Position numbers and translations under genes: made by a program | The notes under the pieces: generated by a model | Told to the model about the DNA's origin: nothing | Seen by the model: the letters and a program-made list of their open reading frames with translations, nothing else | Database searches by the model: none | Part shown: in pieces, positions 1-64,000 of the stretch | Position numbering within the stretch: the first letter of the stretch is position 1 | How the letters are laid out: every line of letters begins with the position of its first letter | Source: Fimbriimonadaceae bacterium | GTDB taxonomy: Bacteria > Armatimonadota > Fimbriimonadia > Fimbriimonadales > Fimbriimonadaceae | Direction: 5' to 3' | Length of the DNA stretch: 64,000 bases | Assembly (NCBI GenBank): GCA_019638795.1 | Contig: JAHBTB010000007.1 | Location: forward strand, 1-64,000

Positions 1-965
1 AGGACAACATGATCGAGTGGGAGGGTTACACCGACCCGCGCACGGGCCTGCGCTTCTATTCGCTGTACGGCGAGCACCGCAAGCCGACCCCGGCGATGCT
101 GGAGGGGGTGGACGTGTTGGTCTACGACGTGCAGGAGGTGGGGGCCCGTTACTACACGTTCATCTGGACTCTGGCGCTGTGTCTGGAGGCGTGCCGGGAG
201 GCGGGGGTGCCGGTGCTGGTGCTCGACCGGCCCAACCCGATCGACGGGGTGACGGTGGAGGGCCCGGGGGCCGACCCGGCCTACGCGAGCTTTGTCGGGC
301 TGTACCCGTTGCCGGTGCGGCACGGCATGACGGTGGGCGAGGTGGGCCGTCTGTTGGTGGAGCGGTACATCCCCGGGGCCGAGATCGACGTGGTGGAGAC
401 GGACGGGTGGGACAGGCGCGACCTTTTTCCCGCGACGGGGCTGCCTTGGGCGCTGCCGAGCCCGAACATGCCGACGCCCGACACCGCCCTGGTTTATCCG
501 GGGCAGTGCCTGCTGGAGGGCACGAAGCTGAGCGAGGGCCGGGGGACGACGCGGCCCTTTGAGATCTTTGGCGCGCCCTACATTGACGGCTGGCGGTTGG
601 CCGAGGAACTGAACGCCACCGGTCTGGGGGGCGTGGTGTTCCGGCCGGTGCAGTTCCAGCCGACCTTCCAGAAGCACAAGGGCGAGGTGTGCCAGGGGTG
701 TTTTATCCATGTGTCCGACCCGGGCACGTTCCAGCCGGTGCGGGCGACGGTGGCGTTGTTGCACACGGTGCGCCGGCTGTGGCCCGACGCCTTTGCCTGG
801 CAAGACCCGCCGTATGAGTACGAGCACACCTTGATGCCGGTGGACATCTTGTGGGGTGGGCCGTGGCTGCGCGAGGGGGTGGACGCGGGGACGCCGTTGG
901 CGACGCTTTTTGAGCGGATGGACGACTCTTTGGCGGACTGGGCGGGGCCGAAGGCCCCCTGTTAA
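1..965 (+). CDS. DUF1343 / NamZ-type exo-beta-N-acetylmuramidase, 5' end missing
   Basis: The reading frame is open to the left edge, so the N-terminal part (roughly 80-100 residues in this family) lies outside the window; the ATG at 9 is internal. Hallmarks of DUF1343/NamZ are visible: SLYGEHRKPTPAML, VLVYDVQEVGARYYTFIWT, VLDRPNPIDG, PLPVRHGMTVGE, LPSPNMPTPDTALVYPG and LEGTKLSEGRGTTRPFE. Characterised NamZ proteins remove N-acetylmuramic acid from the non-reducing end of peptidoglycan fragments, so a role in cell-wall recycling or scavenging is expected. It ends 75 bases before the next start and is read in the same direction, but a separate promoter follows it. The family is clear; activity is inferred. 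Confidence 0.9.
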   Translation, partial: DNMIEWEGYTDPRTGLRFYSLYGEHRKPTPAMLEGVDVLVYDVQEVGARYYTFIWTLALCLEACREAGVPVLVLDRPNPIDGVTVEGPGADPAYASFVGLYPLPVRHGMTVGEVGRLLVERYIPGAEIDVVETDGWDRRDLFPATGLPWALPSPNMPTPDTALVYPGQCLLEGTKLSEGRGTTRPFEIFGAPYIDGWRLAEELNATGLGGVVFRPVQFQPTFQKHKGEVCQGCFIHVSDPGTFQPVRATVALLHTVRRLWPDAFAWQDPPYEYEHTLMPVDILWGGPWLREGVDAGTPLATLFERMDDSLADWAGPKAPC

Positions 966-967
966 CC

Positions 968-998
968 TTGCGTTAACCTGGGGCGGACGAAATATACT
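968..998 (+). promoter_or_regulatory. Promoter of the first pseudopilin gene
   Basis: TTGCGT (968-973) and TATACT (993-998) are separated by 19 bases, ahead of a leader of about 40 bases that carries a GGAG Shine-Dalgarno seven bases before the ATG at 1041. Spacing is slightly long, so the -35 call is tentative; the -10 is good. Confidence 0.45.
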
Positions 999-1040
999 TC
1001 GCCAGTCCCGTGTTTGCACTCTGTTAGTCGGAGCCATTTT

Positions 1041-2027
1041 ATGAAGAAAGCGTTCACCCTCATTGAACTCCTCGTGGTCATCGCGATCATCGCGATCTTG
1101 GCCGCCATCCTGTTCCCGGTCTTCGCGCAGGCGAAGGTCGCCGCCAAGAAGACGTCCGGCATCTCGAACGTGAAGCAGCTGGCCGTCGGCGTCCAGATCT
1201 ACATGGGCGACTACGACGACATGTTCCCGCGGAACGACGACTGCATCGACAAGTCGTCTCTCAACGGGGAACTGAACTCCAACCCGTTCCCGCCGAACGG
1301 CATCGGCGTGGGGTGCACGACGAGCCGGTACTACTACCGCGCGAACCACTTCTCCTGGCAGAAGTGGATCATGCCTTACGTCAAGAACGTGTCCATTTTT
1401 GAGAACCCGATGCGGGTGAAGGACCCCACCCAGTGGGCGAACAACGGCCAACTGGTCTACGGCTGGGTGCTGAACGGCGGCATCACGGGTTCGCTGGACA
1501 CCTATAACCGTTCGGCGACGTTCAACCGTCAGTTCCGCAACCCGTTCCGGGGCGGTTCGCAGACCGGCCTGCCGAGCGTGGCCGACGTCGCGCTGATCCT
1601 GGAACTTCCGCTGGAGCCGACCGCCTTCTTGGCCGGTGCGTCGGTGGACTCGGAAGGGGTGGCCCCGGCGGTGAAGGTGTATCCGATGGCGATCAAGGAG
1701 TTTTGGCGCTACCGGCTGATGAAGGGCAGTCTGGCCGACTGCATCGCCCGCACCAACGGCACCCAGGTCGACACGGCCAAGGCTCCGTCGGGCGGCATCT
1801 CGATCGGCTTTGCCGACGGCCACGCCAAGTTCCTGACGGCGGGCGACTTCTTGGGTAAGACGCCGAGTAAGTCGGAGTACCTGGGCGTGGACGCGAGCAG
1901 CCCCACGGCGGGTTGGACGTACCCGACCAATGCGGAGTGCGCCCTGGGGACGACCTCGACCGGCAACTTCGGCATCACCGCGCCGAACATCAACATCAAC
2001 TACCCGATGTGGGCCCTCGGCGAATGA
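1041..2027 (+). CDS. Pseudopilin with prepilin-type cleavage/methylation N-terminus
   Basis: The protein begins [11 protein letters not shown], a short basic leader followed by the prepilin peptidase site and the Glu+5 of mature type IV/type II pseudopilins, then the hydrophobic helix ending [13 protein letters not shown] globular domain follows, and near the C-terminus is GFADGHAK, the tail motif of the H-X9-DG pseudopilin group of Planctomycetes and Armatimonadota (the His itself is not conserved here). At 328 residues it fits that group. The ATG at 1041 is chosen over an upstream in-frame TTG at 1014 because it has a GGAG ribosome site and gives the normal leader. It is one of six such genes in the window and is coupled by ATGA to a lipoprotein gene. 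Role: surface or secretion-associated fibre subunit, specifics unknown. Confidence 0.9.
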
Positions 2028-2278
2028 AGGCGTGGGCTCTGGCATCCGTGGCGGTCGTGGCTTTGGTCGGCTGTCAGCCGACCGAGGTCACCCCTGACCA
2101 AGCCAAGGCGATCGCGGCCGAGTCGACTCCGGCCAAGTTCGACGAGGAAATGAAAAGGCAGGGCAAGGGCGCCGAACTGGAAGAGGCGAAGAAGAGGGAA
2201 GCGGAGTACCTCAATGCGGGACGCCAAGGCAGTGGCGGCAAGTCCGACACGCCCAACGACCCCAACGCCAACCCATGA
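2024..2278 (+). CDS. Small lipoprotein coupled to the pseudopilin
   Basis: 84 residues starting [17 protein letters not shown]: a basic N-terminus, hydrophobic helix and lipobox LVGC with the lipidated Cys at residue 17. The mature part is a short charged helix ([20 protein letters not shown]) and an Asp/Asn/Pro-rich tail. Its ATG overlaps the stop of the preceding pseudopilin as ATGA, so translation is coupled. Equivalent small lipoproteins follow three other pseudopilins in this window. Function unknown; a membrane-anchored partner or assembly aid of the pilin is an inference from position only. Confidence 0.85.
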
Positions 2279-2294
2279 GCGAGCATCGGGACGG

Positions 2295-2318
2295 GGGGCG
2301 CTTGGGCGCCCCTTGTCT
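2295..2318 (+). terminator. Intrinsic terminator after the pilin-lipoprotein pair
   Basis: Stem GGGGCGC (2295-2301), loop TTGG, stem GCGCCCC (2306-2312), followed by TTGTCTCG. Compact G+C hairpin 17 bases beyond the lipoprotein stop codon. Confidence 0.7.
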
Positions 2319-2350
2319 CGAATCAGGGCGTGATCCGGGCCCCTAGGCTT

Positions 2351-2356
2351 TATACT
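2351..2356 (+). promoter_or_regulatory. -10 box directly ahead of darA
   Basis: TATACT ends eight bases before the darA ATG and there is no Shine-Dalgarno between them, so a start site at normal distance would give an essentially leaderless mRNA. No good -35 is visible. Confidence 0.5.
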
Positions 2357-2364
2357 GGAGTCTC

Positions 2365-2694
2365 ATGAAGCTTGTCGTGTGCGTCATCCACTGCCGAGAC
2401 AAGGGCCGGCTGACGGACGAACTCGTCAAACAGGGGTTCAAGTTCACCGTGATCGGGTCCAGCGGCGGCTTTTTGCGCGAGGGCAACGCGACGCTTCTGA
2501 TCGGCACCGAGGACAGCGAGGTGCCCCGGCTCAAGTCGGTGATCCAGGCCAACTGCCAGTCCCGCGAGCAGCTGGTCAACGTGATGCCGTTTGAGAGTGC
2601 GCCCCCGGGCGCCTTCATCCCGAGCCCGGTCAACGTGCCGGTGGGAGGGGCGGTCGTCTTTGTCATCGACGTCCATGAGTTCGTCCGTTTCTGA
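2365..2694 (+). CDS. darA: Cyclic di-AMP receptor DarA (PstA, PII-like)
   Basis: 109 residues, the family's usual length. It matches the DarA/PstA/YaaQ family: start MKLVVCVIHCRDKGRLTDEL, then GFKFTVIGSSGGFLREGNAT and LLIGTEDSEV, and NCQSREQ. DarA trimers have a PII-like fold and bind c-di-AMP between subunits; downstream targets are poorly known. The next gene is the DNA polymerase III delta-prime subunit, overlapping by 20 bases, as in Firmicutes where yaaQ lies near holB. Presence of the receptor implies a c-di-AMP cyclase elsewhere in the genome. Confidence 0.92.
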   Translation: MKLVVCVIHCRDKGRLTDELVKQGFKFTVIGSSGGFLREGNATLLIGTEDSEVPRLKSVIQANCQSREQLVNVMPFESAPPGAFIPSPVNVPVGGAVVFVIDVHEFVRF

Positions 2695-3613
2695 GCCGGT
2701 GGCGGGGGCGGCGGCACGGGTCGCGGCCAGACTTGCCGCCGCTCCGCCAGGGCCGCAGGTGGTGCTCTTCTACGGCGAGGCAGGCGGCACGGCCCCTCGA
2801 CTGGCCGCGGAGTTGGCCGCGGCTTGGCTGTGCCCGAACAGCGACGCCTTGGGCGGTTGCGGAGACTGTGCGGTCTGCCGGGCATTCGCGGCCGGGCGCG
2901 CGGTGGACTTCCAGCACATCGTCCCCTATGGCGCGGGCCGGTTCATCCGGCTGGGGGCGGTCCACTACGTCCCCAACGAGCCCGACCCCAAGTTCACCGG
3001 CATACCGACCATCGACTTCTTCCGTACCCGGCCTCTGATCGCCCCGACGAAGGTCGTTTGGTTCGACCCGGCCGACCGGTTCAACCTTGACTCGGGGAAC
3101 GCGTTGCTGAAGTCGCTGGAGGAACTGCCCGCCTACGCCCGTGTCGTGATGACGACGGACGACCTGGGTCGGGTCATGCCGACGGTCCGGTCACGGTGCC
3201 TGTGCGTCGCCTGTGAACTCCCGGCCGACCTTGAGGCCGTGGCCGGGCCGCTGAGTGACGCGGAGCGGGCCTTTGCCCGGACGCGAGGCGACCTGGAACG
3301 GGTCCGCAAGTCTCCCGCCGCCTATGATGCGCTCCACGACCTGTTCCTCCGGACCCTTCAGAGTCCGGTGGGGGCCGCCCCTGCCCTGGCGGAGGAGGCC
3401 CGCGACATCGCGGCCAAACTGGCCGAAGGGTCGGGCGACGGCATCAGGCCTGCCCAACTGGTGGTGCTGGAGCTCTTGGCCACTTGGTGGGCGCGGCATA
3501 GGCCGGAGGACCCCGGTAAGACCGCGGCGGTCATCGAGGCCCACCGCCTCGTCGGCGGCAACATCAACGCCGGCGCGGTCTTCGACATGGTTTTTGCCCA
3601 ACTTCTGGTTTAA
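2675..3613 (+). CDS. holB: DNA polymerase III delta-prime subunit (clamp loader)
   Basis: 312 residues. The start is taken at ATG 2675 (MSSSVSEPVAGAAARV), overlapping darA by 20 bases. Features of delta-prime: an N-terminal AAA+ fold whose P-loop is degenerate (FYGEAGGTAPR, lacking GKT), a zinc-finger set of cysteines (CPNSDALGGCGDCAVC, about residues 51-66), a Walker-B-region equivalent around the NALLKSLEELP segment, and the SRC motif (VRSRCLC) that acts as arginine finger toward the neighbouring subunit. It belongs to the clamp-loader complex that opens the beta clamp during replication. Pairing with darA supports the call. Confidence 0.85.
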   Translation: MSSSVSEPVAGAAARVAARLAAAPPGPQVVLFYGEAGGTAPRLAAELAAAWLCPNSDALGGCGDCAVCRAFAAGRAVDFQHIVPYGAGRFIRLGAVHYVPNEPDPKFTGIPTIDFFRTRPLIAPTKVVWFDPADRFNLDSGNALLKSLEELPAYARVVMTTDDLGRVMPTVRSRCLCVACELPADLEAVAGPLSDAERAFARTRGDLERVRKSPAAYDALHDLFLRTLQSPVGAAPALAEEARDIAAKLAEGSGDGIRPAQLVVLELLATWWARHRPEDPGKTAAVIEAHRLVGGNINAGAVFDMVFAQLLV

Positions 3614-3616
3614 TGT

Positions 3617-3646
3617 GGGAACGAGCGGCACGCCTGGTGCCGTAAT
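3617..3646 (+). promoter_or_regulatory. Candidate ECF-type promoter of the sigma factor operon
   Basis: GGGAACGAGCG at 3617-3627 resembles the GGAAC -35 element of group-IV sigma promoters, with a possible -10 CGTAAT at 3641-3646. Nearly the same 11-mer (GGGAACGGGCG) recurs at 5658, ahead of htrA, suggesting autoregulation. The -10 is not conserved between the two sites. Confidence 0.35.
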
Positions 3647-3665
3647 GGGTCACAAGAGGATTCTT

Positions 3666-4250
3666 ATGATTGCTTCGTGGGTGAGAACGTTTGTGCAGGG
3701 AAGGGAGGACCGTCGCCCTCTGTTTGAACGACTCATGACCGAATCTTATCGGCAGGCGTACAACATGGCGTTGCGCCTGTGCGGGAGCTCCACGGAAGCC
3801 GAAGACCTCGTCCAAGAAACTTACGTACGTGCCTACCGGTTCTTCTACCGCTATGACGAGGGCCTGCCGTTCGTCAGTTGGCTGTACCGGATCATGGTGA
3901 ACATCCACATTGACGACGTCCGCCGCCGGCAACGCCTGCGGACGGTGAGCCTGGACCAAGGCTCCAATGTCGGTTCGGCCTGGGAGATCAGCGACAACAC
4001 GTCGCTGGCGGACGCCTCTCTGATGGAGACCACGCTCGAAGAACCGCTTCAACTGGGTCTCAAGTCGATGAACCCCGAGTTCCGCACCGCGGTCGTCCTA
4101 GCCGACGTCGAAGGCATGTCCTACGAAGAGATCGCCGAGATCATGGACACGTCGGTCGGCACCGTGCGTTCACGGATCCACCGGGGCCGCCGACAATTGA
4201 AGGAGTACCTGGAACGGCTCTATCCCGGCCAGTACGAGGTGACGGCATGA
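3666..4250 (+). CDS. ECF (group IV) RNA polymerase sigma factor, RpoE/SigW-like
   Basis: 194 residues from ATG 3666, which has AAGAGGA five bases upstream; an in-frame ATG at 3645 lacks such a site. Region 2 is seen in YNMALRLCGSSTEAEDLVQETYVRAYRFF and the WLYRIMVNIHIDDVRRR segment; region 4 in PEFRTAVVLADVEGMSYEEIAEIM and GTVRSRIHRGRRQLKEYL. It directs RNA polymerase to stress promoters. It is followed, with ATGA overlap, by a zinc anti-sigma factor, then an RseB-like protein and an HtrA protease. This is the gene order of the Pseudomonas AlgU/MucABD envelope-stress system, so the same role is inferred. Confidence 0.92.
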   Translation: MIASWVRTFVQGREDRRPLFERLMTESYRQAYNMALRLCGSSTEAEDLVQETYVRAYRFFYRYDEGLPFVSWLYRIMVNIHIDDVRRRQRLRTVSLDQGSNVGSAWEISDNTSLADASLMETTLEEPLQLGLKSMNPEFRTAVVLADVEGMSYEEIAEIMDTSVGTVRSRIHRGRRQLKEYLERLYPGQYEVTA

Positions 4251-4693
4251 ACTGCACCCGCGTGCGCTCCCTCCTGTCCGCTTTTCTCGACCGCGAACTC
4301 GGCGGCGACCAAATGATCGAGGTGCAGCAGCACCTGCGCTCGTGCACCCCGTGCTCGGACGAACTTGAGTCGCTCCGACGGATCAAGCAGGCGTTGTCCG
4401 CCTCGCCGGTCGTCGAGCCGAGCGAAGACCTTGTCCGCCGGACCCACGCCGCCGTGTTCTCCACGCGCCAGAAACGGGCGGCCAAGAGCCCGGTCCCCGG
4501 CCTGGTCGCGATGGCGTCGGCCCTCGTCGCCGCGTTCCTCGCTGTCTCCGCCGCTCAGAACACGCCTCACAGCACTGCCGCGGCGCCCGAAATCCGGGCC
4601 GCCGAAGCCAGGGTCAGTCCGATGGTCGTGTCTGGCTCTGACCCGTTCGGAGGCTATGCGCCGACTATCCCGGCGTCTGTCCGTCGCGATTAG
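4247..4693 (+). CDS. Membrane anti-sigma factor with zinc-binding ZAS domain
   Basis: 148 residues. The N-terminus has the zf-HC2 pattern: Cys3, then HLRSCTPC (His28, Cys32, Cys35). A single transmembrane helix follows at about residues 84-103 (PGLVAMASALVAAFLAVSAA), with a short external tail. The ZAS domain would bind the upstream sigma factor in the cytoplasm and the tail would sense or be cleaved outside. Its start overlaps the sigma stop (ATGA) and its end overlaps the next gene by 38 bases. Equivalent of RseA/MucA in position and topology. Confidence 0.88.
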   Translation: MNCTRVRSLLSAFLDRELGGDQMIEVQQHLRSCTPCSDELESLRRIKQALSASPVVEPSEDLVRRTHAAVFSTRQKRAAKSPVPGLVAMASALVAAFLAVSAAQNTPHSTAAAPEIRAAEARVSPMVVSGSDPFGGYAPTIPASVRRD

Positions 4694-5648
4694 CTCGGCA
4701 TTGGCCGTCTCCCTGATGTCGGCCGTGCCCCGTCCGGCTGAAGGGAAGCAGCCATGGACCGATGACAAGGCGACCGAGATCCTCCGCCGGTTCTACGAAG
4801 TCCCGTTCGGGGCAAACGTCGTCACCATCCAACGACGGCGGAGCCCGGTGAACCGGTCGACGTTCCTCGCCCACGTCGAGTCCAGCATGGGGGTCGGTGC
4901 CAAGATCACGATCCTCGAACCGATCAGTGTCCAGGGCATGCAGTACATCGACAACGGGGACGTCTTGCGCTCCTACCTGCCCGACCTGAACACGGTCTAC
5001 ACCCAGCCCTCGCCGCAAAGGCTGAGGATGGGCCAGGAGGAACGGATGGCCGCGATCAAGGCCAACTACCGGGTCCGCCTGCTCGACCCGACCGAGGTGG
5101 CCCGGCGCCGGGCCGACGTCGTGGAGTTGCGGCCGCGGAACCCCCGGATGCCCGTGCGGCGGATGACGATCGACGCGAAGGAGGCGTTCCTCCTGCGGTC
5201 GGAGGTCATCGACGAGGACACGGTCAAATGGGTCGACACGATCAAGGTGACCTTCTACAGCGACCGGTTGCCGCCGTTCAGCTTCCACGAGCCCCGCGAC
5301 GTCGTCCGGCGCGAGTCGTTTGTCAAAATCGTCAAAGACGGCAAATTCGCCATGGCCCTCCTCGGATTCGAACCGAGACTTCCCAAGAGGTTGCCGTTCG
5401 GGCTCAAAGTCGTGGCCCAGCAGGTCAGCGGGTCGGAGAGCAACCCGGTCTTCTCGGTGGTGCTGTCCGACGGAGTGGCCACCGTGACGGTTTCTCAATG
5501 GAACACGAGAAAGTCCAAGGAGGACGGCAATGAACGGCCGATGGCGGTCGACGCCTATGGGATCGGGTTCACGGCCTACGGCGACACTCCGGACGACGTC
5601 CTCCAAGAGGTCGCGCGAACCTTTGGCGACCAGTTTTCGGGCCAATGA
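4656..5648 (+). CDS. RseB/MucB-like exported sigma-E regulator
   Basis: 330 residues from ATG 4656, which has GGAG just upstream and gives a basic signal peptide (MRRLSRRLSVAISSALAVSL, cleavage near AEG). The frame is open much further upstream, but that part lies inside the anti-sigma gene in another frame. The mature protein looks like the LolA/RseB half-barrel family: VVTIQRRRSP, a lipid-sorting-type beta-rich core, then KVTFYSDRLPPFSF and a C-terminal GFTAYGDTPDDVLQEVARTFGDQF. In RseB/MucB this protein shields the anti-sigma factor from proteolysis. Assignment rests on context plus a weak family resemblance. Confidence 0.7.
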   Translation: MRRLSRRLSVAISSALAVSLMSAVPRPAEGKQPWTDDKATEILRRFYEVPFGANVVTIQRRRSPVNRSTFLAHVESSMGVGAKITILEPISVQGMQYIDNGDVLRSYLPDLNTVYTQPSPQRLRMGQEERMAAIKANYRVRLLDPTEVARRRADVVELRPRNPRMPVRRMTIDAKEAFLLRSEVIDEDTVKWVDTIKVTFYSDRLPPFSFHEPRDVVRRESFVKIVKDGKFAMALLGFEPRLPKRLPFGLKVVAQQVSGSESNPVFSVVLSDGVATVTVSQWNTRKSKEDGNERPMAVDAYGIGFTAYGDTPDDVLQEVARTFGDQFSGQ

Positions 5649-5657
5649 CCTGGGCCT

Positions 5658-5717
5658 GGGAACGGGCGTCAGGGCGAATCCGGTTGGAAATGATTGCGGA
5701 AGCGGGTGTTCACCCGC
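5658..5717 (+). promoter_or_regulatory. Candidate htrA control region
   Basis: GGGAACGGGCG (5658-5668) matches the element ahead of the sigma gene. A 7-bp inverted repeat GCGGGTG/CACCCGC with a two-base centre follows at 5702-5717, then a Shine-Dalgarno (AAGGAAGAG) before the ATG at 5747. The repeat could be an operator or a small RNA hairpin. Confidence 0.35.
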
Positions 5718-5746
5718 ATGAGTCCAGATAAAGGAAGAGACGAAAG

Positions 5747-7282
5747 ATGAGCGCGTGGAAGAAAACCTTGGGAATGCCGGCGACCTGGATCGCCGCCGGC
5801 GCCTTGATCATCGGCGGCGTCGCCGTCGCCAACAACATCAAGAACACATCGTTGCCGATGTCCCATGGCCCCGTCTTGGCCGTCCAGCCGGCCGGGTTGC
5901 CCAGTTCTGAGGGCGCCAGCGCCCTCCACCAGATCGACCAAGCCCTCAGCGACGTGGCCGACCAGGCGGCGAAGGGCGTGGTGTTCGTGCGGGTCAGCGA
6001 CGGTCGCGGCGCCAGCGAAGGGTCGGGGTTTGTCTATCGCGCCGACGGGTGGATCGTCACCAACGACCATGTGGTCGGCCCGAGCGACGAGGCGACCATC
6101 ACCCTCCATGACGGTCGCGAGTTCAAGGGCAAGGTCATCCATGCGAACGACCCCCAACTCGACCTCGCCGTCGTCAAGATCGACGCTAAAGACCTGACCC
6201 CGCTGGTCATCGCCGACAGCCGGCTCGTCCGGCCGGGCCAGTTTGCCATCGCGGTCGGTTCTCCATTCGGCTTGAACGACACCGTGACCATTGGACACAT
6301 CAGTGGCCTTGACCGAGGAGGCGGTGTCACCGACCCGCGCTTCGGCCGCCGTGGCTATGTCGGCATGATTCAGACCGACGCGGCGATCAATCCGGGCAAC
6401 AGTGGAGGGCCCCTCCTGAACATCGACGGCCAAGTCGTCGGCGTCAACACCACGATCTTCACCCAGCCGGGCTCGACCATGTTCGGTGGCACGGGCGGCA
6501 GCATTGGGATCGGCTTCGCGATCAGCAGCGACGTCGTCCAGGTCGTCGCCGACGAGCTGATCGCCAACGGCAAGTACACCCGCGGCTTCTTTGGCGCGAT
6601 CCCCATGGACGTCAAGCCCTACAAGTTGAAGGAGATGGGCCTGGAAGGCGGAGCGGTCTTGCAGTCGGTGAGCGCGGGCGGGCCGGCCGAGAAGGCGGGT
6701 CTGCGCGAAGACGACGTCATCACCGAACTCGACGGCCGCAAGATGATGAACAACTTGGACGTCCGCACCGAGCTGTACAAGAAGTCACCGGGCGATTCGG
6801 TGACGGTGAAGTACCGCCGAGGATCGGAGACCAAGTCGGCTGAGATCAAGCTCGCCGGCGTCCCCACCGGCCCGGCCGCCCAGGTGCAGACCACACCAAG
6901 AAGTCTCCCCGACCCGTTCGCGGACGACGGCCCGGACTTCTTCTCGCCAAAGCAGGACGAGGCCCCGAGCGACCACAGCGGCTCGCCGAAGATCGGCGTC
7001 AGCGTCCAAGCCCTCGACGACGCGATGCGCAAGCAGTTCTCGGTTCCGGACAGCGGCAAGGGAGTCGTGGTCGTCTCGGTCGAGCCGCGGACATTCGCCT
7101 CGCGCATCGGGATGCGCGCCGGCGACGTGCTGCAGACCATCAACGGCAAGGCGGTCAATTCGATCGACGACATCCGGTCGGCGATGAAAGGCATGAAGTG
7201 GGGCGACAAGATCGCGATCGTGTACACCCGCTACACGAACCGCGTGTCCCAGACCTACTCGGTCGACATGCCCTTGCAGTAA
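5747..7282 (+). CDS. HtrA/DegQ-family periplasmic serine protease with two PDZ domains
   Basis: 511 residues, preceded by a good ribosome site. An uncleaved-type membrane anchor (about residues 13-29) is followed by a trypsin-like domain with the catalytic triad His108 (VTNDHVV), Asp139 (LDLAVVKID) and Ser219 (NPGNSGGP). PDZ1 covers about 280-370 and PDZ2 about 405-505, separated by a Pro/Asp-rich linker. HtrA proteases degrade or refold damaged envelope proteins. Position after sigma, anti-sigma and RseB-like genes parallels mucD. An intrinsic terminator closes the operon. Confidence 0.95.
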   Translation: MSAWKKTLGMPATWIAAGALIIGGVAVANNIKNTSLPMSHGPVLAVQPAGLPSSEGASALHQIDQALSDVADQAAKGVVFVRVSDGRGASEGSGFVYRADGWIVTNDHVVGPSDEATITLHDGREFKGKVIHANDPQLDLAVVKIDAKDLTPLVIADSRLVRPGQFAIAVGSPFGLNDTVTIGHISGLDRGGGVTDPRFGRRGYVGMIQTDAAINPGNSGGPLLNIDGQVVGVNTTIFTQPGSTMFGGTGGSIGIGFAISSDVVQVVADELIANGKYTRGFFGAIPMDVKPYKLKEMGLEGGAVLQSVSAGGPAEKAGLREDDVITELDGRKMMNNLDVRTELYKKSPGDSVTVKYRRGSETKSAEIKLAGVPTGPAAQVQTTPRSLPDPFADDGPDFFSPKQDEAPSDHSGSPKIGVSVQALDDAMRKQFSVPDSGKGVVVVSVEPRTFASRIGMRAGDVLQTINGKAVNSIDDIRSAMKGMKWGDKIAIVYTRYTNRVSQTYSVDMPLQ

Positions 7283-7303
7283 GCGCCCGGTGTGACCTGA
7301 GTG

Positions 7304-7340
7304 CCCCGGCCACCCTCGGTGGCCGGGGTCTTTTCCGTTT
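7304..7340 (+). terminator. Intrinsic terminator of the sigma-htrA operon
   Basis: Perfect 11-bp stem CCCCGGCCACC (7304-7314) / GGTGGCCGGGG (7318-7328), three-base loop, then TCTTTTCCGTTT. The T-rich tail is on the plus strand only, so it serves htrA; the convergent Fur gene ends inside it. Confidence 0.9.
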
Positions 7341-7788
7341 AGGGGCGGGGCAGACAGTCCGTGCAGGTGCCGAGAACTTCCACGCGTATGGACTCCACGA
7401 CGAACCCGGCGAGTCCCGACTGGGCCTCCAGTTCGTCAGAACTGGACTGGCTGACCGGGAGCTCCTCGACCCGGCCACATGACGTGCAGATCAGGTGCTC
7501 GCAACCGTGTTCGTGCTTTTCGTCGAGGCGACACGGCGAATAGGCGTCGACTGTGCCGATATGGTGGACCAGACCAAGGGTTTGGAGGGTGCTGAGGATG
7601 CGATAGACGCTCACGACATCGAGCTTTCCGCCCGCCGCAGCGACCTCGGCATGGATCCCGTTGGGGGTCAAGGGGCGTCCGGCCCGGGCAAGGGCCCGGA
7701 CGACGGCCTGTCGCGGCATCGTGATGCGGTGGCCTGCTTCTTTGAGCTTTGACAGGGCAAAAGCCTCGAAATCAGGACGCTCGGCCAT
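7339..7788 (-). CDS. Fur-family metalloregulator (Fur/Zur/PerR type)
   Basis: 149 residues. Winged-helix N-terminus (HRITMPRQAVVRALARAGRPLTP, then DVVSVYRILSTLQTLGLVHHI) and the family's metal signature HEHGCEHLICTSCGRVEE, with a second CxxC at the C-terminus (CTDC) that should form the structural Zn site. These proteins repress iron, zinc or peroxide genes with metal as corepressor. The metal cannot be decided from sequence; HLICTSCG is common in Zur-like members. The control region just upstream contains repeated ACCGGT elements. Confidence 0.9.
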   Translation of the reverse strand: MAERPDFEAFALSKLKEAGHRITMPRQAVVRALARAGRPLTPNGIHAEVAAAGGKLDVVSVYRILSTLQTLGLVHHIGTVDAYSPCRLDEKHEHGCEHLICTSCGRVEELPVSQSSSDELEAQSGLAGFVVESIRVEVLGTCTDCLPRP

Positions 7789-7805
7789 GCTTTGTCTACC
7801 AGGGT

Positions 7806-7907
7806 ACCGGTTTTGACCGGTGTTTTTTGCCCTGGGCCTTGCGCGGGCCGAAAACCCTCGTTCAAACTAGCGCTGAACCAGGCATCCTTGCCAGGTTCAT
7901 TCGAACC
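7806..7907. promoter_or_regulatory. Repeat-rich control region between fur-family gene and small gene
   Basis: Two ACCGGT hexamers (7806-7811, 7816-7821) lie 18-33 bases upstream of the Fur-family start. Further right, AACCAGGC and GCCAGGTT (7878-7899) form an imperfect hairpin, and GGTTC/GAACC (7894-7907) another. These could be operators for divergent transcription of the regulator and the small gene at 7965. No protein-coding sequence is seen in 7789-7964. Confidence 0.35.
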
Positions 7908-7964
7908 AGGGTTAGACCGCCCGGACAGGCGAATCTCAATTCTGGAAAGATGCTGGAGGAATCG

Positions 7965-8159
7965 ATGCAGTTTTACAACTTGAAGACGCGCTCCCATGTC
8001 GACGTTCCGGACTCAGACGTGAAGAAGAAGAAAATGGTGCGCAAGACGAAGAACGGCGAGCAGACTCGCTATGCGCTCCTGGCCGACTATCAGGGCAGTA
8101 CCCTGTACCGCTTCGTCAACGAGGCGACCTACAAGGCGACCAACGCCAAGGAGATTTGA
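7965..8159 (+). CDS. Small conserved-looking basic protein, unknown function
   Basis: 64 residues starting MQFYNLKTRSHVDVPDSDVKKKK, from an ATG with a strong GGAGGA ribosome site. The centre is lysine-rich (KKKKMVRKTKNGEQTRY) and the C-terminus reads ALLADYQGSTLYRFVNEATYKAT. It has no signal peptide or membrane segment. The look is of a small cytoplasmic housekeeping or nucleic-acid-associated protein. I do not recognise a family with confidence. It lies divergent from the Fur-family regulator and is followed by a strong hairpin. Confidence 0.75.
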   Translation: MQFYNLKTRSHVDVPDSDVKKKKMVRKTKNGEQTRYALLADYQGSTLYRFVNEATYKATNAKEI

Positions 8160-8190
8160 ACCACAACCGGGTGCATTGCGCCCGCGACCT

Positions 8191-8225
8191 CAAGGGCCCC
8201 GGGCTGATCCAGCACGGGGCCCTTG
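8191..8225 (+). terminator. Strong hairpin after the small basic-protein gene
   Basis: Perfect 11-bp arms CAAGGGCCCCG (8191-8201) and CGGGGCCCTTG (8215-8225) with a 13-base loop. No T-tract follows, so termination may need other factors, or the hairpin may protect the mRNA end. Confidence 0.55.
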
Positions 8226-8274
8226 CCAATACTAGGGGTGTGAACAATCGCGGCGGTGCCGCGTCACTTGAGAC

Positions 8275-9708
8275 ATGGAGCCCTTGACCGAGAAACAAAA
8301 GGTCGCCCACCTGCTGAGGCGGTTTGGCCTTGGTGCCAGCGAAGCCGAGGTCGATTATTACGGCCGCGACGGCCTGAAGGGCGCGATCGACCGACTCCTT
8401 GACTTCCAGTCGGTCGACGAGGGGTTTGAGACGTCGATCGACCCCTTCCGAAACGACAAGAAGCTGATCAACCCGAAGTCTGTCCAGGCCTGGCTGTACG
8501 CCCGTCTCCTCGCCACCAAGCGTCCTCTGGAGCAAAAGCTCGTCGTCTTCTGGCACAACCACTTCGCGACCAGCGCCCAGAAAGTCGACAGCGCGGAGGC
8601 CATGGTCCAACATGTCAACACGCTCCGGGCCAACTGCGCGGGTCGATTTGAAGACTTGCTCCTTGCCATCAGCAAAGACCCGGCGATGCTCTATTGGCTC
8701 GACAACTGCCTCAATGTGAAGGGCAAGCCAAACGAGAACTTCGCCCGAGAAGTGATGGAGCTGTTCACCCTGGGCGTGGGGAACTACACCGAGAAGGACA
8801 TTCAAGAGGCGGCCCGAGCTTTCACGGGCTGGACGATGGGGATCCAGCGGAACGGCCGCGTCATCCCGACACAGAGACTGCCACGCCAGCCAAGCCAGTT
8901 CGTCTATGTCTTGCGCCAACACGACGACGGGCAAAAGTCTGTCTTGGGAAGCCGAGGCACGTTCAACGGCGACGACGTTGTCGGACTGCTTTGTGGCAAG
9001 GAGCGGACGGCCCAGTTCATCGCCCACAAGTTCATCGAGTGGTTCGCCTTCGAGGACCCCGACCCGGCCTACGTCAGCCGTGTCGCCACCAAGTTCAGGT
9101 CCAGCGGTCTGGACATCAAGGTACTCGCGCGCGCCGTGATGGAGAGTGACGAGTTTTACTCGCCCAAGAGCGTCCGGAAGCTGATCAAGAACCCCATTGA
9201 CTTCAGCATCGACGCGGCACGGCAGCTGGGGATGGGCCAGACGGTCGCCGCCGCCCTCGGCCAAGACATGCCGCCGGGCCGCCGCGGCGCCGTGCCGGTC
9301 CTCCTGGCCCGGGCCACCAAGAACATGGGTATGGAACTGCTCTACCCGCCCGACGTCTCGGGTTGGAAGACAGGTGAGGCGTGGATTTCCACGGCGACCA
9401 TGGTCGAGCGGATCAAACTGGCCGACTCGTTCTTTGGCGGGTACCAGGTGGCCAATGGCAAGGCCGCGTTCCGGCCTGCCGCTTACCGGGCGATGCCGCT
9501 CTTTGAGGAAGACCCGACGCCGTCTGGGGCGGTGAAGAAGCTGGTGTCGATCTTTGACGCGACGTTTGACGCGAACAAACTCCGGCAACTCACCGTCGCC
9601 GCCTCGGACGCGGCGGGCAACGGGCCGGTGACGGCCCGCAACGCCAATATGGTCGCCCAGGCGGTCTCTCGGCTGATCTTTGGGTCGCCTGAGTTCCAGT
9701 TTGCCTAG
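8275..9708 (+). CDS. DUF1800-family protein
   Basis: 477 residues with the DUF1800 pattern: HLLRRFGLGAS near the start, QKLVVFWHNHFATS, NPAM-like DPAMLYWLDNCLN, NENFAREVMELFTLGVGNYTEKDIQEAARAFTGW, and HKFIEWFAFEDP. Members are widespread in Planctomycetes, Acidobacteria and Armatimonadota, usually paired with a DUF1501 protein; no DUF1501 gene is present in this window. No clear signal peptide is seen. Biochemical function is not established. Confidence 0.9.
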   Translation: MEPLTEKQKVAHLLRRFGLGASEAEVDYYGRDGLKGAIDRLLDFQSVDEGFETSIDPFRNDKKLINPKSVQAWLYARLLATKRPLEQKLVVFWHNHFATSAQKVDSAEAMVQHVNTLRANCAGRFEDLLLAISKDPAMLYWLDNCLNVKGKPNENFAREVMELFTLGVGNYTEKDIQEAARAFTGWTMGIQRNGRVIPTQRLPRQPSQFVYVLRQHDDGQKSVLGSRGTFNGDDVVGLLCGKERTAQFIAHKFIEWFAFEDPDPAYVSRVATKFRSSGLDIKVLARAVMESDEFYSPKSVRKLIKNPIDFSIDAARQLGMGQTVAAALGQDMPPGRRGAVPVLLARATKNMGMELLYPPDVSGWKTGEAWISTATMVERIKLADSFFGGYQVANGKAAFRPAAYRAMPLFEEDPTPSGAVKKLVSIFDATFDANKLRQLTVAASDAAGNGPVTARNANMVAQAVSRLIFGSPEFQFA

Positions 9709-9775
9709 AGTTGGGCCGAGAAAGGACTGGCGACCGCAATAGCCCCGACTTGGGTGGCCAAGTTGAACCATTCGC

Positions 9776-9807
9776 CGCCTACCCGTGGTATCTAGGAAGG
9801 GTAGGCG
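9776..9807 (+). promoter_or_regulatory. Inverted repeat over the promoter of the VWA/PP2C/kinase operon
   Basis: CGCCTACCC (9776-9784) and GGGTAGGCG (9799-9807) are perfect 9-bp arms, four bases ahead of the ATG at 9812. The 14-base loop contains TATCTA, a possible -10, with TTGAAC at 9763 as a poor-spaced -35. It could be an operator over the promoter or an mRNA hairpin blocking the start. Confidence 0.45.
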
Positions 9808-9811
9808 ACCG

Positions 9812-10480
9812 ATGGACGACCTTGAATTGGAACCGCTGGGCGAGGACATGTTCCTCAACACCGAGCGGAGGTGCCCGGTCGTGCTGCTCCAGGACACGTC
9901 GAGTTCCATGCGGCCCGTCATCGACCAGGTGAACCAGGGCCTCCAAGACATGAAGGCCGAGTTGGCTCTGGACCCCTTGGCGAGCCAAAGGGTCGAGATC
10001 GCCATCGTGACGTTCGGCCCGGTGGCTTTGGTGCAAGACTTCGTGACGGTCGACCAATGGTTCCCGCCCCGGCTAAAGTCGGGCGGCAACACCCCGCTGG
10101 GAGGCGCGACGCGGTTCGCCCTCGACCAACTGCGCCTTCGCAAGAGCGCCTACCGCGAGGCCGGAGTCCCCTACTACCGTCCTTGGATCTGGCTGGTCAC
10201 CGACGGGGCCCCGACGGACGATTGGCGGGAAGCAGTGGACGAGGCCCAGGCCGAGGTGAGGCGGGGAGGCCTCGAACTCTTCACCGTCGGCACGGAGAAC
10301 GCGGACTTCAACGTCCTGCGGCAGATCAGCTCGCCGCGTGCGCCGGTCCGGCTGCGCCAGGCCCGCTACCGCGACATGTTTGTCTGGCTTTCGCAGTCAT
10401 TACGTCCCGTCAGCAAATCCGAGCCGGGGTCGGCCCTGAACTTACCCAGCCCCGCCGCGTGGGGCGAGATCGAGACGTGA
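9812..10480 (+). CDS. VWA-domain protein, TerY/YegL-like
   Basis: 222 residues, one von Willebrand A domain. The metal site (MIDAS) is DTSSSM near residue 28, with the downstream Thr in GGNTPLGGAT and Asp in LVTDGAPTDD. It is followed three bases later by a PP2C phosphatase and then a protein kinase, the arrangement known as the TerY-P triad and seen in E. coli yegL-yegK-yegI. VWA proteins of this type are thought to act as metal-dependent scaffolds in stress signalling. Start chosen at ATG 9812 (MDDLELEPLGED), just after an inverted repeat. Confidence 0.88.
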   Translation: MDDLELEPLGEDMFLNTERRCPVVLLQDTSSSMRPVIDQVNQGLQDMKAELALDPLASQRVEIAIVTFGPVALVQDFVTVDQWFPPRLKSGGNTPLGGATRFALDQLRLRKSAYREAGVPYYRPWIWLVTDGAPTDDWREAVDEAQAEVRRGGLELFTVGTENADFNVLRQISSPRAPVRLRQARYRDMFVWLSQSLRPVSKSEPGSALNLPSPAAWGEIET

Positions 10481-10483
10481 ACC

Positions 10484-11203
10484 ATGCCGTGGGTGTACGC
10501 CGCCGCCAGCCGGGCCGGGGCCGTCCATGGGGAGGGCCATGCGGGTGACGACGCCTTTGCCGCGGCGGTCGTGGGCGACGTGCTGGTCGCGGCGGTGGCC
10601 GACGGGGCCGGAGGGGCCCGGCACGGCGGCCTCGGGGCGCGCACGGCGGTCCAGGCGTTCCTGACCGCCGCACCGGTCGTACCGGAGAGCCGGTTGGTCG
10701 ACGTCGTCAAGACGTCCCTGTGCCACGCGGCAAACCTCCATGGCTGTCCGGTCGGCGATCTGGCCACCACCCTCGTCGCCGTGGTCGCCGGCCCCATGAA
10801 ATCGCTGTTCCTGCAGGTCGGTGACGGCGCTTCGGTTTGCCGTCCCGCCGGTGAAGAGGCGTTTCGGACGGTCATTTGGCCCCAGTTCAGCGAGTTCGTC
10901 AACACAACGACGTTTGTGACCGACGACGCGGCGGTGGCCCGCTCCCAGCAGACGAGGCTTGCCTGCCCGGTGCACGACATATGCCTCACGACGGACGGCC
11001 TCCAGTACCTCGTCCTTGACTTCAAGAACAAACAGCCTCACCAGCCGTTCTTCCAGTCCGTGTGCCGCCGGATCGGCGTCGAGGTGCATGAGGGAGAAGA
11101 CCGCCGGGCCTCCCAGTGGATCGGCGACATGCTGACGAGCGCACCGGTGACGACGAAGACCGACGACGACACGACCCTCTTGGTGGCGAGGTGGCGCGAG
11201 TGA
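10484..11203 (+). CDS. PP2C-family Ser/Thr phosphatase, YegK-like
   Basis: 239 residues. PP2C metal motifs are present in a shortened form: GDDAFAAAVVGDVLVAAVADGAGGA, then TTLVAVV and VGDGASV, and near the end TKTDDDTTLLVARW, giving the acidic residues that bind two metal ions. It would remove phosphate from targets of the partner kinase encoded next. Its stop overlaps the GTG start of the kinase as GTGA. Like other triad phosphatases it is shorter than stand-alone PP2C enzymes. Confidence 0.88.
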   Translation: MPWVYAAASRAGAVHGEGHAGDDAFAAAVVGDVLVAAVADGAGGARHGGLGARTAVQAFLTAAPVVPESRLVDVVKTSLCHAANLHGCPVGDLATTLVAVVAGPMKSLFLQVGDGASVCRPAGEEAFRTVIWPQFSEFVNTTTFVTDDAAVARSQQTRLACPVHDICLTTDGLQYLVLDFKNKQPHQPFFQSVCRRIGVEVHEGEDRRASQWIGDMLTSAPVTTKTDDDTTLLVARWRE

Positions 11204-13215
11204 GCCTGTTGTTCGATGACGGCGGTGCCCCCCTTGAACTCCATGCCCGTGTCGGCGAAGGCGGCGAGGCGACCGTGCGGCACGTGGCGGGTCGGGACGG
11301 GGTGCTGGCCAAGGTCTATAAGGACGCTGACGACTTGGACCAGCACGTGCGCAAAGTCGTCGCCTTGGTCGCCATGGCCTCTTCTGGACTAGAGAAGGTG
11401 GCGGTTTGGCCACGTCAGTTGGTGGTGGACTCGTCCGGACAAGCGGTCGGCTTCCTGATGGAGCACTTGAAGGGGTGGACGCCGCTCTTCAGCGTGTACC
11501 AGACGCGGTCACGACTCCGTCAGATGCCCCAGGGAGACTGGGGGTTTCTAGTACGGGTCGCGCGGAACCTGGCCACGGCGGTGGCCACCGTCCATCGCGC
11601 GGGCCTCGTCATCGGCGACCTGAACGAGTCGAACGTGCTCGTCAGCGGCCAAGCGATGGTCAAGCTGATCGACGTGGACAGCTTCCAAGTCGAGGTCGAC
11701 GGTACGGTCATGGCATGCCCGGTCGGCAAAGCGGAGTATCTCGCCCCCGAACTCCAGGGCCGCGACCTGGAGGCCGTCCGGCGCAACCAGCGTCACGACT
11801 TGTTCGCCTTGGCCGTGCTCGTCTTCCAGACGCTCATGCTCGGGCGGCACCCCTTCGCCGGCCGACCCTGCGGCGGGCTTGAGCCCACGCTCGAACAATC
11901 GGTCGCGAACCATTGGTACGCCCACACCACCGTGCGGGACGTTCCCTTGCGCCCTCCGCCAGGAGTCACCACAACCTGGTTGCCTCCTCTTGTCCAGACT
12001 CTTTTTGAGCGTGCGTTCGGCACTGACGCGTCGGCCCGGCCGACCGCCAAGGTGTGGGCCGAGTCTTTGCGGGAGCTCGAGCAGGACTTGACGGCCTGTT
12101 CGCCTGGCCATGTGTATTGGTCTGGGCTCGCCGCCTGTCCATGGTGCCGCATTGAACGGCGGTCGCGCATGCGTGTCTTCGGCGTGCCGGTGGACGCCAA
12201 GGGAACGGTACTGACAACGGCAGACGAGGCTCTGGCCGAACTTGCCGAGGCGGCAGCGCGCGCGGGACACCTTCCCGCCCTTGTGCAGACGACTGTGCCG
12301 GCCGAGGCCCAGGTCAACAACCTGAGCCCCATCCCGGTGTCGGCCTTGTCTGAGGCAGAGGCCCGCGAGCGCCGACGGGACTGGATCGTCCAAGTCGGAC
12401 GGACGTGCGCGGTGCTCGGGGTAGGCGGAGCAGCTATTGCGGCGGCCGGGGCTGGCACCGAAGTCGGCATGATCATGGGGCCATTGAGTGTCGTCTTGGC
12501 TTATCCCGCCCTATTCTTCCAAGCCGGACGCCGGGCACGCAGGGTGCGGGAGGTGCGGGCGGAACGGGCGTCCCTTCGAGCCGAGATCGAACAGCTTGGC
12601 GAAGCTTGGGAGGCCAATCCGGTCGCGGCCGAACTGGCCGGCAAGCGGGCACAGCTCGACGAACTGCTCCGTGACGCGGGCCGGGCCGAAGAGAAGAGGT
12701 CGGAGATCCGTGACCGATACCTGGCCCGGTCATATGGGAACGAGGTCAACCAGTTCTTGTCGAAGTACAGCGTGCTTGTCGCCGACGTGAATGACCTCAG
12801 CGCCCGTCGCTTGAACGCCCTTTATGAGCAAGGGTTGCGGACCGCGGCGGACATCGTGCCGGGCAAACTGGAGGTGGTCTCCGACCTCGACCAGGCCGAC
12901 CGGGACCAACTCCTAGCCTGGCGCGAGCGGATGGCACGCCAGTTCTGGCGGTCGGGGGGCTTCTCCTTGCCGCCGGAGACCGAGGACTTGGCCGACCGCG
13001 AGTTCACGGCTTGGGTGCGCGACAGTGTGGCCAAGATCACCGACGCTGAGCGTGCCATACGGGTCCTGACCGAAGAGGTGGAGAACACCCAGCGCTCTTT
13101 GGCAAGCCGGATGGTCGCCGTCTACGAGCGGGCCCGGGTGGTCGAGCGCGCCTATGAGGACACCAAGCACGCCATCGTGCTCGGCCGGCGGTCGGTCACT
13201 CAGGCGAGAAAGTGA
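11200..13215 (+). CDS. Protein kinase with membrane segments and helix-hairpin-helix, YegI-like
   Basis: 671 residues from GTG 11200, chosen because it overlaps the phosphatase stop (GTGA); a GTG at 11191 is possible. Kinase domain about 1-290: GEGGEATVRHV glycine loop, LAKVYK lysine, IGDLNESNVLV catalytic loop and LIDVDSFQ metal loop (DVD in place of DFG). Then a possible zinc motif (CPWC), two hydrophobic segments at about 400-445, a long charged coiled coil, and a helix-hairpin-helix-like stretch LYEQGLRTAADIVPG near 540. This architecture is that of the triad kinase. It probably phosphorylates proteins in a stress or nucleic-acid-linked response; substrates are unknown. Confidence 0.87.
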   Translation: MSLLFDDGGAPLELHARVGEGGEATVRHVAGRDGVLAKVYKDADDLDQHVRKVVALVAMASSGLEKVAVWPRQLVVDSSGQAVGFLMEHLKGWTPLFSVYQTRSRLRQMPQGDWGFLVRVARNLATAVATVHRAGLVIGDLNESNVLVSGQAMVKLIDVDSFQVEVDGTVMACPVGKAEYLAPELQGRDLEAVRRNQRHDLFALAVLVFQTLMLGRHPFAGRPCGGLEPTLEQSVANHWYAHTTVRDVPLRPPPGVTTTWLPPLVQTLFERAFGTDASARPTAKVWAESLRELEQDLTACSPGHVYWSGLAACPWCRIERRSRMRVFGVPVDAKGTVLTTADEALAELAEAAARAGHLPALVQTTVPAEAQVNNLSPIPVSALSEAEARERRRDWIVQVGRTCAVLGVGGAAIAAAGAGTEVGMIMGPLSVVLAYPALFFQAGRRARRVREVRAERASLRAEIEQLGEAWEANPVAAELAGKRAQLDELLRDAGRAEEKRSEIRDRYLARSYGNEVNQFLSKYSVLVADVNDLSARRLNALYEQGLRTAADIVPGKLEVVSDLDQADRDQLLAWRERMARQFWRSGGFSLPPETEDLADREFTAWVRDSVAKITDAERAIRVLTEEVENTQRSLASRMVAVYERARVVERAYEDTKHAIVLGRRSVTQARK

Positions 13216-13849
13216 GGACGAGCTTCGGCCGGTACTCCGCCTTGTCGGCCGCGTGCGAATAGTACTTGTAGATCCTGGCGTTGTCGCTGCCCTCGGGGTC
13301 GACCTTGCTGGTAAGGGCAAAGGCGACCTTCTTGTCCGTCGAGGCCAGGCGTGACGACAGAACGCCCGCGAACGAGGCGGGGCCGGCCATAAGGTCGACC
13401 TCGATCTTGGTCGGCTTGCCTTCCTCGACCGACTTGATCGACCCTGTCCCCAGAATCTCGCTCGCGGCACCCTTGGGCGAGAACTTTGCGGCTTCCTTGA
13501 AGTCCCAAAATCGCTCGGTGAACCCGGGTTCGACGGAGCGGGCCTCCAGGGGTGCGTCGGCGCTCTCTTTGACGGTCATGCCGACCTTGGCGGCGTGGGT
13601 CAGGACGAGGACGGCCCGGGTCAGTTTGCCGTCGACCTTGACCGATCCCAGGTCGAACTTGACCAAGCTCCAACTCACCGTCATGCCAGGGTCCGGTTCC
13701 TCGACAGCGGCCCCCTCAAAACCCCATGTCCGCAGAAACGGGTCCTCGACCTGCTCGCTGGCGTGGGGATAGACCCAAACGTCGTCGGTCGCTTCCAGCG
13801 TGACGGTCGCGACACGGGCGGTGAGGATCAGGGCGGTCAGCATGGCCAT
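13196..13849 (-). CDS. Secreted DNRLRE-type beta-sandwich protein
   Basis: 217 residues. A short hydrophobic signal-like start (MAMLTALILTARVATVTLEA) is followed by the DNRLRE fold pattern: VTLEATDDVWVYP, WSLVKFDLGSVKVDGKLTRAVLVLTHA, VEPGFTERFWDF, and at the end YYSHAADKAEYRPKLVLTF. Proteins of this group are extracellular beta-sandwiches often attached to carbohydrate-active or cell-surface proteins; here it stands alone. It converges on the kinase gene and overlaps its last 20 bases. An alternative start is the second Met two residues in. Confidence 0.75.
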   Translation of the reverse strand: MAMLTALILTARVATVTLEATDDVWVYPHASEQVEDPFLRTWGFEGAAVEEPDPGMTVSWSLVKFDLGSVKVDGKLTRAVLVLTHAAKVGMTVKESADAPLEARSVEPGFTERFWDFKEAAKFSPKGAASEILGTGSIKSVEEGKPTKIEVDLMAGPASFAGVLSSRLASTDKKVAFALTSKVDPEGSDNARIYKYYSHAADKAEYRPKLVLTFSPE

Positions 13850-13886
13850 ATTGTAGCCAGGCTGGGTGAAGGCGGCGGGGCCGCGT

Positions 13887-13892
13887 CACAAT
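13887..13892 (+). promoter_or_regulatory. -10 box directly ahead of mutS2
   Basis: CACAAT ends six bases before the GTG start at 13899. Spacing matches the other leaderless-type promoters of the window, but no -35 is evident. Confidence 0.35.
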
Positions 13893-13898
13893 GGAGCC

Positions 13899-16232
13899 GT
13901 GGAGCACGCACTCGCCGTCCTGGAATGGGGCAAGGTCGTGGCTCGCCTGGTGGCCGCTTGCGAGACCGACCTTGGCCGGGCCCGGGCCGGGGACGCGGTG
14001 CCTTCATTTGACGCCGACGAGGTCTGGGCCGAACTGGACAAGACCAGAGAGGCCGACACCTTGCGGAACTCGGGCCTGCCGAGCCTCATGGGAGTGCGGG
14101 ACGTCCGGGCGGCGGTCACGATTGCGAGTAAGGGCGCGGTCTGCGACGGTCGGAGCCTCTATCAGGTCGGGACGACCCTGAAGGCGATGGGGGCGGCGCG
14201 CAAATCGGTCGCCGAGGCCGACGGGCTCCCCCTGTTGCAGGCCCTGGCCGATGACCTCCCTGACCTGCCCAACATCGTCGCCCTGATCGAGAAGAGCCTG
14301 GAGTCCGACGGTCATGTCCTGAGCGACGCCAGCCCCGAACTCGCCGCGGCCCGCCGCCGCAAGGCGCAGGCCGTGCAGCGCGGGCAAGAACGGATCCAGA
14401 GCTACGTCAGCGGCAAGACGCGGGAATGGTTGAGCGACCCGCTCCACACGACGAGGAACGGGCGCCTGGTGGTCCCGCTGAAGGCCGAGTACAAGGGCCG
14501 GATCAAGGGCATCGTCCACGACACCAGCGCGAGCGGCCAGACGGTCTATCTCGAACCGGACGACGTCGTCCAGGCGGGCAACCAGGTGCGCGAGGCCGAG
14601 GTGGCGGAGCGCGCCGAAGAGGAGAGGATCCTCGCCCGGATCAGCGCGGTCGTCGGTGACGAGGTCGATGCGGTCAAGGCAGGCCTCGACGCGGCGACTG
14701 AGCTTGACGTCCTGTTTGCCCGGGCCCGGTTCGGGGCCGACATCGAAGGATGTCTGCCGACCCGGGGTCCGGACCACTCCATCCGGTTGACCAAGGCAAG
14801 ACATCCCCTGCTCGACGCGGCGGTCGCGGTCCCGCTGAGCCTAAGCCTTGGCGACGACAACGACACCGTCCTCATCACCGGGCCTAACACCGGCGGCAAG
14901 ACGGTCGGGATCAAGACGGTCGGACTGGCGGTGGCGATGGCCCAAGCCGGCATGATGGTCGACGCCTTTGAGTGCAAGCTCGGATGCTTCACCCAGATAT
15001 GGGCCGACATCGGCGACGAACAGTCTCTGCAACAGTCGCTCTCGACATTCAGCGCCCACATCAAGAACATCGCGGAGGCGCTGAAAGGACTCCGGCGCGG
15101 AGCATTGGTCTTGTTGGACGAGGTCGGGGCTGGCACCGACCCCACCGAGGGGGCTTCCTTGGCCCGGTCCCTTCTGGTCGCGTTCCAGCGTGGTGGGGCC
15201 AAGACGATGGCAAGCACGCACTACGGCGAGCTCAAGGTCCTCGCGACAAACCAGCCGGGCTTCGTCAACGCGGCGATGGAGTTTGACCTCAAGTCGCTCC
15301 GTCCGACCTACCACCTCTTGCTGGGAACGCCGGGCTCCAGCCATGCCCTCAAGATCGCCGAGCGGTACGGCATCCCCCCCGACGTGGTGAAGGACGCCAC
15401 GGAAGGGCTCGGCGAGCAGGCCCTTGACGTGGCGCGGATGATCGAGAAGTTGGAGGCGAGCCAACGCCTCGCCCAGCGGGCGCAGGGCGAGGCAGACCGT
15501 TTGGCCAACCGTCTGCGCCAGGTGGAGAAGGAGGCCGAGGAGCGCATTGCCCGGGCCGACGAGACGAGGCGCCGCGTCCGCGAGCAGGCGGCCGACCAGT
15601 TGGAGGAGGTCCTCCGCGAGATCCGTCTGGAGACGGCGGACGTCTTCGAGTCGGTCAAGCGTGACCCGAGCCAGCAGAACTTGGACAAGGCCCGGCAACG
15701 GCTCAAGGCCGTCCAAGAGGTCGGCCAGGGCGCGGTGCGAGAGATGCGGCCCAACCCGCCGAAGACCGAGCCGCGGGCTCCGGCCGTCATCAGCCCGGGC
15801 ATGACCGTCCGGGTCACGGGCTTTGAGGGGAAGGGCGTCGTCCTTGAGGCGCCCAAGGGACGCAACGTCCTTGTCCAGATGGGAGCGCTGAAAATGACGG
15901 TGACCGTCGACCGGTTGACACCTGTCGAGAACACGCCGGCCAAGATCAAGAAGCAGGGGACGTCGCACCAGTTGCAAAGGGCCCAGACCGTCCAGCGTGA
16001 AGTCCACTTGCGGCACATGCGGGCCGAGGACGCCATCGAGACCCTGGAGAAGTTCTTGGACGAGGCGATCTTGGCCGGGGCCCCCAGCGTCCGGATCGTC
16101 CATGGCAAGGGCGAGGGCGTCTTGAGGCAGGTCACCCAAGACGTTTTGCGCCAGAACCGGGCGGTGCGTTCTTTCCATTTGGCCGACGCCCAAGAAGGGG
16201 GCGAAGGCGTGACCGTCGCCCAGCTACAATAG
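13899..16232 (+). CDS. mutS2: MutS2 endonuclease/ATPase
   Basis: 777 residues from GTG 13899 (MEHALAVLEWGKVVARL), the usual MutS2 beginning; an upstream GTG at 13866 is less likely. ABC-type ATPase: Walker A GPNTGGKTVG (about 328-337), DEVGAGTDPTEG Walker B, then a long coiled coil (KLEASQRLAQRAQGEAD onward), a KOW-like segment and a C-terminal Smr domain with HGKGEGVLRQ. The family's usual LDLRG Smr motif is VHLRH here, so nuclease activity may be altered. MutS2 suppresses recombination and, in other bacteria, splits collided ribosomes. Confidence 0.95.
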   Translation: MEHALAVLEWGKVVARLVAACETDLGRARAGDAVPSFDADEVWAELDKTREADTLRNSGLPSLMGVRDVRAAVTIASKGAVCDGRSLYQVGTTLKAMGAARKSVAEADGLPLLQALADDLPDLPNIVALIEKSLESDGHVLSDASPELAAARRRKAQAVQRGQERIQSYVSGKTREWLSDPLHTTRNGRLVVPLKAEYKGRIKGIVHDTSASGQTVYLEPDDVVQAGNQVREAEVAERAEEERILARISAVVGDEVDAVKAGLDAATELDVLFARARFGADIEGCLPTRGPDHSIRLTKARHPLLDAAVAVPLSLSLGDDNDTVLITGPNTGGKTVGIKTVGLAVAMAQAGMMVDAFECKLGCFTQIWADIGDEQSLQQSLSTFSAHIKNIAEALKGLRRGALVLLDEVGAGTDPTEGASLARSLLVAFQRGGAKTMASTHYGELKVLATNQPGFVNAAMEFDLKSLRPTYHLLLGTPGSSHALKIAERYGIPPDVVKDATEGLGEQALDVARMIEKLEASQRLAQRAQGEADRLANRLRQVEKEAEERIARADETRRRVREQAADQLEEVLREIRLETADVFESVKRDPSQQNLDKARQRLKAVQEVGQGAVREMRPNPPKTEPRAPAVISPGMTVRVTGFEGKGVVLEAPKGRNVLVQMGALKMTVTVDRLTPVENTPAKIKKQGTSHQLQRAQTVQREVHLRHMRAEDAIETLEKFLDEAILAGAPSVRIVHGKGEGVLRQVTQDVLRQNRAVRSFHLADAQEGGEGVTVAQLQ

Positions 16233-16304
16233 CCGAACGGAAGCACCCGCGGACATCGTCTACCGGGTGCAGTGTCGCGCCACGGCGCCAAAAGGAATCA
16301 GACG

Positions 16305-17096
16305 TTGAAAACTTGGAGCAACAGTGTCTTGGCCGCGGTGCTCGCCGTGGTCGTCGGGATCAGCCTGGGGTGTGGTGGCGGTGGCGGCGGACCTTCCACC
16401 AGTTCGGGCGGCGGCGGTGGCGGCGGTGGTGGCGCGATTCCTGTCGCCGGACAGTACCTGGAGTTCTTTGGCCAGAACGGCGCCCAGGTCGATCCACTCA
16501 ACCTGACGGCCGGTTCGTCCTACACCGTCCAATACGTCAACTACGACTTGGTCGGAAGCCGGTCGGTCCTCTCCGCCCATAACTGGACCCTGCAGGGCAC
16601 GGGGTCGGCGTCCATCTCGGGCACCGGCATCATGCAGGTTCCCGTCGACCCCAACGTGAACTTCAAAGTGTCGGCCCAATCGACCGTCAGTGGGACCGTC
16701 AAAACCCTCACTCAGGACTGCCGTGTCGCCCGGGGGACGGCGAGCGTCAGTGGCAAAGTCATGTCGTCTAACGGTGTGACCGGGTTGGTGTATGTCCAAG
16801 TAGACATCTACGACAACAACCTCAACCGGGTGGGTGGTTGTCTGACCGGTGCGGGGGGGGCCTTCACCGCGGTCTGCCCCACCAACGCCAAGTGGATCAC
16901 CCTCAAGAGCGCGACGATCCCCGACACCTACTTCAGCGCCCTGAGCTACCAGGGTAAGGACTACTCGGTCTTTGGGACGACGTGCCTGGCCGCGTTGCCG
17001 ACATTGGCGGGCGGGAACAACGCGTTGCCTGCCCCGATGATCGTGCCCCGGTTGGCCGACGGACCGCCTCCTCCGCCCAGTGGATGCGGTTCCTAA
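16305..17096 (+). CDS. Lipoprotein with polyglycine linker and carboxypeptidase-regulatory-like domain
   Basis: 263 residues from TTG 16305, preferred over GTG 16272 because AAAGGA lies eight bases upstream and the result is a proper lipoprotein signal (MKTWSNSVLAAVLAVVVG, lipobox SLGC). The lipidated Cys is followed by six Gly, a PSTSS insert and nine more Gly, a flexible tether encoded by simple GGC/GGT repeats. The rest is beta-rich; ASVSGKVMSS through YVQVDIYD resembles a CarboxypepD_reg domain. The tail is Pro-rich. Function unknown; surface-exposed on the membrane. Confidence 0.75.
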   Translation: MKTWSNSVLAAVLAVVVGISLGCGGGGGGPSTSSGGGGGGGGGAIPVAGQYLEFFGQNGAQVDPLNLTAGSSYTVQYVNYDLVGSRSVLSAHNWTLQGTGSASISGTGIMQVPVDPNVNFKVSAQSTVSGTVKTLTQDCRVARGTASVSGKVMSSNGVTGLVYVQVDIYDNNLNRVGGCLTGAGGAFTAVCPTNAKWITLKSATIPDTYFSALSYQGKDYSVFGTTCLAALPTLAGGNNALPAPMIVPRLADGPPPPPSGCGS

Positions 17097-17124
17097 GAAT
17101 GTAACTCCCGGACGGCACGGACAG

Positions 17125-17130
17125 TAGAAT
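17125..17130 (+). promoter_or_regulatory. -10 box ahead of the cyclase gene
   Basis: TAGAAT ends ten bases before GTG 17141. Because a transcript would begin near 17137, the in-frame TTG at 17132 would lie upstream of it; this decides the start codon of the cyclase. Confidence 0.45.
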
Positions 17131-17140
17131 ATTGTCGACA

Positions 17141-18409
17141 GTGGCCCCCGACGAAATCACCCGCGCGACCGAGCAAGTGCTGGCGGACGACCGCATCCAC
17201 GAGATGTTGGCGCTCGCTTCACGTCTGCGCGCCGTCCGGGGCGGGGAACTCGACGACGAAGCGGTCGCGGCCGTCGCCGAGGCCACTGGTGCGCCCTTGG
17301 AATACGTCAGGTTGGCCGTCCGGGGCCTGCCCGAGGCGGAGCAAAAGACCAGCCCGGTCCAGCGGCTGAAGAACAGCTTCCTCGCCTTCGACCCCGACGT
17401 CCGACGGTACGCAATGGGGGGCGTCGTCGGCGGGGCGATGGGGCTCTTGTCCGCATGGTCGATGGTCACCCAAGACAACTCGGGCTTTCTGGGGTGCCTT
17501 GTCTTCGTCGGTCTGGTCGCCGCCATCTGGAACGCGGCGATCAGTCGCCACGAGCGGACGGCGGCCCTGGCCGGTGCGGTGTCCGGTGGGGTCTGGACCC
17601 TGACGACCGCCTTGGTCTTGTTCGTCCACACCTTGGTCCGTCCGATGCTCTTGGCCACGGGGATGCCGGCGGGAGCCTTGATGGGCTTGCACCCTGCGAT
17701 GCTCGTCGTCGGCCTGCTGGGTGGGGCGCTTGTCGGCTTCACCGTGCACGCCATGTTGGGCAAGAACCGCTCGGTGCTGGGCCTGCGGGACCCCAGCAAG
17801 GAGCGGCACGAGATGCTCCAGCAACTCTTGGAGATCACCGAGAAGCTGAAGTCTGACGAGAGGTTTGTGACGTTCCTTAGCGCCGACATCGTCGGCTCGA
17901 CCAAGCTCAAGGTGCTGGCCGACCCCTTGTCGGTCGAGTTCACCTTTACCGAATACCACCGGTTTGTCGAGACGATCGTCAACCGCAACGGCGGCCGGAT
18001 CCATTCGACGGCTGGTGACGGTGTCACCGCCGCCTTCGAGAACCCCGCCCAAGGCTTCACGGCAGCAAAGGCGATCATGGCGGGCCTCTTTGAATTCAAC
18101 GCCTTCCGTAACCGGACGGGGCAGGCGATCGAACTCAGGACGGGCCTGCACACCGGGAGCGTCTTGGCCCCGGGAAAGGACGTCACCCAAGTCAACTTCG
18201 CCCACGTCATCGACGTCGCCGCGCACATGCAGAAGGCCGCCGACGCGGGGGCGTTGGTCGTGAGCGAGGAGACGACCAAATACCTGCCTGGTGGACCGAC
18301 GTCGGTCGGCACCGAGACGGTGACGGTCGAAGACTTGGTCGGCTACGTGTGGCGCCCGAGCCGGGTCGCGGTGCCTGTCTTCGCCAGCGCGGACACTCCC
18401 CGCAACTGA
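17141..18409 (+). CDS. Membrane-bound class III adenylate/guanylate cyclase
   Basis: 422 residues. N-terminal soluble helical part, then four transmembrane segments between about residues 85 and 205, and a C-terminal class III cyclase domain: FLSADIVGSTKLK (first metal Asp), IHSTAGDGVTAAF (GDG with second metal Asp) and ELRTGLHTGSV. A purine-selecting and transition-state Asn/Arg set is partly seen (NFAHVIDVAAHMQKAA). It should make cAMP or cGMP at the inner membrane, probably as a dimer. The start is set by a -10 box (see 17125). Substrate choice cannot be read with certainty. Confidence 0.88.
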   Translation: MAPDEITRATEQVLADDRIHEMLALASRLRAVRGGELDDEAVAAVAEATGAPLEYVRLAVRGLPEAEQKTSPVQRLKNSFLAFDPDVRRYAMGGVVGGAMGLLSAWSMVTQDNSGFLGCLVFVGLVAAIWNAAISRHERTAALAGAVSGGVWTLTTALVLFVHTLVRPMLLATGMPAGALMGLHPAMLVVGLLGGALVGFTVHAMLGKNRSVLGLRDPSKERHEMLQQLLEITEKLKSDERFVTFLSADIVGSTKLKVLADPLSVEFTFTEYHRFVETIVNRNGGRIHSTAGDGVTAAFENPAQGFTAAKAIMAGLFEFNAFRNRTGQAIELRTGLHTGSVLAPGKDVTQVNFAHVIDVAAHMQKAADAGALVVSEETTKYLPGGPTSVGTETVTVEDLVGYVWRPSRVAVPVFASADTPRN

Positions 18410-18412
18410 CCG

Positions 18413-19615
18413 TCAGGACACGGCGTCGGGCGGCATGTCGGGTTGGTATCCGTCATCGGAGTGGCCGCCGTCGTCGCGACCGTCTTTGCCCACGCTGTAG
18501 ACCTTGTAGTCCGATCCCGCGGCGTAGTAGACGAACGGGTTGCCGGAGTACGGGTCGACGGCGATTGTGCCCAGGTGGTCGATCGCGGCCGGGGCGTCGC
18601 CACGGAGGGCTGCGGCCCGGCACCGGCTGTCTACGGCCCAGAGCCGGGCAGAGGCGAGGAACTTGTCGCGCAGGTCCAGGTAGGTGAACACGGGCGAGAA
18701 GAAGTGCTGGCTGAAGCGCTTCCACGGTCGGCTCTGCTTGTCGGGGAAGGTGATGGGCTTTCGCTGGTTGGGGGTCTGGGCCGCGATGCTCTTGGCGTAC
18801 GCCGCCGTGGTGTGGGCCTCTTCAGCAAAGGCGGCGAAGTAGGCGGGCCGGTCCTCATCTTTGAGGTTCCGCAGGTAGGTGACCGCGTCGTGGGAGTCCT
18901 TGTAGAGGAGGTCTTCGAGTTTGGTCGTCTCTTTGTCGCGGTAGGAGTCCTTCACCGTCTGGACTGCGGCCAGCATCGCCTGTTCCTGATGGTCGATGAC
19001 CTCGGCGGCGTCCCCGCAACGTTTCAAGGCGTCCGACACGCCTTGCGACAGCTTGACCAAGAGGTCGGGGCTCAGTTCCTCTTGGTGGTCGCGGACCACC
19101 TGTCGGATTTGGGAAAAGACGCCGTAGCCGACGGAAGCGTCTTCGACGTCGCCCTTCGTGAGGTCACAGGCAAAGCGAAGGCCGCTGACGGCCAAGTCAA
19201 TGGCCGCTGCATCCTCCCGGGCGTCGAACAGCGCCTGGGTTTTCCAGGCAAACCCCCGCCCGATCAGGAACCAGTCTTCTCTCACCGTGTCAACTTTGAA
19301 CGGCCCGTGGGCCCGGTAGACGAAGTCGCATGGGTGTCGGGTGGCCTTGGAAACGGATTCGAGGACCGGCGACAGCGTCGAGACCATCTTCACCTTAAAG
19401 CCGGAGGTGAAGTTGCGGCGACGGTCTTCCTTGGGGACGAGGTCGGCGGTCGTCTTTGCCGCGATCAGATAGTCGTCGTAAGCGTTACCTGACCCAGCCT
19501 TCGGAATGTAGGGCTCCTCTTCCTTAAAGACGGTCACATAGGGGACAGGGGGCTTCCTGGCACAACCGCATAGAACAAGGGTCGCCAGCATCCATGCGTG
19601 CGATTTCCTGAACAC
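18413..19615 (-). CDS. Large lipoprotein with pseudopilin-like C-terminal tail
   Basis: 400 residues from a GTG. Lipobox LCGC with Cys18; mature protein mostly alpha-helical (several HQEQ/KLSQ helices), no enzyme motif recognised. The last 50 residues, DPYSGNPFVYY...DYKVYSVGKDGRDDGG, match the tail of type II secretion major pseudopilins (GspG), where this loop binds calcium, though here there is no prepilin N-terminus. Such tails are frequent in Planctomycete and Armatimonadota proteins. Function unknown. It converges with the cyclase and is divergent from the nucleotidyltransferase. Confidence 0.75.
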   Translation of the reverse strand: MFRKSHAWMLATLVLCGCARKPPVPYVTVFKEEEPYIPKAGSGNAYDDYLIAAKTTADLVPKEDRRRNFTSGFKVKMVSTLSPVLESVSKATRHPCDFVYRAHGPFKVDTVREDWFLIGRGFAWKTQALFDAREDAAAIDLAVSGLRFACDLTKGDVEDASVGYGVFSQIRQVVRDHQEELSPDLLVKLSQGVSDALKRCGDAAEVIDHQEQAMLAAVQTVKDSYRDKETTKLEDLLYKDSHDAVTYLRNLKDEDRPAYFAAFAEEAHTTAAYAKSIAAQTPNQRKPITFPDKQSRPWKRFSQHFFSPVFTYLDLRDKFLASARLWAVDSRCRAAALRGDAPAAIDHLGTIAVDPYSGNPFVYYAAGSDYKVYSVGKDGRDDGGHSDDGYQPDMPPDAVS

Positions 19616-19680
19616 AGTTCAATCGTAGCATCACCAACGTGCCAGGCGGACCGACGTGCCAAACTCTTTACCGTCAACTC

Positions 19681-20610
19681 ATGAAAGGCGTCATTCTTGC
19701 AGCCGGTAAGGGCACGCGGCTGTATCCGGTCACCAAAGCAGTCCCCAAACCTCTTCTCCCCATCGCCAACAAGATGACCTTGGCCTATGCCTTTGACCAA
19801 CTGAAAGAGTGTGGGGTGACCGAGGTCGCCGTCGTCGTCGGCGAAAACGAGCCGGCGATGCGGGAGGCGCTTGGCAATGGCTCTGCGTTCGGCCTAGACC
19901 TGGCGTTTGTCCGCCAGCCGGACCCCAAGGGCCTCGCCCACGCGGTGGGGTTTGCCCAAGATTTTGTCGCGGGCGACGACTTCATCCTCTACCTGGGTGA
20001 CGCGATCTACAGCGAGCCGCTTGCCCCCTTCGTGCAGATGTTTCGCGATCGAGGATGCGCAAACCTCAACCTGGTGAAGGAGGTGGACGACCCCCGTCGG
20101 TTCGGCGTCGCCAACGTGGACGGAGACCGGATCGTCAAGTTGGTGGAGAAGCCCCCCGTGCCGGAGTCTAACCTCGCCATGGCGGGGATGTACGTCTTTG
20201 GCCCCCAAATTTGGGACGTCTTGCCGGACTTGCAGCCAAGCGCGCGGGGGGAATATGAGATCACCGACGCGATCCAGACCTTGGTCGACCAAGGGCAAGA
20301 GGTGCTCGCCGGGGTCTACAAGGGCGACTGGTTTGACACGGGGACGCTACCGAGCTTTTTGGAGACGAGCCGGTTCCTGACAAAGAACGGTCGGCTTGTC
20401 GCTTCGGACGCTGTCGTGCAGGGTGACGCGGCCGAACATGTGGTGGTCGGGGCCGGTGCCCGGGTCACTTGCGGCACGATCAGAGACTCCGTCGTGCTAC
20501 CGGGAGCAGACATCCAAGTCAAAGGCGACATCGTCGGGTGCCTGCTTGGCGGCGTCGTCGCTTCCGACGCCCCCTTGTCGAACGTCGTCAAGTACGGTGA
20601 CCTGGAATAG
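19681..20610 (+). CDS. Sugar-1-phosphate nucleotidyltransferase (glucose-1-phosphate thymidylyltransferase type)
   Basis: 309 residues from ATG 19681. The nucleotidyltransferase signature GVILAAGKGTRLYPVTKAVPKPLLPI is at the N-terminus, then LYLGDAIYSE metal-binding Asp, FGVANVDGDRIVKLVEKP, and YKGDWFDTGTLPSFLE. The C-terminal 70 residues form a left-handed beta-helix (repeats such as VVQGDAAEHVVVGAGARV), as in long RmlA-like and archaeal enzymes. It activates a hexose-1-phosphate with dTTP or UTP for surface polysaccharide synthesis. No neighbouring rml genes, so the exact nucleotide is open. Confidence 0.88.
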   Translation: MKGVILAAGKGTRLYPVTKAVPKPLLPIANKMTLAYAFDQLKECGVTEVAVVVGENEPAMREALGNGSAFGLDLAFVRQPDPKGLAHAVGFAQDFVAGDDFILYLGDAIYSEPLAPFVQMFRDRGCANLNLVKEVDDPRRFGVANVDGDRIVKLVEKPPVPESNLAMAGMYVFGPQIWDVLPDLQPSARGEYEITDAIQTLVDQGQEVLAGVYKGDWFDTGTLPSFLETSRFLTKNGRLVASDAVVQGDAAEHVVVGAGARVTCGTIRDSVVLPGADIQVKGDIVGCLLGGVVASDAPLSNVVKYGDLE

Positions 20611-20623
20611 GCGCCAAGCAAAA

Positions 20624-20653
20624 GCCCCCCTTCCGGCAAGCCGATAGGGGGGC
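20624..20653 (-). terminator. Intrinsic terminator of the 47-residue lipoprotein gene
   Basis: Stem GCCCCCC/GGGGGGC (20624-20630 and 20647-20653) with a 16-base loop; read on the minus strand it is followed by TTTTGCTT. It also lies 13 bases after the plus-strand nucleotidyltransferase and may act for both. Confidence 0.75.
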
Positions 20654-20676
20654 AAGTCGCTAGTTCTTGTTCGGAA

Positions 20677-20820
20677 TTACTTGGACTCAGCCGGCTTGTC
20701 ACCGGCAGGTGCCGCCTTGTCGGCCGCAGCCTTGTCACCACCGGCGGCAGGCTCGCTGCAGCCAGCAAGAATTCCGCCGACCAGAGCCAGCGCGATCGTC
20801 ACAAAGAGAATCTTTTTCAT
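20677..20820 (-). CDS. Very small lipoprotein (47 residues)
   Basis: Reads MKKILFVTIALALVGGILAGC, then SEPAAGGDKAAADKAA and APAGDKPAESK, ending TAA. Classic lipoprotein signal with lipobox ILAGC (Cys21) and a 26-residue Ala/Lys/Asp/Pro-rich mature part. GGAGGA lies eight bases before the ATG and a terminator follows the stop, so it is a complete transcription unit despite its size. Function unknown; Ala/Lys/Pro-rich small lipoproteins are often structural envelope components. It resembles the lipoproteins paired with pseudopilins but has no pilin beside it. Confidence 0.85.
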   Translation of the reverse strand: MKKILFVTIALALVGGILAGCSEPAAGGDKAAADKAAPAGDKPAESK

Positions 20821-21005
20821 TTTCGTGTCCTCCTCCAAGAGCCAGCTGTGTCAGTGCCGCTCCGTATATCAAGATACCCGTAAGACTACGGGTTCGCTTC
20901 ACCAATTTTTCCTACGGGCCCGGCGTCAGGTTCAAATTTGGTGTCGAGTGGTGGAATGTCAGGCCGGAACTGCCGATGATTCCATGAAGGGTCCTCGGCC
21001 ACGCC

Positions 21006-22247
21006 ATGTCTAGCCTTCCCGAGCCACAGCCTCAACCGATCGCGGAGCCGTCCGTCGAGGTGCAGGCAGTTGACACGACGCCCGTGCTTCATGTTGAAGT
21101 CGGCGGGGCTGGCCCTTTGCCTCCCGAAATTTCGGAAGAAGAACTGGCGGCGGCACTCCTGAACCCGGTCGACCTGGAAGAACAAGAGCCGGTCGAAGCC
21201 GACGAACTGGAACTGTCTGAGGAGGAAGTCGCGCAACTGACAGCCGAGTTGCACCAGCGATACCCTCACATCCAGGAGCAGATCGACGCCTACAACGCGA
21301 CGGCAGGGGCGGACATCGACCTAGACCAGCTTGAATCTCAAGCCTCCACGGTCGTCGACCAGACCGTGAACCCCGGTGAGCCCAGTTCGACGGTAGAAAT
21401 CGACGACTTGGTCAGCCAGGTGCGGGAGGTTGACGAGCCTGCCCCGACGGCGGTCGAGATCCCCGACGACGGCGCGATGTCTGACGCCGACATCGCCGCG
21501 CTCTTCGACAAGGTCCAGGCATCCGACCCGGTGACCCCCGAACCTGGCGAAGGCGTTGGCATAGAAGCACCCCAACCTGCCACCGAGACGCCTGCCGCCG
21601 AGGACGACCCCGACGCCCCGATGTCGCTGGAGGAGATCCAGCGGCTCGTCCTCCAGTCGGAGAGCCTGGGGGCCCCGTCCCAGCCTGAGGCACCCAGCCC
21701 AACCGACCAAGGCGACCTAAAAATCCTCGGCGTGGACGCGCTCCAGCAGATGCTGGAGAACGACGCGCGCCTCAGTGCCCCCAGCGGGGCGTTTGAGGAA
21801 CCGAAGGCCGAGCCAGAGCCGATCTCCGGCATCCCGATGGTCGACGAGGACGCCCACTTTGAACCGCCCGCCGAGCCGGTCACGCTGGTGGACGAACAGG
21901 AGATGGAGCCGGTGCCGGAGTCGGTCGAGTGGGACCCCGAGGTCATCGCCAGGGTACCGATGGCACTCGCCGTGGCCGCCCTCGCCCTCCCGCTCCGGTT
22001 CGAAGACGAGAAGTTGGTCTGCCTTGTCGCCGACCCCATCGACCATGGGGCAGTGGGGCAGATATCCCAAGCCCTGCACTGCATGGTCGAGACGCGACCG
22101 GCCCCGATCGGGGACGTCGTGCGTTCACTCAGGGCGGCATACACGCACGCCGACGCGTCCTCGGCACGGTTGGCGATGGACGCGGCGGCCCGGTCGGGGC
22201 CAGGCCTTGTCGGGATGGTCACCAAGCTATGGAAGAAGGTGTCATAG
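21006..22247 (+). CDS. Acidic low-complexity protein with C-terminal MshEN/GspE-N-like domain
   Basis: 413 residues. The first 300 are strongly acidic and Pro-rich with four short helical motifs of similar shape: PEISEEELAAAL, LELSEEEVAQLT, AMSDADIAALFD and PMSLEEIQRLVL. Residues about 310-385 (VIARVPMALAVAALALPLRFEDEKLVCLVADP and so on) resemble the N-terminal domain of GspE/MshE ATPases, which in MshE binds c-di-GMP. No ATPase domain is attached. It ends with an amphipathic basic stretch. The next gene, one base after the stop, is a ParA-like protein. Likely a cytoplasmic adaptor of the pilus or secretion machinery; this is inference. Confidence 0.7.
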   Translation: MSSLPEPQPQPIAEPSVEVQAVDTTPVLHVEVGGAGPLPPEISEEELAAALLNPVDLEEQEPVEADELELSEEEVAQLTAELHQRYPHIQEQIDAYNATAGADIDLDQLESQASTVVDQTVNPGEPSSTVEIDDLVSQVREVDEPAPTAVEIPDDGAMSDADIAALFDKVQASDPVTPEPGEGVGIEAPQPATETPAAEDDPDAPMSLEEIQRLVLQSESLGAPSQPEAPSPTDQGDLKILGVDALQQMLENDARLSAPSGAFEEPKAEPEPISGIPMVDEDAHFEPPAEPVTLVDEQEMEPVPESVEWDPEVIARVPMALAVAALALPLRFEDEKLVCLVADPIDHGAVGQISQALHCMVETRPAPIGDVVRSLRAAYTHADASSARLAMDAAARSGPGLVGMVTKLWKKVS

Positions 22248-22248
22248 A

Positions 22249-22908
22249 GTGAGAACCGTGCTCTTCGCCAACCAAAAAGGCGGGGTCGGACGCACCACGG
22301 TGTCGGGGAACGTCGCCGCCGCCGCCGCCCGTGCCGGCACCTCCACGGCCTGGGTCACGACCGCCGACGGAGATTGGGCGAGGGTCGAGAACTTGACCGT
22401 CTTCGGCTCTGACCCTTCCGGCTTGCGTCAAGCGGTGAACGACGCCCAGGCGGCCGTCGCCGACGGTCTCGTCGTCGTCGACCTGCCCGCCTGTGACCAT
22501 GGTGCCGGCTGGTGGACCGGCGAAGGCGACGTGGTTCTCGTGTCGGACGGCGACGCCGCTTCGCTTTACGCGGCCTTGGAGGCCGTCAAGGCTTGGCGTG
22601 ACGCCTTGAAACCGCCGATGGGGTTTGTCCTCAACCGGGTCGGTGCCGACGTGGCTGACGAAGTCGCCGCCAACTTCCGCAAGACCGTCGCCCAGTACGC
22701 GAGCGTCACCGTATCTCGCCTGGGATCGGTCTCGAACAGCGCCGAGTCGGGAACGCTCGCCAACACGGGAAGGTTTTGTCAGGGTAAGGCGACGGCGTGC
22801 TATGGGGCCCTCGCGAGGCGATTGATGACTGTCACCGAGACAACTGCGACGACCACTGACGCGATGGATGTCCTCCGGAGCCGTCGCGAACGTCTGAGGG
22901 CCGCCTGA
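22249..22908 (+). CDS. ParA/MinD-like ATPase with altered P-loop
   Basis: 219 residues from GTG 22249, one base after the previous stop. The deviant Walker A reads KGGVGRTT: the family's signature first Lys is kept but the P-loop Lys is Arg. Walker B is GLVVVDLPA; a VLNRVGAD segment matches the MinD switch/base-binding area. It is shorter than typical MinD (about 260). CpaE/TadZ pilus-localising proteins are ParA relatives with similarly modified P-loops, so a role in placing a pilus or secretion complex with its MshEN-like partner is plausible. It has no ParB partner. Confidence 0.8.
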   Translation: MRTVLFANQKGGVGRTTVSGNVAAAAARAGTSTAWVTTADGDWARVENLTVFGSDPSGLRQAVNDAQAAVADGLVVVDLPACDHGAGWWTGEGDVVLVSDGDAASLYAALEAVKAWRDALKPPMGFVLNRVGADVADEVAANFRKTVAQYASVTVSRLGSVSNSAESGTLANTGRFCQGKATACYGALARRLMTVTETTATTTDAMDVLRSRRERLRAA

Positions 22909-22983
22909 CCAATGGTACGTCCCCGAGTAGCCAATAATGGAAGGGACGGGCGGCCAGCGGTGGCCGTGCCGTCGAGGATCAAC

Positions 22984-23940
22984 GTGGATCAAGACCGACA
23001 TCTCGATTTTCTTCGTGTCACCGAGGCGGCCGCCCTGGCCGCGTCCCGCTGGGTGGGCAAGGGCCGCCGCGACGAGGCCGACCAAGCCGCTTGTGAAGCG
23101 ATGCGAGGGGAGCTGAACGACATGGCGATGTGCGCCACGATCGTGATCGGCGAAGGTGAACGCGACGAAGCGCCGATGCTCTACATCGGCGAGTGCCTGG
23201 GTAGCGGAGACGGACCCAGCGTCCAAATCGCGGTCGATCCCTTGGAAGGCACCAACCTCTGTGCTAACGGTACGCCGAACGCGATTTCGGTCTTGGCCGC
23301 GGCGATCGAGGGCGAAGGGTTCTTGATGCACGCCCCGGACTGCTACATGGAGAAGCTGGTCGTCGGCCCAGAGTGTGCCGGCGTCGTCGACATCACCTTG
23401 CCCCCGCGGGTCAATGTCCGCCTCATGGCTAAGTCTCTGGGCAAAGACGTGGACGAATTGATCATCGGTATCCTTGACCGGCCCCGCCATGAGGCCCTGA
23501 TCCAGGAACTCCGGGACGCGGGTTGCCGGGTCCACCTGGTCCCCGACGGAGACCTGTCCGTCGCCATCGCCGCGCTCGACCCCGAGTCTGGAGTCGACGG
23601 TCTGATGGGGACCGGCGGCGCGCCAGAAGGTGTCATCACCGCCGCGGCCGTCCTCTGCACGGGCGGTGAGATGCAGGCCCGGCTGATCTTCCGTAACGAT
23701 GAGGAGAAGGCACGGGCCAAGAAGATGATGGACGGCGATTGTGACCGCGTCCTGCAAACCGCGGACATGGCCCGCGGAAAGGTCTACTTCTCCGCCACGG
23801 GCATCACCCCGGGCGACCTCCTGCGTGGCGTCAGGTTCACGCGGAACTACGCGCGCACCGAGTCGATCCTCATGCAGTCCAGCAACGGGACGATCCGGCG
23901 GGTCGAGACGAGTTTTGCCCTGAACCAGCGGGGGGACTGA
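22984..23940 (+). CDS. glpX: Class II fructose-1,6-bisphosphatase
   Basis: 318 residues from GTG 22984, chosen because GAGG lies six bases upstream and the protein then begins MDQDRHLDFLRVTEAAALAA as GlpX does. Key motifs: VIGEGERDEAPMLYIGE, VDPLEGTN (metal-binding Asp and Glu), ISVLAAA, MEKLVVGP, and GTGGAPEGVITAAA. It hydrolyses fructose-1,6-bisphosphate in gluconeogenesis and can act on sedoheptulose-1,7-bisphosphate in some bacteria. It stands apart from other central-carbon genes here. Confidence 0.93.
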   Translation: MDQDRHLDFLRVTEAAALAASRWVGKGRRDEADQAACEAMRGELNDMAMCATIVIGEGERDEAPMLYIGECLGSGDGPSVQIAVDPLEGTNLCANGTPNAISVLAAAIEGEGFLMHAPDCYMEKLVVGPECAGVVDITLPPRVNVRLMAKSLGKDVDELIIGILDRPRHEALIQELRDAGCRVHLVPDGDLSVAIAALDPESGVDGLMGTGGAPEGVITAAAVLCTGGEMQARLIFRNDEEKARAKKMMDGDCDRVLQTADMARGKVYFSATGITPGDLLRGVRFTRNYARTESILMQSSNGTIRRVETSFALNQRGD

Positions 23941-23946
23941 CCCCGC

Positions 23947-25290
23947 TCACTCCATCGCTTCGGTCTCGTCGTGCACAAAGATCACCTCGGTGTCGCTGTC
24001 GTACTCGAAGAGACCGGCGTAGCGGCCCCAGTTGATCGCGGTGTCGAACTGTTCCTTGGCCTCTTCTTCGCTGAACGACTCGTCAAGGACTTCGACCACG
24101 ATGTCGGCGGCGAGCCGCCCGGCCTTGTCCTCGAGCATCGCCTCATAGATGCTTCGCACCATGGGGGCGTGCTGCATGACGGCGTCCCGGAAGATCGTCT
24201 GGGCTTCCTCCACCTCGGCGTTGGCAAACTGGGCGCCGATCTTGTTGAGGATAACATCACCCTCATAAACCTCAGCAAATCCCAAAAGGACGGCGGTGTC
24301 GAGGATCGGCAGGAGCTCGTCCACCTCCATACGTAGGCGCTCGGCGACGCTGGCGACGTCCTCTTTCCCCCCATATTCCTCGACCAGTTCGAGAAGGCCG
24401 CTGAGGGCGCCGGGACGGGCGTGGGGCAGGGCGGTGGAGTCGATCATGTGGCCCTCGCGTGCGGGAGCAGGCGGCTGGGGCGGAGCGACCGACCGCTCGG
24501 GGTTGGTCATGATCGTGTAGATATGGTCGACCATCGCGCGGAACTCCGGCGCGGTCCGCTCCCGGGGGCGCGGCAGGGTGATCCGGATTTCGCCCCGCAC
24601 ACGGCCAGGGTTCGCACTGATGACCACGACGCGGTCGGCAAGGATCACCGCTTCTTCGATGTTGTGGGTCACGATCAGGACGGCTTCCGCGGGAAACAGC
24701 CCGTCTTCCCACAGGTCGGCGATCTCCCCGCGCAGGTTTTCGGCGGTGAGGACGTCGAGGGAACTGAAGGGCTCGTCGAGGAGCATCACCCGCGGCTCGA
24801 CGACGAAGGCCCGGGCGAACCCGACCCGTTGCTTCATGCCCCCGCTCAGCTCTTTGGGATATGCCTTGGCAAAGCCTTCGAGCCCGACCAGCTTCAGGGC
24901 TTCAAGGGCCTTTTTGCGGGCCTCGCGGGGGGGCACCCGCTTGGCTTCGAGGCCGATCTCGACGTTTTCGGTGACGGTCAACCAGTCGAATAGGGCGTAG
25001 TTCTGGAAGACCATCGCGACATCGGGGTTGGGGCCGGTCACGGCCCTGCCCGAGCTCATGATGCTGCCCGACGTGGGCTGGATGAGACCGGAGATGAGGC
25101 GGAGCATCGTGCTCTTGCCGCTGCCGCTACGGCCGAGCAAGGCGACGATTTCCCCGGTGGAAATCGACAAGTCGAGACTGTCGAGAACCTGGATAGAACC
25201 GCCAGATTCGGGACGGGGAAAGGTCTTGGTCAGGTTGGCCAGCCGGACCAGCGGCTCGGCCTGGGTCGTCGCCGGCGTCGCGCCTCTCAT
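23947..25290 (-). CDS. ABC transporter ATPase, NitT/TauT-like, with AAA-associated C-terminal domain
   Basis: 447 residues; start ATG 25290 overlaps the permease stop (ATGA). Walker A GRSGSGKST near residue 58, Q-loop FQNYALFDWLTV, signature LSGGMKQR near 150, Walker B VMLLDEPFSSLD. After the ATPase core (about 265 residues) and a Pro-rich linker comes a helical AAA-associated domain ending in an acidic tail (EYDSDTEVIFVHDETEAME), as in a subgroup of nitrate/sulfonate/bicarbonate-type importers. No substrate-binding protein is encoded nearby, so the substrate is unknown. Confidence 0.92.
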   Translation of the reverse strand: MRGATPATTQAEPLVRLANLTKTFPRPESGGSIQVLDSLDLSISTGEIVALLGRSGSGKSTMLRLISGLIQPTSGSIMSSGRAVTGPNPDVAMVFQNYALFDWLTVTENVEIGLEAKRVPPREARKKALEALKLVGLEGFAKAYPKELSGGMKQRVGFARAFVVEPRVMLLDEPFSSLDVLTAENLRGEIADLWEDGLFPAEAVLIVTHNIEEAVILADRVVVISANPGRVRGEIRITLPRPRERTAPEFRAMVDHIYTIMTNPERSVAPPQPPAPAREGHMIDSTALPHARPGALSGLLELVEEYGGKEDVASVAERLRMEVDELLPILDTAVLLGFAEVYEGDVILNKIGAQFANAEVEEAQTIFRDAVMQHAPMVRSIYEAMLEDKAGRLAADIVVEVLDESFSEEEAKEQFDTAINWGRYAGLFEYDSDTEVIFVHDETEAME

Positions 25291-27023
25291 GACATCTTGT
25301 ACCTCGTCTCCGCCAAGTCGTAGAGCCGCTGCCAGACCAGGCGGTTGATGGCGACGACGATCACGCACATGAGCATGACACCGAGCACGATGCGCGGCCA
25401 ATCGTTCGCGGCGGTAGCGGTGGTGATGTAGGTCCCCAGCCCGGGCGCGGCCAAGGTCTTGTCCTTCCACATCACGATCTCACAAAGGATGCTGGCGTTC
25501 CAGGCCCCGCCGGTGGCGGTGATCGCCCCGGTCACCCATGAGGGGAAGATGGCGGGGATGATGAGGCGCTTCCACAGGAGCCACTTCTTGAGCCCGAACG
25601 AGTCGGCCATCTGGCGCAGCTCTTGGGGTACCTCGACGGCTCCGGCGATGGAGTTGAAGAGGATGTACCACTGCGAACCCAGGGCCATGAGGACGGTCGC
25701 GGTGAGAGACATATGGACGCCGACGCTGTCCAAGCCGAACGCGATGACGGGGAAGAGGAAGTTGAACGGGTAGCTGGAAAGGATCTGGACGACGGGCTGG
25801 ATCCGCCGGGCGACCCGGGGGTTGAACCCGATCCAGACGCCCACCGGAGTCCAGATGACGCTGGCGAGGGCGAGGAGGGCGGCCACGCGGAGTAAGGTCG
25901 CCAGACCACCCAGGGCCGCCACGCCAAGCTCCTGGACCGGCAGTTCTTGTTGGAGGTACCTCGTGCCCAAGAACAGGGCGGCGACGATTGTCCCGCCCAC
26001 CACGACACCGAACAGCACGTCGCCACTGATCAGAAACTGCTTCTTGCGGCTCTTGAACTTAGGGATGGACGGCAGCTTCGGCAGGGTGACTTGGAAGAGG
26101 GCGGACCGGATCCGGCGCAGCCTTCGGTTCAGCCAGAGGGGGATCTGGGCGGCCCGGAGGAGGTCGAGTGCCCATGACGTGTATTCGCCCGCGGCGCTCG
26201 GCTGCGCCTGGAACTTTTCGGCCCATGCCATCACCGGCCGCCAAAACAGTTGGTCGACGCAGACGATCACGACAATGATGGTCAGAGACGCCCAGACGAC
26301 CGCGCCGACGTTGCCGACCTCGAACGCCTTGGCGACATAGGAGCCGATGCCGGGCAGGTAGTACTTCTTTTGGCTGTACTGGATCGCCTCGCTGGCGGTC
26401 ACATAGAACCAGCCGCCCCCGAAGCTCATCATCGCGTTCCAGACCATGCCGGTCATGCTGTAGGGCACCTCCAGCGAGACAAACCGGCGCCACTTCGACA
26501 TCCGGAAGACGCGGGACGCGTCGTCAAGCTCCTTAGGCAGGGTCTTGACCGAGAAGTAGAACGAGAACGCCATGTTCCACATCTGGCAGGTGACGATGGC
26601 GAAAATCGAAGCGCACTCCAGGCCGAAGACGCTGCCCGGGAAGAGGGAGATGAACCCGTCGACGGTGACGGCCAAGAACCCCAGGATCGGCACGGACTGG
26701 CCGATGTCGAGGAGCGGCAGGATGACGCTCTCCGCCTTCTTGTTCTTGGCCGCGGCGTAGCCGGAAGCCAAGGCGATGACGAGGGAGATCGCCAGGGCGG
26801 CGAACATCCGGACGCCTGACCGCGCGGTGTAGTAGAGGAGGGATCTCGGCGAGAGGTCGATCTGGGGTAGGTCGTGGGGCGGGGTGAATGCCTCGAAAAA
26901 TCCTGAGCCCACCTTTGCCGTGCCATAGAGGAGGGCAAAGAACCCCAGGAAGACCACGATGTCGGCGAACGAGATGTTGGCCCGGGAGACGACCTTGCGG
27001 GGAAGGAGCAAAAAGCGGTTCAT
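25287..27023 (-). CDS. Fused double ABC transporter permease
   Basis: 578 residues holding two BPD_transp_1 halves in one chain. The first spans about 75-275 with the EAA-type loop LPKELDDASRVFRMSKWRRF; the second spans about 370-575 with VPQELRQMADSFGLKKWLLWKRLIIPAIFP. Around 12 membrane helices are expected, joined by a basic cytoplasmic linker (SIPKFKSRKKQFL). It would form the whole channel for the adjacent ATPase. This two-in-one permease plus ATPase pair is typical of a NitT/TauT-like subgroup; substrate not predictable. Confidence 0.92.
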   Translation of the reverse strand: MNRFLLLPRKVVSRANISFADIVVFLGFFALLYGTAKVGSGFFEAFTPPHDLPQIDLSPRSLLYYTARSGVRMFAALAISLVIALASGYAAAKNKKAESVILPLLDIGQSVPILGFLAVTVDGFISLFPGSVFGLECASIFAIVTCQMWNMAFSFYFSVKTLPKELDDASRVFRMSKWRRFVSLEVPYSMTGMVWNAMMSFGGGWFYVTASEAIQYSQKKYYLPGIGSYVAKAFEVGNVGAVVWASLTIIVVIVCVDQLFWRPVMAWAEKFQAQPSAAGEYTSWALDLLRAAQIPLWLNRRLRRIRSALFQVTLPKLPSIPKFKSRKKQFLISGDVLFGVVVGGTIVAALFLGTRYLQQELPVQELGVAALGGLATLLRVAALLALASVIWTPVGVWIGFNPRVARRIQPVVQILSSYPFNFLFPVIAFGLDSVGVHMSLTATVLMALGSQWYILFNSIAGAVEVPQELRQMADSFGLKKWLLWKRLIIPAIFPSWVTGAITATGGAWNASILCEIVMWKDKTLAAPGLGTYITTATAANDWPRIVLGVMLMCVIVVAINRLVWQRLYDLAETRYKMS

Positions 27024-27088
27024 CTCTTGTCACTCCCCCGGCGAGGAGATTATGGACGTCGGACGAGCCGACCGGGCGGGTGCCCATC

Positions 27089-27117
27089 TTGTTTGGCCGC
27101 ACGTGTGCCTGTAGAAT
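27089..27117 (+). promoter_or_regulatory. Promoter of the propeller-cytochrome operon
   Basis: TTGTTT (27089-27094), 17-base spacer, TAGAAT (27112-27117), ending eight bases before the ATG at 27126. This is one of the best-spaced leaderless-type promoters in the window. Confidence 0.6.
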
Positions 27118-27125
27118 ACGGGGGC

Positions 27126-28652
27126 ATGTTGACTGTCGCTGTTGCCGCTTGTCTGGCCATGCAGAGGGCCCGTCCTGTCGCCCAAAGGCCATCGATATGG
27201 GTGTGCCATGGCGGGAACCCGCAGCACATGGCCTGGTCAACGGCCTACACGCCGCATCTCCAGCGGATCGATTGGACGGCCACCCTCGACCAGACCCCTC
27301 GATACTTCGGCAACTCGCTGCTGTCTCACTACGGCTCGATCTGCTGCACGCGGCGCAACACGGTCATCACCCCGGTGAAGCTGAACCTTGACTCTGACTT
27401 CGAGGTCCGGGCGCTGGACGGGGCCACCGGCACCCTCCACTGGAAGGTCACGACGGACTACGTGATGCCGGCGCATAACTGGACGCCGATGATGAACCCG
27501 TGTCTGATGTCGACCCTGACATCGACCGGCCATGACATCGTGGCCTATCCCCTGGGCGGTGGACGCGTCGCGTTCCGGGATGCCGAGGCCAAGTCGGCCA
27601 ACGTGACCGTCGCGACGTTCTACGGTGACGCGGTCTACAAGGCAGACCCCGCCGCGTACGCTTCGAGCGTCAAGATCTGCACGCCGCTGACGCCGACGGC
27701 GAACGGCGCGGTCGTCTTTGGTTTCCGCGTCGAGGGCAGCAACCCGGCCCAACTCCGGTCCGGGATCGCCCGAGTCGACATGAAGGGGAACGCGACCTAC
27801 GCCTTTGCTGACGACCTATCCGGGGACCCTGCCGTCAACACGGTGAAATTGAACGGCGCCCCTGCCCTGACGGTCTGGTCGAACGAGATGTACGTCGTCC
27901 TGAGCACGGGCGGATTCGGCCGTGGCGTCTTGGCCCGGCTCAATGCGACGACCTTGGCGGTGAAGTCGCGTGTCGCGCTCAAAGACCCGAAGTCCGGCAA
28001 TGACGCGATCGTCGACGATTTTGGGACGTCGAGCCCGGTTGTCGGCCCGGATGGCGACGTCTTCGTCGGCGTGCTGGAAAACCCCTTCCCGAGCAACCAT
28101 GACCGGGGCTGGATGCTCCACTTCAGCGGTGACCTGAGCACGAGCAAGGTCCCTGGCGCATTCGGTTGGGACGACACCCCGTCGATCGTGCCGCGTTGGG
28201 TGGTGCCGAGCTACCATGGCCCGTCGAACTACTTGCTCCTCTCGAAGTACAACAACTACGCGGGTGTCGGCGGCGACGGCAAGAACAAGATCGCGTTGCT
28301 CGATCCTCATGTGTCTTTCAACGAGCCCATTTCGGGCATCCAGACAATGGACGAGGTCGCGACCATCGTCGGGCCGACACCGGACGAGGAGCATCCCGAG
28401 GTTCCTGGCGCCGTCCGCGAGTGGTGCGTCAATTCGGCGGTCGTCGACATCCGCCGCCATTCTGTGATCCTGAACTGCGAAGACGGCGTGCTCTACCGCT
28501 GGGACCTGAGGACATTCGCTTTGAGCGAGTCAGTCCGGCTCAATGACGGCATCGGGGAGGCGTACACCGCCACGGTGATCGGTCCGGACGGGCATGTCTA
28601 CGGCGTCAGCAACGCGACCCTCTTTGCCGTCGGTGGTTCTTTCACGCCTTGA
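27126..28652 (+). CDS. Exported PQQ-type beta-propeller-like protein
   Basis: 508 residues with a short hydrophobic N-terminus (MLTVAVAACLAMQ), probably a signal peptide. Repeating blade-like units occur: VRALDGATGTLHWKVTTD near 95, then VDMKGNATYAFADD, SPVVGPDGDVFVGVLE, NSAVVDIRRHSVILNCEDGVLYRWDL and TATVIGPDGHVYGVSNATLFAV, as in PQQ-like propellers. No PQQ-binding Trp-disc motif is certain. Its stop overlaps the TTG start of a c-type cytochrome gene (TTGA), so the two proteins probably work together outside the cytoplasmic membrane, perhaps in electron transfer. Confidence 0.75.
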   Translation: MLTVAVAACLAMQRARPVAQRPSIWVCHGGNPQHMAWSTAYTPHLQRIDWTATLDQTPRYFGNSLLSHYGSICCTRRNTVITPVKLNLDSDFEVRALDGATGTLHWKVTTDYVMPAHNWTPMMNPCLMSTLTSTGHDIVAYPLGGGRVAFRDAEAKSANVTVATFYGDAVYKADPAAYASSVKICTPLTPTANGAVVFGFRVEGSNPAQLRSGIARVDMKGNATYAFADDLSGDPAVNTVKLNGAPALTVWSNEMYVVLSTGGFGRGVLARLNATTLAVKSRVALKDPKSGNDAIVDDFGTSSPVVGPDGDVFVGVLENPFPSNHDRGWMLHFSGDLSTSKVPGAFGWDDTPSIVPRWVVPSYHGPSNYLLLSKYNNYAGVGGDGKNKIALLDPHVSFNEPISGIQTMDEVATIVGPTPDEEHPEVPGAVREWCVNSAVVDIRRHSVILNCEDGVLYRWDLRTFALSESVRLNDGIGEAYTATVIGPDGHVYGVSNATLFAVGGSFTP

Positions 28653-29998
28653 CGACTCTCCTCGCCGCTGTCTTGCTGTCGCTGCCCCGACCGTTCGTCG
28701 TCGCGGAGTGGCGGAAGCCTGACGCCCAAGGCCGGTCGTGCGCTTCGTGCCATTCGCCGGACGGTATCGAGTTGTCCCGGTACGGGTTCTCGCGCCAAGA
28801 CTTGTTACGCCGTGCCGCGAAGCACCTCGACTCGGCCGACCGGCAGGCGGTGGCCGAAGCCGTCTTGGCCGCGCGCCCCGACGACGAGCTGGCCTTGAAC
28901 CCGTTCTTCGACCGACCAATGCAACCGGGCGACGAAGTCCTGCGCGGGAAGACGCCGGCAGAGCGTGACGCGGCGTTCCTGAAGGAGGTCGCCGCGACGG
29001 TCCCCTCGCTGGACGGCGACGCGCCGACGACCATCGCCGACGCGAGGCGGGTGCAACGTGAGCTGCTTGCCGTCGACTTGGGCCGGCTTAAGGTCGGTGT
29101 CCCGATGAACCTGCTGAGCGAGGACGTCGCCCACGGGGCAAAACACTCGACACTCGCCCATTGGACACCGGACGTGGGCATGCCGGCGGTCGAGCGCTTG
29201 TTTCCGTTGGAAGACGCCTACCTGGCCAATCCGTCCTGGCAGTCCCTCGACGCCTTGGACCGGGCGGTCCAGAGGGATTGGCAGCCCAAGACCGCCATCG
29301 AGCAACTGAGCAAAGCCAAGTTCAGGTCGCTGCTGGTGTACCAGCACATGTTGAGGACGAAGGAGATCTTGAGCCGAGCGTATCTGCCCGAGGGCAACCC
29401 GTTTTGGGAGGTCGCTGAGTTTGGACGAGTCTTTGAGTCGGCCGACGCCAAGATGCTCGGGCTACCCCCCGACGTCGCCCGTGACAAATCGCGCGGGCCG
29501 ACCCTCGCCGAACAAATGCGCCAACTGCGTGCGCCGTGGTACTGGTTGGCCTGGACTTTTGATCCCGAGCTCGTGAAAACCCGCCTGGGTCAGCAGTCAC
29601 AAGGGTCCGACTACTTCACCAAGGAACTCCTTGACTCCGGATATCCCGGCCACACCGCGTTCATGCTGGCCCGCAAGATGATGGGGCAGCCGGTGACGAG
29701 CCGCCGTCCATGGGAGATGCGCTTCTCCTACTTGCTTGTGGGTCGACCGCTGGCTGAGACGGAACCCGCGGCGGCGGAGGACAAGGAGTTGTTCCGCAGG
29801 GTCGTCGGAAACATCCTGTGTGCGACGGCTCTGGTGCTGGAGGACGAGGTCAAGCGCGGGGGCAAGGTGGCGTATCGGGAGTCCACCCTCCAGCAGTTGC
29901 AGATGGCCCGCGGCTATCTGCGCCACGCCGGTCGTCCCGAGGACGCGCTCTTCGACCGCGTCAGCAAGGTGGTCACCGCGGCGAAGCGGTGGCCCTAA
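28649..29998 (+). CDS. Exported protein with one c-type heme site
   Basis: 449 residues from TTG 28649, overlapping the previous stop as TTGA. A short signal segment (MTTLLAAVLLSLPRPFVVA) precedes CASCHSPDG at about residues 31-39, a CxxCH heme c attachment site in a typical cytochrome setting. The remaining 400 residues are helical and not recognised. No second CxxCH is present. Heme would be attached by the Ccm system whose genes lie at 53.6-56.1 kb. Co-encoded with a propeller protein; a redox role is inferred. Confidence 0.75.
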   Translation: MTTLLAAVLLSLPRPFVVAEWRKPDAQGRSCASCHSPDGIELSRYGFSRQDLLRRAAKHLDSADRQAVAEAVLAARPDDELALNPFFDRPMQPGDEVLRGKTPAERDAAFLKEVAATVPSLDGDAPTTIADARRVQRELLAVDLGRLKVGVPMNLLSEDVAHGAKHSTLAHWTPDVGMPAVERLFPLEDAYLANPSWQSLDALDRAVQRDWQPKTAIEQLSKAKFRSLLVYQHMLRTKEILSRAYLPEGNPFWEVAEFGRVFESADAKMLGLPPDVARDKSRGPTLAEQMRQLRAPWYWLAWTFDPELVKTRLGQQSQGSDYFTKELLDSGYPGHTAFMLARKMMGQPVTSRRPWEMRFSYLLVGRPLAETEPAAAEDKELFRRVVGNILCATALVLEDEVKRGGKVAYRESTLQQLQMARGYLRHAGRPEDALFDRVSKVVTAAKRWP

Positions 29999-30010
29999 GC
30001 CCCGGGACGG

Positions 30011-31216
<1,206 letters not shown>

Positions 31217-31221
31217 AATCG

Positions 31222-31251
31222 GAGCCCGGACCAAACGCATGGTCCGGGCTC
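31222..31251 (-). other. Perfect hairpin in the leader of the DEAD-box gene
   Basis: 11-bp arms GAGCCCGGACC (31222-31232) and GGTCCGGGCTC (31241-31251), eight-base loop. On the minus strand it ends five bases before the helicase ATG, covering the ribosome-binding position. No T-run follows on either strand, so a regulatory leader structure is more likely than a terminator. Confidence 0.6.
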
Positions 31252-31302
31252 AAAATGATTATGTCGTGACCAAGCCGGACCGGCTCGGCCTATACCCACC
31301 AG

Positions 31303-31788
31303 TCAAATCCTGGCGCGGTGGTAGGCCAGGTGGGCGGTGTGGATCTCGACGATGTCGGCGGGCCCCATGCGGCCGAACAACGGGTGCTTGAGAACGGTCG
31401 TGTCGTCGTCCAGGTCGCCGACCGCGTCCTTGAGCTTCTTGCGCACCTGCCTCCAATGGTCGGCGGCCCGATGGGGGTCGGGACGTTCCTCGGCGGGTGA
31501 CATCTGACTGATGGTGGGCATGGGCTGGGCGCTGGCTAGCTTCTTGATGACGAAGGGGTAGAGGAACGACGTCTTGGCGGCCCGGCCCCGCTGTCCGTCG
31601 AGGGACGCCTTGAGTGCCATCGGCAGGTAGTAGGCTTCGGTCAGGGCCATGTGCTCCAGGGTCTCGGCAGGCGTGAACGAGCCCTTGACTGCGGGGGTGT
31701 GCTGCTTCTCTTCAGGCATAGCCAAGACATCGGCGATCATCTGGTCCATGTCGCGGTCAAGGTCGTGCCACCGGTCGGAGCGTGACAT
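31303..31788 (-). CDS. DinB-superfamily protein (DUF1569-like)
   Basis: 161 residues from ATG 31788 (MSRSDRWHDLDRDMDQM). Four-helix DinB-like layout with metal-site histidines spread as expected: SFTPAETLEHMALTEAYY, HPLFGRMGPADIVEIHTAHLAYHRARI. The middle insert (FLYPFVIKKL) is hydrophobic. DinB-like proteins include thiol-dependent transferases and many of unknown function. It follows the 152-residue gene at 31799 with a ten-base gap, so the two are probably co-transcribed. Confidence 0.75.
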   Translation of the reverse strand: MSRSDRWHDLDRDMDQMIADVLAMPEEKQHTPAVKGSFTPAETLEHMALTEAYYLPMALKASLDGQRGRAAKTSFLYPFVIKKLASAQPMPTISQMSPAEERPDPHRAADHWRQVRKKLKDAVGDLDDDTTVLKHPLFGRMGPADIVEIHTAHLAYHRARI

Positions 31789-31798
31789 TCCGACGATC

Positions 31799-32257
31799 TT
31801 ACTTGGCACGCTGGTACTCGGCTTGGACCGCCCAGTCTTCGCCGCCTTCGGGGTCGATGTTGACCATCCGCAGTTGCATGCCGCCGCCGACCGTCTCGAC
31901 TTCGATGCGCCAGCCCCAGTCCGGCCCGTCACCGGCGGGGTAGGTGCCCGAGAGGCGGAGGACGCCGTCGTCGCTGCTCCCTCCGGAAAATGACATGAGC
32001 GTGCTGTCACTGTGCCATGTGTCCGTCCAAGTGGCGGTGGCGCCGTCGGCATTGGCCGTGGCGACGAGGACCCCTTCCTGGGTCTCGCCGTCGAGTTGCC
32101 AAGTGTAGGTGACGGTGGCGTACGACTTGGTCGCAGACACGGTGAGGCGTGACGGCCCCGCGTGCACCTTGTCGTCTCCCTCCAGCCATGACCGATGGAG
32201 CGTCGATGTCCCGGCCCATTCGCCGGTCAGAGAGTCCAGTGGGGGCGGTGTCGGCAC
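31799..32257 (-). CDS. Small beta-barrel-like protein (DUF1579-like), unknown function
   Basis: 152 residues, no signal peptide. The pattern LTGEWAGTSTLHRSWLEGDDK, alternating strands (SRLTVSATKSYATVTYTWQLDGETQEGVLVA), ATWTDTWHSD and SGTYPAGDGPDWGWRIEVE suggests a lipocalin-like barrel as in DUF1579 proteins. Members are uncharacterised. Likely in an operon with the downstream DinB-like gene. Confidence 0.65.
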   Translation of the reverse strand: MPTPPPLDSLTGEWAGTSTLHRSWLEGDDKVHAGPSRLTVSATKSYATVTYTWQLDGETQEGVLVATANADGATATWTDTWHSDSTLMSFSGGSSDDGVLRLSGTYPAGDGPDWGWRIEVETVGGGMQLRMVNIDPEGGEDWAVQAEYQRAK

Positions 32258-32276
32258 GGGGGAAGTTTAGCCGTTG

Positions 32277-32801
32277 TCACCAACGGAAAGGTACACCGGC
32301 TAACCATGCTTCGGTCTGGCGTGGGTTGCTCATGACACGGACATCGCGCCCCTCGGCGGCCCACTGGCGCATCCGCTCCCGCTTGCGGTCGAACGACTTG
32401 AAGTGCCAGGCGAGGATCGATTCAGGGGACAGGGCTTGGCGCAATGTTTCGGTGTTGCCGTTGCAGACCGGTTGCTTGTCCACGATCCGGCGGAACGTGC
32501 GCCGCAGGAGCCGGGCCAAGGAGAGCCAGCGCGGGTAGTCCAGGCAGACGATGAGCTGGGCACGGGCCAGCGGGATGTCGATCCATTTGCCGTAGGCCGT
32601 GTCCATGACCCAACGGTCGCTTGAGCAGGCCTCGGCGAAGAGCTTCCGCTGCTCATCGTCGGGCACCGGTGTCCAAGGCTGGTCCGCGACCCAGGCAAGG
32701 TCATCGACATCGACGAGGGGCAACCCCGACTTGGCGGCGATCTGCTTGGCCAACGTCGTCTTGCCCGAGCCGGTGACGCCATACACCAGGACACGGTCCA
32801 T
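32277..32801 (-). CDS. P-loop nucleotide kinase-like protein (adenylate-kinase/topology-modulation type)
   Basis: 174 residues from ATG 32801 (MDRVLVYGVTGSGKTTLAK). Walker A GVTGSGKT near residue 8-15; then LPLVDVDDLAW and W-P-rich segment, VMDTAYGKWIDIPLARAQLIVCLDYPR, and an Arg-rich lid RLLRRTFRRIV. This is the pattern of proteins annotated as adenylate kinase-like or FlaR/topology modulation proteins. Substrate unknown. The Asp-Asp in VDVDD and the lid arginines fit a small-molecule kinase. Confidence 0.8.
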   Translation of the reverse strand: MDRVLVYGVTGSGKTTLAKQIAAKSGLPLVDVDDLAWVADQPWTPVPDDEQRKLFAEACSSDRWVMDTAYGKWIDIPLARAQLIVCLDYPRWLSLARLLRRTFRRIVDKQPVCNGNTETLRQALSPESILAWHFKSFDRKRERMRQWAAEGRDVRVMSNPRQTEAWLAGVPFRW

Positions 32802-32830
32802 GTCCGGTGATTGTAATCTCCTGCCGCGCA

Positions 32831-33637
32831 CTACTTGACCTGGCCCGCCCGGTTCCTGGTCGCGTGGTGGTTCCAACCGGCCAAGACCAAGTGTTCGTCG
32901 GGGTGCCCTATGCCGTCTTCGACCCGGTCGTCGCCGGCGTACATCTGGACAAGGACGGTCTTGCGCACCTGTTCAGACCGGTTGGGCATGGAGCCATGGA
33001 CGAGGAAGTAGTGGAAGAACAAGACGTCGCCAGGCTCGGCTTCGAGGGGCACGGCGCCACTGAGTGGGTACTGGGCTAGGAAGTCGGACTCGGTGTGGGA
33101 CGAGGTGTCGGCGACCCGGCCGTGCTTGTGGGTCCCGGGGTAGACGCGCAGACAACCCATCGTGTCGGTCGCCGCGGACACATGGATGATGGCGGCCGTC
33201 ATCGAGTCCCTAATGGTCGGGAAGTAGTTCCAGTCTTGGTGCATGGGAAACGGCGCTCCCCGCTCCCCGGGCTTCTGGAAGAGCTTGGTGTGGTGGAGGA
33301 CGACGTCCGGCCCAAGGATGTCGGTCGCGGCCCGGAGGAACCGTTCTTGGTACAAGGCCCTCGCCCACACCGCCGAGTACTGCTGGACGTTATGGGTGTG
33401 CAGGACGACCATGCCCTGGGTTCCCATGCGTTCCATCTCGGGGCCGCCCCAACGTGCGTTGATGTCCTCGCCCGCCGCCGATATCTGACCCACGATGGCG
33501 TCGAACTCCCGCTCCAGCTCGCTGACCTCGTCGGGGCTGAATACGCCCTTCACCAGGGCATAGCCGTCCTGGGCGAACTGGCGGCCCAAGGCGGTGTCGG
33601 CGACGGGGATGACAAAGTCAAGCGGCGGGATTGCCAT
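32831..33637 (-). CDS. Phytanoyl-CoA dioxygenase-family Fe(II)/2-oxoglutarate oxygenase
   Basis: 268 residues from ATG 33637 (MAIPPLDFVIPVADTALG). Jelly-roll oxygenase: DGYALVKGVFSPDEV, iron ligands His/Asp in PMHQDWNYFP and the distal His in FFHYFLVHGS, with an Arg (NRSEQVRKTVLVQMY) that would hold 2-oxoglutarate. It is divergent from an AraC regulator that heads an aldolase/dehydrogenase/kinase operon, and is likely part of the same response. Substrate unknown; bacterial members often hydroxylate small metabolites. Confidence 0.85.
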   Translation of the reverse strand: MAIPPLDFVIPVADTALGRQFAQDGYALVKGVFSPDEVSELEREFDAIVGQISAAGEDINARWGGPEMERMGTQGMVVLHTHNVQQYSAVWARALYQERFLRAATDILGPDVVLHHTKLFQKPGERGAPFPMHQDWNYFPTIRDSMTAAIIHVSAATDTMGCLRVYPGTHKHGRVADTSSHTESDFLAQYPLSGAVPLEAEPGDVLFFHYFLVHGSMPNRSEQVRKTVLVQMYAGDDRVEDGIGHPDEHLVLAGWNHHATRNRAGQVK

Positions 33638-33729
33638 GTGTATACGGACATTGTGGATGGGCGGTGAGTTCAAACCAATGGCGGTCTTGGACAAAGAATT
33701 GACGGTTACGGCCATGGTATCGTCGGGCA

Positions 33730-34587
33730 ATGGCTGCCCGCGAACTGCTCGGCGCGCACCGGATCGACGTTGAGGCCGGCGGCTTCGTCACGTTCGACGT
33801 CCAATTGACGAACTCCAAGCACAAGCACGACTATTACGAGCTTTGTGTCGTGCTCGGGGGCAGCGGCAACTACGAGCACGGTAACAGGAAGTTCGACCTG
33901 CGGCCGGGCACCGTGTTCCTGTCCGAACCTGGGGTCGTCCACGAGATCACGTCGTTCGAGACCCGTGACCTCCACCTCTACTTCGTCAGCATGTCAGTGA
34001 ACCGGCTCGGCACCGACGTCAAGGGATTCGACGACACTGCGGTGGGGGCCTTTCTTGCCGGACATTTGGTGGCCAAAGACGGCTTCGGCCTGCTCGGCTC
34101 CTATGCGCCGCTCATCGCCGACTCGGAAGGAAGGGAGGCGTTCTCCTCCCGCCTGCTCGTGCAATTCGCCCTGGAGGCGATGAGGGCGTTGACCATCGGC
34201 GAGGTGCAGTCGGGGGCGTCCGAGCCGCTTGCCGACTTCGACTTGGCGGTGGCCTATATCGAGAAGCACCTTGACCGTCGTCTCTCGCTCGGTGAGGTGG
34301 CCCGGGCGGTCGGCGTGTCGGACCGCACTCTACGCCGACGGTTCAGCGAGCGCGCCGGGTCGAGCTTTGTCGACGAGGTGAACCACCGCCGCATGCGGCG
34401 GGCCGCCCACCGGCTGCTCATGGGTTTTGGCGTCGGTGAAGTCGCCGAATACGCGGGCTTCTCCGACCCCGGGCAGTTCACCAGGGCCTTCACCCGCGCC
34501 TTTGGTATCGCGCCCAAACGGTTCCAGACGACATACCTGCCAGGGACGATGGCCAAGCGCACCAGGCCCGACCAGAGTGACCTCTAG
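33730..34587 (+). CDS. AraC-family transcriptional regulator
   Basis: 285 residues. N-terminal cupin sensor domain (HKHDYYELCVVLGGSGNYEHGNRKFDLRPGTVFLSEPGVVHEI) and C-terminal double HTH: LSLGEVARAVGVSDRTLRRRFSERAG and GVGEVAEYAGFSDPGQFTRAFTRAFGIAP. It sits between the divergent dioxygenase and the aldolase operon and probably controls both in response to a sugar or sugar derivative. The ATG is preceded by TATCGT six bases upstream. Confidence 0.92.
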   Translation: MAARELLGAHRIDVEAGGFVTFDVQLTNSKHKHDYYELCVVLGGSGNYEHGNRKFDLRPGTVFLSEPGVVHEITSFETRDLHLYFVSMSVNRLGTDVKGFDDTAVGAFLAGHLVAKDGFGLLGSYAPLIADSEGREAFSSRLLVQFALEAMRALTIGEVQSGASEPLADFDLAVAYIEKHLDRRLSLGEVARAVGVSDRTLRRRFSERAGSSFVDEVNHRRMRRAAHRLLMGFGVGEVAEYAGFSDPGQFTRAFTRAFGIAPKRFQTTYLPGTMAKRTRPDQSDL

Positions 34588-34621
34588 TGCCTCCGAGTCA
34601 GAATAGACCGACGCCGCCGAT

Positions 34622-35449
34622 ATGAAGCAATACCGCCTCAACCGCCTCTTCCACCCTCGGTCCGGCAACTGCCTGGATGTCGCGGTTGACCACGGCTTCT
34701 TTAACGAGGGCTCTTTCCTTGCCGGCATCGAAGACATGGAGTCGGCGGTGAAGACCCTGGTCGACGCCGCCCCCGACGCGATCCAACTGACGGTCGGGCA
34801 GGCCGACCTCCTCCAAAGGGTCCCCGGCCGGGAAAAGCCCTCCCTTGTCTTGCGGACCGACGTCGCCAACGTGTACGGCAAGTTGTTGCCTCGGACGTTG
34901 TCGTCCCAAATGATCGAGGACCCGGTCGGCCAAGCCCTCCGCCTAGACGCGGTCTGCGTCGTCGTCAACCTGTTCCTGATCCCCGACGAACCAGAGGTGA
35001 CATCGCAGTGCGTCGAAAACATCCTCATGATCAAGCCGGAGTGCGACCGGTGGGGGATGCCCCTGATGGTGGAGCCATTGGTCTTCCGCCCCAACGAGGA
35101 TGCCGGCGGTTATATGGTCGACGGTGACCCCGGAAAAATCATCCCTTTGGTCAGGCAGGCCGTCGAGATGGGGGCGGACATCATCAAGGCAGACCCCACC
35201 GACGACCCGGATGAATACCACCGTGTGGTCAGGGTCGCCCGGGTACCGGTCTTGGTCAGGGGCGGCGGGCGTGCCGCGGACGACGTGGTCTTGGCGAGGA
35301 CGGCGGCGCTGATGAAGCAAGGTGTCCGGGGGATCGTCTACGGGCGGAACATCATCCAGCATCCCCGGCCGGCGGGCATGACCCGCGCGCTGATGGCCAT
35401 TGTCCATGACGGGGCCAGTGCCGAAGAGGCGGCGCGCCACCTGGCATGA
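34622..35449 (+). CDS. Class I aldolase, DeoC/FbaB/LsrF-like
   Basis: 275 residues. TIM-barrel class I aldolase features: LDVAVDHGFFNEG, LMVEPLVFRP, and the probable Schiff-base Lys in GADIIKADPTDD; RVPVLVRGGGRAADD and GVRGIVYGRNIIQHP form the phosphate-binding end. It would cleave a phosphorylated sugar made by the PfkB kinase two genes on. CAGAAT lies 17 bases before the ATG. Overlaps the next gene by ATGA. Confidence 0.87.
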   Translation: MKQYRLNRLFHPRSGNCLDVAVDHGFFNEGSFLAGIEDMESAVKTLVDAAPDAIQLTVGQADLLQRVPGREKPSLVLRTDVANVYGKLLPRTLSSQMIEDPVGQALRLDAVCVVVNLFLIPDEPEVTSQCVENILMIKPECDRWGMPLMVEPLVFRPNEDAGGYMVDGDPGKIIPLVRQAVEMGADIIKADPTDDPDEYHRVVRVARVPVLVRGGGRAADDVVLARTAALMKQGVRGIVYGRNIIQHPRPAGMTRALMAIVHDGASAEEAARHLA

Positions 35450-36570
35450 CCGAGACGGTCCGCGTCGGGATCATCGGTGGCGGGCTCATGGGCCGCGAGG
35501 CGGCCAGCGCCTTCGGCCGCTGGTTCGCGCTGACCGACGTGCCCGTCGGGGCCGAGTTGGTGGCGGTGGCCGATGTCAGCGAGTCTGCCCGTGATTGGTT
35601 CCGCCGTGTCCCGACCGTGCGCCATGTCTTGGCGGACTACCGTGAGCTGTTGGCCCTGGACGAGGTCGACGTGGTCTATGCGGCCGTCCCCCACAACCTC
35701 CATCTGGACGTTTGTCTCGACACCCTGGCGGCGGGAAAGGACTTGCTCGCGGAAAAGCCGTTCGGCATTGACCTGCATGCCGCGTCGATGATCGCCGAAG
35801 CGGCCCGGGCGACCGGACGGTTTGTCCGGTGCTGTTCGGAGTTCCCGTTCATGCCGGGCGCCCAGGCGGTCGCGGACGCGGTCAAGAAGGGGGGCATGGG
35901 GCGCATCCTGGAGGTGCGTTCTTGCTTTTGGCACTCCAGCGACCTCGACCCGTTGAAGCCGGCGAACTGGAAGAGGCAGTCGCAGACGTGCGGCGCGATC
36001 GGCGTGATGGGCGACCTGGGCATGCATGTCGCCCACCTGCCCCTGCGATTCGGTTTCACGCCCAAGCGGGTGTTCGCCCAACTGCAGAAGGGGTATGGCC
36101 AGCGACCTGACGGCAAAGGCGGGATGGCCGTGTGTGACACCTGGGACAACGCCATCCTCCACATCGACTTCGAGTCCGACGGGGTCATGGTGCCGATGCG
36201 GTGGGAGATGAAGCGGATGGCCCCGGGGGAGACGAACACGTGGTCGGTCGAGGTGCTGGGCACCGAGGGCGGGGCGCGATACTCGACCAAAGAACCCAAG
36301 ACGCTTTGGCGGTTCCGCGGTGGCAAGCAGCAGGGTTGGGAACGGGTCGACCTCGGTTTCGCTTCCGTCTTTCCCACCGTCACGGGCGGCATCTTCGAAC
36401 CAGGTTTTCCCGACGTCATGCAACAGATGTGGGCCTCGTTCCTGACCGAAAGGTCGGGTCTTCTCGGCGACCGGTTCGGCTGTGCGACCCCCGAGGAAGC
36501 CCTCATGAGCCATCGCGTCTTCGACGCCGCCCTGCGTTCGCACGAGTCAGGCCAGTCGGTGGAGGTCTAG
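35446..36570 (+). CDS. Gfo/Idh/MocA-family NAD(P)-dependent oxidoreductase
   Basis: 374 residues. N-terminal Rossmann fold (VRVGIIGGGLMGREAASAFG), the family's EKPFGIDL with its conserved Lys, and the C-terminal dimerisation domain with GAIGVMGDLGMHVAHLPLRFG (catalytic His region). Slightly longer than average. It overlaps the aldolase by ATGA and abuts the kinase, so it belongs to the sugar-degradation operon, oxidising a polyol or sugar such as an inositol-type compound; substrate not determined. Confidence 0.9.
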   Translation: MTETVRVGIIGGGLMGREAASAFGRWFALTDVPVGAELVAVADVSESARDWFRRVPTVRHVLADYRELLALDEVDVVYAAVPHNLHLDVCLDTLAAGKDLLAEKPFGIDLHAASMIAEAARATGRFVRCCSEFPFMPGAQAVADAVKKGGMGRILEVRSCFWHSSDLDPLKPANWKRQSQTCGAIGVMGDLGMHVAHLPLRFGFTPKRVFAQLQKGYGQRPDGKGGMAVCDTWDNAILHIDFESDGVMVPMRWEMKRMAPGETNTWSVEVLGTEGGARYSTKEPKTLWRFRGGKQQGWERVDLGFASVFPTVTGGIFEPGFPDVMQQMWASFLTERSGLLGDRFGCATPEEALMSHRVFDAALRSHESGQSVEV

Positions 36571-37566
36571 TTGCGGCACGGCGTCTTGGCGGCGGGCAAC
36601 TTCATCGTCGACAAGGTCAAGTCAATCGACGTGTACCCGGCCCAAGACTGCCTCGCCAACATCTTGGCGGTTCAAGTGTGCAATGGCGGCGGGCCGTTCA
36701 ACCTGTTGGTTGACTTGGCAAGGCTTGGAGTCAAGTTCCCTCTTGCCGCGGCCGGACTGGTCGGCGCAGACGGCGAAGGGGACTACGTCCGGGCCCTGCT
36801 CAAGGGTCACGGGGTCGACACTTCCATGCTGGGACAGACCGACCAGAGTCTGACTGCTTCGACCGACGTCATGAGCGTGGTCGGCACGGCAAGGCGGACG
36901 TTCTTTCACCATCGGGGGGCAAACGCCCTGCTGAAGCCCGACCACCTGAGCCTCGATAAATCAGGCGCGCGCATTTTCTACCTCGGCTATCTGCTGCTTC
37001 TTGACGGAATGGACCAGGCGGTCGGAGAAGAGACCGGGGCCGCCGTCGTACTCAAACGGGCTCGCGAGTTGGGCATGGTGACCGCGGTGGACGTTGTCAG
37101 CGAGGACAGCCGGCGGTTCCGCGACGTGGTCGTCCCGTCCCTGCCCCATATCGACCTGCTCTTCATGAATGAGATCGAGGCGGGCCGGACGACCGGTGTC
37201 GAGGTGACCGGGGCGGCGAGCGCGGCGCGCGCGGCGGACCAACTTTTGCGTTTGGGAGTCAACCGAGCCGTCTTCATCCATATGCCGGAAGGGGCGTATG
37301 GGCGGATAAGTGACGGGGACGGGACATGGCAGGGCAGTGTCTGCTTGCCGGAGGACATGGTCGCCGGGGCGGTCGGGGCGGGCGACGCCTTCGCCGCCGG
37401 GGTGCTGGCGGGTTGGCACGAGGGCCTCGGGGTCGGCGAGTGCCTGACCCAGGGTGTCGGGGTGGCGGCGGCCTGCCTGACCCACCAGACCACTTCAGAC
37501 GGGGTGGGGTCGCTGGCTGACTGTATGGCCCTTGGCGAGCGGTTTGGATTTAGGCCAGCGTCCTGA
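36571..37566 (+). CDS. PfkB/ribokinase-family carbohydrate kinase
   Basis: 331 residues from a TTG lying directly after the previous stop codon. PfkB features: GNFIVDKVKSIDVYP and GGGPFNLLVDLARLG (first signature), and [17 protein letters not shown] with the catalytic Asp near the end. It would phosphorylate the sugar acid or keto-sugar made by the dehydrogenase, feeding the class I aldolase. Kinase plus aldolase plus dehydrogenase is the logic of inositol and related pathways. Confidence 0.9.
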   Translation: MRHGVLAAGNFIVDKVKSIDVYPAQDCLANILAVQVCNGGGPFNLLVDLARLGVKFPLAAAGLVGADGEGDYVRALLKGHGVDTSMLGQTDQSLTASTDVMSVVGTARRTFFHHRGANALLKPDHLSLDKSGARIFYLGYLLLLDGMDQAVGEETGAAVVLKRARELGMVTAVDVVSEDSRRFRDVVVPSLPHIDLLFMNEIEAGRTTGVEVTGAASAARAADQLLRLGVNRAVFIHMPEGAYGRISDGDGTWQGSVCLPEDMVAGAVGAGDAFAAGVLAGWHEGLGVGECLTQGVGVAAACLTHQTTSDGVGSLADCMALGERFGFRPAS

Positions 37567-37574
37567 AAACGTGA

Positions 37575-37931
37575 TCAGGCCTGTCCTTCCTTCATACGGT
37601 CGACCCCCATCAGGCCGTGGGGGCTGAGAACGTCAACGATGTGGGTCGTCTCGATGGTCTCGACTCCGTGAGGGAAATCAGGTGGCAAGACCAGGACGGT
37701 GCCTCCCTCGACGACAACCTCGCGCCGGTCTTCGCCAAGAATCCATTTGACCTTGCCGCTGAGAATGACGGAGACTTGCTCGCTGGCGTGTTGGTGGACC
37801 GGCACGGTGGCCCCAGGGTGAAGTACGACGTGGGCGACCAGGGCGTTCTGGGCGTCGACGCAGTGTCGGTCTAGGCCGGGCACGGGTTGGTCGAACCGGG
37901 CGTCCGCCCAGCGGACGATCTGTAGTTCCAT
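37575..37931 (-). CDS. Cupin-domain protein
   Basis: 118 residues from ATG 37931 (MELQIVRWADARFDQP). Cupin motif 1 in GATVPVHQHASEQVSVILSGKVKW and motif 2 in GGTVLVLPPDFPHGVETIE: His ligands of a metal-binding single-domain cupin. Such proteins are often small isomerases, dioxygenases or sensor-like proteins in sugar loci. It is read convergently with the kinase operon and divergently from the deiodinase-like gene; specific role unknown. Confidence 0.85.
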   Translation of the reverse strand: MELQIVRWADARFDQPVPGLDRHCVDAQNALVAHVVLHPGATVPVHQHASEQVSVILSGKVKWILGEDRREVVVEGGTVLVLPPDFPHGVETIETTHIVDVLSPHGLMGVDRMKEGQA

Positions 37932-37954
37932 GCCCGGATCATACACAGCGGCCG

Positions 37955-37960
37955 TATACT
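37955..37960 (+). promoter_or_regulatory. -10 box directly ahead of the deiodinase-like gene
   Basis: TATACT ends nine bases before the ATG at 37970, without a Shine-Dalgarno between them. No convincing -35. Confidence 0.45.
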
Positions 37961-37969
37961 CCCGGTCCG

Positions 37970-38656
37970 ATGGCGAACGACGGTCACGTCCCCTATCGGC
38001 CAGACCGACCCACGTGGGAAGAGAGCCGGGCCCGTATCGAAGTTGACTACGCGGTGGCCGACGCGCGCCGGACTGTGCGCCAGTTTTCCCGCGACCCGGT
38101 GCCTCTGGACATCATAGAGACGGCGGTCAAGATCGCGGGCACGGCACCGAGCGGCGCCCACAAGCAGCCTTGGTACTTTTGCGTCATCGGAGACCAAGCG
38201 ACCAAGCAGGTTGTGCGGGACCGTTGTGAGGCTGAGGAACGGGACTTCTACACCCGGCGGGCACCCAAGGAATGGCTGGACGCCTTGGAGCCGCTTGGCA
38301 CCGACTTCGTCAAGGAACACATCACCGACGCCCCGTGGCTGATCGTGGTGTTCCGGCGCGACTATGACGTCTTGGCCGACGGCAGCCGGTCCAAGAACTA
38401 CTACATGACCGAATCAGTCGGTATTGCGGTGGGGTTCTTGATCCAGGCCCTCCACCGGGCCGGGCTGGCGACCCTCACCCACACGCCGGCACCCATGACG
38501 TTCCTCCGCGAGTTGTGCGGCCGACCACCGAACGAGAAGCCGTTCGTCCTTATCCCGGTGGGCTATCCGTCGCCTGATTGCGTCGTGCCCGACCTGCGGC
38601 GCAAGCCGCTCGAAGAACTGTACGAGCAAGTCAAGATTGTGTCAAGGTCAACTTGA
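37970..38656 (+). CDS. Iodotyrosine deiodinase-like flavin nitroreductase
   Basis: 228 residues, nitroreductase fold with FMN site RRTVRQF and [14 protein letters not shown]. It resembles mammalian and bacterial iodotyrosine deiodinase (IYD) along its length: conserved AGTAPSGA, the [17 protein letters not shown] segment, [17 protein letters not shown] and [20 protein letters not shown]. The lid residues that grip the zwitterion of halotyrosine in IYD (Glu, Tyr, Lys) are all present as Glu90, Tyr94 and Lys115 with the same spacing. Reductive dehalogenation of halotyrosines is therefore likely. No signal peptide or anchor, so cytoplasmic, unlike the animal enzyme. Confidence 0.87.
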
Positions 38657-38699
38657 CTGCGGACCAAGTCGGTGGTCAGAGTTTCATAACCTGACCTGT

Positions 38700-39473
38700 A
38701 TGTCGACGAAAACGACTGTGGGGCGCCGTTCCGGACTGGCCTTCACATTGATCGAGCTCCTGGTGGTGATCGCCATCATCGCCATCCTCGCCGCGATCTT
38801 GTTCCCGGTCTTTGCCCAGGCCAAGGCGGCCGCCAAGAAGACGCAGTGCCTGAGCAACAACAAGCAGATCGGCACCTCGCTCTACCTGTATCTGAACGAC
38901 AGTGACGACACCCTGCCGATGGCGAACTATCCGGCCGCCCCTGCCTATATCGGCCCTCCGTTCACCGTGTTCCAGTTCCACGCTGGGGCCGGCGTCGCGG
39001 AACTGGCCTGGGCCGACCTGATGCAGCCTTACGCGAAGAACACGAAGATCTTTGCCTGTCCCGACGACGCGGTGGACGCGAAGGCGGCCGACGGTAGTGT
39101 CCTCAAGGGGGAAAGGCTGTCATACGCCCTCAACTTCTACAACTACCGTCAGCCTAACGGCGTGGCCCGATTCGCACTCAACGGCGGCAACATGAGTGAG
39201 ATGGCCACCCCGGCGAGCAAAATCTTCATCGCGGAGACCGGCGTCGACAGCACCGGTAAGCGGCGGGAGATCGTGCGACCGGACCGCGACGCCGGGTTCG
39301 ACCGCCATTCGAAGGGCTCTAACTACGTCTTTGCCGACACCCACGCCAAGTATCACCTGCACCCGGCGTGGTGGGCGACGGTGGCGGGCAGCGTGTGGGG
39401 CAACCCAGACGTCGCCCAAACCCAGCCGTGCCCGCAGTGGTTCCCCTGGGTGGACGCCGAAGAAAAGTGGTGA
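38700..39473 (+). CDS. Pseudopilin, H-X9-D type
   Basis: 257 residues from ATG 38700, giving a 14-residue basic leader ([14 protein letters not shown]) before FTLIELLVV and the [12 protein letters not shown] helix. Near the C-terminus [19 protein letters not shown] has the His-X9-Asp spacing of the H-X9-DG tail, but with Asp-Thr in place of Asp-Gly. CATAAC at 38685-38690 may be its -10. Unlike four of the other pilins here it has no lipoprotein gene behind it; a membrane-anchored protein gene converges on it. Confidence 0.9.
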
Positions 39474-39486
39474 CCGGTTGAGAGGG

Positions 39487-40071
39487 TCAGGGCTCGACGC
39501 TGATTGACGTCCCCGGCATGATCCGGGGGCCGGCCAGTCCGCTCGAGCCCTTGGTGGCCCCGCTTCCCCAACCGAGGAAACCGACGCCCTCGACCGTCGC
39601 CGGCTTGTTGACCTCCTTCTTTTGTGAGGTCGGGTGGTAGGCCTCGTCCAGCTTCTTGCGGGCGGCCGCGATCTCGTCATGGAAGGCCGAGTCTTTGCAC
39701 AAGTCGGGGTCGGGGACTTCGACCACCGTGCGTCCCCCCTTTTCGCCCCGGACGACCATGTAGAAATCGCCGTCCTTCTTCAATTCGATGGTCTCAAGGG
39801 TGCCCTTCACCCTCCACATCGAAGTCTCGAACGGCGCTTGACGCCCGCCGAGTTTGGCGGGGCTCTTGGTCGCCACCAAGTCTTCTATCGTGATATCGTG
39901 GATAGAGCGGTCGATCTTGGACGCGTCGCGGTCGCTGGCCGTCTTGACCAGCCGTCGTGCGGCCCGGTCGACGTTGGATCGGGGTCGAGTCAAGAGAGCG
40001 ACGGTGGTGACCGCGGCGACCACGGCCAAGACGCCACCGACGGCAAGGGTCCGGTTTTTGGATGCGGGCAT
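39487..40071 (-). CDS. Membrane-anchored protein of unknown function
   Basis: 194 residues from ATG 40071 (MPASKNRTLAVGGVLAVVAAV), a single N-terminal transmembrane anchor followed by an exported domain rich in Lys and Asp (IDRSIHDITIEDLVATKSP, GDFYMVVRGEKGGRTVVEV) and a Gly-rich tail. No family recognised. Its start codon shares two bases with the start codon of the divergent pseudopilin at 40070; a start at ATG 40089 would make the overlap longer. Lying between two pseudopilins, it may be an accessory of the same system. Confidence 0.7.
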   Translation of the reverse strand: MPASKNRTLAVGGVLAVVAAVTTVALLTRPRSNVDRAARRLVKTASDRDASKIDRSIHDITIEDLVATKSPAKLGGRQAPFETSMWRVKGTLETIELKKDGDFYMVVRGEKGGRTVVEVPDPDLCKDSAFHDEIAAARKKLDEAYHPTSQKKEVNKPATVEGVGFLGWGSGATKGSSGLAGPRIMPGTSISVEP

Positions 40072-40792
40072 GGCGGTTAGAACGAGCATAGCAGAGCGCG
40101 GGTTCACCTTGGTCGAACTCTTGGTGGTCGTCGCCGTGATCGCCTTGCTTGCCGCGATCCTCATGCCTGCGTTCGCTTCGGCCAAGTCGGCGGCCAAAGC
40201 GACGTCGTGCCTGTCCAACATCAAGGAGACGGGCATGGCGGTGACCCTCTACGTGGACGACTTCGACGGTGGGTACCCGCAGACGCGCAAGACGAGCAGC
40301 GACCCTGCGAAGGACGATGCGGACGGGTCAATGGAGGAACCCGACTACGGCCCGACTTGGCGGCTGGTCCGCCCATACGCGAAGACGGGCGACGCCCTAG
40401 CCCATTGTCCCGAGGACCCCGACCCCACCGGGAGCCTTTGCGACGCGCCGTTTCCCGACCATCCTGACCTGCACTCCTACATCACCAACGGGTGGTTTGC
40501 GTTCGGGCTCAAGGAGCCGCAGGTCAAGGCACCGGCGGAGACGGTCTACATTGCGGAACGGCGTTCTTCAGCCGGCCCGGGCGGCGTGCCCTACTGCAAC
40601 TACTTGTACCGGCCTTGGTTCAACTTGGCTAACCACGACGCGCCCGAGAACGACATGGACGCCGAGTCGGGGGCGGTCTCGACCAAGCGCCACCACCAGG
40701 CGAACTACGGTTTTGCCGACACCCACGTCAAATCGCTTCCGTTTGCGGCGACGTTCAACCTTGAGAACGGGACGGACCTGCACAAACCGTGA
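40070..40792 (+). CDS. Pseudopilin with divergent helix
   Basis: 240 residues from ATG 40070 (MAVRTSIAERGFTLVELL). The cleavage site and Glu+5 are present, but the helix reads VAVIALLAAILMPAFASAK rather than the standard form, so this copy has diverged. The tail motif is HHQANYGFADTHVKSL. No other usable start lies between 40070 and the cleavage site, so the gene truly begins inside the divergent gene's start codon. There is no same-strand lipoprotein partner. Confidence 0.87.
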   Translation: MAVRTSIAERGFTLVELLVVVAVIALLAAILMPAFASAKSAAKATSCLSNIKETGMAVTLYVDDFDGGYPQTRKTSSDPAKDDADGSMEEPDYGPTWRLVRPYAKTGDALAHCPEDPDPTGSLCDAPFPDHPDLHSYITNGWFAFGLKEPQVKAPAETVYIAERRSSAGPGGVPYCNYLYRPWFNLANHDAPENDMDAESGAVSTKRHHQANYGFADTHVKSLPFAATFNLENGTDLHKP

Positions 40793-40824
40793 GCCGCCGC
40801 CCCGAGGGACGGCGGCTCGACAGC

Positions 40825-41013
40825 CTACTTGTAGTTCTTGGCGTTCTTTTCGTTCAGGCCGGGCGGATGACGGTCGTTGCCGACCGGGCCGCCTTTGGGA
40901 GCAGGCTTGTCGGTGACCCCTGGGTTGTCGTTGCCGCATCCGGCCAAGGGCAGGCTGGCGAGAAGGACGCCAAGAGCCAAGAGGATCAGTTTGCGTTCCA
41001 GAACGCCCCCCAA
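40825..41013 (-). CDS. Small lipoprotein coupled to the minus-strand pseudopilin
   Basis: 62 residues if translation begins at TTG 41013; a GTG at 41040 would add nine residues. Signal [21 protein letters not shown] with lipobox LAGC, mature tail [16 protein letters not shown] and so on, ending NEKNAKNYK. It overlaps the end of the upstream pseudopilin by 28 bases in another frame, so it is probably translationally coupled. Pro/Gly/Lys-rich like the other pilin-linked lipoproteins. Function unknown. Confidence 0.75.
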
Positions 41014-41762
41014 ATCTGCTTGCCGGTCGTCTCCATCCACGCGCAGTACTCGGCCGTGCCGGGGGCTTCGTTCCAGTCGATGAACGCACCCCGCTTGATC
41101 GGTTTGGCGCTGCCGTCCGCCTTTCCGGTGGGGATCGAGTCGCCGTTATAGAACTTGCGGGTGTCCCAGATCATGTTGTACCAACTCCACTCGCCGGTGG
41201 TGTCGGTCGGGTCGATCCAGTTGGCTTGGTAGGCGCGGAAGTAGTACCAGCCGACGGCGGTCCCGCCCCAGACGTCGGGGGCAAACGCGATTCTCGTCGA
41301 GATGTCTTCCATCCCGGCCAGGCTGCGGCCATAGACATAGTTTGTGAATCCGCCGTCGCAGGCGCCGTTGTCGGTCTGCCAGTAGCCCGAGTAACCCGAG
41401 TCGTTGATCGAGATCGTGGTCACCTGGTCCCACCCGTATCCTTCGTACTGGCTGGGACTCGGCGTCGCCCGTGCGGGGTCCCACACCATCTGTTGTGACT
41501 TCATGTAGGGCTGGATGATCGACCCCCAAGTCGGCTCCGCATAGGAGGGGCCACTGTCGGTCAGGACGGTGCCGTCGTCATAGTCGCTCCCGTAGATGTG
41601 GGCCGCCAGTGTGATCTGCTTGACCGTGGACAGCGTGGCGGTCGCCTTGGCCGACTTCTTTGCTTGGGCAAAGACGGGGAACAGGATGGCGGCGAGGATC
41701 GCGATGATCGCGATGACGACAAGGAGCTCGATGAGCGTGAACGCACGGGTGTTGTTCTTCAT
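40986..41762 (-). CDS. Pseudopilin without the DGH tail motif
   Basis: 258 residues from ATG 41762 ([14 protein letters not shown]), standard helix ending [12 protein letters not shown], then [19 protein letters not shown]. Unlike its paralogues it lacks the FADGHAK tail and ends [17 protein letters not shown]. Aromatic-rich globular part ([21 protein letters not shown]). A lipoprotein gene overlaps its 3' end. An upstream in-frame TTG (41780) exists but is less likely. Confidence 0.9.
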
Positions 41763-41862
41763 GGCTTTGTTGGTGTGCAAGAGAATGTGGTCGGAGCAAC
41801 ATCCATGCCGACTCCACCAACATTGTACAGGAGCCTTTTCGATATGGCGAAATTGGAGACGG

Positions 41863-42396
41863 CTAAAGCGCGTCCCGGACTTTGACCACGGTGTTCCAGT
41901 TGCGGGCCGTCGCTTGTCCGATCAACTTGGTGTAACCCTTGACCCGCGGCAATGTCGACGTCCCGATGCCGTCCGGGAAAACGACATAGAGTTCCCGGGC
42001 GACAGCGGCAAGTCGCTCCGGCCCGGTGACTTGGCTCTGGACGGCCTCGACCGCGGTCAGGTCGAATTCGTCTCGCCCGAAGGAGACGAGGAGGTGGTCG
42101 GGGTGCTCGCCCGCGAATTCAGGGAAGGGGTTTCGGGCGACGACCTGGTCCAAGTCTGCGCGGCCCCTGGCGTGCGTCCACGACTCGAACCCGAACCGTG
42201 CCGCAAACGCCGCCTCGACGATCCGCTCGATTTCTTTCGCACCCTCCTCAGGATGACTGATGACGGCAGTGCCGCTCTGGAGCACGGTCTGGACATCGTC
42301 CCCTCCCAGTCCGCGCAACATGTCGCGCAAGTCCGCCATGGCGATCCGCCGCTTGCCGACGTTGACACCCCGAAAGAAGAGGGCATGACGGGTCAT
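41863..42396 (-). CDS. DUF1697 family protein
   Basis: 177 residues, full DUF1697 length. Signature: [40 protein letters not shown], and near the end [25 protein letters not shown]. The family is widespread, cytoplasmic and functionally uncharacterised. It is followed upstream by an AraC regulator in the same direction (four-base gap), which may be co-transcribed. Confidence 0.9.
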
Positions 42397-42400
42397 GTGG

Positions 42401-43252
42401 TCACCGGCCGCTTCGGGCCGGCCGCTCTGGTTCGACGGCGCCGCCGACGTGCAGGGCCAAGTAGTGGACGGGGGTCATTTTCTCATGGCGCTTGAAGATC
42501 CGGCGGAAGTAGCCGCTGTCGGTGAAGCCGCAGTGCCGGGCCACCTCGTCCAGCGAAAGCTCGCCGATGGTCAACAAGTGGCGGGCGTGCTGGATCCGGC
42601 GGCGGTGGATCGCCTCGACGAGGCTGATCCCATAGACCTTGCGGTAGACGCGGCCGAGGTAATCGGGACAACAGGCGAGTTTGTCGGCGATCGCCGAGGT
42701 GGTGATCGGTTGGTGGAAGCAGGTGCGGACGATCGCGTTGGCCCGTATCGCCAGGGTGGCGGTGGCTTCGTGCGCCGCCTCGCCAGGGAGCTTGAGGGAG
42801 GTTTCGCAAAGCACGGACAGGACGGTCGCGTCGGCGGCCAAGCTCCCTCCCGGAGCTACGTCGAGGTCGTCGAGTAACCGCTGGAACAGCGCCACCAAGT
42901 GGTCGGGACGGGCGACTCGCGTCGCGGCGGGGACGACAAGGTTGCCGTCGGCGCCCTCGGCCTCGCCGGACAAGGTGAAGTAGGTCCAGTAGTAGACCAG
43001 GTTCATCGGGTTCACCTTCCAGCCGAAGTGGCGGCGGCCAGGCCAGAGCAAAAGGGTCTGGTCCGCCTCGACGGTGTGTTGCACGCCGCCTTGGCTGATG
43101 TGCAGGGAGCCGTTCCTGACGAAGATGAGCTGATAGGCGGCGAGGGTGCGCTCGGGATAGCGGTTTTCATCCCGTGGCGTAAAGATGCCTGCCGAAACAC
43201 ACCTTACCGGGAGGCCGGCGGCAAGACTCATGGCGTTGATGTCGTTTAGCAT
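42401..43252 (-). CDS. AraC-family regulator
   Basis: 283 residues from ATG 43252, with AAGGAGG nine bases upstream. N-terminal sensor part (YPERTLAAYQLIFVRNGSLHIS, LLLWPGRRHFGWKV) of the cupin type; C-terminal double HTH: TSAIADKLACCPDYLGRVYRKVYGIS and SLDEVARHCGFTDSGYFRRIFKRH, ending with MTPVHYL. Domain order as in sugar-responsive AraC proteins. Target genes unknown; the DUF1697 gene lies immediately downstream and a pseudopilin is divergent. Confidence 0.9.
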   Translation of the reverse strand: MLNDINAMSLAAGLPVRCVSAGIFTPRDENRYPERTLAAYQLIFVRNGSLHISQGGVQHTVEADQTLLLWPGRRHFGWKVNPMNLVYYWTYFTLSGEAEGADGNLVVPAATRVARPDHLVALFQRLLDDLDVAPGGSLAADATVLSVLCETSLKLPGEAAHEATATLAIRANAIVRTCFHQPITTSAIADKLACCPDYLGRVYRKVYGISLVEAIHRRRIQHARHLLTIGELSLDEVARHCGFTDSGYFRRIFKRHEKMTPVHYLALHVGGAVEPERPARSGR

Positions 43253-43392
43253 GTCGGAATCCTCCTGTCCTTGTGCCTTCTTCTCCTTGGTATGGACAGT
43301 TGTGATTCTATACACTCACCGTGCCCGGGCGGACGTAGTGCCTGGGCCACTCGACTGGGGTCGGTGTGGTCTCTAGCCAAAGAGGGCTCGAA

Positions 43393-44352
43393 ATGAATAA
43401 TCACAAACCAAGTCAAACGAGGTGTCGACAGGCGTTCACCCTGATCGAACTCCTCGTCGTGATCGCCATTATCGCGATTCTTGCCGCAATTCTGTTCCCG
43501 GTGTTCGCCCAGGCGAAAATGGCCGCCAAAAAGAGCATGGGCGTCTCTCACCTGAAGCAGTTGACGATCGCCAACATGATGTATCTGTCGGACTACGACG
43601 ACGCTTTTGTACCGGCGTCAAGGACAGACGTCGATGGGACCCAGTTCATCTGGATGTTCATGATCTACCCGTACACGAAGAATCTGGACATCTACCGCAA
43701 CCCTCAGGGTGAGCCGAACTCTGGGGCGACAGGCGACCCTTACTACGAGTCGTTCTGGAAGTACGTGGGTGGAACGTACGGCAGCATCCCGCGGGCCCGG
43801 ATGAAGGGGCAGCAGTTCTACAACGTCAGCGACCATAACGCCATCGCCCGCGCCCTGAACGCGGTCGGTTCGCTCCACGACGGCGTCATGGGATGGATCA
43901 TGGCGAACCCGAACGGCATCGGATGCTGGGGTTCCTGCGCTTGGGTGACGACGGCCAGCTTGACCCAGACGCAGATCGGCAACGTGGCCGACCAGGCCCT
44001 GATCTTTGACGCGGGTGAGCCGACGGGTGACTACGCGACCGGCCGGCCGCCCGACGAAGAGCTGGGCACGTGCGCCTACCGGATGAGCTACAGCCCGGGC
44101 GGCGACAGCATCGGCGGCGCCACCCCGCGTTGGGGCGGGGTGAAGTCCTGCACGGAAATGCGCGGTGACCCGCCCGGATCACGCTACACCATGGCTCCGG
44201 GCCAGGCAGAGAAGATCCTCAAGGGTCAGTCGAACATTGGCTTCAGCGACGGCCACGTGAAGTCGATGAGTCTCACCGCCCTCTACAAGACGGAGCAGTG
44301 CGACCTCGCCCCGACGAACCTGTGCATGGTGCACCTCTCGCCCAAGAACTGA
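43393..44352 (+). CDS. Pseudopilin
   Basis: 319 residues from ATG 43393 ([21 protein letters not shown]), standard helix ending [12 protein letters not shown]. Tail motif NIGFSDGHVKSM; the His of H-X9-DG is replaced. No Shine-Dalgarno is obvious (CTCGAA precedes the ATG). It is followed one base later by a lipoprotein gene. Together they form the clearest pilin-lipoprotein operon in the window, closed by a strong hairpin. Confidence 0.92.
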   Translation: MNNHKPSQTRCRQAFTLIELLVVIAIIAILAAILFPVFAQAKMAAKKSMGVSHLKQLTIANMMYLSDYDDAFVPASRTDVDGTQFIWMFMIYPYTKNLDIYRNPQGEPNSGATGDPYYESFWKYVGGTYGSIPRARMKGQQFYNVSDHNAIARALNAVGSLHDGVMGWIMANPNGIGCWGSCAWVTTASLTQTQIGNVADQALIFDAGEPTGDYATGRPPDEELGTCAYRMSYSPGGDSIGGATPRWGGVKSCTEMRGDPPGSRYTMAPGQAEKILKGQSNIGFSDGHVKSMSLTALYKTEQCDLAPTNLCMVHLSPKN

Positions 44353-44353
44353 C

Positions 44354-44581
44354 ATGAAACCCCTGATCGCCCTGGGATGCCTGCTCCTCGGCCTGTTCGC
44401 CACCGGTTGCAACGAACCGCAAAGCGACTTGACGAAGGAGGACAAGGTCAAGATGGACAAGTTGTTCAGGGAGGGCGTCAAGCCCAATCAGACGCCGGCC
44501 GCACCGGCGGGACAGAAGGCCGAGGGGCAACCCGGGCCACGCGGTTCGGCGGGGCAACCCCTGAACGCGGCCGACCAGTGA
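44354..44581 (+). CDS. Small lipoprotein paired with the preceding pseudopilin
   Basis: 75 residues, MKPLIALGCLLLGLFATGC with lipobox FATGC (Cys19); mature part starts NEPQSDLTKEDKVKMDKLF, a charged helix, and ends in a Pro/Gly/Gln/Ala-rich tail (AAPAGQKAEGQPGPRGSAG). It begins one base after the pilin stop. Same design as the lipoproteins at 2024, 40825 and 46812. Function unknown. Confidence 0.85.
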   Translation: MKPLIALGCLLLGLFATGCNEPQSDLTKEDKVKMDKLFREGVKPNQTPAAPAGQKAEGQPGPRGSAGQPLNAADQ

Positions 44582-44606
44582 CGGAGACCGTCACCTGAGA
44601 CTGGGC

Positions 44607-44643
44607 GAGTCCGCCCGCGCCAAACCATGGTGCGGGCGGACTC
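44607..44643. terminator. Bidirectional terminator-like hairpin
   Basis: Perfect 12-bp arms GAGTCCGCCCGC (44607-44618) and GCGGGCGGACTC (44632-44643), 13-base loop, between the pilin-lipoprotein pair and the convergent glycosidase gene. T-tails are weak on both sides. Confidence 0.65.
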
Positions 44644-44650
44644 AGTTGGG

Positions 44651-45676
44651 TTAGCCGCCTTCGTTACGGCACAAGCGCCGATAGGTGTCGACCTCGGCGG
44701 GGTCGAAGGGGGTGCCGTCGGCACGGAGAAGGTCATGGAACCACACCTTGGGCTCTTCGCCGCCTTCTTTTGAGCCCCACGGGAAGATCGTGTTCGTCTT
44801 CCCCGAGACGAATCCCCATTGGAGGCATGAGACGTCTGCCGCTTTGAACACGGGCAGGTGCGTCGTGACCAGACTGTTGTTGGTGCGGGCCATCCACTCT
44901 GTGCACACGACCGGCCGTCCGTAACTCTTGTAGATGGCGATCTGCTTCTCGAGCACGTCGACGCCTTCGTAGCAGTGGAATGAAGTGACGTCGCTGAGTT
45001 CCAGGCAGAGTTTGTCCATGTCGCTACCACCCTGCCACGCCCCGGCGGTCAAGGGCTGGTCGGGTCGGACCTCCCGCGCCCACTCAAAAACGTCGCGAAG
45101 CAGCGTCGCCGACTTCTCGCCGTAGCCGGAGTTGCCCGGCTCGTTGTAGAGGTCCCACATCCAGACGCGCTTGTCCTTGGCAAATGTCTTGACAATGTCC
45201 TGGACGTACGTTTTCAGACGGGCAAGGTCACCCGGCCACGCACGGCGGTCGTCGCCCGGGCTGCGTACCCACCCGCTGTTGTGGACGCCCTTGCGAGGCG
45301 CGGGCTGACGGCCTACCCTTGGATGAGGGTTCCAGCAGTCGTCGAAGATGCAGAACATGACCTTGACTTGGTGCTTGCCCGCCAGCTTCAAAAAGTCGGC
45401 CATCCGCTTCTTGAAGCCCTTGGGATCCTGTTCGTAGGCGAGGTCGTGCAAGTAGACGCGGGCCCGCGACATGCCGACCGAGTGCATCCAGCCAAGTTCG
45501 CGGTCGATCGTCGCGGGGTCAAACGTGTCTGCCTGCCACATTTCCAGTTGGTTGACTGCGGTGCTCGGCGTGAAATTGCATCCGGCGGACCACCTTTGGC
45601 GGGCGCCCCAGTCCTCAGCCTGCTTTAGGGTCCAACGAGGCCCGGCGATCTGCAGGGCGGCGATCAACAGCGTCAT
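44651..45676 (-). CDS. Glycoside hydrolase, GH5-like (clan A TIM barrel)
   Basis: 341 residues with a short hydrophobic start (MTLLIAALQIAGPRW), probably exported. Clan-A signatures: acid/base Glu in WMWDLYNEPGNSGYG and nucleophile Glu in GRPVVCTEWMAR, plus the early RVYLHDLAYEQDP loop. The substrate (beta-glycan such as cellulose, mannan or xylan) cannot be told. It stands alone between two pilin-lipoprotein operons. Confidence 0.82.
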   Translation of the reverse strand: MTLLIAALQIAGPRWTLKQAEDWGARQRWSAGCNFTPSTAVNQLEMWQADTFDPATIDRELGWMHSVGMSRARVYLHDLAYEQDPKGFKKRMADFLKLAGKHQVKVMFCIFDDCWNPHPRVGRQPAPRKGVHNSGWVRSPGDDRRAWPGDLARLKTYVQDIVKTFAKDKRVWMWDLYNEPGNSGYGEKSATLLRDVFEWAREVRPDQPLTAGAWQGGSDMDKLCLELSDVTSFHCYEGVDVLEKQIAIYKSYGRPVVCTEWMARTNNSLVTTHLPVFKAADVSCLQWGFVSGKTNTIFPWGSKEGGEEPKVWFHDLLRADGTPFDPAEVDTYRRLCRNEGG

Positions 45677-45728
45677 GACCCAGAAGTTACCTTCCCATGC
45701 CGCTCTTGGGCCCGATCAAGAAGGGGCA

Positions 45729-45811
45729 TATCAAGATTTTATCAAGGGCATTCCTCTGCAGTCTATATAACGACTAACATCCGGCCCAGGTGCGCGATGG
45801 CGCACCGGTTT
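45729..45811 (+). promoter_or_regulatory. Promoter and structured leader of a pseudopilin gene
   Basis: Two TATCAAG repeats (45729-45735, 45740-45746) eleven bases apart precede TATATAA (-10, 45764-45770). The leader then carries GGTGCGC (45789-45795), loop GATG, GCGCACC (45800-45806) and a run GGTTTTTG, i.e. a compact terminator-shaped hairpin 14 bases before the pilin ATG. It may be an attenuator or a 5' stabiliser. Confidence 0.5.
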
Positions 45812-45825
45812 TTGTGGGGCTTCGT

Positions 45826-46749
45826 ATGAACCGTGCGTTCACCTTGATCGAACTTCTCGTCGTGATCGCGATCATCGCCATATTGGCGGCGATCCTCTTC
45901 CCCGTGTTCGCCCAGGCAAAGGAGGCGGCCAAGCGGACGACCTGTTTGAGCAACGCCAAACAGATCTCGCTCTCGTCAAACCTTTACTTCAGCGACAATG
46001 ACGACACGTCTCCGACGGTCGTCGAATACTACAACTACGACATCGCCGGCAACATCTCGATCGTCGACTACTTCAACCAGCTGGAGCCGTACATCAAGAG
46101 CAAACAGATGTTCGTCTGCCTCGACGACCAGTTCAAGGGTTGTGACGCCGTGGACGGCGTGCCGGACTACATCCCGGGCGGGCAATGCCTGAGCTACGGC
46201 TCGAACTGGGGGCCGATGCAGTCGTTCAACGCGGGCACCAGCGAAGGCGGCCTGTACGGCCCGCCGCTGAACGGAGGGAACTGGGAGTACCACGACAACG
46301 GGGGCCCGAACGGCTGGTACTTCACCTACACCGTACCGGGTATCTCCATGACGTCGGTCACGTCGCCCGCGACGATGTTCGCGTTTGGAGAGTCGTCTGA
46401 CGTGCCGTTCTACACGATGTGCATGGGTTCGATTTTGAGCCGCTACTTCTACAGCCAGACACCGATCAACCGCAACAGCCAGTTGCGCCATGCCGGTAAG
46501 TTCCAGGTCGGCTACGTGGACGGGCACGCCAAGATGTTGCCGTTCAAGGGCGGCACTTGGTCGGGCGGGGCGAACTGGCCCGCCTACAACAGCGGATCTA
46601 TCGAACCGGTCGCCTTACCTGCCGGAGCGGACCACTACGGTGACTGGTGCTCCGACCCGACCGCGATTATCGTCACCGACGTCGGCCCGATGCCGTGCAA
46701 TGAAGTGGCCTACGTCATCCTCGCCGACACCGTGCTCTGGCCTGACTAG
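45826..46749 (+). CDS. Pseudopilin, H-X9-DG type
   Basis: 307 residues, very short leader ([11 protein letters not shown]) and standard helix ending [12 protein letters not shown]. The tail [19 protein letters not shown] has the full His-X9-Asp-Gly motif. The globular part is rich in Asn, Gly and Tyr. It has its own promoter and a hairpin-bearing leader. A lipoprotein gene follows after a second strong hairpin. Confidence 0.92.
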
Positions 46750-46760
46750 AGCCGTCGACT

Positions 46761-46786
46761 CGCCCCGGGCGGTGCCGCCCGGGGCG
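46761..46786 (+). other. Hairpin between pseudopilin and lipoprotein genes
   Basis: Perfect 12-bp arms CGCCCCGGGCGG and CCGCCCGGGGCG with a two-base centre, in the 62-base gap between the genes. No T-run follows, so it may set relative mRNA levels by partial termination or by protecting the pilin mRNA end. Confidence 0.6.
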
Positions 46787-46811
46787 TCATGAACCCTGTC
46801 CGACACACGCC

Positions 46812-47009
46812 ATGAGCACCTTGCGCCATCTCGTCTGCGCCGCCGCCGTCTTGGCCTCTGCACTCCTCATTTCTGGGTGCGAGGGGCCCAAGATCGATAT
46901 CAGCAAGTCGCCCAAAGCTGGCGCGGCGGGCTTGGGCCATCCCAAGGTGCCCACCGCGCCGCCGGTCGGTGACAACCCGCCGAAGGCCGGGAAGGCCCAG
47001 TCAGGCTGA
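46812..47009 (+). CDS. Small lipoprotein downstream of the pseudopilin
   Basis: 65 residues, MSTLRHLVCAAAVLASALLISGC with lipobox LISGC (Cys23), mature part EGPKIDISKSPKAGAAGLG and a Pro-rich tail. It lies 62 bases after the pilin, not coupled by overlap as in the other pairs. Its last nine bases overlap the convergent PEP-CTERM gene. Function unknown. Confidence 0.8.
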   Translation: MSTLRHLVCAAAVLASALLISGCEGPKIDISKSPKAGAAGLGHPKVPTAPPVGDNPPKAGKAQSG

Positions 47010-47957
47010 GCGGCGCCGACGCCGGGCCAACGCGGCCAAGCCCATGACGCCTAGCCCGGCGAGAGAAGCCGGCTCGGGCACAACTTCGACACAACCGTCG
47101 CAACCCTCAAAGGTCGTCCAGCCCGGAGACATCTTGCCGAGGGCGTCTTTGAAGTCGTTGTATTGGCTGTACACCCCGTCTTGGTAAATCGTCAGGTAGT
47201 CGCTCTTGAGGCCGGTCGATCCGTCGGTCGCGTTCCCCTCGTGGGTGAAACCCCAGCGGAACGAGCCGAGCAGGCCGATGTCCTTCGTGCCTAGGTCATA
47301 ACAGACCAGGTAGGACACAAAGTCGAGGGTCTTGAACATCAGACCGTCACTGTCGAACGGCACGTCCACCAAAGCGGCGGCCATGTTGCCCACCCCGTTC
47401 GGATTGGGCGCGATGTAGTTGGTGTAGAGCGGGGAAGTCGCCGGGTCGGGACTGTCTACCGTCCAACTTCCGACCGTGCCGTCGAACTTGGTCTCTTGGT
47501 ACGCCTGGACCCAGCGGAACTGGTGGTTGGCGCTCAGCTTGAACCCGGGGTCTAGAGTGATGCCGCCACGCATCATCATGCCGGACATGTGTTTGTCGTC
47601 ACTGCCGACGCGGACGTAGCCGTCCATGCCGCCGTAGTCGAAGGTGACCGTGCCGATCTGCTGGTTCTCGTCATCGACGTCGCAATTGACTCCGGCGGGG
47701 CCGCGGCGGCCCTGCTTGCCACCCTGGTCGGTCGTCCCCGCCAGAAACTCCATGGCGAACTTGTTGGTGGCCCCGTTCTGGAACTGGCCGCCAGACATGA
47801 ACCCGGCCCAACCGGCGAACGGCCCGTCGGCGACCGTCGAGTTGCTGATGTCGTCTTGGCCAGGAATAAGTTCGTGGCCGGTGTTCCCCGCCCAATACTG
47901 GGCGTCGGCCAAGGTCGTCGAGACGAGCAGGAAGGCAGTAAACAGAAGGTTTTTCAT
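47001..47957 (-). CDS. PEP-CTERM-anchored exported protein
   Basis: 318 residues from ATG 47957 (MKNLLFTAFLLVSTTLADA), Sec signal peptide with cleavage near ADA. The body is beta-rich, Gly/Asp-rich, with VTFDYGGMDGYVRVGSDD and similar. The C-terminus VPEPASLAGLGVMGLAALARRRRR is a complete PEP-CTERM sorting tail: VPEP motif, helix, Arg cluster. Such proteins are processed by exosortase and usually belong to the surface or exopolysaccharide layer. No exosortase gene is in this window. Confidence 0.9.
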   Translation of the reverse strand: MKNLLFTAFLLVSTTLADAQYWAGNTGHELIPGQDDISNSTVADGPFAGWAGFMSGGQFQNGATNKFAMEFLAGTTDQGGKQGRRGPAGVNCDVDDENQQIGTVTFDYGGMDGYVRVGSDDKHMSGMMMRGGITLDPGFKLSANHQFRWVQAYQETKFDGTVGSWTVDSPDPATSPLYTNYIAPNPNGVGNMAAALVDVPFDSDGLMFKTLDFVSYLVCYDLGTKDIGLLGSFRWGFTHEGNATDGSTGLKSDYLTIYQDGVYSQYNDFKDALGKMSPGWTTFEGCDGCVEVVPEPASLAGLGVMGLAALARRRRRSA

Positions 47958-48067
47958 CGGAAACCTCACGGAATACCACCATTCTAGTAGAGAACGTCAC
48001 CGCGACAAGCCAAAAGCGTGAAGCCGTGACATATCTGGCAATTTTGCGGGCAATCGGTGACCTCCCC

Positions 48068-48112
48068 TTGCGATTGAGCACATAGTTCGTTATACTGAAC
48101 CATATGGTTCAG
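48068..48112 (+). promoter_or_regulatory. Leaderless promoter and palindromic operator of the ArsR operon
   Basis: TTGCGA (48068-48073), 17-base spacer, TATACT (48091-48096). The perfect 18-bp palindrome CTGAACCATATGGTTCAG spans 48095-48112, overlapping the end of the -10 and the start codon at 48104. An ArsR dimer bound here would block transcription initiation. Confidence 0.75.
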
Positions 48113-48454
48113 CAATACGTGCCGTTCGACGCGTCCTTTGGCGCGTTGGCCGACGCGACGCGGCGGGGGGTGCTGGCTCAGCTCGGGACGGGCGACGCGT
48201 CCATCACCGCGCTGGCGGAGCGGTTCCACATGACCTTGACGGGCATGAAGAAGCACGTCGCTGTGCTTGAACGGGCGGGACTTGTCCGCACCGAGAAGGT
48301 GGGTCGGGTGAGGACCTGCCGACTCGGGCCGCGCTGCCTGGACGAAGAGGCCGCCTGGATCGAGGACTACCGCAAGATGTGGGCCGCGCGTTTCGACGCG
48401 CTGGACGCCGTTGTCGAGGAACTGAAACTCAAGGAAAGAAAGAATGGAAACTAG
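48104..48454 (+). CDS. ArsR-family winged-helix regulator
   Basis: 116 residues. ArsR fold: ALADATRRGVLAQLGTGDASITALAERFHMTLTGMKKHVAVLERAGLVRTEKVGRVRTCRL, then a C-terminal helix. No metal-binding Cys pair, so it belongs to the ArsR branch that controls a downstream SRPBCC protein. It overlaps that gene by 11 bases. The start codon lies inside an 18-bp palindrome, arguing for autorepression. Confidence 0.92.
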   Translation: MVQQYVPFDASFGALADATRRGVLAQLGTGDASITALAERFHMTLTGMKKHVAVLERAGLVRTEKVGRVRTCRLGPRCLDEEAAWIEDYRKMWAARFDALDAVVEELKLKERKNGN

Positions 48455-48920
48455 CAATCTCAACCCTACTCATGTGGATCGAAAGTCAGAGCGAGAGCTC
48501 GTCGTCACCCGCACCGTCGCCGCCCCTGCCCACCTCGTTTGGCGGGCCTGGACCGAACCAGAACTGTTCCGTCGGTGGTGGGTGCCCCAATCGTTCGCCC
48601 TGGCCTTGGTTTCGTGCGAGCTGGACGTCCGTCCCGGCGGACAGTACCGGCTTGTGTTCCGGCACGAGGGATCGACGATGGAGTTTTTCGGCACCTACCT
48701 TGAGGTGTCCGCGCCGTCACGGCTTGTGTGGACCAACGAAGAGGACGGAGGCCAGACGGTGACTACGGCCACGTTCGCCGAGGCCGAGGGATCGACAACG
48801 GTCGTGGTCAGCAACCTCTACCCGTCGAAGGAGGCCCTGGAATCTGACGGGGCCACGGCGGCCATGCCGGAGGCCTTCGACCAACTCGACACCTTGCTGG
48901 CCAGTCTGCCTCACGGGTAG
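48444..48920 (+). CDS. SRPBCC (AHSA1-like) domain protein
   Basis: 158 residues. AHSA1/START-like pattern: VVTRTVAAPAHLVWRAWTEPELFRRWWVP, ELDVRPGGQYRLVFRHEGST, GTYLEVSAPSRLVWTNEE, and EAFDQLDTLLASL at the end. Small helix-grip proteins that bind hydrophobic ligands; frequently co-transcribed with an ArsR regulator, as here. Specific ligand unknown. Confidence 0.9.
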   Translation: METSNLNPTHVDRKSERELVVTRTVAAPAHLVWRAWTEPELFRRWWVPQSFALALVSCELDVRPGGQYRLVFRHEGSTMEFFGTYLEVSAPSRLVWTNEEDGGQTVTTATFAEAEGSTTVVVSNLYPSKEALESDGATAAMPEAFDQLDTLLASLPHG

Positions 48921-48971
48921 GCGTCACCCAGAGCTCGGTGAGGCCGTGTGCGGGCCTGGTCAGGGACGCCC

Positions 48972-49009
48972 GGCCTCCTTCAGGAGGCCATACTGCCGGA
49001 CTGCCGGCA
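48972..49009 (+). terminator. Paired hairpins after the ArsR operon
   Basis: GGCCTCCT/AGGAGGCC (48972-48989) with a two-base centre, then TGCCGG/CCGGCA (48994-49009). No T-tract. They separate the ArsR operon from the convergent tRNA gene and could end either transcript. Confidence 0.45.
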
Positions 49010-49014
49010 ATGGG

Positions 49015-49089
49015 TGGTGGGCGGTACAGGATTTGAACCTGTGACCCCTTCGGTGTGAACGAAGTGCTCTACCGCTGAGCTAACCGCCC
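49015..49089 (-). tRNA. tRNA-Val (anticodon CAC), CCA encoded
   Basis: Minus strand. Acceptor GGGCGGT pairs with ACCGCCC; D-arm GCTC/GAGC; anticodon arm CTTCG/CGAAG with loop TTCACAC giving anticodon CAC (Val, GUG codons); T-arm ACAGG/CCTGT with loop TTCAAAT. Discriminator A and genomic CCA (49015-49017) follow. Confidence 0.93.
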
Positions 49090-49290
49090 GTTGAACCTGT
49101 GAACGCCTGTTTGGAGTCCCTCCAATCCCGTGTTTCGCTACCGTTTTACGTCGTGTTTGACGTAGTTATACGTAGCTCCCAGCGGGCCTGGCGTCCAAAG
49201 AATATACCACGTTGCGTGTCGCCGCTTGCAGCCAGACGGTGCCGCACCTCACGTTGTCGATTAAGAGGAGTGACGTGCGGTGACGTAGCG

Positions 49291-50511
49291 CTAGAGCGCG
49301 ATAGTCTCGTCTGCCTCTTCGGGAGTCGCTACTTCGCTTGCCTCGACCTCGGAGTCGTCGAACATGCGGAAGTAGCGCCAGTGCAGGAAGACTCGCTTGC
49401 GGGCGCGGCCCGTCACTTCGCGCAGGATTCCCGCGTCGACCATCTGGCCTACGAGCTTGTTCGCCGCCTTGAAGCCCTTCCCCGTGAGTTGCTGCGCGAG
49501 GTGCACGCTCAGGAACGGGTGCTGGAAGAGCTGCTCGTGGAGGCGCAGTCCGTCTGCCGTTGTCCTGCCGAACTTCTCCTGGATCGTCGTCCGCTGACCC
49601 TCGCGCAGCGCCACGATCCTCCGTGCTACGTCCGTTGCCTCGTTTGCGACCGACGCGACGCCCGCGAGGAAGAAGCGCAACCACCCCTCCCAGTCACCCT
49701 TGTCCCGAACCGCCTGGAGCCTGTCGTAGTATTCAAGGCGATTCTGCTTGAAGTAGTGGGACAGGTAGAGCAAGGGGCGCTTGAGGGCGTTACGCTCGCA
49801 CAGCAAGAAGGTGATCAGCAGGCGCCCGACGCGACCGTTGCCGTCGAGGAACGGATGGATCGTCTCCAACTGGGCGTGCGCGAGGCCGACCTTGATCAGA
49901 AGCGGCATCGGGCGCTCGTCGTGGAGGAACCTCTCCCAGTCGCCGAGCGCCAGTTTCATGTCGTCGGGAGCGGGAGGGACGAACCGAGCCGTCTTGAGCG
50001 TGCAGCCCTGCGGGCCGATCCAGTTCTGGCTCCGCCGAAACTCGCCTGGGTTCCGCTCTTGGCCTCGGGTGCCGGCCAAGAGCTTGGCGTGGATCTCGCA
50101 CAGCAGGCGCAGCGACATCGGCAGCGTGTCGAGGCGTTCGATCCCGTAGTTGAGTGCGTTGACGTAGTTGACAACCTCGGAGACGTCGGCGGGAATCTGT
50201 GGGTCGAGAACCTTCGCCTCAAGCTCCAGCACGTCAGCGAGCGAAGCCTGCGTCCCCTCGATCTGGGAGCTGAGAACCGCCTCCTTACGGACGTACATCA
50301 TCACGAAGAGGTCGGGGTTGGGCAGCGCCTCAGTGGAGCCGTCGAGGCGACCCAAGGCGCGATCCGCCTTGGAGAGCAGCTCAAGCATCTCGTCGTCAAA
50401 GGCGATCGGCGGGTCGGGCGGGAGCGCCTTCGGGACGAACGCGCGATAGCCCGTCGGTTGACCGACGTATAGTCCCGCACGCTTCGAAGCCTGTTGCATC
50501 CTGGCGATCAT
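49291..50511 (-). CDS. Fic-domain AMPylase with N-terminal inhibitory helix
   Basis: 406 residues; start at ATG 50511 (MIARMQQASK) or ATG 50499. The Fic active site is HPFLDGNGRVGR at 219-230 with catalytic His219. The class II inhibitory motif SSQIEG (Glu85) lies N-terminal, so the enzyme should be held inactive until the helix moves, as in SoFic. A C-terminal winged-helix-like segment follows (FLSVHLAQQLTGKGFKAANKLVGQMVDAG). Fic proteins transfer AMP to target hydroxyls. It appears to be an acquired gene: it lies between tRNA-Val and a dehydrogenase remnant. Confidence 0.92.
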   Translation of the reverse strand: MIARMQQASKRAGLYVGQPTGYRAFVPKALPPDPPIAFDDEMLELLSKADRALGRLDGSTEALPNPDLFVMMYVRKEAVLSSQIEGTQASLADVLELEAKVLDPQIPADVSEVVNYVNALNYGIERLDTLPMSLRLLCEIHAKLLAGTRGQERNPGEFRRSQNWIGPQGCTLKTARFVPPAPDDMKLALGDWERFLHDERPMPLLIKVGLAHAQLETIHPFLDGNGRVGRLLITFLLCERNALKRPLLYLSHYFKQNRLEYYDRLQAVRDKGDWEGWLRFFLAGVASVANEATDVARRIVALREGQRTTIQEKFGRTTADGLRLHEQLFQHPFLSVHLAQQLTGKGFKAANKLVGQMVDAGILREVTGRARKRVFLHWRYFRMFDDSEVEASEVATPEEADETIAL

Positions 50512-50656
50512 TATCGCCCGAGCGCGGAGCCAGTATTATCGGTTCAAGCTGTTTTTGGAAATAAACAGGCCCGTTACCGACCTGTATGTGCTCGTGGCGG
50601 AAACATTGGCTTGCACCCAACAGCCTGAGGTTCCACCACGTTCCATGAGTTAACAC

Positions 50657-50752
50657 GTGAGCCGGACGTACTCCCTTGACGAGGTCAACTTGGCCTACCA
50701 GGACATGCTCCAAGGCCGTGTGGCGCGCGGGGTCGTCGTCTTCGACCGGTAA
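50657..50752 (+). pseudogene. 3' remnant of a zinc-dependent alcohol dehydrogenase
   Basis: The frame upstream of the DinB gene encodes RTYSLDEVNLAYQDMLQGRV and then ARGVVVFDR, ending TAA at 50750-50752. This matches the C-terminal helix and strand of medium-chain zinc alcohol dehydrogenases (R-x-Y-x-L-x-x-[IV]-N, then G-x-x-x-R-x-V-[IV]). An in-frame TAA at 50651 and no dehydrogenase sequence upstream show the gene has lost its first 90%. It ends 11 bases before the DinB start, suggesting they were one operon. Confidence 0.7.
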
Positions 50753-50763
50753 CCTCTGCGGCG

Positions 50764-51195
50764 ATGTCTGCCGAACTTGTCCGGCTCTTTGACTATGACC
50801 TTTGGGCGAACCGTGCTTGGCTCGGCTACTTGTCGGCCCGGGGCCGGCCTGATACCGAGACTGCAGTTCTCGGCCACGTGCTCGCCGCCAGTGCGGTCTG
50901 GTTGTCGCGGTTGGAGGGCGAGTCACCGGCGGCGATGCCGATGCCGGCCGTGGACGAGGCCACCCTGGCCGCCCTTCACGGGCGGTGGACGGGGGAGTTG
51001 GCCCGACGCGCCCTAACTGAGGTAGTCAACTACCGCCGGTTCAACGGAGATCGTACAGAAAGCGAGGTCGGCGACATCGCTCGGCACGTCGTCAACCACG
51101 GGACTTACCACCGGGGCGAGTTGCGCGGGCTTTGTCGGGCTTGCGGCGACGAGAGTTTTCCTGAAACTGACTACATCAGATTCACTTCCCGTTGA
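50764..51195 (+). CDS. DinB-family protein
   Basis: 143 residues. DinB pattern with metal histidines: [34 protein letters not shown], and [20 protein letters not shown], where His-x3-His binds a divalent metal. Compact YfiT/DinB-like protein, possibly a thiol-dependent transferase. Its former upstream neighbour was probably an alcohol dehydrogenase, now reduced to a fragment, so it may now lack its original promoter. Confidence 0.87.
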
Positions 51196-51277
51196 ACCTG
51201 CGCAGGGGGTCGGCCAGAATTTCATAGCAAAAAGTCGTGGGGAACACCGATATCGTGACCGAAACACAAATGTGGTC

Positions 51278-53476
51278 ATGAGAAAATTACCTACGGCCAA
51301 ATTGCTGGGTTCAATGCGCTATGCGACAAAGTTCGGGCTGATCGCGTTCCTGTTCCTCGTACCGCTTGGCATCAGCAGCTTCTTCTATCTGAAGGCAGCC
51401 GCAGCAGACGCGGAGTTTGCCAACGCCGAGGTGGTCGGCGCCGACTATATTGCCGTGGCCAACGAGGTGGTGGGCCAGCTCGCCGAATCGGAGGGCACGA
51501 GCAACCCGGCGGTGAGTGAAGCGGCCGGGCGGCTCGCGGACGCCCAACAGAAGTTCGGCAAAGGCTTCGACTGTGAGTCGGAGTTCAACGCGGCCAAGGA
51601 GGCGTTGTCCAAGGCGGAGAATGGTGACGCGGCGGCGGTCAGCGCGGCGATCGACTCGTGCGCCAAGTTGATCGGCAAGGTCGCTTTGGCGTCGGGGATC
51701 GTCCTCGACCCGGTCTCCGAGTCTTATTACACGTTTGACGTGGCGACTAACCAGATGGTCAAGGCCGTTCCCCGGTCGTTTCAAGCCAAGACCCTCATGG
51801 CCGACAAGAAGGCTTCTGACGGCGACCGGGCCGTCATCGCCGCGATGCTGCGATTGGACGCGGACAACATCGCATCCGACATCGACTTGGCGATCAAGTC
51901 TAAGGGTGGCCTCAAGAGTTCGCTCGCGGGGCCGTCAGCAGATTTCATTGCCCACGTCGGAGAGGCGGCCAAAGCCATTGAGGCGAACGGGACCGCCGAC
52001 TTTCGTGGTCTGACCGAGAGCGCCCTGGCCATCCAAAAGGCGAGCCTGGCCGAGGCACGCAAGATCACCCAAGACCGGCTTGACGCGAAACTGAGCGAGC
52101 GGGGCATGTTCCTGACCACGGTCTCGACGTTCCTGGTGCTTGCCGCCTTGGCGTTCGGCGGGTTCTACAGTTCGACAAAGTCCTCCGTCGACTCGTTGAT
52201 CGTCAATGCCGGTCACATGGCGGTCGGGGACCTGAACCATGACCTGGTGCGTAGCACCAACGACGAGGTGGGCGACGTGTTTCCGAAGCTTCAGGAGATG
52301 TCGGAGAGCCTCCGTGAATTGGCTGCTTCGGCCGAAAAGGTCGCCCAGGGCGACCTGACGACGCGGGTCGACGTGCGTGGTGATGAGGACGTCCTGGGCC
52401 ACGCGATGCGGAAGATGCTCGAAAACCTGAAGCTCGTGATCGGCGAGCTCACGCTTCAATCGGAGTCGTTGACCGACGCCAGCCGCGTCCTGACTGAAGC
52501 GGCCACGGAGACCGGCACGAGCACCAAGGCCATCGAAGCTTCGGCAGGTGAAGTCTCCGAGATGTGCGAGGCGTCACGCCGGGCGAGCCAAGACATCGCC
52601 GTGAGCTGCGAAAAGCAGGCCGCCAGCATCGACGAGGTCAACAACCTGATCAAGGAGGTCAACGTCGTCATCGGAAACCTTGAAGAAGCGGTCGAGTCCC
52701 AGGGTGCCGCCGCGGTCGTCGCGTCGGGCCACGTGAAGGACGGCAACAAGGCGTTCCAGGCGACCCTCGCCAGTGTCCAAAACGTGGACACCCAAATGAA
52801 GCACTCGGCGGCGACCGTCGAGGCATTGGGCCAGAAATCGGAGAAGATCGGTTCGATCGTCGACACGATCTCCGACATCGCCGAGCAGACCAACCTTCTC
52901 GCGCTCAACGCCGCGATCGAGGCGGCACGGGCCGGCGAGCAGGGCCGAGGGTTCGCAGTCGTGGCGGACGAGGTCCGCAAGTTGGCCGAACGCTCGTCGG
53001 AGGCGACCAACGAGATCGCTTCGCTGATCGAGGACGTCCGCTCCGGCGTGGACGACGCCCTGCGGGCGATGGAGGGCAGTGTGAAGGAGTTGGGCGTGAC
53101 CCGTGACGTCAGCTCGACGGCAGAGCAAGCGCTGGCCACGGTCGAGACCCATACCGCGTCGATGGCCGAAGCGACCTCCTTGCTCAGCGAGGCGGCCCAG
53201 GCGATCACGAAGAAGACCAAAGACCTTCATCAGACGATGCAGGCGATCGGCGCGATTTCGGAGTCGACGGCGGCCGCCGCCGAGGAACTGACCGCGACCG
53301 CCGCCGAAGTGGCGGGGCAGGCCGACGAAGTGGCGGGGCGCGCCCGGACTCAGTCGACCTTGGTCAACAACATCGAGCAGAAGGCACACGACCTCTCCGG
53401 TATGTCGGACACCTTGAGGGAGATGACTTCCCGGTTCCACCTAGGGAATGGCGACCAGACTCGTCGTGCGGCTTGA
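51278..53476 (+). CDS. Methyl-accepting chemotaxis protein
   Basis: 732 residues from ATG 51278 ([20 protein letters not shown]); a GTG at 51272 is possible. TM1 about 22-42, an all-helical periplasmic sensor of about 240 residues, TM2 about 280-300, then HAMP ([21 protein letters not shown] and a second HAMP-like [20 protein letters not shown]) and the cytoplasmic signalling hairpin with [20 protein letters not shown] near 535-555. No CheR-binding pentapeptide at the C-terminus. It passes signals to CheW/CheA; given pseudopilins nearby, it could serve twitching rather than flagella. Confidence 0.95.
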
Positions 53477-53513
53477 CCAATCCTGACGGACAGGTCAAAC
53501 TCCTGCCATTGAT

Positions 53514-53544
53514 GAACCTGGCCGGCCGAAAGGCCGCCAGGTTC
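53514..53544 (+). terminator. Terminator-like hairpin after the chemoreceptor gene
   Basis: GAACCTGG (53514-53521) pairs with CCAGGTTC (53537-53544), the inner stem GGCC/GGCC closes on a GAAA tetraloop, and GCTTCTTC follows. It lies between convergent genes and may act for both. Confidence 0.7.
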
Positions 53545-53595
53545 GCTTCTTCATCCAGGTCGGCGCTTTGTTCCGCGCCTGGACTCCAAGGGAGG

Positions 53596-53985
53596 CTATT
53601 CCTTGGTTGGCCCGGAGCCGGCCGGGAGTTCGCTCTCGTACTTGGACGGGCATTTGACGAGCATCTTCTCGGAATGGAACGTGCCTTCCTTCATCGTGCC
53701 GATCACGACGACTTGCTTGGCCGAGGCGAGGTTTGATTGCGGCGGGCCGGTGTAGACCACCGGCATCGTGCCCGTGGCGTCCTTAAGGTTGAACTTCACC
53801 TGACGGTCCAGGGTCTTCTCCTGGAGGGTCTCCGGAACGATCTCCCCGACGACGTGGACTCCCGCCCCATGGTTTTGGGCTTCTTTCACCGTGACGTAGG
53901 GACTCGCGTTACTGACGAACACCATCCCGAGACCGACGACACCGACCGCGGCGAGGGCGATGGAGACGATAATGCCAGGTTTCAT
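53596..53985 (-). CDS. ccmE: Cytochrome c heme chaperone CcmE, CXXXY type
   Basis: 129 residues. N-terminal membrane anchor (about 4-24), then the OB-fold: SPYVTVKEAQNHGAGVHVVGEIV, KFNLKDATGTMPVVYTG, KQVVVIGTMKEGTFHSEKMLVKCPSKY. The heme-binding His of classical CcmE (HxxxY) is replaced by Cys112 in CPSKY, with Tyr116 kept, placing it in the CXXXY group described in archaea and Desulfovibrio. It receives heme from CcmC and hands it to the synthetase. Last gene of the ccm operon, 82 bases after ccmD. Confidence 0.9.
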   Translation of the reverse strand: MKPGIIVSIALAAVGVVGLGMVFVSNASPYVTVKEAQNHGAGVHVVGEIVPETLQEKTLDRQVKFNLKDATGTMPVVYTGPPQSNLASAKQVVVIGTMKEGTFHSEKMLVKCPSKYESELPAGSGPTKE

Positions 53986-54067
53986 GTCTGCCTTCCCTTA
54001 TTGTGCTGCAGGGTACCGCCGGGACGGGACGCTTAGCCGGCCCTCACGTGTAGTGGTCGGGCCAAGA

Positions 54068-54190
54068 CTATGGGTCTTGGCGGCGGCGCTCCAGGCTTTT
54101 GACCCGGGCGTCGATCCTACTCATGTGGACGAACAGGGCGCACCACACCAGAAGCGGGGGCACGGCCATCAGAAGCTTTGTGGGGTCCAT
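54068..54190 (-). CDS. ccmD: CcmD-like heme-export component
   Basis: 40 residues: MDPTKLLMAVPPLLVWCALF, one membrane helix, followed by VHMSRIDARVKSLERRRQDP, the basic cytoplasmic tail typical of CcmD. CcmD links CcmC and CcmE in release of holo-CcmE. It starts inside the last 74 bases of ccmC. Size and position support the call; sequence alone would not. Confidence 0.75.
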   Translation of the reverse strand: MDPTKLLMAVPPLLVWCALFVHMSRIDARVKSLERRRQDP

Positions 54191-54857
54191 CGTCAAACGT
54201 ATCCTTTTCTTCGAGAACTGCGACGTGGACGTGGGTCCGGTACACCCACGTCGTGAACAGCATGACCAGGGTGAAAACACCCAAGACGCCAGTCCAATAT
54301 TCCGGTGAAAACTTGCCCTGCTGCACCGTGTCGCTTGGGTGGAGGGATGTGGCCGCCACCTGGGGTATGCGCGGCAGCACAAAGGTGAGGAAGACGATCG
54401 GCAGGGCCGTGATCACCGAGTAGGCCGCGGCGGCACGGGCCCGCATCACCGGCTCGTCGAAGGCGATACGGACCAGAAAATAGGCCCCGAGCAGGAGCAA
54501 GACGATCAAGAACGACGTCTGCCTGGCGTCCCAGTGCCACCACTCTCCCCACTGGACTTTGCTGAACAGGATCCCCGTCGCCATCGTGGCGCAGGCGGTC
54601 GTCAAGCTTGCCGCGGTCGCCGCCGCCGCCCGGTGTTCCCACAGCAGGTCACGCTTGGCCAAGAAGCAACCGGAGCAGAACGACGCATAGAGAAAGTAGA
54701 CCGTGCACGTGAAGGCGCAGGGCAGGTGGAAGATGACCACGCGGGCAAGGTCAGGTTCCTTGAAACTTTGGGCCGGTGGGACGGCAAAGTAGTAGACCGT
54801 CATGGCCGCCATGGCCAACATCAGCAGCCACTTGAGTGGTGCGGAGAGACGGCTCAT
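54117..54857 (-). CDS. ccmC: Heme exporter/handling protein CcmC
   Basis: 246 residues from ATG 54857, overlapping ccmB by ATGA. Six membrane helices; heme-ligand histidines in VVIFHLPCAFTC and TSLHPSDTVQ; the heme-handling tryptophan motif WGEWWHWDARQTS between them. CcmC loads heme onto CcmE at the outer face of the inner membrane. The C-terminal tail is longer than usual and is overlapped by ccmD. Confidence 0.93.
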   Translation of the reverse strand: MSRLSAPLKWLLMLAMAAMTVYYFAVPPAQSFKEPDLARVVIFHLPCAFTCTVYFLYASFCSGCFLAKRDLLWEHRAAAATAASLTTACATMATGILFSKVQWGEWWHWDARQTSFLIVLLLLGAYFLVRIAFDEPVMRARAAAAYSVITALPIVFLTFVLPRIPQVAATSLHPSDTVQQGKFSPEYWTGVLGVFTLVMLFTTWVYRTHVHVAVLEEKDTFDDGPHKASDGRAPASGVVRPVRPHE

Positions 54858-55531
54858 GGTTCGCGCCAGATCGCGGCGAACAGGTGTGGGGCCACCGCGA
54901 ACACGACGAGAGTATACAGCCACGTCCCCGCACAGGCCTGCCACCCTGAGGCCAGTTGGCTTCCTTCCAGGGCACTCCGGCCCGACGCGACGCCCATGGC
55001 GAGCAAAGGCAAGAGAAGAGGAAGGGCGACGACACCGCTCAGGTTGGAGCGGTTGGCCCCGCGCGAAATGATCGCCGAGGTCAGCGTCACCGTGCCCCCC
55101 AGGGCGAAAACTCCGCCACCCAGGCTGCAGAAGAACAGGAGGGGCTCCTTGACGGCCAGCGACATGAGGACGACGAAGCTGAGGGCGACGACCGCTCCGA
55201 CCACCGCCATCTGCAGGCAAGCGTAGGCGGCCTTGCCCCAAAAGACCACGTAAGGCTGCGACCAAACCCGAAGGAGGTCGCCCGTGCCTTGCTCGTCCTC
55301 CGCGACGAACGTCCTTGTCAAGGTGCTGACGCCGGCGAACAACAGGGCCGCCCACATCATCCCCGCCGCGGCAGGGGCGTCTACAGTCCGGCCGTAGAAA
55401 GCGAAAGCCAGGGTGAAGACGGTGCCGAACGACAAGACCAGCGCCGTGACCGACGCACTGGTGTCCCGGCGCTCGGCCGTCCACTCCTTCTTCACGACGG
55501 CCGCGGTCTGCTCAAGCCAACTCCAACTCAT
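54854..55531 (-). CDS. ccmB: CcmB, membrane subunit of the heme ABC complex
   Basis: 225 residues, six predicted membrane helices. CcmB pattern: VVKKEWTAERRDTSASVTALVLSFG at the start, DEQGTGDLLRVWSQPYVVFWGKA, FFCSLGGGVFALGGTVTL, NLSGVVALPLLLPLL. Partner of CcmA; ATP hydrolysis by CcmAB releases holo-CcmE from CcmC. Overlaps ccmA by 20 bases and ccmC by ATGA. Confidence 0.93.
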   Translation of the reverse strand: MSWSWLEQTAAVVKKEWTAERRDTSASVTALVLSFGTVFTLAFAFYGRTVDAPAAAGMMWAALLFAGVSTLTRTFVAEDEQGTGDLLRVWSQPYVVFWGKAAYACLQMAVVGAVVALSFVVLMSLAVKEPLLFFCSLGGGVFALGGTVTLTSAIISRGANRSNLSGVVALPLLLPLLAMGVASGRSALEGSQLASGWQACAGTWLYTLVVFAVAPHLFAAIWREP

Positions 55532-56087
55532 GGGTGGCGAACCTCCGTTCCGCCGGGTCGTTGGTCGCGATGACGATGGCCGTCCTCGGCGCGCGGGCGG
55601 CGACGACGGCCGAGAGGGTGGCGAGGCCGTCGGCGTCCAAACCGGCCCCCGGCTCGTCGAGCAACAGGGCTCCCGGTCCGGCCTGGACGGCCAGGGCGAG
55701 CTTGAGCCTCGCCCTCATTCCGGTGGACAGGGTGCGCGCAGGATAACCCGCGGCGTAGGCAAGGCCGACTTCGTCGAGGAGTTCGCTGACCCGGGCGGTG
55801 CACCCACGGAGACGGGCGGCAAGCTCCAGGTGCTCGGCGACGGTCAAGGTGGGATAGACGGCCTGGTCCAGAGCGGCGTAACCCAGGCCGCTGCCGACGT
55901 CGTCGGGCCGGGTCACCTTGCCTTCGGTAGGGGGGGTGAGGCCGGCAAGGAGCTTGAGCAGCGTGCTCTTGCCACTGCCGTTCCGGCCCAGGAGCACCAG
56001 GCACTCACCCGGTGCGACGGTGAAGTCCAAGCGGCGGAAGAGCCATCGGTCGCCATAGCGCTTGCCCAGGTTCTCGCCGCCCACCAC
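55512..56087 (-). CDS. ccmA: CcmA, ATPase of the heme ABC complex
   Basis: 191 residues from GTG 56087 (MVGGENLGKRYGDRWLFRRL). This start is preferred over an ATG at 56156 because TATAAT ends nine bases upstream and CcmA proteins begin like this. Walker A LGRNGSGKST, signature LSTGMRARLKLALAV (LSTGM in place of LSGGQ), Walker B ALLLDEPGAGLD. First gene of the ccmABCDE operon. The CcmF/H ligation genes are not in the window. Confidence 0.92.
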   Translation of the reverse strand: MVGGENLGKRYGDRWLFRRLDFTVAPGECLVLLGRNGSGKSTLLKLLAGLTPPTEGKVTRPDDVGSGLGYAALDQAVYPTLTVAEHLELAARLRGCTARVSELLDEVGLAYAAGYPARTLSTGMRARLKLALAVQAGPGALLLDEPGAGLDADGLATLSAVVAARAPRTAIVIATNDPAERRFATHELELA

Positions 56088-56096
56088 CTCGGCGGC

Positions 56097-56102
56097 ATTA
56101 TA
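56097..56102 (-). promoter_or_regulatory. -10 box of the ccm operon
   Basis: TATAAT on the minus strand, nine bases before GTG 56087. A perfect consensus; no -35 at standard spacing. Sets the ccmA start. Confidence 0.55.
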
Positions 56103-56206
56103 ACAACGTCCGGGCAAGGCGCCGCTGGGAGGCTGGTGAGGATAGGGGGTGGACATCCCGATAATTGCCTTCGTGGAGGCTGCCCTGTTGAGGGGCGGAT
56201 ATTGCC

Positions 56207-57925
56207 GTGCGCATTCGGATTGGTGACGCTTTACTCGGTCGTGGGTTGGTCTCAGAGTCAGATATCGAGCAAGCACTTGCTGAGCAAAAGATCACGGGAG
56301 AGCCTCTTGGCACGGCTCTCATGAGGATGGGCTTTGTCAATGAATCTGACCTCCTCGAGACTTTGGCTGAGCACCTAAAGACGCCGGTTTGGGATCTTGA
56401 ATCATGCCCGCCGACCCAGGACGCCCTCGCCTGTGTCCCCATGTCAGTGTGTCAGGAGCACCGGCTAGTCCCCGTACAGCTGATTAACGACGACCTCTAC
56501 GTGGCGATGGCGAACATTGACGATGTCCGGGCCAGCGACACCGTCGCCTTAGGAGCAAAGAAGCGCGTCGTTCCGGTCTTGGTAAGGACGGCCCAATTGG
56601 AAGCCTTCCTCGGTGGTCAGACTCGGCAAGCCGTCAACTTTGCGGATCTGCTCGTCAGCAAAGCGCTGGAAGTTACCCAAGACAACAGCGTTGAAGATGA
56701 CTCCGAGAGCATCTTGACCGTTGAGTCGACCGCCCCGGTCATCACCCTTGTCAACCAGATCATTGCCCAAGCGATCACGCTCAAGGCCAGCGACATCCAT
56801 ATCGAACCTCGGCGTGACCGATCCGACGTCAGATTCCGCCTAGACGGCCTGATGCAAGAGGTTCAGCAGTTCCCGTCCAAACTGCATGCGATGGTGGCGG
56901 CACGGATCAAGATCATGGCCGAACTGGACGTGGTCGAGAACCGTCTGCCGCAAGACGGTCACTTCAGCGCTAGGCTCGACGACCGCGCCGTCGACGTCCG
57001 CGTCAGCCTGCTTCCCAACCGTCATGGTTGCCGCGTCGTCATGCGCGTGATGGACAGCAAGTCGCAAATGCTTGATCTGGACCAACTCGGATTCTCCGAC
57101 CGAAACCTCGCCACTTGGCGCGAGTTGATCGACAACCCGTACGGATTGCTTTTGGTCACCGGGCCGACCGGATCAGGCAAGACGACGACGTTGTATTCGG
57201 CTCTGAGCAGCATCGCTGGGCCGACTCGCGACGTGATGACTTGCGAGGATCCGGTGGAGTGCGACCTAGAGGGGATCAACCAGTCCCAGGTGAACGAGCG
57301 GATCGGCCTGACCTTTGCCCGCCAACTCCGCGCGATCCTGCGGCAAGACCCGGACGTGGTTCTGGTGGGCGAGATACGGGACGCCGAAACATTGCAGACT
57401 GCGATACGGGCCTCGATGACTGGCCACTTGGTTCTGAGCACACTTCACTGCAACGACTCGGTAGGTGCCTTGCCGAGGGTCTTCGACATGGGTGCCGAGC
57501 CGTATTTGTTGAGCACCTCGCTCCTTGGGGTTGTCGCCCAGCGACTTGTGAGGAGGCTCTGCCCGAATTGCAAGGTTGAGCAAAAGGTGTCGAGTGAAGA
57601 CGCCGATCTCCTGGGTGCCTGTTTGGGCCAGGTACCAGACAGCCTCTGGGAGTCCGTGGGCTGCCCGGCGTGTCTCGGGTCTGGCTACCGGGGACGGAGC
57701 GCGGTCCACGAGATCTTCCGCGTCAGCCCGGACGCCGCAAGTCTGATCGCCAGACACGCCACTGTTGAAGAGATCAGCGCACTTGCCCAGCGAGAGGGAA
57801 TGACCACCATCCAGCAGGACGCGTTGACCAAGGTCGTCGATGGCTTGACCTCGATGGCCGAGGCCCGTCGGTTGGTGGCCTTTGGGTCAGTGAAGTCGTC
57901 ACTATCAACTTCACTTGCCGCTTGA
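56207..57925 (+). CDS. GspE/PilB-type assembly ATPase
   Basis: 572 residues from GTG 56207. MshEN domain (about 1-150: RIGDALLGRGLVSESDIEQAL, LGTALMRMGFVNESDLLETLAEHL), then the secretion ATPase: ASDIHIEPRRDRSDVRFRLDG, Walker A GPTGSGKTTT near 319-328, Asp box TCEDPVE, Walker B VLVGEIRDAET, His box MTGHLVLSTLH, and the zinc motif CPNC...CPAC around 451-489. It powers assembly of a type IV pilus or type II secretion pseudopilus, a natural partner of the six pseudopilins here. MshEN motifs suggest c-di-GMP control. Confidence 0.95.
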   Translation: MRIRIGDALLGRGLVSESDIEQALAEQKITGEPLGTALMRMGFVNESDLLETLAEHLKTPVWDLESCPPTQDALACVPMSVCQEHRLVPVQLINDDLYVAMANIDDVRASDTVALGAKKRVVPVLVRTAQLEAFLGGQTRQAVNFADLLVSKALEVTQDNSVEDDSESILTVESTAPVITLVNQIIAQAITLKASDIHIEPRRDRSDVRFRLDGLMQEVQQFPSKLHAMVAARIKIMAELDVVENRLPQDGHFSARLDDRAVDVRVSLLPNRHGCRVVMRVMDSKSQMLDLDQLGFSDRNLATWRELIDNPYGLLLVTGPTGSGKTTTLYSALSSIAGPTRDVMTCEDPVECDLEGINQSQVNERIGLTFARQLRAILRQDPDVVLVGEIRDAETLQTAIRASMTGHLVLSTLHCNDSVGALPRVFDMGAEPYLLSTSLLGVVAQRLVRRLCPNCKVEQKVSSEDADLLGACLGQVPDSLWESVGCPACLGSGYRGRSAVHEIFRVSPDAASLIARHATVEEISALAQREGMTTIQQDALTKVVDGLTSMAEARRLVAFGSVKSSLSTSLAA

Positions 57926-57939
57926 GATATCCTGACGGC

Positions 57940-58803
57940 ATGGACAGCAACGTCACGCGCCGACAAGCGCTCGCATGGGGCGCGGCCGCCGTCGTGTCGG
58001 CCACCGCGTCAAAGGTCTCGGCCGTGACTCCGCCTGCGGAGAAGCCCGGTGCGGGCCGGCTCAACCAGTCCGTCTGCAAGTGGTGCTACTCCATGGACCT
58101 GGACAAACTGGCGGGACACGCCGCCAAGCTGGGCCTGAAGAGCGTCGAACTGCTCGGCGAGGCCGACTGGCCGACAGTGGCCAAGCACGGCTTGGTCTGC
58201 GCCGTCGCCAACGGGCCGACGAGCATCGGCACGGGTTGGAACCGCATCGAGAACCATGACCGGTTTGTGAAGGAGTCCGAACGGCTCCTCCCCCTCGTGA
58301 AGGCCGCCGGCATTCCGAACATGATCGTCTTCTCCGGCAACCGCGCCGGCCTGCCCGACGACGAAGGCCTGGCCAATTGCGCCAAGGGACTTAAACGGAT
58401 CACCCCGCTCGCCGAGGAGCTCGGTGTCACGGTGATCATGGAACTGTTGAACAGCAAAGTGGACCACCACGACTACCAGTGCGACAAGACTCCGTGGGGC
58501 GTCGAACTGGTCAAGCGGGTCGGTTCACCACGGTTCAAGCTCCTCTACGACATTTATCACATGCAGATCATGGAGGGCGACGTCATCCGGACGATCGAGC
58601 AGAACCACGAGCACATCGCCCACTATCACACGGCCGGAAACCCGGGCCGCAACGAGATTGACGCCACTCAGGAGTTGAACTACCGGAGGGTGGCCCAGGC
58701 GATCGCCGACACTGGTTTCAAGGGCTACTTCGCCCACGAGTTCATCCCCAAGCGAGACCCCGTCAAGTCTTTGGGTGAAGCCTATGAGACCTGCCTGGTG
58801 TGA
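57940..58803 (+). CDS. Tat-exported TIM-barrel sugar isomerase, hydroxypyruvate-isomerase-like
   Basis: 287 residues from ATG 57940 (MDSNVTRRQALAWGAAAVVS), a twin-arginine signal with TRRQAL. The body is an AP-endonuclease-2/Hyi-type TIM barrel: SVCKWCYSMDLDKLAGHAAKLG, catalytic Glu168 in VIMELLNSK and Glu267 in YFAHEFIPKRD, with the metal ligands DIYHMQIMEGD and HYHTAGNPGRNEI. Isomerises a small keto-sugar outside the cytoplasm; substrate unknown. The following gene is a dioxygenase six bases on. Confidence 0.87.
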   Translation: MDSNVTRRQALAWGAAAVVSATASKVSAVTPPAEKPGAGRLNQSVCKWCYSMDLDKLAGHAAKLGLKSVELLGEADWPTVAKHGLVCAVANGPTSIGTGWNRIENHDRFVKESERLLPLVKAAGIPNMIVFSGNRAGLPDDEGLANCAKGLKRITPLAEELGVTVIMELLNSKVDHHDYQCDKTPWGVELVKRVGSPRFKLLYDIYHMQIMEGDVIRTIEQNHEHIAHYHTAGNPGRNEIDATQELNYRRVAQAIADTGFKGYFAHEFIPKRDPVKSLGEAYETCLV

Positions 58804-58809
58804 CCAGGG

Positions 58810-59670
58810 ATGCTGACGTCGCTCGCCCCGACTCCGGCGGAGCGTCTGGCCGGGGCGTTCACGCCCGACCGGGCTGCCCAGGCCGTCCGGGCCGTCCTTG
58901 ACGACGGGATCGTCATCCTGGAGGACGTCGTCGACCTCGGCCATGTCGCGTCGCTCCGCGACAAGATGCTGGACGACCTCGCCCGGTTCCTGGCCCGGCC
59001 TGACGCACCGTACAACTGGACCAAAGGCAACGTCCAGCAGGACCCGCCGCGCCAAGCAGAGTTCCTCTTCCGCGACATCCTCGTGAACGACTTTGCCATC
59101 CAGGTCACCAAGAAGATCTTGGGTAAGGGCATGGTCAACAGTTTCTACAGCGGAAACACAGCCCTCCCCAGCGACGAGCGGCAGCCGGTGCACGCCGACA
59201 TCGGCCACCTGTGGCCGGGCCAGGAGCATGTCCACCCGCCGTACGGCATCGTGGTGAACGTCCCCTTGGTCGATATGGGGCCCGATAACGGTTCCACCGA
59301 GATATGGCCGGGCACACACAAGGACCCCAGCGTCGTCTTCCAGGACGGGCTGATCGAGGCGGGTGAGGAAGCGCTGGCCCGCTGGCGCGACGTCAGCCCG
59401 CCCGTCCAGCCTGTCGTGAGGGCGGGGAGCATCGTGGTCCGGGACATCCGCATGTGGCACGCGGGCATGCCGAACCGGACGCCGACCCCACGGCCGATGG
59501 TCGCGATGATCCACTACGTGAGTTGGTGGCCCCAGGGGGAGAAGATCAAGTTCCCCCAGGGCACGGAACGCCTCTTGGAGCATCCCGACTTGACGACATG
59601 GGCAGAGTTTGTCGACGGCGACATCGACCACGTCGGCAGTGCCCACGGCTACGCGGGGGACGCCAAGTAG
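58810..59670 (+). CDS. Phytanoyl-CoA dioxygenase-family oxygenase
   Basis: 286 residues. Fe(II)/2-oxoglutarate oxygenase: LDDGIVILEDVVDLGHV, iron ligands in VHADIGHLWPGQ (His, Asp) and MWHAGMPNRT (His), Arg for 2-oxoglutarate in NRTPTPRPM. Only distantly similar to the dioxygenase at 32831. Six bases after the Tat isomerase and probably co-transcribed. Substrate unknown. Confidence 0.85.
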   Translation: MLTSLAPTPAERLAGAFTPDRAAQAVRAVLDDGIVILEDVVDLGHVASLRDKMLDDLARFLARPDAPYNWTKGNVQQDPPRQAEFLFRDILVNDFAIQVTKKILGKGMVNSFYSGNTALPSDERQPVHADIGHLWPGQEHVHPPYGIVVNVPLVDMGPDNGSTEIWPGTHKDPSVVFQDGLIEAGEEALARWRDVSPPVQPVVRAGSIVVRDIRMWHAGMPNRTPTPRPMVAMIHYVSWWPQGEKIKFPQGTERLLEHPDLTTWAEFVDGDIDHVGSAHGYAGDAK

Positions 59671-59677
59671 GACTTCG

Positions 59678-59712
59678 TTGCAAGTTTATGCATGATTGTG
59701 CATAATCATGCA
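59678..59712 (+). promoter_or_regulatory. argR promoter with overlapping ArgR-type operators
   Basis: TTGCAA (59678-59683), 17-base spacer, CATAAT (59701-59706), seven bases before ATG 59714. Two nested perfect inverted repeats cover it: TTATGCA/TGCATAA (59686-59705) and TGCATGAT/ATCATGCA (59689-59712). The A/T-rich TGCAT-type half sites resemble ARG boxes, so the arginine operon is probably autoregulated. Confidence 0.75.
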
Positions 59713-59713
59713 C

Positions 59714-60142
59714 ATGGACGTGGCGCGGGACAAGAGGTTGGATGCGGTCCGCCGGATCTTGGCCCGTCACAAGGTCACGACGCAAGGCGAGTTGGCCGGC
59801 CTCCTGCGCGCCGAAGGCTACGAGGTGACCCAGAGCAGTGTCTCGCGGGACCTCTATGAACTCGGTGTCGCCAAGGTCGGCGGGCGGTACGTCGTCGCGG
59901 GCCGTCCTGGCCTGGCCGGGTCTGGTCTGGTGTCGGCGGTCCCGTGCGGGGCGAACATGGTCGTCCTCAAAACGGAGACGGGCACGGCGTCGCGGGTGGG
60001 GCTCCTGATCGACCAGGGCGGTTATGCCGGAGTCGTCGGGACGATCGCGGGAGACGACACCGTGTTTGTCGCCACGGACGGTGAGGCGAGCACCCGGCGC
60101 CTGGCTGAGGTTTGGGCGGGTGAAGAGGAGTTGAATGGCTGA
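59714..60142 (+). CDS. argR: Arginine repressor ArgR
   Basis: 142 residues from ATG 59714, set by the promoter. N-terminal winged helix (RRILARHKVTTQGELAGLLRAEGYEVTQSSVSRDLYELGVAKV) with the SVSRDL recognition helix, and C-terminal arginine-binding domain with GLLIDQGGYAGVVGTIAGDDTVFVA. It represses arginine synthesis when arginine is bound. Its stop overlaps argG by eight bases, so it heads and controls the operon. Confidence 0.95.
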   Translation: MDVARDKRLDAVRRILARHKVTTQGELAGLLRAEGYEVTQSSVSRDLYELGVAKVGGRYVVAGRPGLAGSGLVSAVPCGANMVVLKTETGTASRVGLLIDQGGYAGVVGTIAGDDTVFVATDGEASTRRLAEVWAGEEELNG

Positions 60143-61334
60143 GAAGGTTGTTTTGGCGTTTTCCGGTGGGCTTGACACCAGTTGGTGCGTCCCCTGGCTG
60201 ATCGAGCAGGGCCACGAGGTTGTCACCGCCACGGTCGACGTTGGCGGAATATCGCCGGAAGAACGAGAGGCGCTGAGGGCGCAGAGCAAGACCCTCGGGG
60301 CGGTCGACCACATCCATGTCGACGCCCGTGAAATGTACTTCGAGGAGGTCGTGCGCTTCCTGCTGGCCGGGAACGTCATGCGAGGCGGGACCTATCCCCT
60401 GTGTGTCGGTAGCGAGCGCGCCCTCCAGGCCCGCGAGTCGGCCCGGGTGGCGGCCCGCGTCGGAGCGACCGCCGTGGCCCATGGGTGCACCGCGGCGGGC
60501 AACGACCAGGTCCGTTTTGATATCGCCCTGCGGGCCTACGCTCCCGACGTGACTGCCTTGGCCCCTATCCGCGACCTTGCCCCAAGCCGGCCCGACCAAG
60601 TGGCGTACCTGAAGGATCGGGGCCTGCCGGTGCCGCCGTTTGGGGCGGATTATTCGGTGAACAGCGGCCTCTGGGGCGTCACGATCGGCGGGAACGAGAC
60701 GAAAACGACTGACCAGACCATCCCCGAGTCGGCCTGGCAGCGCACCCGGGGCGTGTTTGACAGCCCGCCGGAAGAGGAGCGGGTCACCCTCAGCTTCTAC
60801 AAGGGGCGGCCCGACGGACTGGACGGGGTCAAGGGTGACAGTGTGGAAGCGATCGAGAAGCTCGACGTGGTCGCCGCACGTCACGGGATAGGCCGGGGTA
60901 TCCACCTCGGCGAGACGGTCTTGGGGGTCAAGGGCCGGGTGGCGTTCGAGGCTCCGGCCGCGACGTTGCTCGTCGCCGCCCACCGAGAGCTTGAGAAGCT
61001 GGTCATGACCAGCCGTCAAATCGCCGCCAAGGACCAGCTGTCCGCGCTGTACGGCGAGTACGTCCACACCGGGCAGTTTCCCGACCCGGTCTGTCGGGAC
61101 ATCGAGGCGTTCTTGGCCAGTTCGCAGGAACGGGTGACCGGCGAGGTCAAGGTGGTCCTGAGGACCGGGTCGTTCATGGTCGAGGGCGTGACCTCGCCGT
61201 TTTCCCTTCACCGGGCAAGCCGGGCCGTTTATGGCGAGGCGGTCGGTGAATGGGAACCGCGCGACGCCCAGGGCTTTTGCACGATCGTCGGGTTGCCCGC
61301 CGTCTTGCATGCCCGGGCGGGGAGACAACCTTGA
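60135..61334 (+). CDS. argG: Argininosuccinate synthase
   Basis: 399 residues, family length. PP-ATPase loop AFSGGLDTSWC, then TATVDVGG, AHGCTAAGNDQVRFD and YSVNSGLWGVTIGGNE. Joins citrulline and aspartate using ATP. The sequence is of the divergent ArgG branch (shorter motifs such as YPLCVGSERALQA), as in Bacteroidetes, matching the ArgC and ArgF' types here. Coupled to the next gene by TTGA. Confidence 0.95.
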   Translation: MAEKVVLAFSGGLDTSWCVPWLIEQGHEVVTATVDVGGISPEEREALRAQSKTLGAVDHIHVDAREMYFEEVVRFLLAGNVMRGGTYPLCVGSERALQARESARVAARVGATAVAHGCTAAGNDQVRFDIALRAYAPDVTALAPIRDLAPSRPDQVAYLKDRGLPVPPFGADYSVNSGLWGVTIGGNETKTTDQTIPESAWQRTRGVFDSPPEEERVTLSFYKGRPDGLDGVKGDSVEAIEKLDVVAARHGIGRGIHLGETVLGVKGRVAFEAPAATLLVAAHRELEKLVMTSRQIAAKDQLSALYGEYVHTGQFPDPVCRDIEAFLASSQERVTGEVKVVLRTGSFMVEGVTSPFSLHRASRAVYGEAVGEWEPRDAQGFCTIVGLPAVLHARAGRQP

Positions 61335-62386
61335 AGCCCTGCGTGATCGACAAGATCGGGAGCGTCACCCTCAACTGCAACCTGCGGCGTGACGTCAAGC
61401 TGGGGGACGAAATCCGGTGTCAAGAGGGAGACGTCCTCGCGGTGAGGATCAAGAACTCCAAGACCACCTATAACACGATGGAGTTGACGACCGGTCGGTT
61501 CTCCGCTCTCAAGGAGGGTGACGTCGTGGCCGGCGCCTTGGGCCACCGCCGCGCCCTTGGCGGCTATGCCGGGCATATCCCCCCGTCACTCAAGCCGGGC
61601 GACACCGTCAACATCCTCAACATGGGCGGCGTGCTGGGCACGTGCACCTCATGGTCACCGGTGGTCGGCCCGCCCTTTGAATGCGAGGTGCTGGGGCAGG
61701 TCCTTGAGTTTCCCTACCTGGGAAGCCGGGTCGGTGTCCCGGCCAGCATCAAGAACGCCGCCGTCCCCATTGACGAAGAGGTGGACACTCAGGGGCCGCC
61801 GGTCGTCGCCGTGGTCGGAACGTGCATGAACTCGGGCAAGACCGAGGCCGCCATGGCCTTGGTCCAGTACTTCGCCCGCACCGGCTTGCATGTGGCGGCG
61901 GGCAAGACGACCGGGGTGAGCCTGCGGCGCGATGTTTTGGCCATGCTTGACGCGGGGGCGGCGGAAGGGATGACGTTTACCGATTGCGGGGTCGTGACGA
62001 CTTCCGAACTGAACGCCGCCGGGCTGGCCAAGACGATCATGAACCACTTGGGGGCCAAAGAGCCCGACGTGGTCGTCATCGAGCTGGGTGACGGCCTGAT
62101 GGGCGACTACGGCGTCCAGGCGATCCTGGCGGACCCTGGCCTGGCCAAGCGGTTCACCGCCGTGGTGTTGGCCGCCAACGACCCGGTCGGCGCTTGGGGG
62201 GGATGGCGGTTGCTCGCCGACCTCTACGGCATCACGCCGACCGTCGTGACCGGACCGTGCACCGACAACGCCGCGGGTGTCGACGGGCTTCGACGGGAAA
62301 CGGGCCTGCCTGGTGTCAACGCGAGGACGCATCCGGGAGAACTGGCCCGCACTGTCGCGGAGAAGCTGGGGTTGGGGCATGACTGA
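61331..62386 (+). CDS. Unknown P-loop protein embedded in the arginine operon
   Basis: 351 residues from TTG 61331 (overlaps argG stop as TTGA); its stop overlaps argC (ATGACTGA). Two parts: residues 1-150 are beta-rich with VEL/MELTTGRFSALKEGDVVAG, GGYAGHIPPSLKPGDTVNILNMGGVLGTCTSW; residues 155-351 form a P-loop domain with GTCMNSGKTEAA (about 163-174), DCGVVTT, and a Walker-B-like DVVVIELGDGLMGDYG. The NSGKT P-loop and ELGDG resemble dethiobiotin-synthetase/MobB-like NTPases. I cannot name the family. Tight coupling on both sides argues for a role in arginine synthesis or its acylated intermediates. Confidence 0.85.
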   Translation: MKPCVIDKIGSVTLNCNLRRDVKLGDEIRCQEGDVLAVRIKNSKTTYNTMELTTGRFSALKEGDVVAGALGHRRALGGYAGHIPPSLKPGDTVNILNMGGVLGTCTSWSPVVGPPFECEVLGQVLEFPYLGSRVGVPASIKNAAVPIDEEVDTQGPPVVAVVGTCMNSGKTEAAMALVQYFARTGLHVAAGKTTGVSLRRDVLAMLDAGAAEGMTFTDCGVVTTSELNAAGLAKTIMNHLGAKEPDVVVIELGDGLMGDYGVQAILADPGLAKRFTAVVLAANDPVGAWGGWRLLADLYGITPTVVTGPCTDNAAGVDGLRRETGLPGVNARTHPGELARTVAEKLGLGHD

Positions 62387-63386
62387 GGTTCCGGTCGTCG
62401 TCTTGGGCGGTACCGGCTACGTGGCCGGTGAGGCGTTGCGCTTGTTGGCGGGGCACCCTGCCTTTCGAGTCAAGGCGGTGGTGAGCGAGTCCTCGCCGGG
62501 ACAACCTGTCGCTGACGCGTTCCCCCATTTGACGGGCATGCTGGACGGCCTCAACTTTGTCCCCATGGGGGACGCGATGGCCTGCCTGGGCGAGAACCCG
62601 TCATGGGGAGTCGTCTCGGCCTTGCCCCACGGCGCCGCCGCCGAGCGGATCGGCGAGACCCTGGAAGCGGCCGCCAGAGCGGGGGTCACCGCCAAGGTCG
62701 TCGACTTGTCCACCGACTTCCGGTTCGCCGACCCGTCGTCGGGGTTCTTCTGCGGGCTGCCTGATCTGGAGAAGGAGACGCCGGACTGCCACATCGCCGA
62801 GCCAGGCTGTTTCACGACGGCGGCGACCCTGGCCGTCTCTCCGCTCGTGGCGGGAGGATGGGTCGAGGGTGCCGTCGTCGCGAACGGGGTGACGGGGAGC
62901 ACAGGCAGTGGTCGGACTCCGAAGGCGGGCACCCACCACCCCGACCGGCATAGCGGCATGTGGGCCTACGAACCCGTGCGCCACCGTCATGGCCGGGAGA
63001 TGAGCATGCTCATCGGTCGGTTCGGTGAATTGGAAGAGTTCGTCTTCCTTCCCCACTCGGGGCCCTTCGCCCGGGGAATCCACATGACCGTGACCGCCCG
63101 CCTGGCCCGCGACACCGACGCCGCGACCCTGGTCAGCGAGACCGCCGCGTTCTACGGCCACACGCCGTTTGTCTCGGTGTCCACCCGCATGCCCAGCGTG
63201 AAGGAAGTCGTCGGCACAAACCGGTGCCACCTTGGAGTGGCGGTCGAGGGGCGTCGCGTCGTGGTGACCAGTGTCGTGGACAACCTGACCAAGGGGGCCG
63301 CCGGCGGTGGTGTCCAGTGGCTCAACCGGCTCTTCGGACTGCCGCAAGAGACCGGGCTGACTAATCTGGGGGTGGGGTGGTGCTGA
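62379..63386 (+). CDS. argC: N-acyl-gamma-glutamyl-phosphate reductase, Bacteroidetes-type ArgC
   Basis: 335 residues from ATG 62379. Rossmann start VVVLGGTGYVAGEALRLL, catalytic Cys144 in EPGCFTTAATLAVSPL, NGVTGSTGSG and THHPDRHSGMWAYEPVRHRHG, PHSGPFARGIHMTV, and the C-terminal TNRCHLGVAVEGRRVVVTSVVDNLTKGAAGG. The NGVTGSTGSG form with a His-rich loop is that of Bacteroidetes ArgC, whose pathway uses N-succinyl intermediates. Reduces the acyl-phosphate to the semialdehyde with NADPH. Confidence 0.9.
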   Translation: MTEVPVVVLGGTGYVAGEALRLLAGHPAFRVKAVVSESSPGQPVADAFPHLTGMLDGLNFVPMGDAMACLGENPSWGVVSALPHGAAAERIGETLEAAARAGVTAKVVDLSTDFRFADPSSGFFCGLPDLEKETPDCHIAEPGCFTTAATLAVSPLVAGGWVEGAVVANGVTGSTGSGRTPKAGTHHPDRHSGMWAYEPVRHRHGREMSMLIGRFGELEEFVFLPHSGPFARGIHMTVTARLARDTDAATLVSETAAFYGHTPFVSVSTRMPSVKEVVGTNRCHLGVAVEGRRVVVTSVVDNLTKGAAGGGVQWLNRLFGLPQETGLTNLGVGWC

Positions 63387-63387
63387 G

Positions 63388-64000
63388 ATGAGAGACTATT
63401 TGAACCTAGACACCTTGTCGGACCTCGAGATCGCCAATTTGCTGTCGTTGGCCCGGCAACTGGAGCATGACCGCGGGTTCAAGGCCTTGAAGGACAAGGT
63501 GGTCGGCCTCGTTTTCATGAACCCGTCTCTCCGCACCCTGGCGTCCTTCCAGGCTGGAGTCGGGCACCTGGGTGGCACGAGCTTTGTGATCCAGCCGGGC
63601 CAGGGGTCTTGGCAGTTGGAGACCCGCGACGGGGTCCGGATGGACGGGGCCGCGCAGGAGCACATTGACGAGGCTGTCCCCGTCCTCGCCCAGTACTGCG
63701 ACATTTTGGCGGTCCGGTGCTTTGCCGCCGGCAAGGACCTTGGCGAGGACCTGGGCGAGACGATGTTCAAGAAAATCAAGGCCCTGTGCCCGGTGCCTCT
63801 GGTCAACATGGAGTCGGCCTCCGACCACCCGTGCCAGGCCCTGGCGGACTGGAAGACCCTTGACGACCTCGGCATACCGACCGACGGACGTTTTGTGCTG
63901 TCGTGGGCCTATCACCCCAAGGCATTGGCGTACGCGGTGCCGCTGGCCGCCGCTTCCATGGCGGCGCGTCGTGGCATGGACGTCCGCATCTTGCGGCCAG
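63388..64000 (+). CDS. argF': Acylornithine carbamoyltransferase (AOTCase/SOTCase family), 3' end missing
   Basis: The first 204 residues are inside the window. Carbamoyl-phosphate site FMNPSLRT (about 43-50), GTSFVIQPGQGSWQLETRDG, MDGAAQEHIDEA, ESASDHPCQALADW and LSWAYHPKALAYAVP match N-acetyl/N-succinyl-ornithine carbamoyltransferases rather than ordinary OTCases (which have different loops). The residue that sets acyl choice (Glu92 in Xanthomonas AOTCase, Pro90 in Bacteroides SOTCase) is Gln90 here. It makes acylcitrulline from acylornithine. One base after argC. Confidence 0.9.
   Translation, partial: MRDYLNLDTLSDLEIANLLSLARQLEHDRGFKALKDKVVGLVFMNPSLRTLASFQAGVGHLGGTSFVIQPGQGSWQLETRDGVRMDGAAQEHIDEAVPVLAQYCDILAVRCFAAGKDLGEDLGETMFKKIKALCPVPLVNMESASDHPCQALADWKTLDDLGIPTDGRFVLSWAYHPKALAYAVPLAAASMAARRGMDVRILRP

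Follow-up and report, generated by a model that had tools for sequence, protein, structure and literature searches.

A P-loop protein of bacterial arginine operons is a candidate N-acylglutamate synthase

Introduction

Control of arginine synthesis is usually exerted at its first step, which genome surveys have reported missing in many bacteria, for example in Holophagaceae except Acidiparvus (PMC11561045). Xanthomonas-type NAGS/K performs this step as an ArgB kinase fused to a GNAT-type domain (NAT), and is paired with a carbamoyltransferase that carries Glu92. Bacteroidetes run a succinyl pathway, for which a GNAT-family protein, ArgA2 (BT3761), is the predicted N-succinylglutamate synthase (PMC9026213, PMC7311316). 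The diagnostic residues of AOTCase are Glu92, Asn185 and Lys302, and the succinyl counterparts carry A/S/P/V/Q, P and V/I/E (PMC4581275). DgcN, a DUF1611 protein, is a D-glutamate N-acetyltransferase according to the title of PDB entry 7xrj, its NCBIfam name (NF041892) and PMC12363236.

Here, a 351-residue protein, X, is described from the arginine operon of a Fimbriimonadaceae bacterium. X is a widespread arginine-operon protein whose best-supported role is inferred to be N-acylglutamate synthase. It would act at the same step as NAGS/K and, in another phylum, is found in AOTCase operons as NAGS/K is. It shares with ArgA2 the proposed role and a place in an arginine operon, together with a carbamoyltransferase that may be of the succinylornithine type; ArgA2 is a GNAT protein by description, whereas X is a P-loop protein. 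The literature searched includes no paper that links arginine to DUF1611 or to any P-loop protein.

Results

The window, the whole 64,000-nucleotide stretch that was analysed, stops inside a closely packed operon with the order argR-argG-X-argC-argF'-argB-argE-argH (Table 1). The argF' gene runs past the window end and is whole in a second extract of the locus (L029:8388-9392). In the rest of the genome, argF', argB, an ArgE-like M20 deacylase and argH were confirmed downstream by Pfam and NCBIfam; argD is not among the genes of this operon. The argR product scores 98.1 bits against NCBIfam argR_whole, under the cut-off. The reading frame of X has no internal stop. As the preliminary description had it, X overlaps argG by TTGA (61331-61334, the X start and argG stop) and argC (ATG at 62379) by eight bases. 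Relatives at 37-86% identity preserve both frame and neighbourhood, so X is a real gene.

Table 1. Features of the X locus in window coordinates
Feature	Position	Strand	Basis or remark
Weak sigma-70-like site at argR	59678-59706		Promoter scan
argR, arginine repressor, first gene of the operon	59696..60142	+	Pfam Arg_repressor, Arg_repressor_C
argG, argininosuccinate synthase	60135..61334	+	TIGR00032, 299 bits over cut-off
X, candidate N-acyl-L-glutamate synthase	61331..62386	+	ORF 351 aa, TTG start, stop 62384-62386
X N-terminal beta-rich domain	61331..61780	+	Residues 1-150; beta-rich half 1-126 in AlphaFold2 model
X P-loop domain, predicted SIMIBI-class fold	61790..62368	+	Residues 154-346; alpha/beta C-half from 158 (AlphaFold2)
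Walker A GTCMNSGKT	61817..61843	+	Residues 163-171
K192, invariant lysine after strand 2 (K-x-T-G)	61904..61906	+	
D201 and D207, invariant, ahead of G-A pair 209-210	61931..61951	+	
E251 of ELGDG, invariant	62081..62083	+	
argC, N-acyl-gamma-glutamyl-phosphate reductase	62379..63386	+	TIGR01850, 245 bits over cut-off
argF', acylornithine carbamoyltransferase	63388..64000	+	NF003384, 359 bits, cut-off 288
Gln90 of argF'	63655..63657	+	Glu92 position of Xanthomonas AOTCase, acetyl/succinyl switch

Searches of Pfam, NCBIfam and PDB sequences gave X no family match above cut-off, which supports the earlier statement that no known arginine enzyme looks like it. Its best Pfam score is to DUF1611 (PF07755) at 15.1 bits, and the X of locus L042 scores 20.5; neither reaches the gathering score of 25. 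DgcN (NF041892) is absent from the NCBIfam matches at E up to 1. Pfam and NCBIfam gave no match to a GNAT/NAT domain (TIGR01890, PF04768), and Pfam gave none to the ArgJ domain PF01960. Models of BioD or PyrG were not among the NCBIfam matches, and BioD was not found in Pfam either. Dethiobiotin synthetase is the top PDB sequence-profile match (E 0.046), and a PDB search with the single X sequence returned chance matches only. Alignment of X to DUF1611 with hhalign gave P-values near 5e-5 to 1e-4, confident over about 37 columns at the P-loop only. A longer low-threshold alignment was not trusted.

The AlphaFold2 model of X (pLDDT 93.6, pTM 0.90) agrees with the beta-rich front half and P-loop back half proposed earlier, and both motifs cited for the latter, NSGKT and ELGDGLMGDYG, are present. 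The N-terminal domain modelled by itself reached a pLDDT of only 34.5 and is unreliable. With VIA-align, the P-loop domain matches the DUF1611 structures 2g0t (Z 17.4) and 2obn (16.3), DgcN 7xrj (15.7), CTP synthases (up to 17.3), dethiobiotin synthetases (about 15) and HypB (15). By its model, the C-half of X belongs to the SIMIBI P-loop class; the fold match supports this class and not DUF1611 membership, as the scores of its other enzymes are similar. Foldseek with the whole model placed SRP GTPases first, in P-loop-dominated matches whose alignments are long but have an rmsd of about 10 Å, and this kinship was not accepted.

The DgcN superposition covers 185 residues at 3.0 Å rmsd and 17% identity. 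DgcN and X share a GTxxxxGK loop and an E-x-x-G motif, and glutamate N-acylation is named for the one and predicted for the other. With motifs matched by eye, DUF1611 has M or K after GK, and Gln, whereas X has GKT and Lys192. No sequence similarity was seen between their N-terminal halves, the profile alignment being confined to the P-loop. The neighbour of DgcN is dgcA, whereas X lies in an arginine operon. Dethiobiotin synthetase and CTP synthase, ATP-dependent SIMIBI ligases, share the P-loop domain fold; X differs in its extra N-terminal domain, and no biotin or pyrimidine genes were recognised adjacent to it.

Within Walker A, G163, M166, G169 and K170 are invariant in the 63 arginine-linked sequences; at position 171, 61 of them have T and the other 2 have S. 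The pattern GxxxxGK[TS] is conserved family-wide, with G and K in 63/63. Residues K170, T171, K192, D201, D207 and E251 are kept in arginine-linked and distant relatives alike. In the N-terminal domain, Y47, E51 and N97 are invariant in the arginine-linked set, and R56 and R73 are nearly family-wide. Y47, N97, T311, D312 and N330 are invariant or nearly so in the arginine-linked set only; E51 is retained by 3 of 7 distant relatives. The nucleotide-side residues are inferred from sequence to serve a common chemistry, and the remaining conserved ones would read the substrate.

Among the 201 genomes searched in the window's phylum, 16 have X. Fifteen of these hold a strong match, all in the window's family or order, and the sixteenth (G002) holds a distant relative at 30% identity. 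A scan of a genome collection found further relatives at 38-86% identity, mostly in MAGs labelled Gammaproteobacteria; the nearest (86%) comes from an Armatimonadetes-labelled record. Strong X matches are also found in 66 of 379 genomes of a second phylum, the one to which locus L026 belongs. The first set comprises 27 loci with a complete or almost complete X, and argG and/or argC adjoin it in 26. All 14 sampled strong-X loci of the second phylum lie in arginine gene clusters, with argG the only such neighbour visible at L085. The link to argG and argC drawn in the preliminary description thus extends to homologues, which do not sit mostly elsewhere, and no clear match to an unrelated enzyme family emerged.

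All steps except the first are covered by the operons at three loci (L031, L036 and L080), whose genes are argR, G, X, C, D, F', B, E and H. The gap between argC and argF' is filled by argD in several loci (PF00202, 317 bits). Because the argD-bearing operons cover the route from N-acylglutamate through arginine, X is the sole gene left for the first step. In the window's phylum, ArgJ is found in 0 of 15 X genomes and in 168 of 186 others (Fisher p 7e-14, uncorrected for kinship). In the second phylum, it is found in 4 of 66 X genomes and in 207 of 313 without X (p 8e-21, likewise uncorrected for kinship). ArgA over cut-off was not found in the 31 genomes searched, 27 of them with X, and the strong matches were ArgB kinases. 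Weak matches to the GNAT part occur in some genomes, the best at 49 bits (G202), and the window's genome has none.

Six genomes of the family have neither X nor ArgJ, and a recognisable complete pathway is absent where they were inspected. A good carbamoyltransferase match was not found in G040, G143, G177 and G181. G198 has argF-argG-argH only, and G161 shows argF alone within the 17 kb read. A relative that uses ArgJ and not X encodes an apparent ArgD-ornithine carbamoyltransferase fusion of 704 aa (L048:6370-8484, G128), and similar frames of 704-752 aa occur elsewhere among the family's ArgJ genomes.

In the sample from the window's phylum, AOTCase-family matches over cut-off occur in 15/15 genomes with X and in 0/186 others. 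In the second phylum, such matches occur in 94 genomes, of which 61 are strong-X genomes (61 of 66), 24 lack X and score over 530 bits, and 9 remain. Sixteen no-X loci were read from the 24 high-scoring genomes. ArgB in these operons is 434-460 aa and NAT-fused in all 14 cases visible among the 16 loci (PF04768, 147 bits at L127), whereas ArgB in X operons is a bare kinase of 274-309 aa without a NAT domain. In second-phylum AOTCase operons, X and the NAGS domain show non-orthologous exchange. Among the 9 remaining genomes, G364 and G470 hold X-matching fragments, G544 has a NAT-fused ArgB, and G335, G432 and G483 are cut by contig ends. G339, G345 and G430 encode a related carbamoyltransferase, yet X was not found. 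Neither X nor NAT-fused ArgB was seen at their loci (L138, L139 and L136, respectively), and these genomes have no ArgJ match; the clusters perhaps use yet another first enzyme.

Carbamoyltransferases of the no-X operons carry E/N/K at the three diagnostic positions in 16/16. Among the X-linked enzymes compared, position 92 is A/V/P/Q/S/T and never Glu, position 185 is mostly P, and position 302 is V/I/E in many and K in most close relatives of the window. The window's enzyme is mixed (Gln92, Ala185, Lys302), which leaves its acyl group in doubt. X probably makes N-succinylglutamate in many X organisms, judging from these residues, and an acetyl product is possible for the window.

Discussion

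X is proposed as the first enzyme of arginine synthesis, an N-acylglutamate synthase unlike the accepted versions in fold, with a probability of about 0.7. This reading rests on operon completeness, the complementary distribution and the paired carbamoyltransferase type. The structural neighbours of the P-loop half, DgcN among them, also speak for it. Against it speak the four X genomes that hold ArgJ as well, the three genomes with a related carbamoyltransferase in which X was not found, the 21 GNAT-family matches in the window's genome, and a structural match to a broad class with DUF1611 profile similarity at the P-loop only. X would attach an acyl group to the alpha-amino nitrogen of L-glutamate, and ArgB would phosphorylate the resulting N-acylglutamate. 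It would stand in for ArgA or ArgJ as a non-GNAT protein with two domains, one beta-rich and the other a P-loop domain of SIMIBI type. ArgC, ArgD and the acylornithine carbamoyltransferase would then all act on capped intermediates, until the M20 deacylase ArgE takes the cap off. If correct, at least two phyla have replaced the GNAT enzyme with a different protein, inside a full operon and with a succinyl pathway as a candidate. This would correct false "auxotroph" calls and provide a new architecture for glutamate N-acylation.

X could draw its energy from acyl-CoA in the manner of DgcN, or from ATP through an acyl phosphate in the manner of dethiobiotin-synthetase-like ligases, and the two are about equally likely. 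The intact Walker A argues for nucleotide binding. X keeps a fuller nucleotide site than DUF1611, so acyl-CoA transfer and ATP-driven ligation are both possible. A more specific and less likely proposal is that X is an ATP-dependent ligase joining free succinate or another acid to L-glutamate via an acyl phosphate; arginine synthesis would then start with a ligase and not an acyl-CoA transferase. Among the roles suggested in the preliminary description, an acyl-group ligase for a blocked intermediate is retained and specified as forming N-acylglutamate. The evidence does not favour regulation or carrier loading, because argR is already present, no carrier-like gene was seen in the operon, and X swaps with the NAGS domain.

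The cap itself is rather more likely succinyl than acetyl. As a plain ArgA replacement, X would make N-acetylglutamate from acetyl-CoA and the intermediates would be acetylated. The window's carbamoyltransferase, which is above the NCBIfam AOTCase cut-off and keeps Lys302, is compatible with this version, as is the N-acetyltransferase name of the structural relative DgcN. Glu92, present in 16/16 no-X carbamoyltransferases and in 0 of the X-linked ones compared, speaks against it and leaves it doubtful. A different reading makes X a nucleotide-driven accessory, such as a regulator or a metallochaperone-like SIMIBI GTPase acting for example on ArgE, with an unlinked GNAT protein catalysing the first step. 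HypB-type SIMIBI metallochaperones do match the fold of X (Z 15), ArgE is an M20 metallohydrolase, and any one of the 21 GNAT-family matches in the window's genome could be a protein that acylates glutamate. A fused NAGS domain nevertheless replaces X in otherwise similar operons, and X operons are without the NAT domain. ArgE is also present in many no-X operons, and the invariant polar residues of X include neither Cys nor His. An accessory role is therefore improbable, and N-acylglutamate synthesis by X itself is preferred.

It is very improbable that a DgcN/DgcA-like pair supplies N-acetylglutamate, as N-acetyl-D-glutamate that is then racemised, while X does something else. The window's genome does have a DgcN-like gene (NF041892, 213 bits, cut-off 480) beside a DgcA-like gene. 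A DUF1611 match was not found, however, in the X genomes G061, G138, G148 and G165, and a DUF1611 gene is common in the family's ArgJ genomes, where it is unneeded for arginine. The pair (N-acetyl-D-glutamate racemase and N-acetyltransferase) lies at L119:3306-5376 (G000 contig C2, about 242305-244375). It possibly represents a variant D-glutamate pathway, because both genes score well under the NCBIfam cut-offs.

Distant relatives of X form a subfamily at about 30% identity (7 loci, L044 and L093-L098, plus plasmid matches). Arginine genes were not found around them, and the subfamily gave no clue to function. In the tree of X, a long branch parts the arginine-linked sequences, but this split is unsupported (0.06), and with the rooting applied the other sequences are not monophyletic. 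An unannotated X-like protein at 32% identity is encoded in a phage record from human faeces (MT835675.1, 34897-35775; H7). Two Paracoccus plasmids (L147:3018-6525 and L148:3018-6423) encode distant relatives annotated as DUF1611 or dethiobiotin synthase, flanked in both cases by genes for an alpha/beta hydrolase and an ABC transporter to form a conserved three-gene unit. An X-like protein at 25% identity is also encoded on a Priestia megaterium plasmid (NZ_CP085446.1, L149:535-8672). The cluster there includes a PEP mutase, two L-amino-acid-ligase-type ATP-grasp proteins, an ornithine carbamoyltransferase-type protein and an M20 peptidase. It resembles a phosphonate natural-product cluster, and the X-like protein is again paired with an M20 deacylase.
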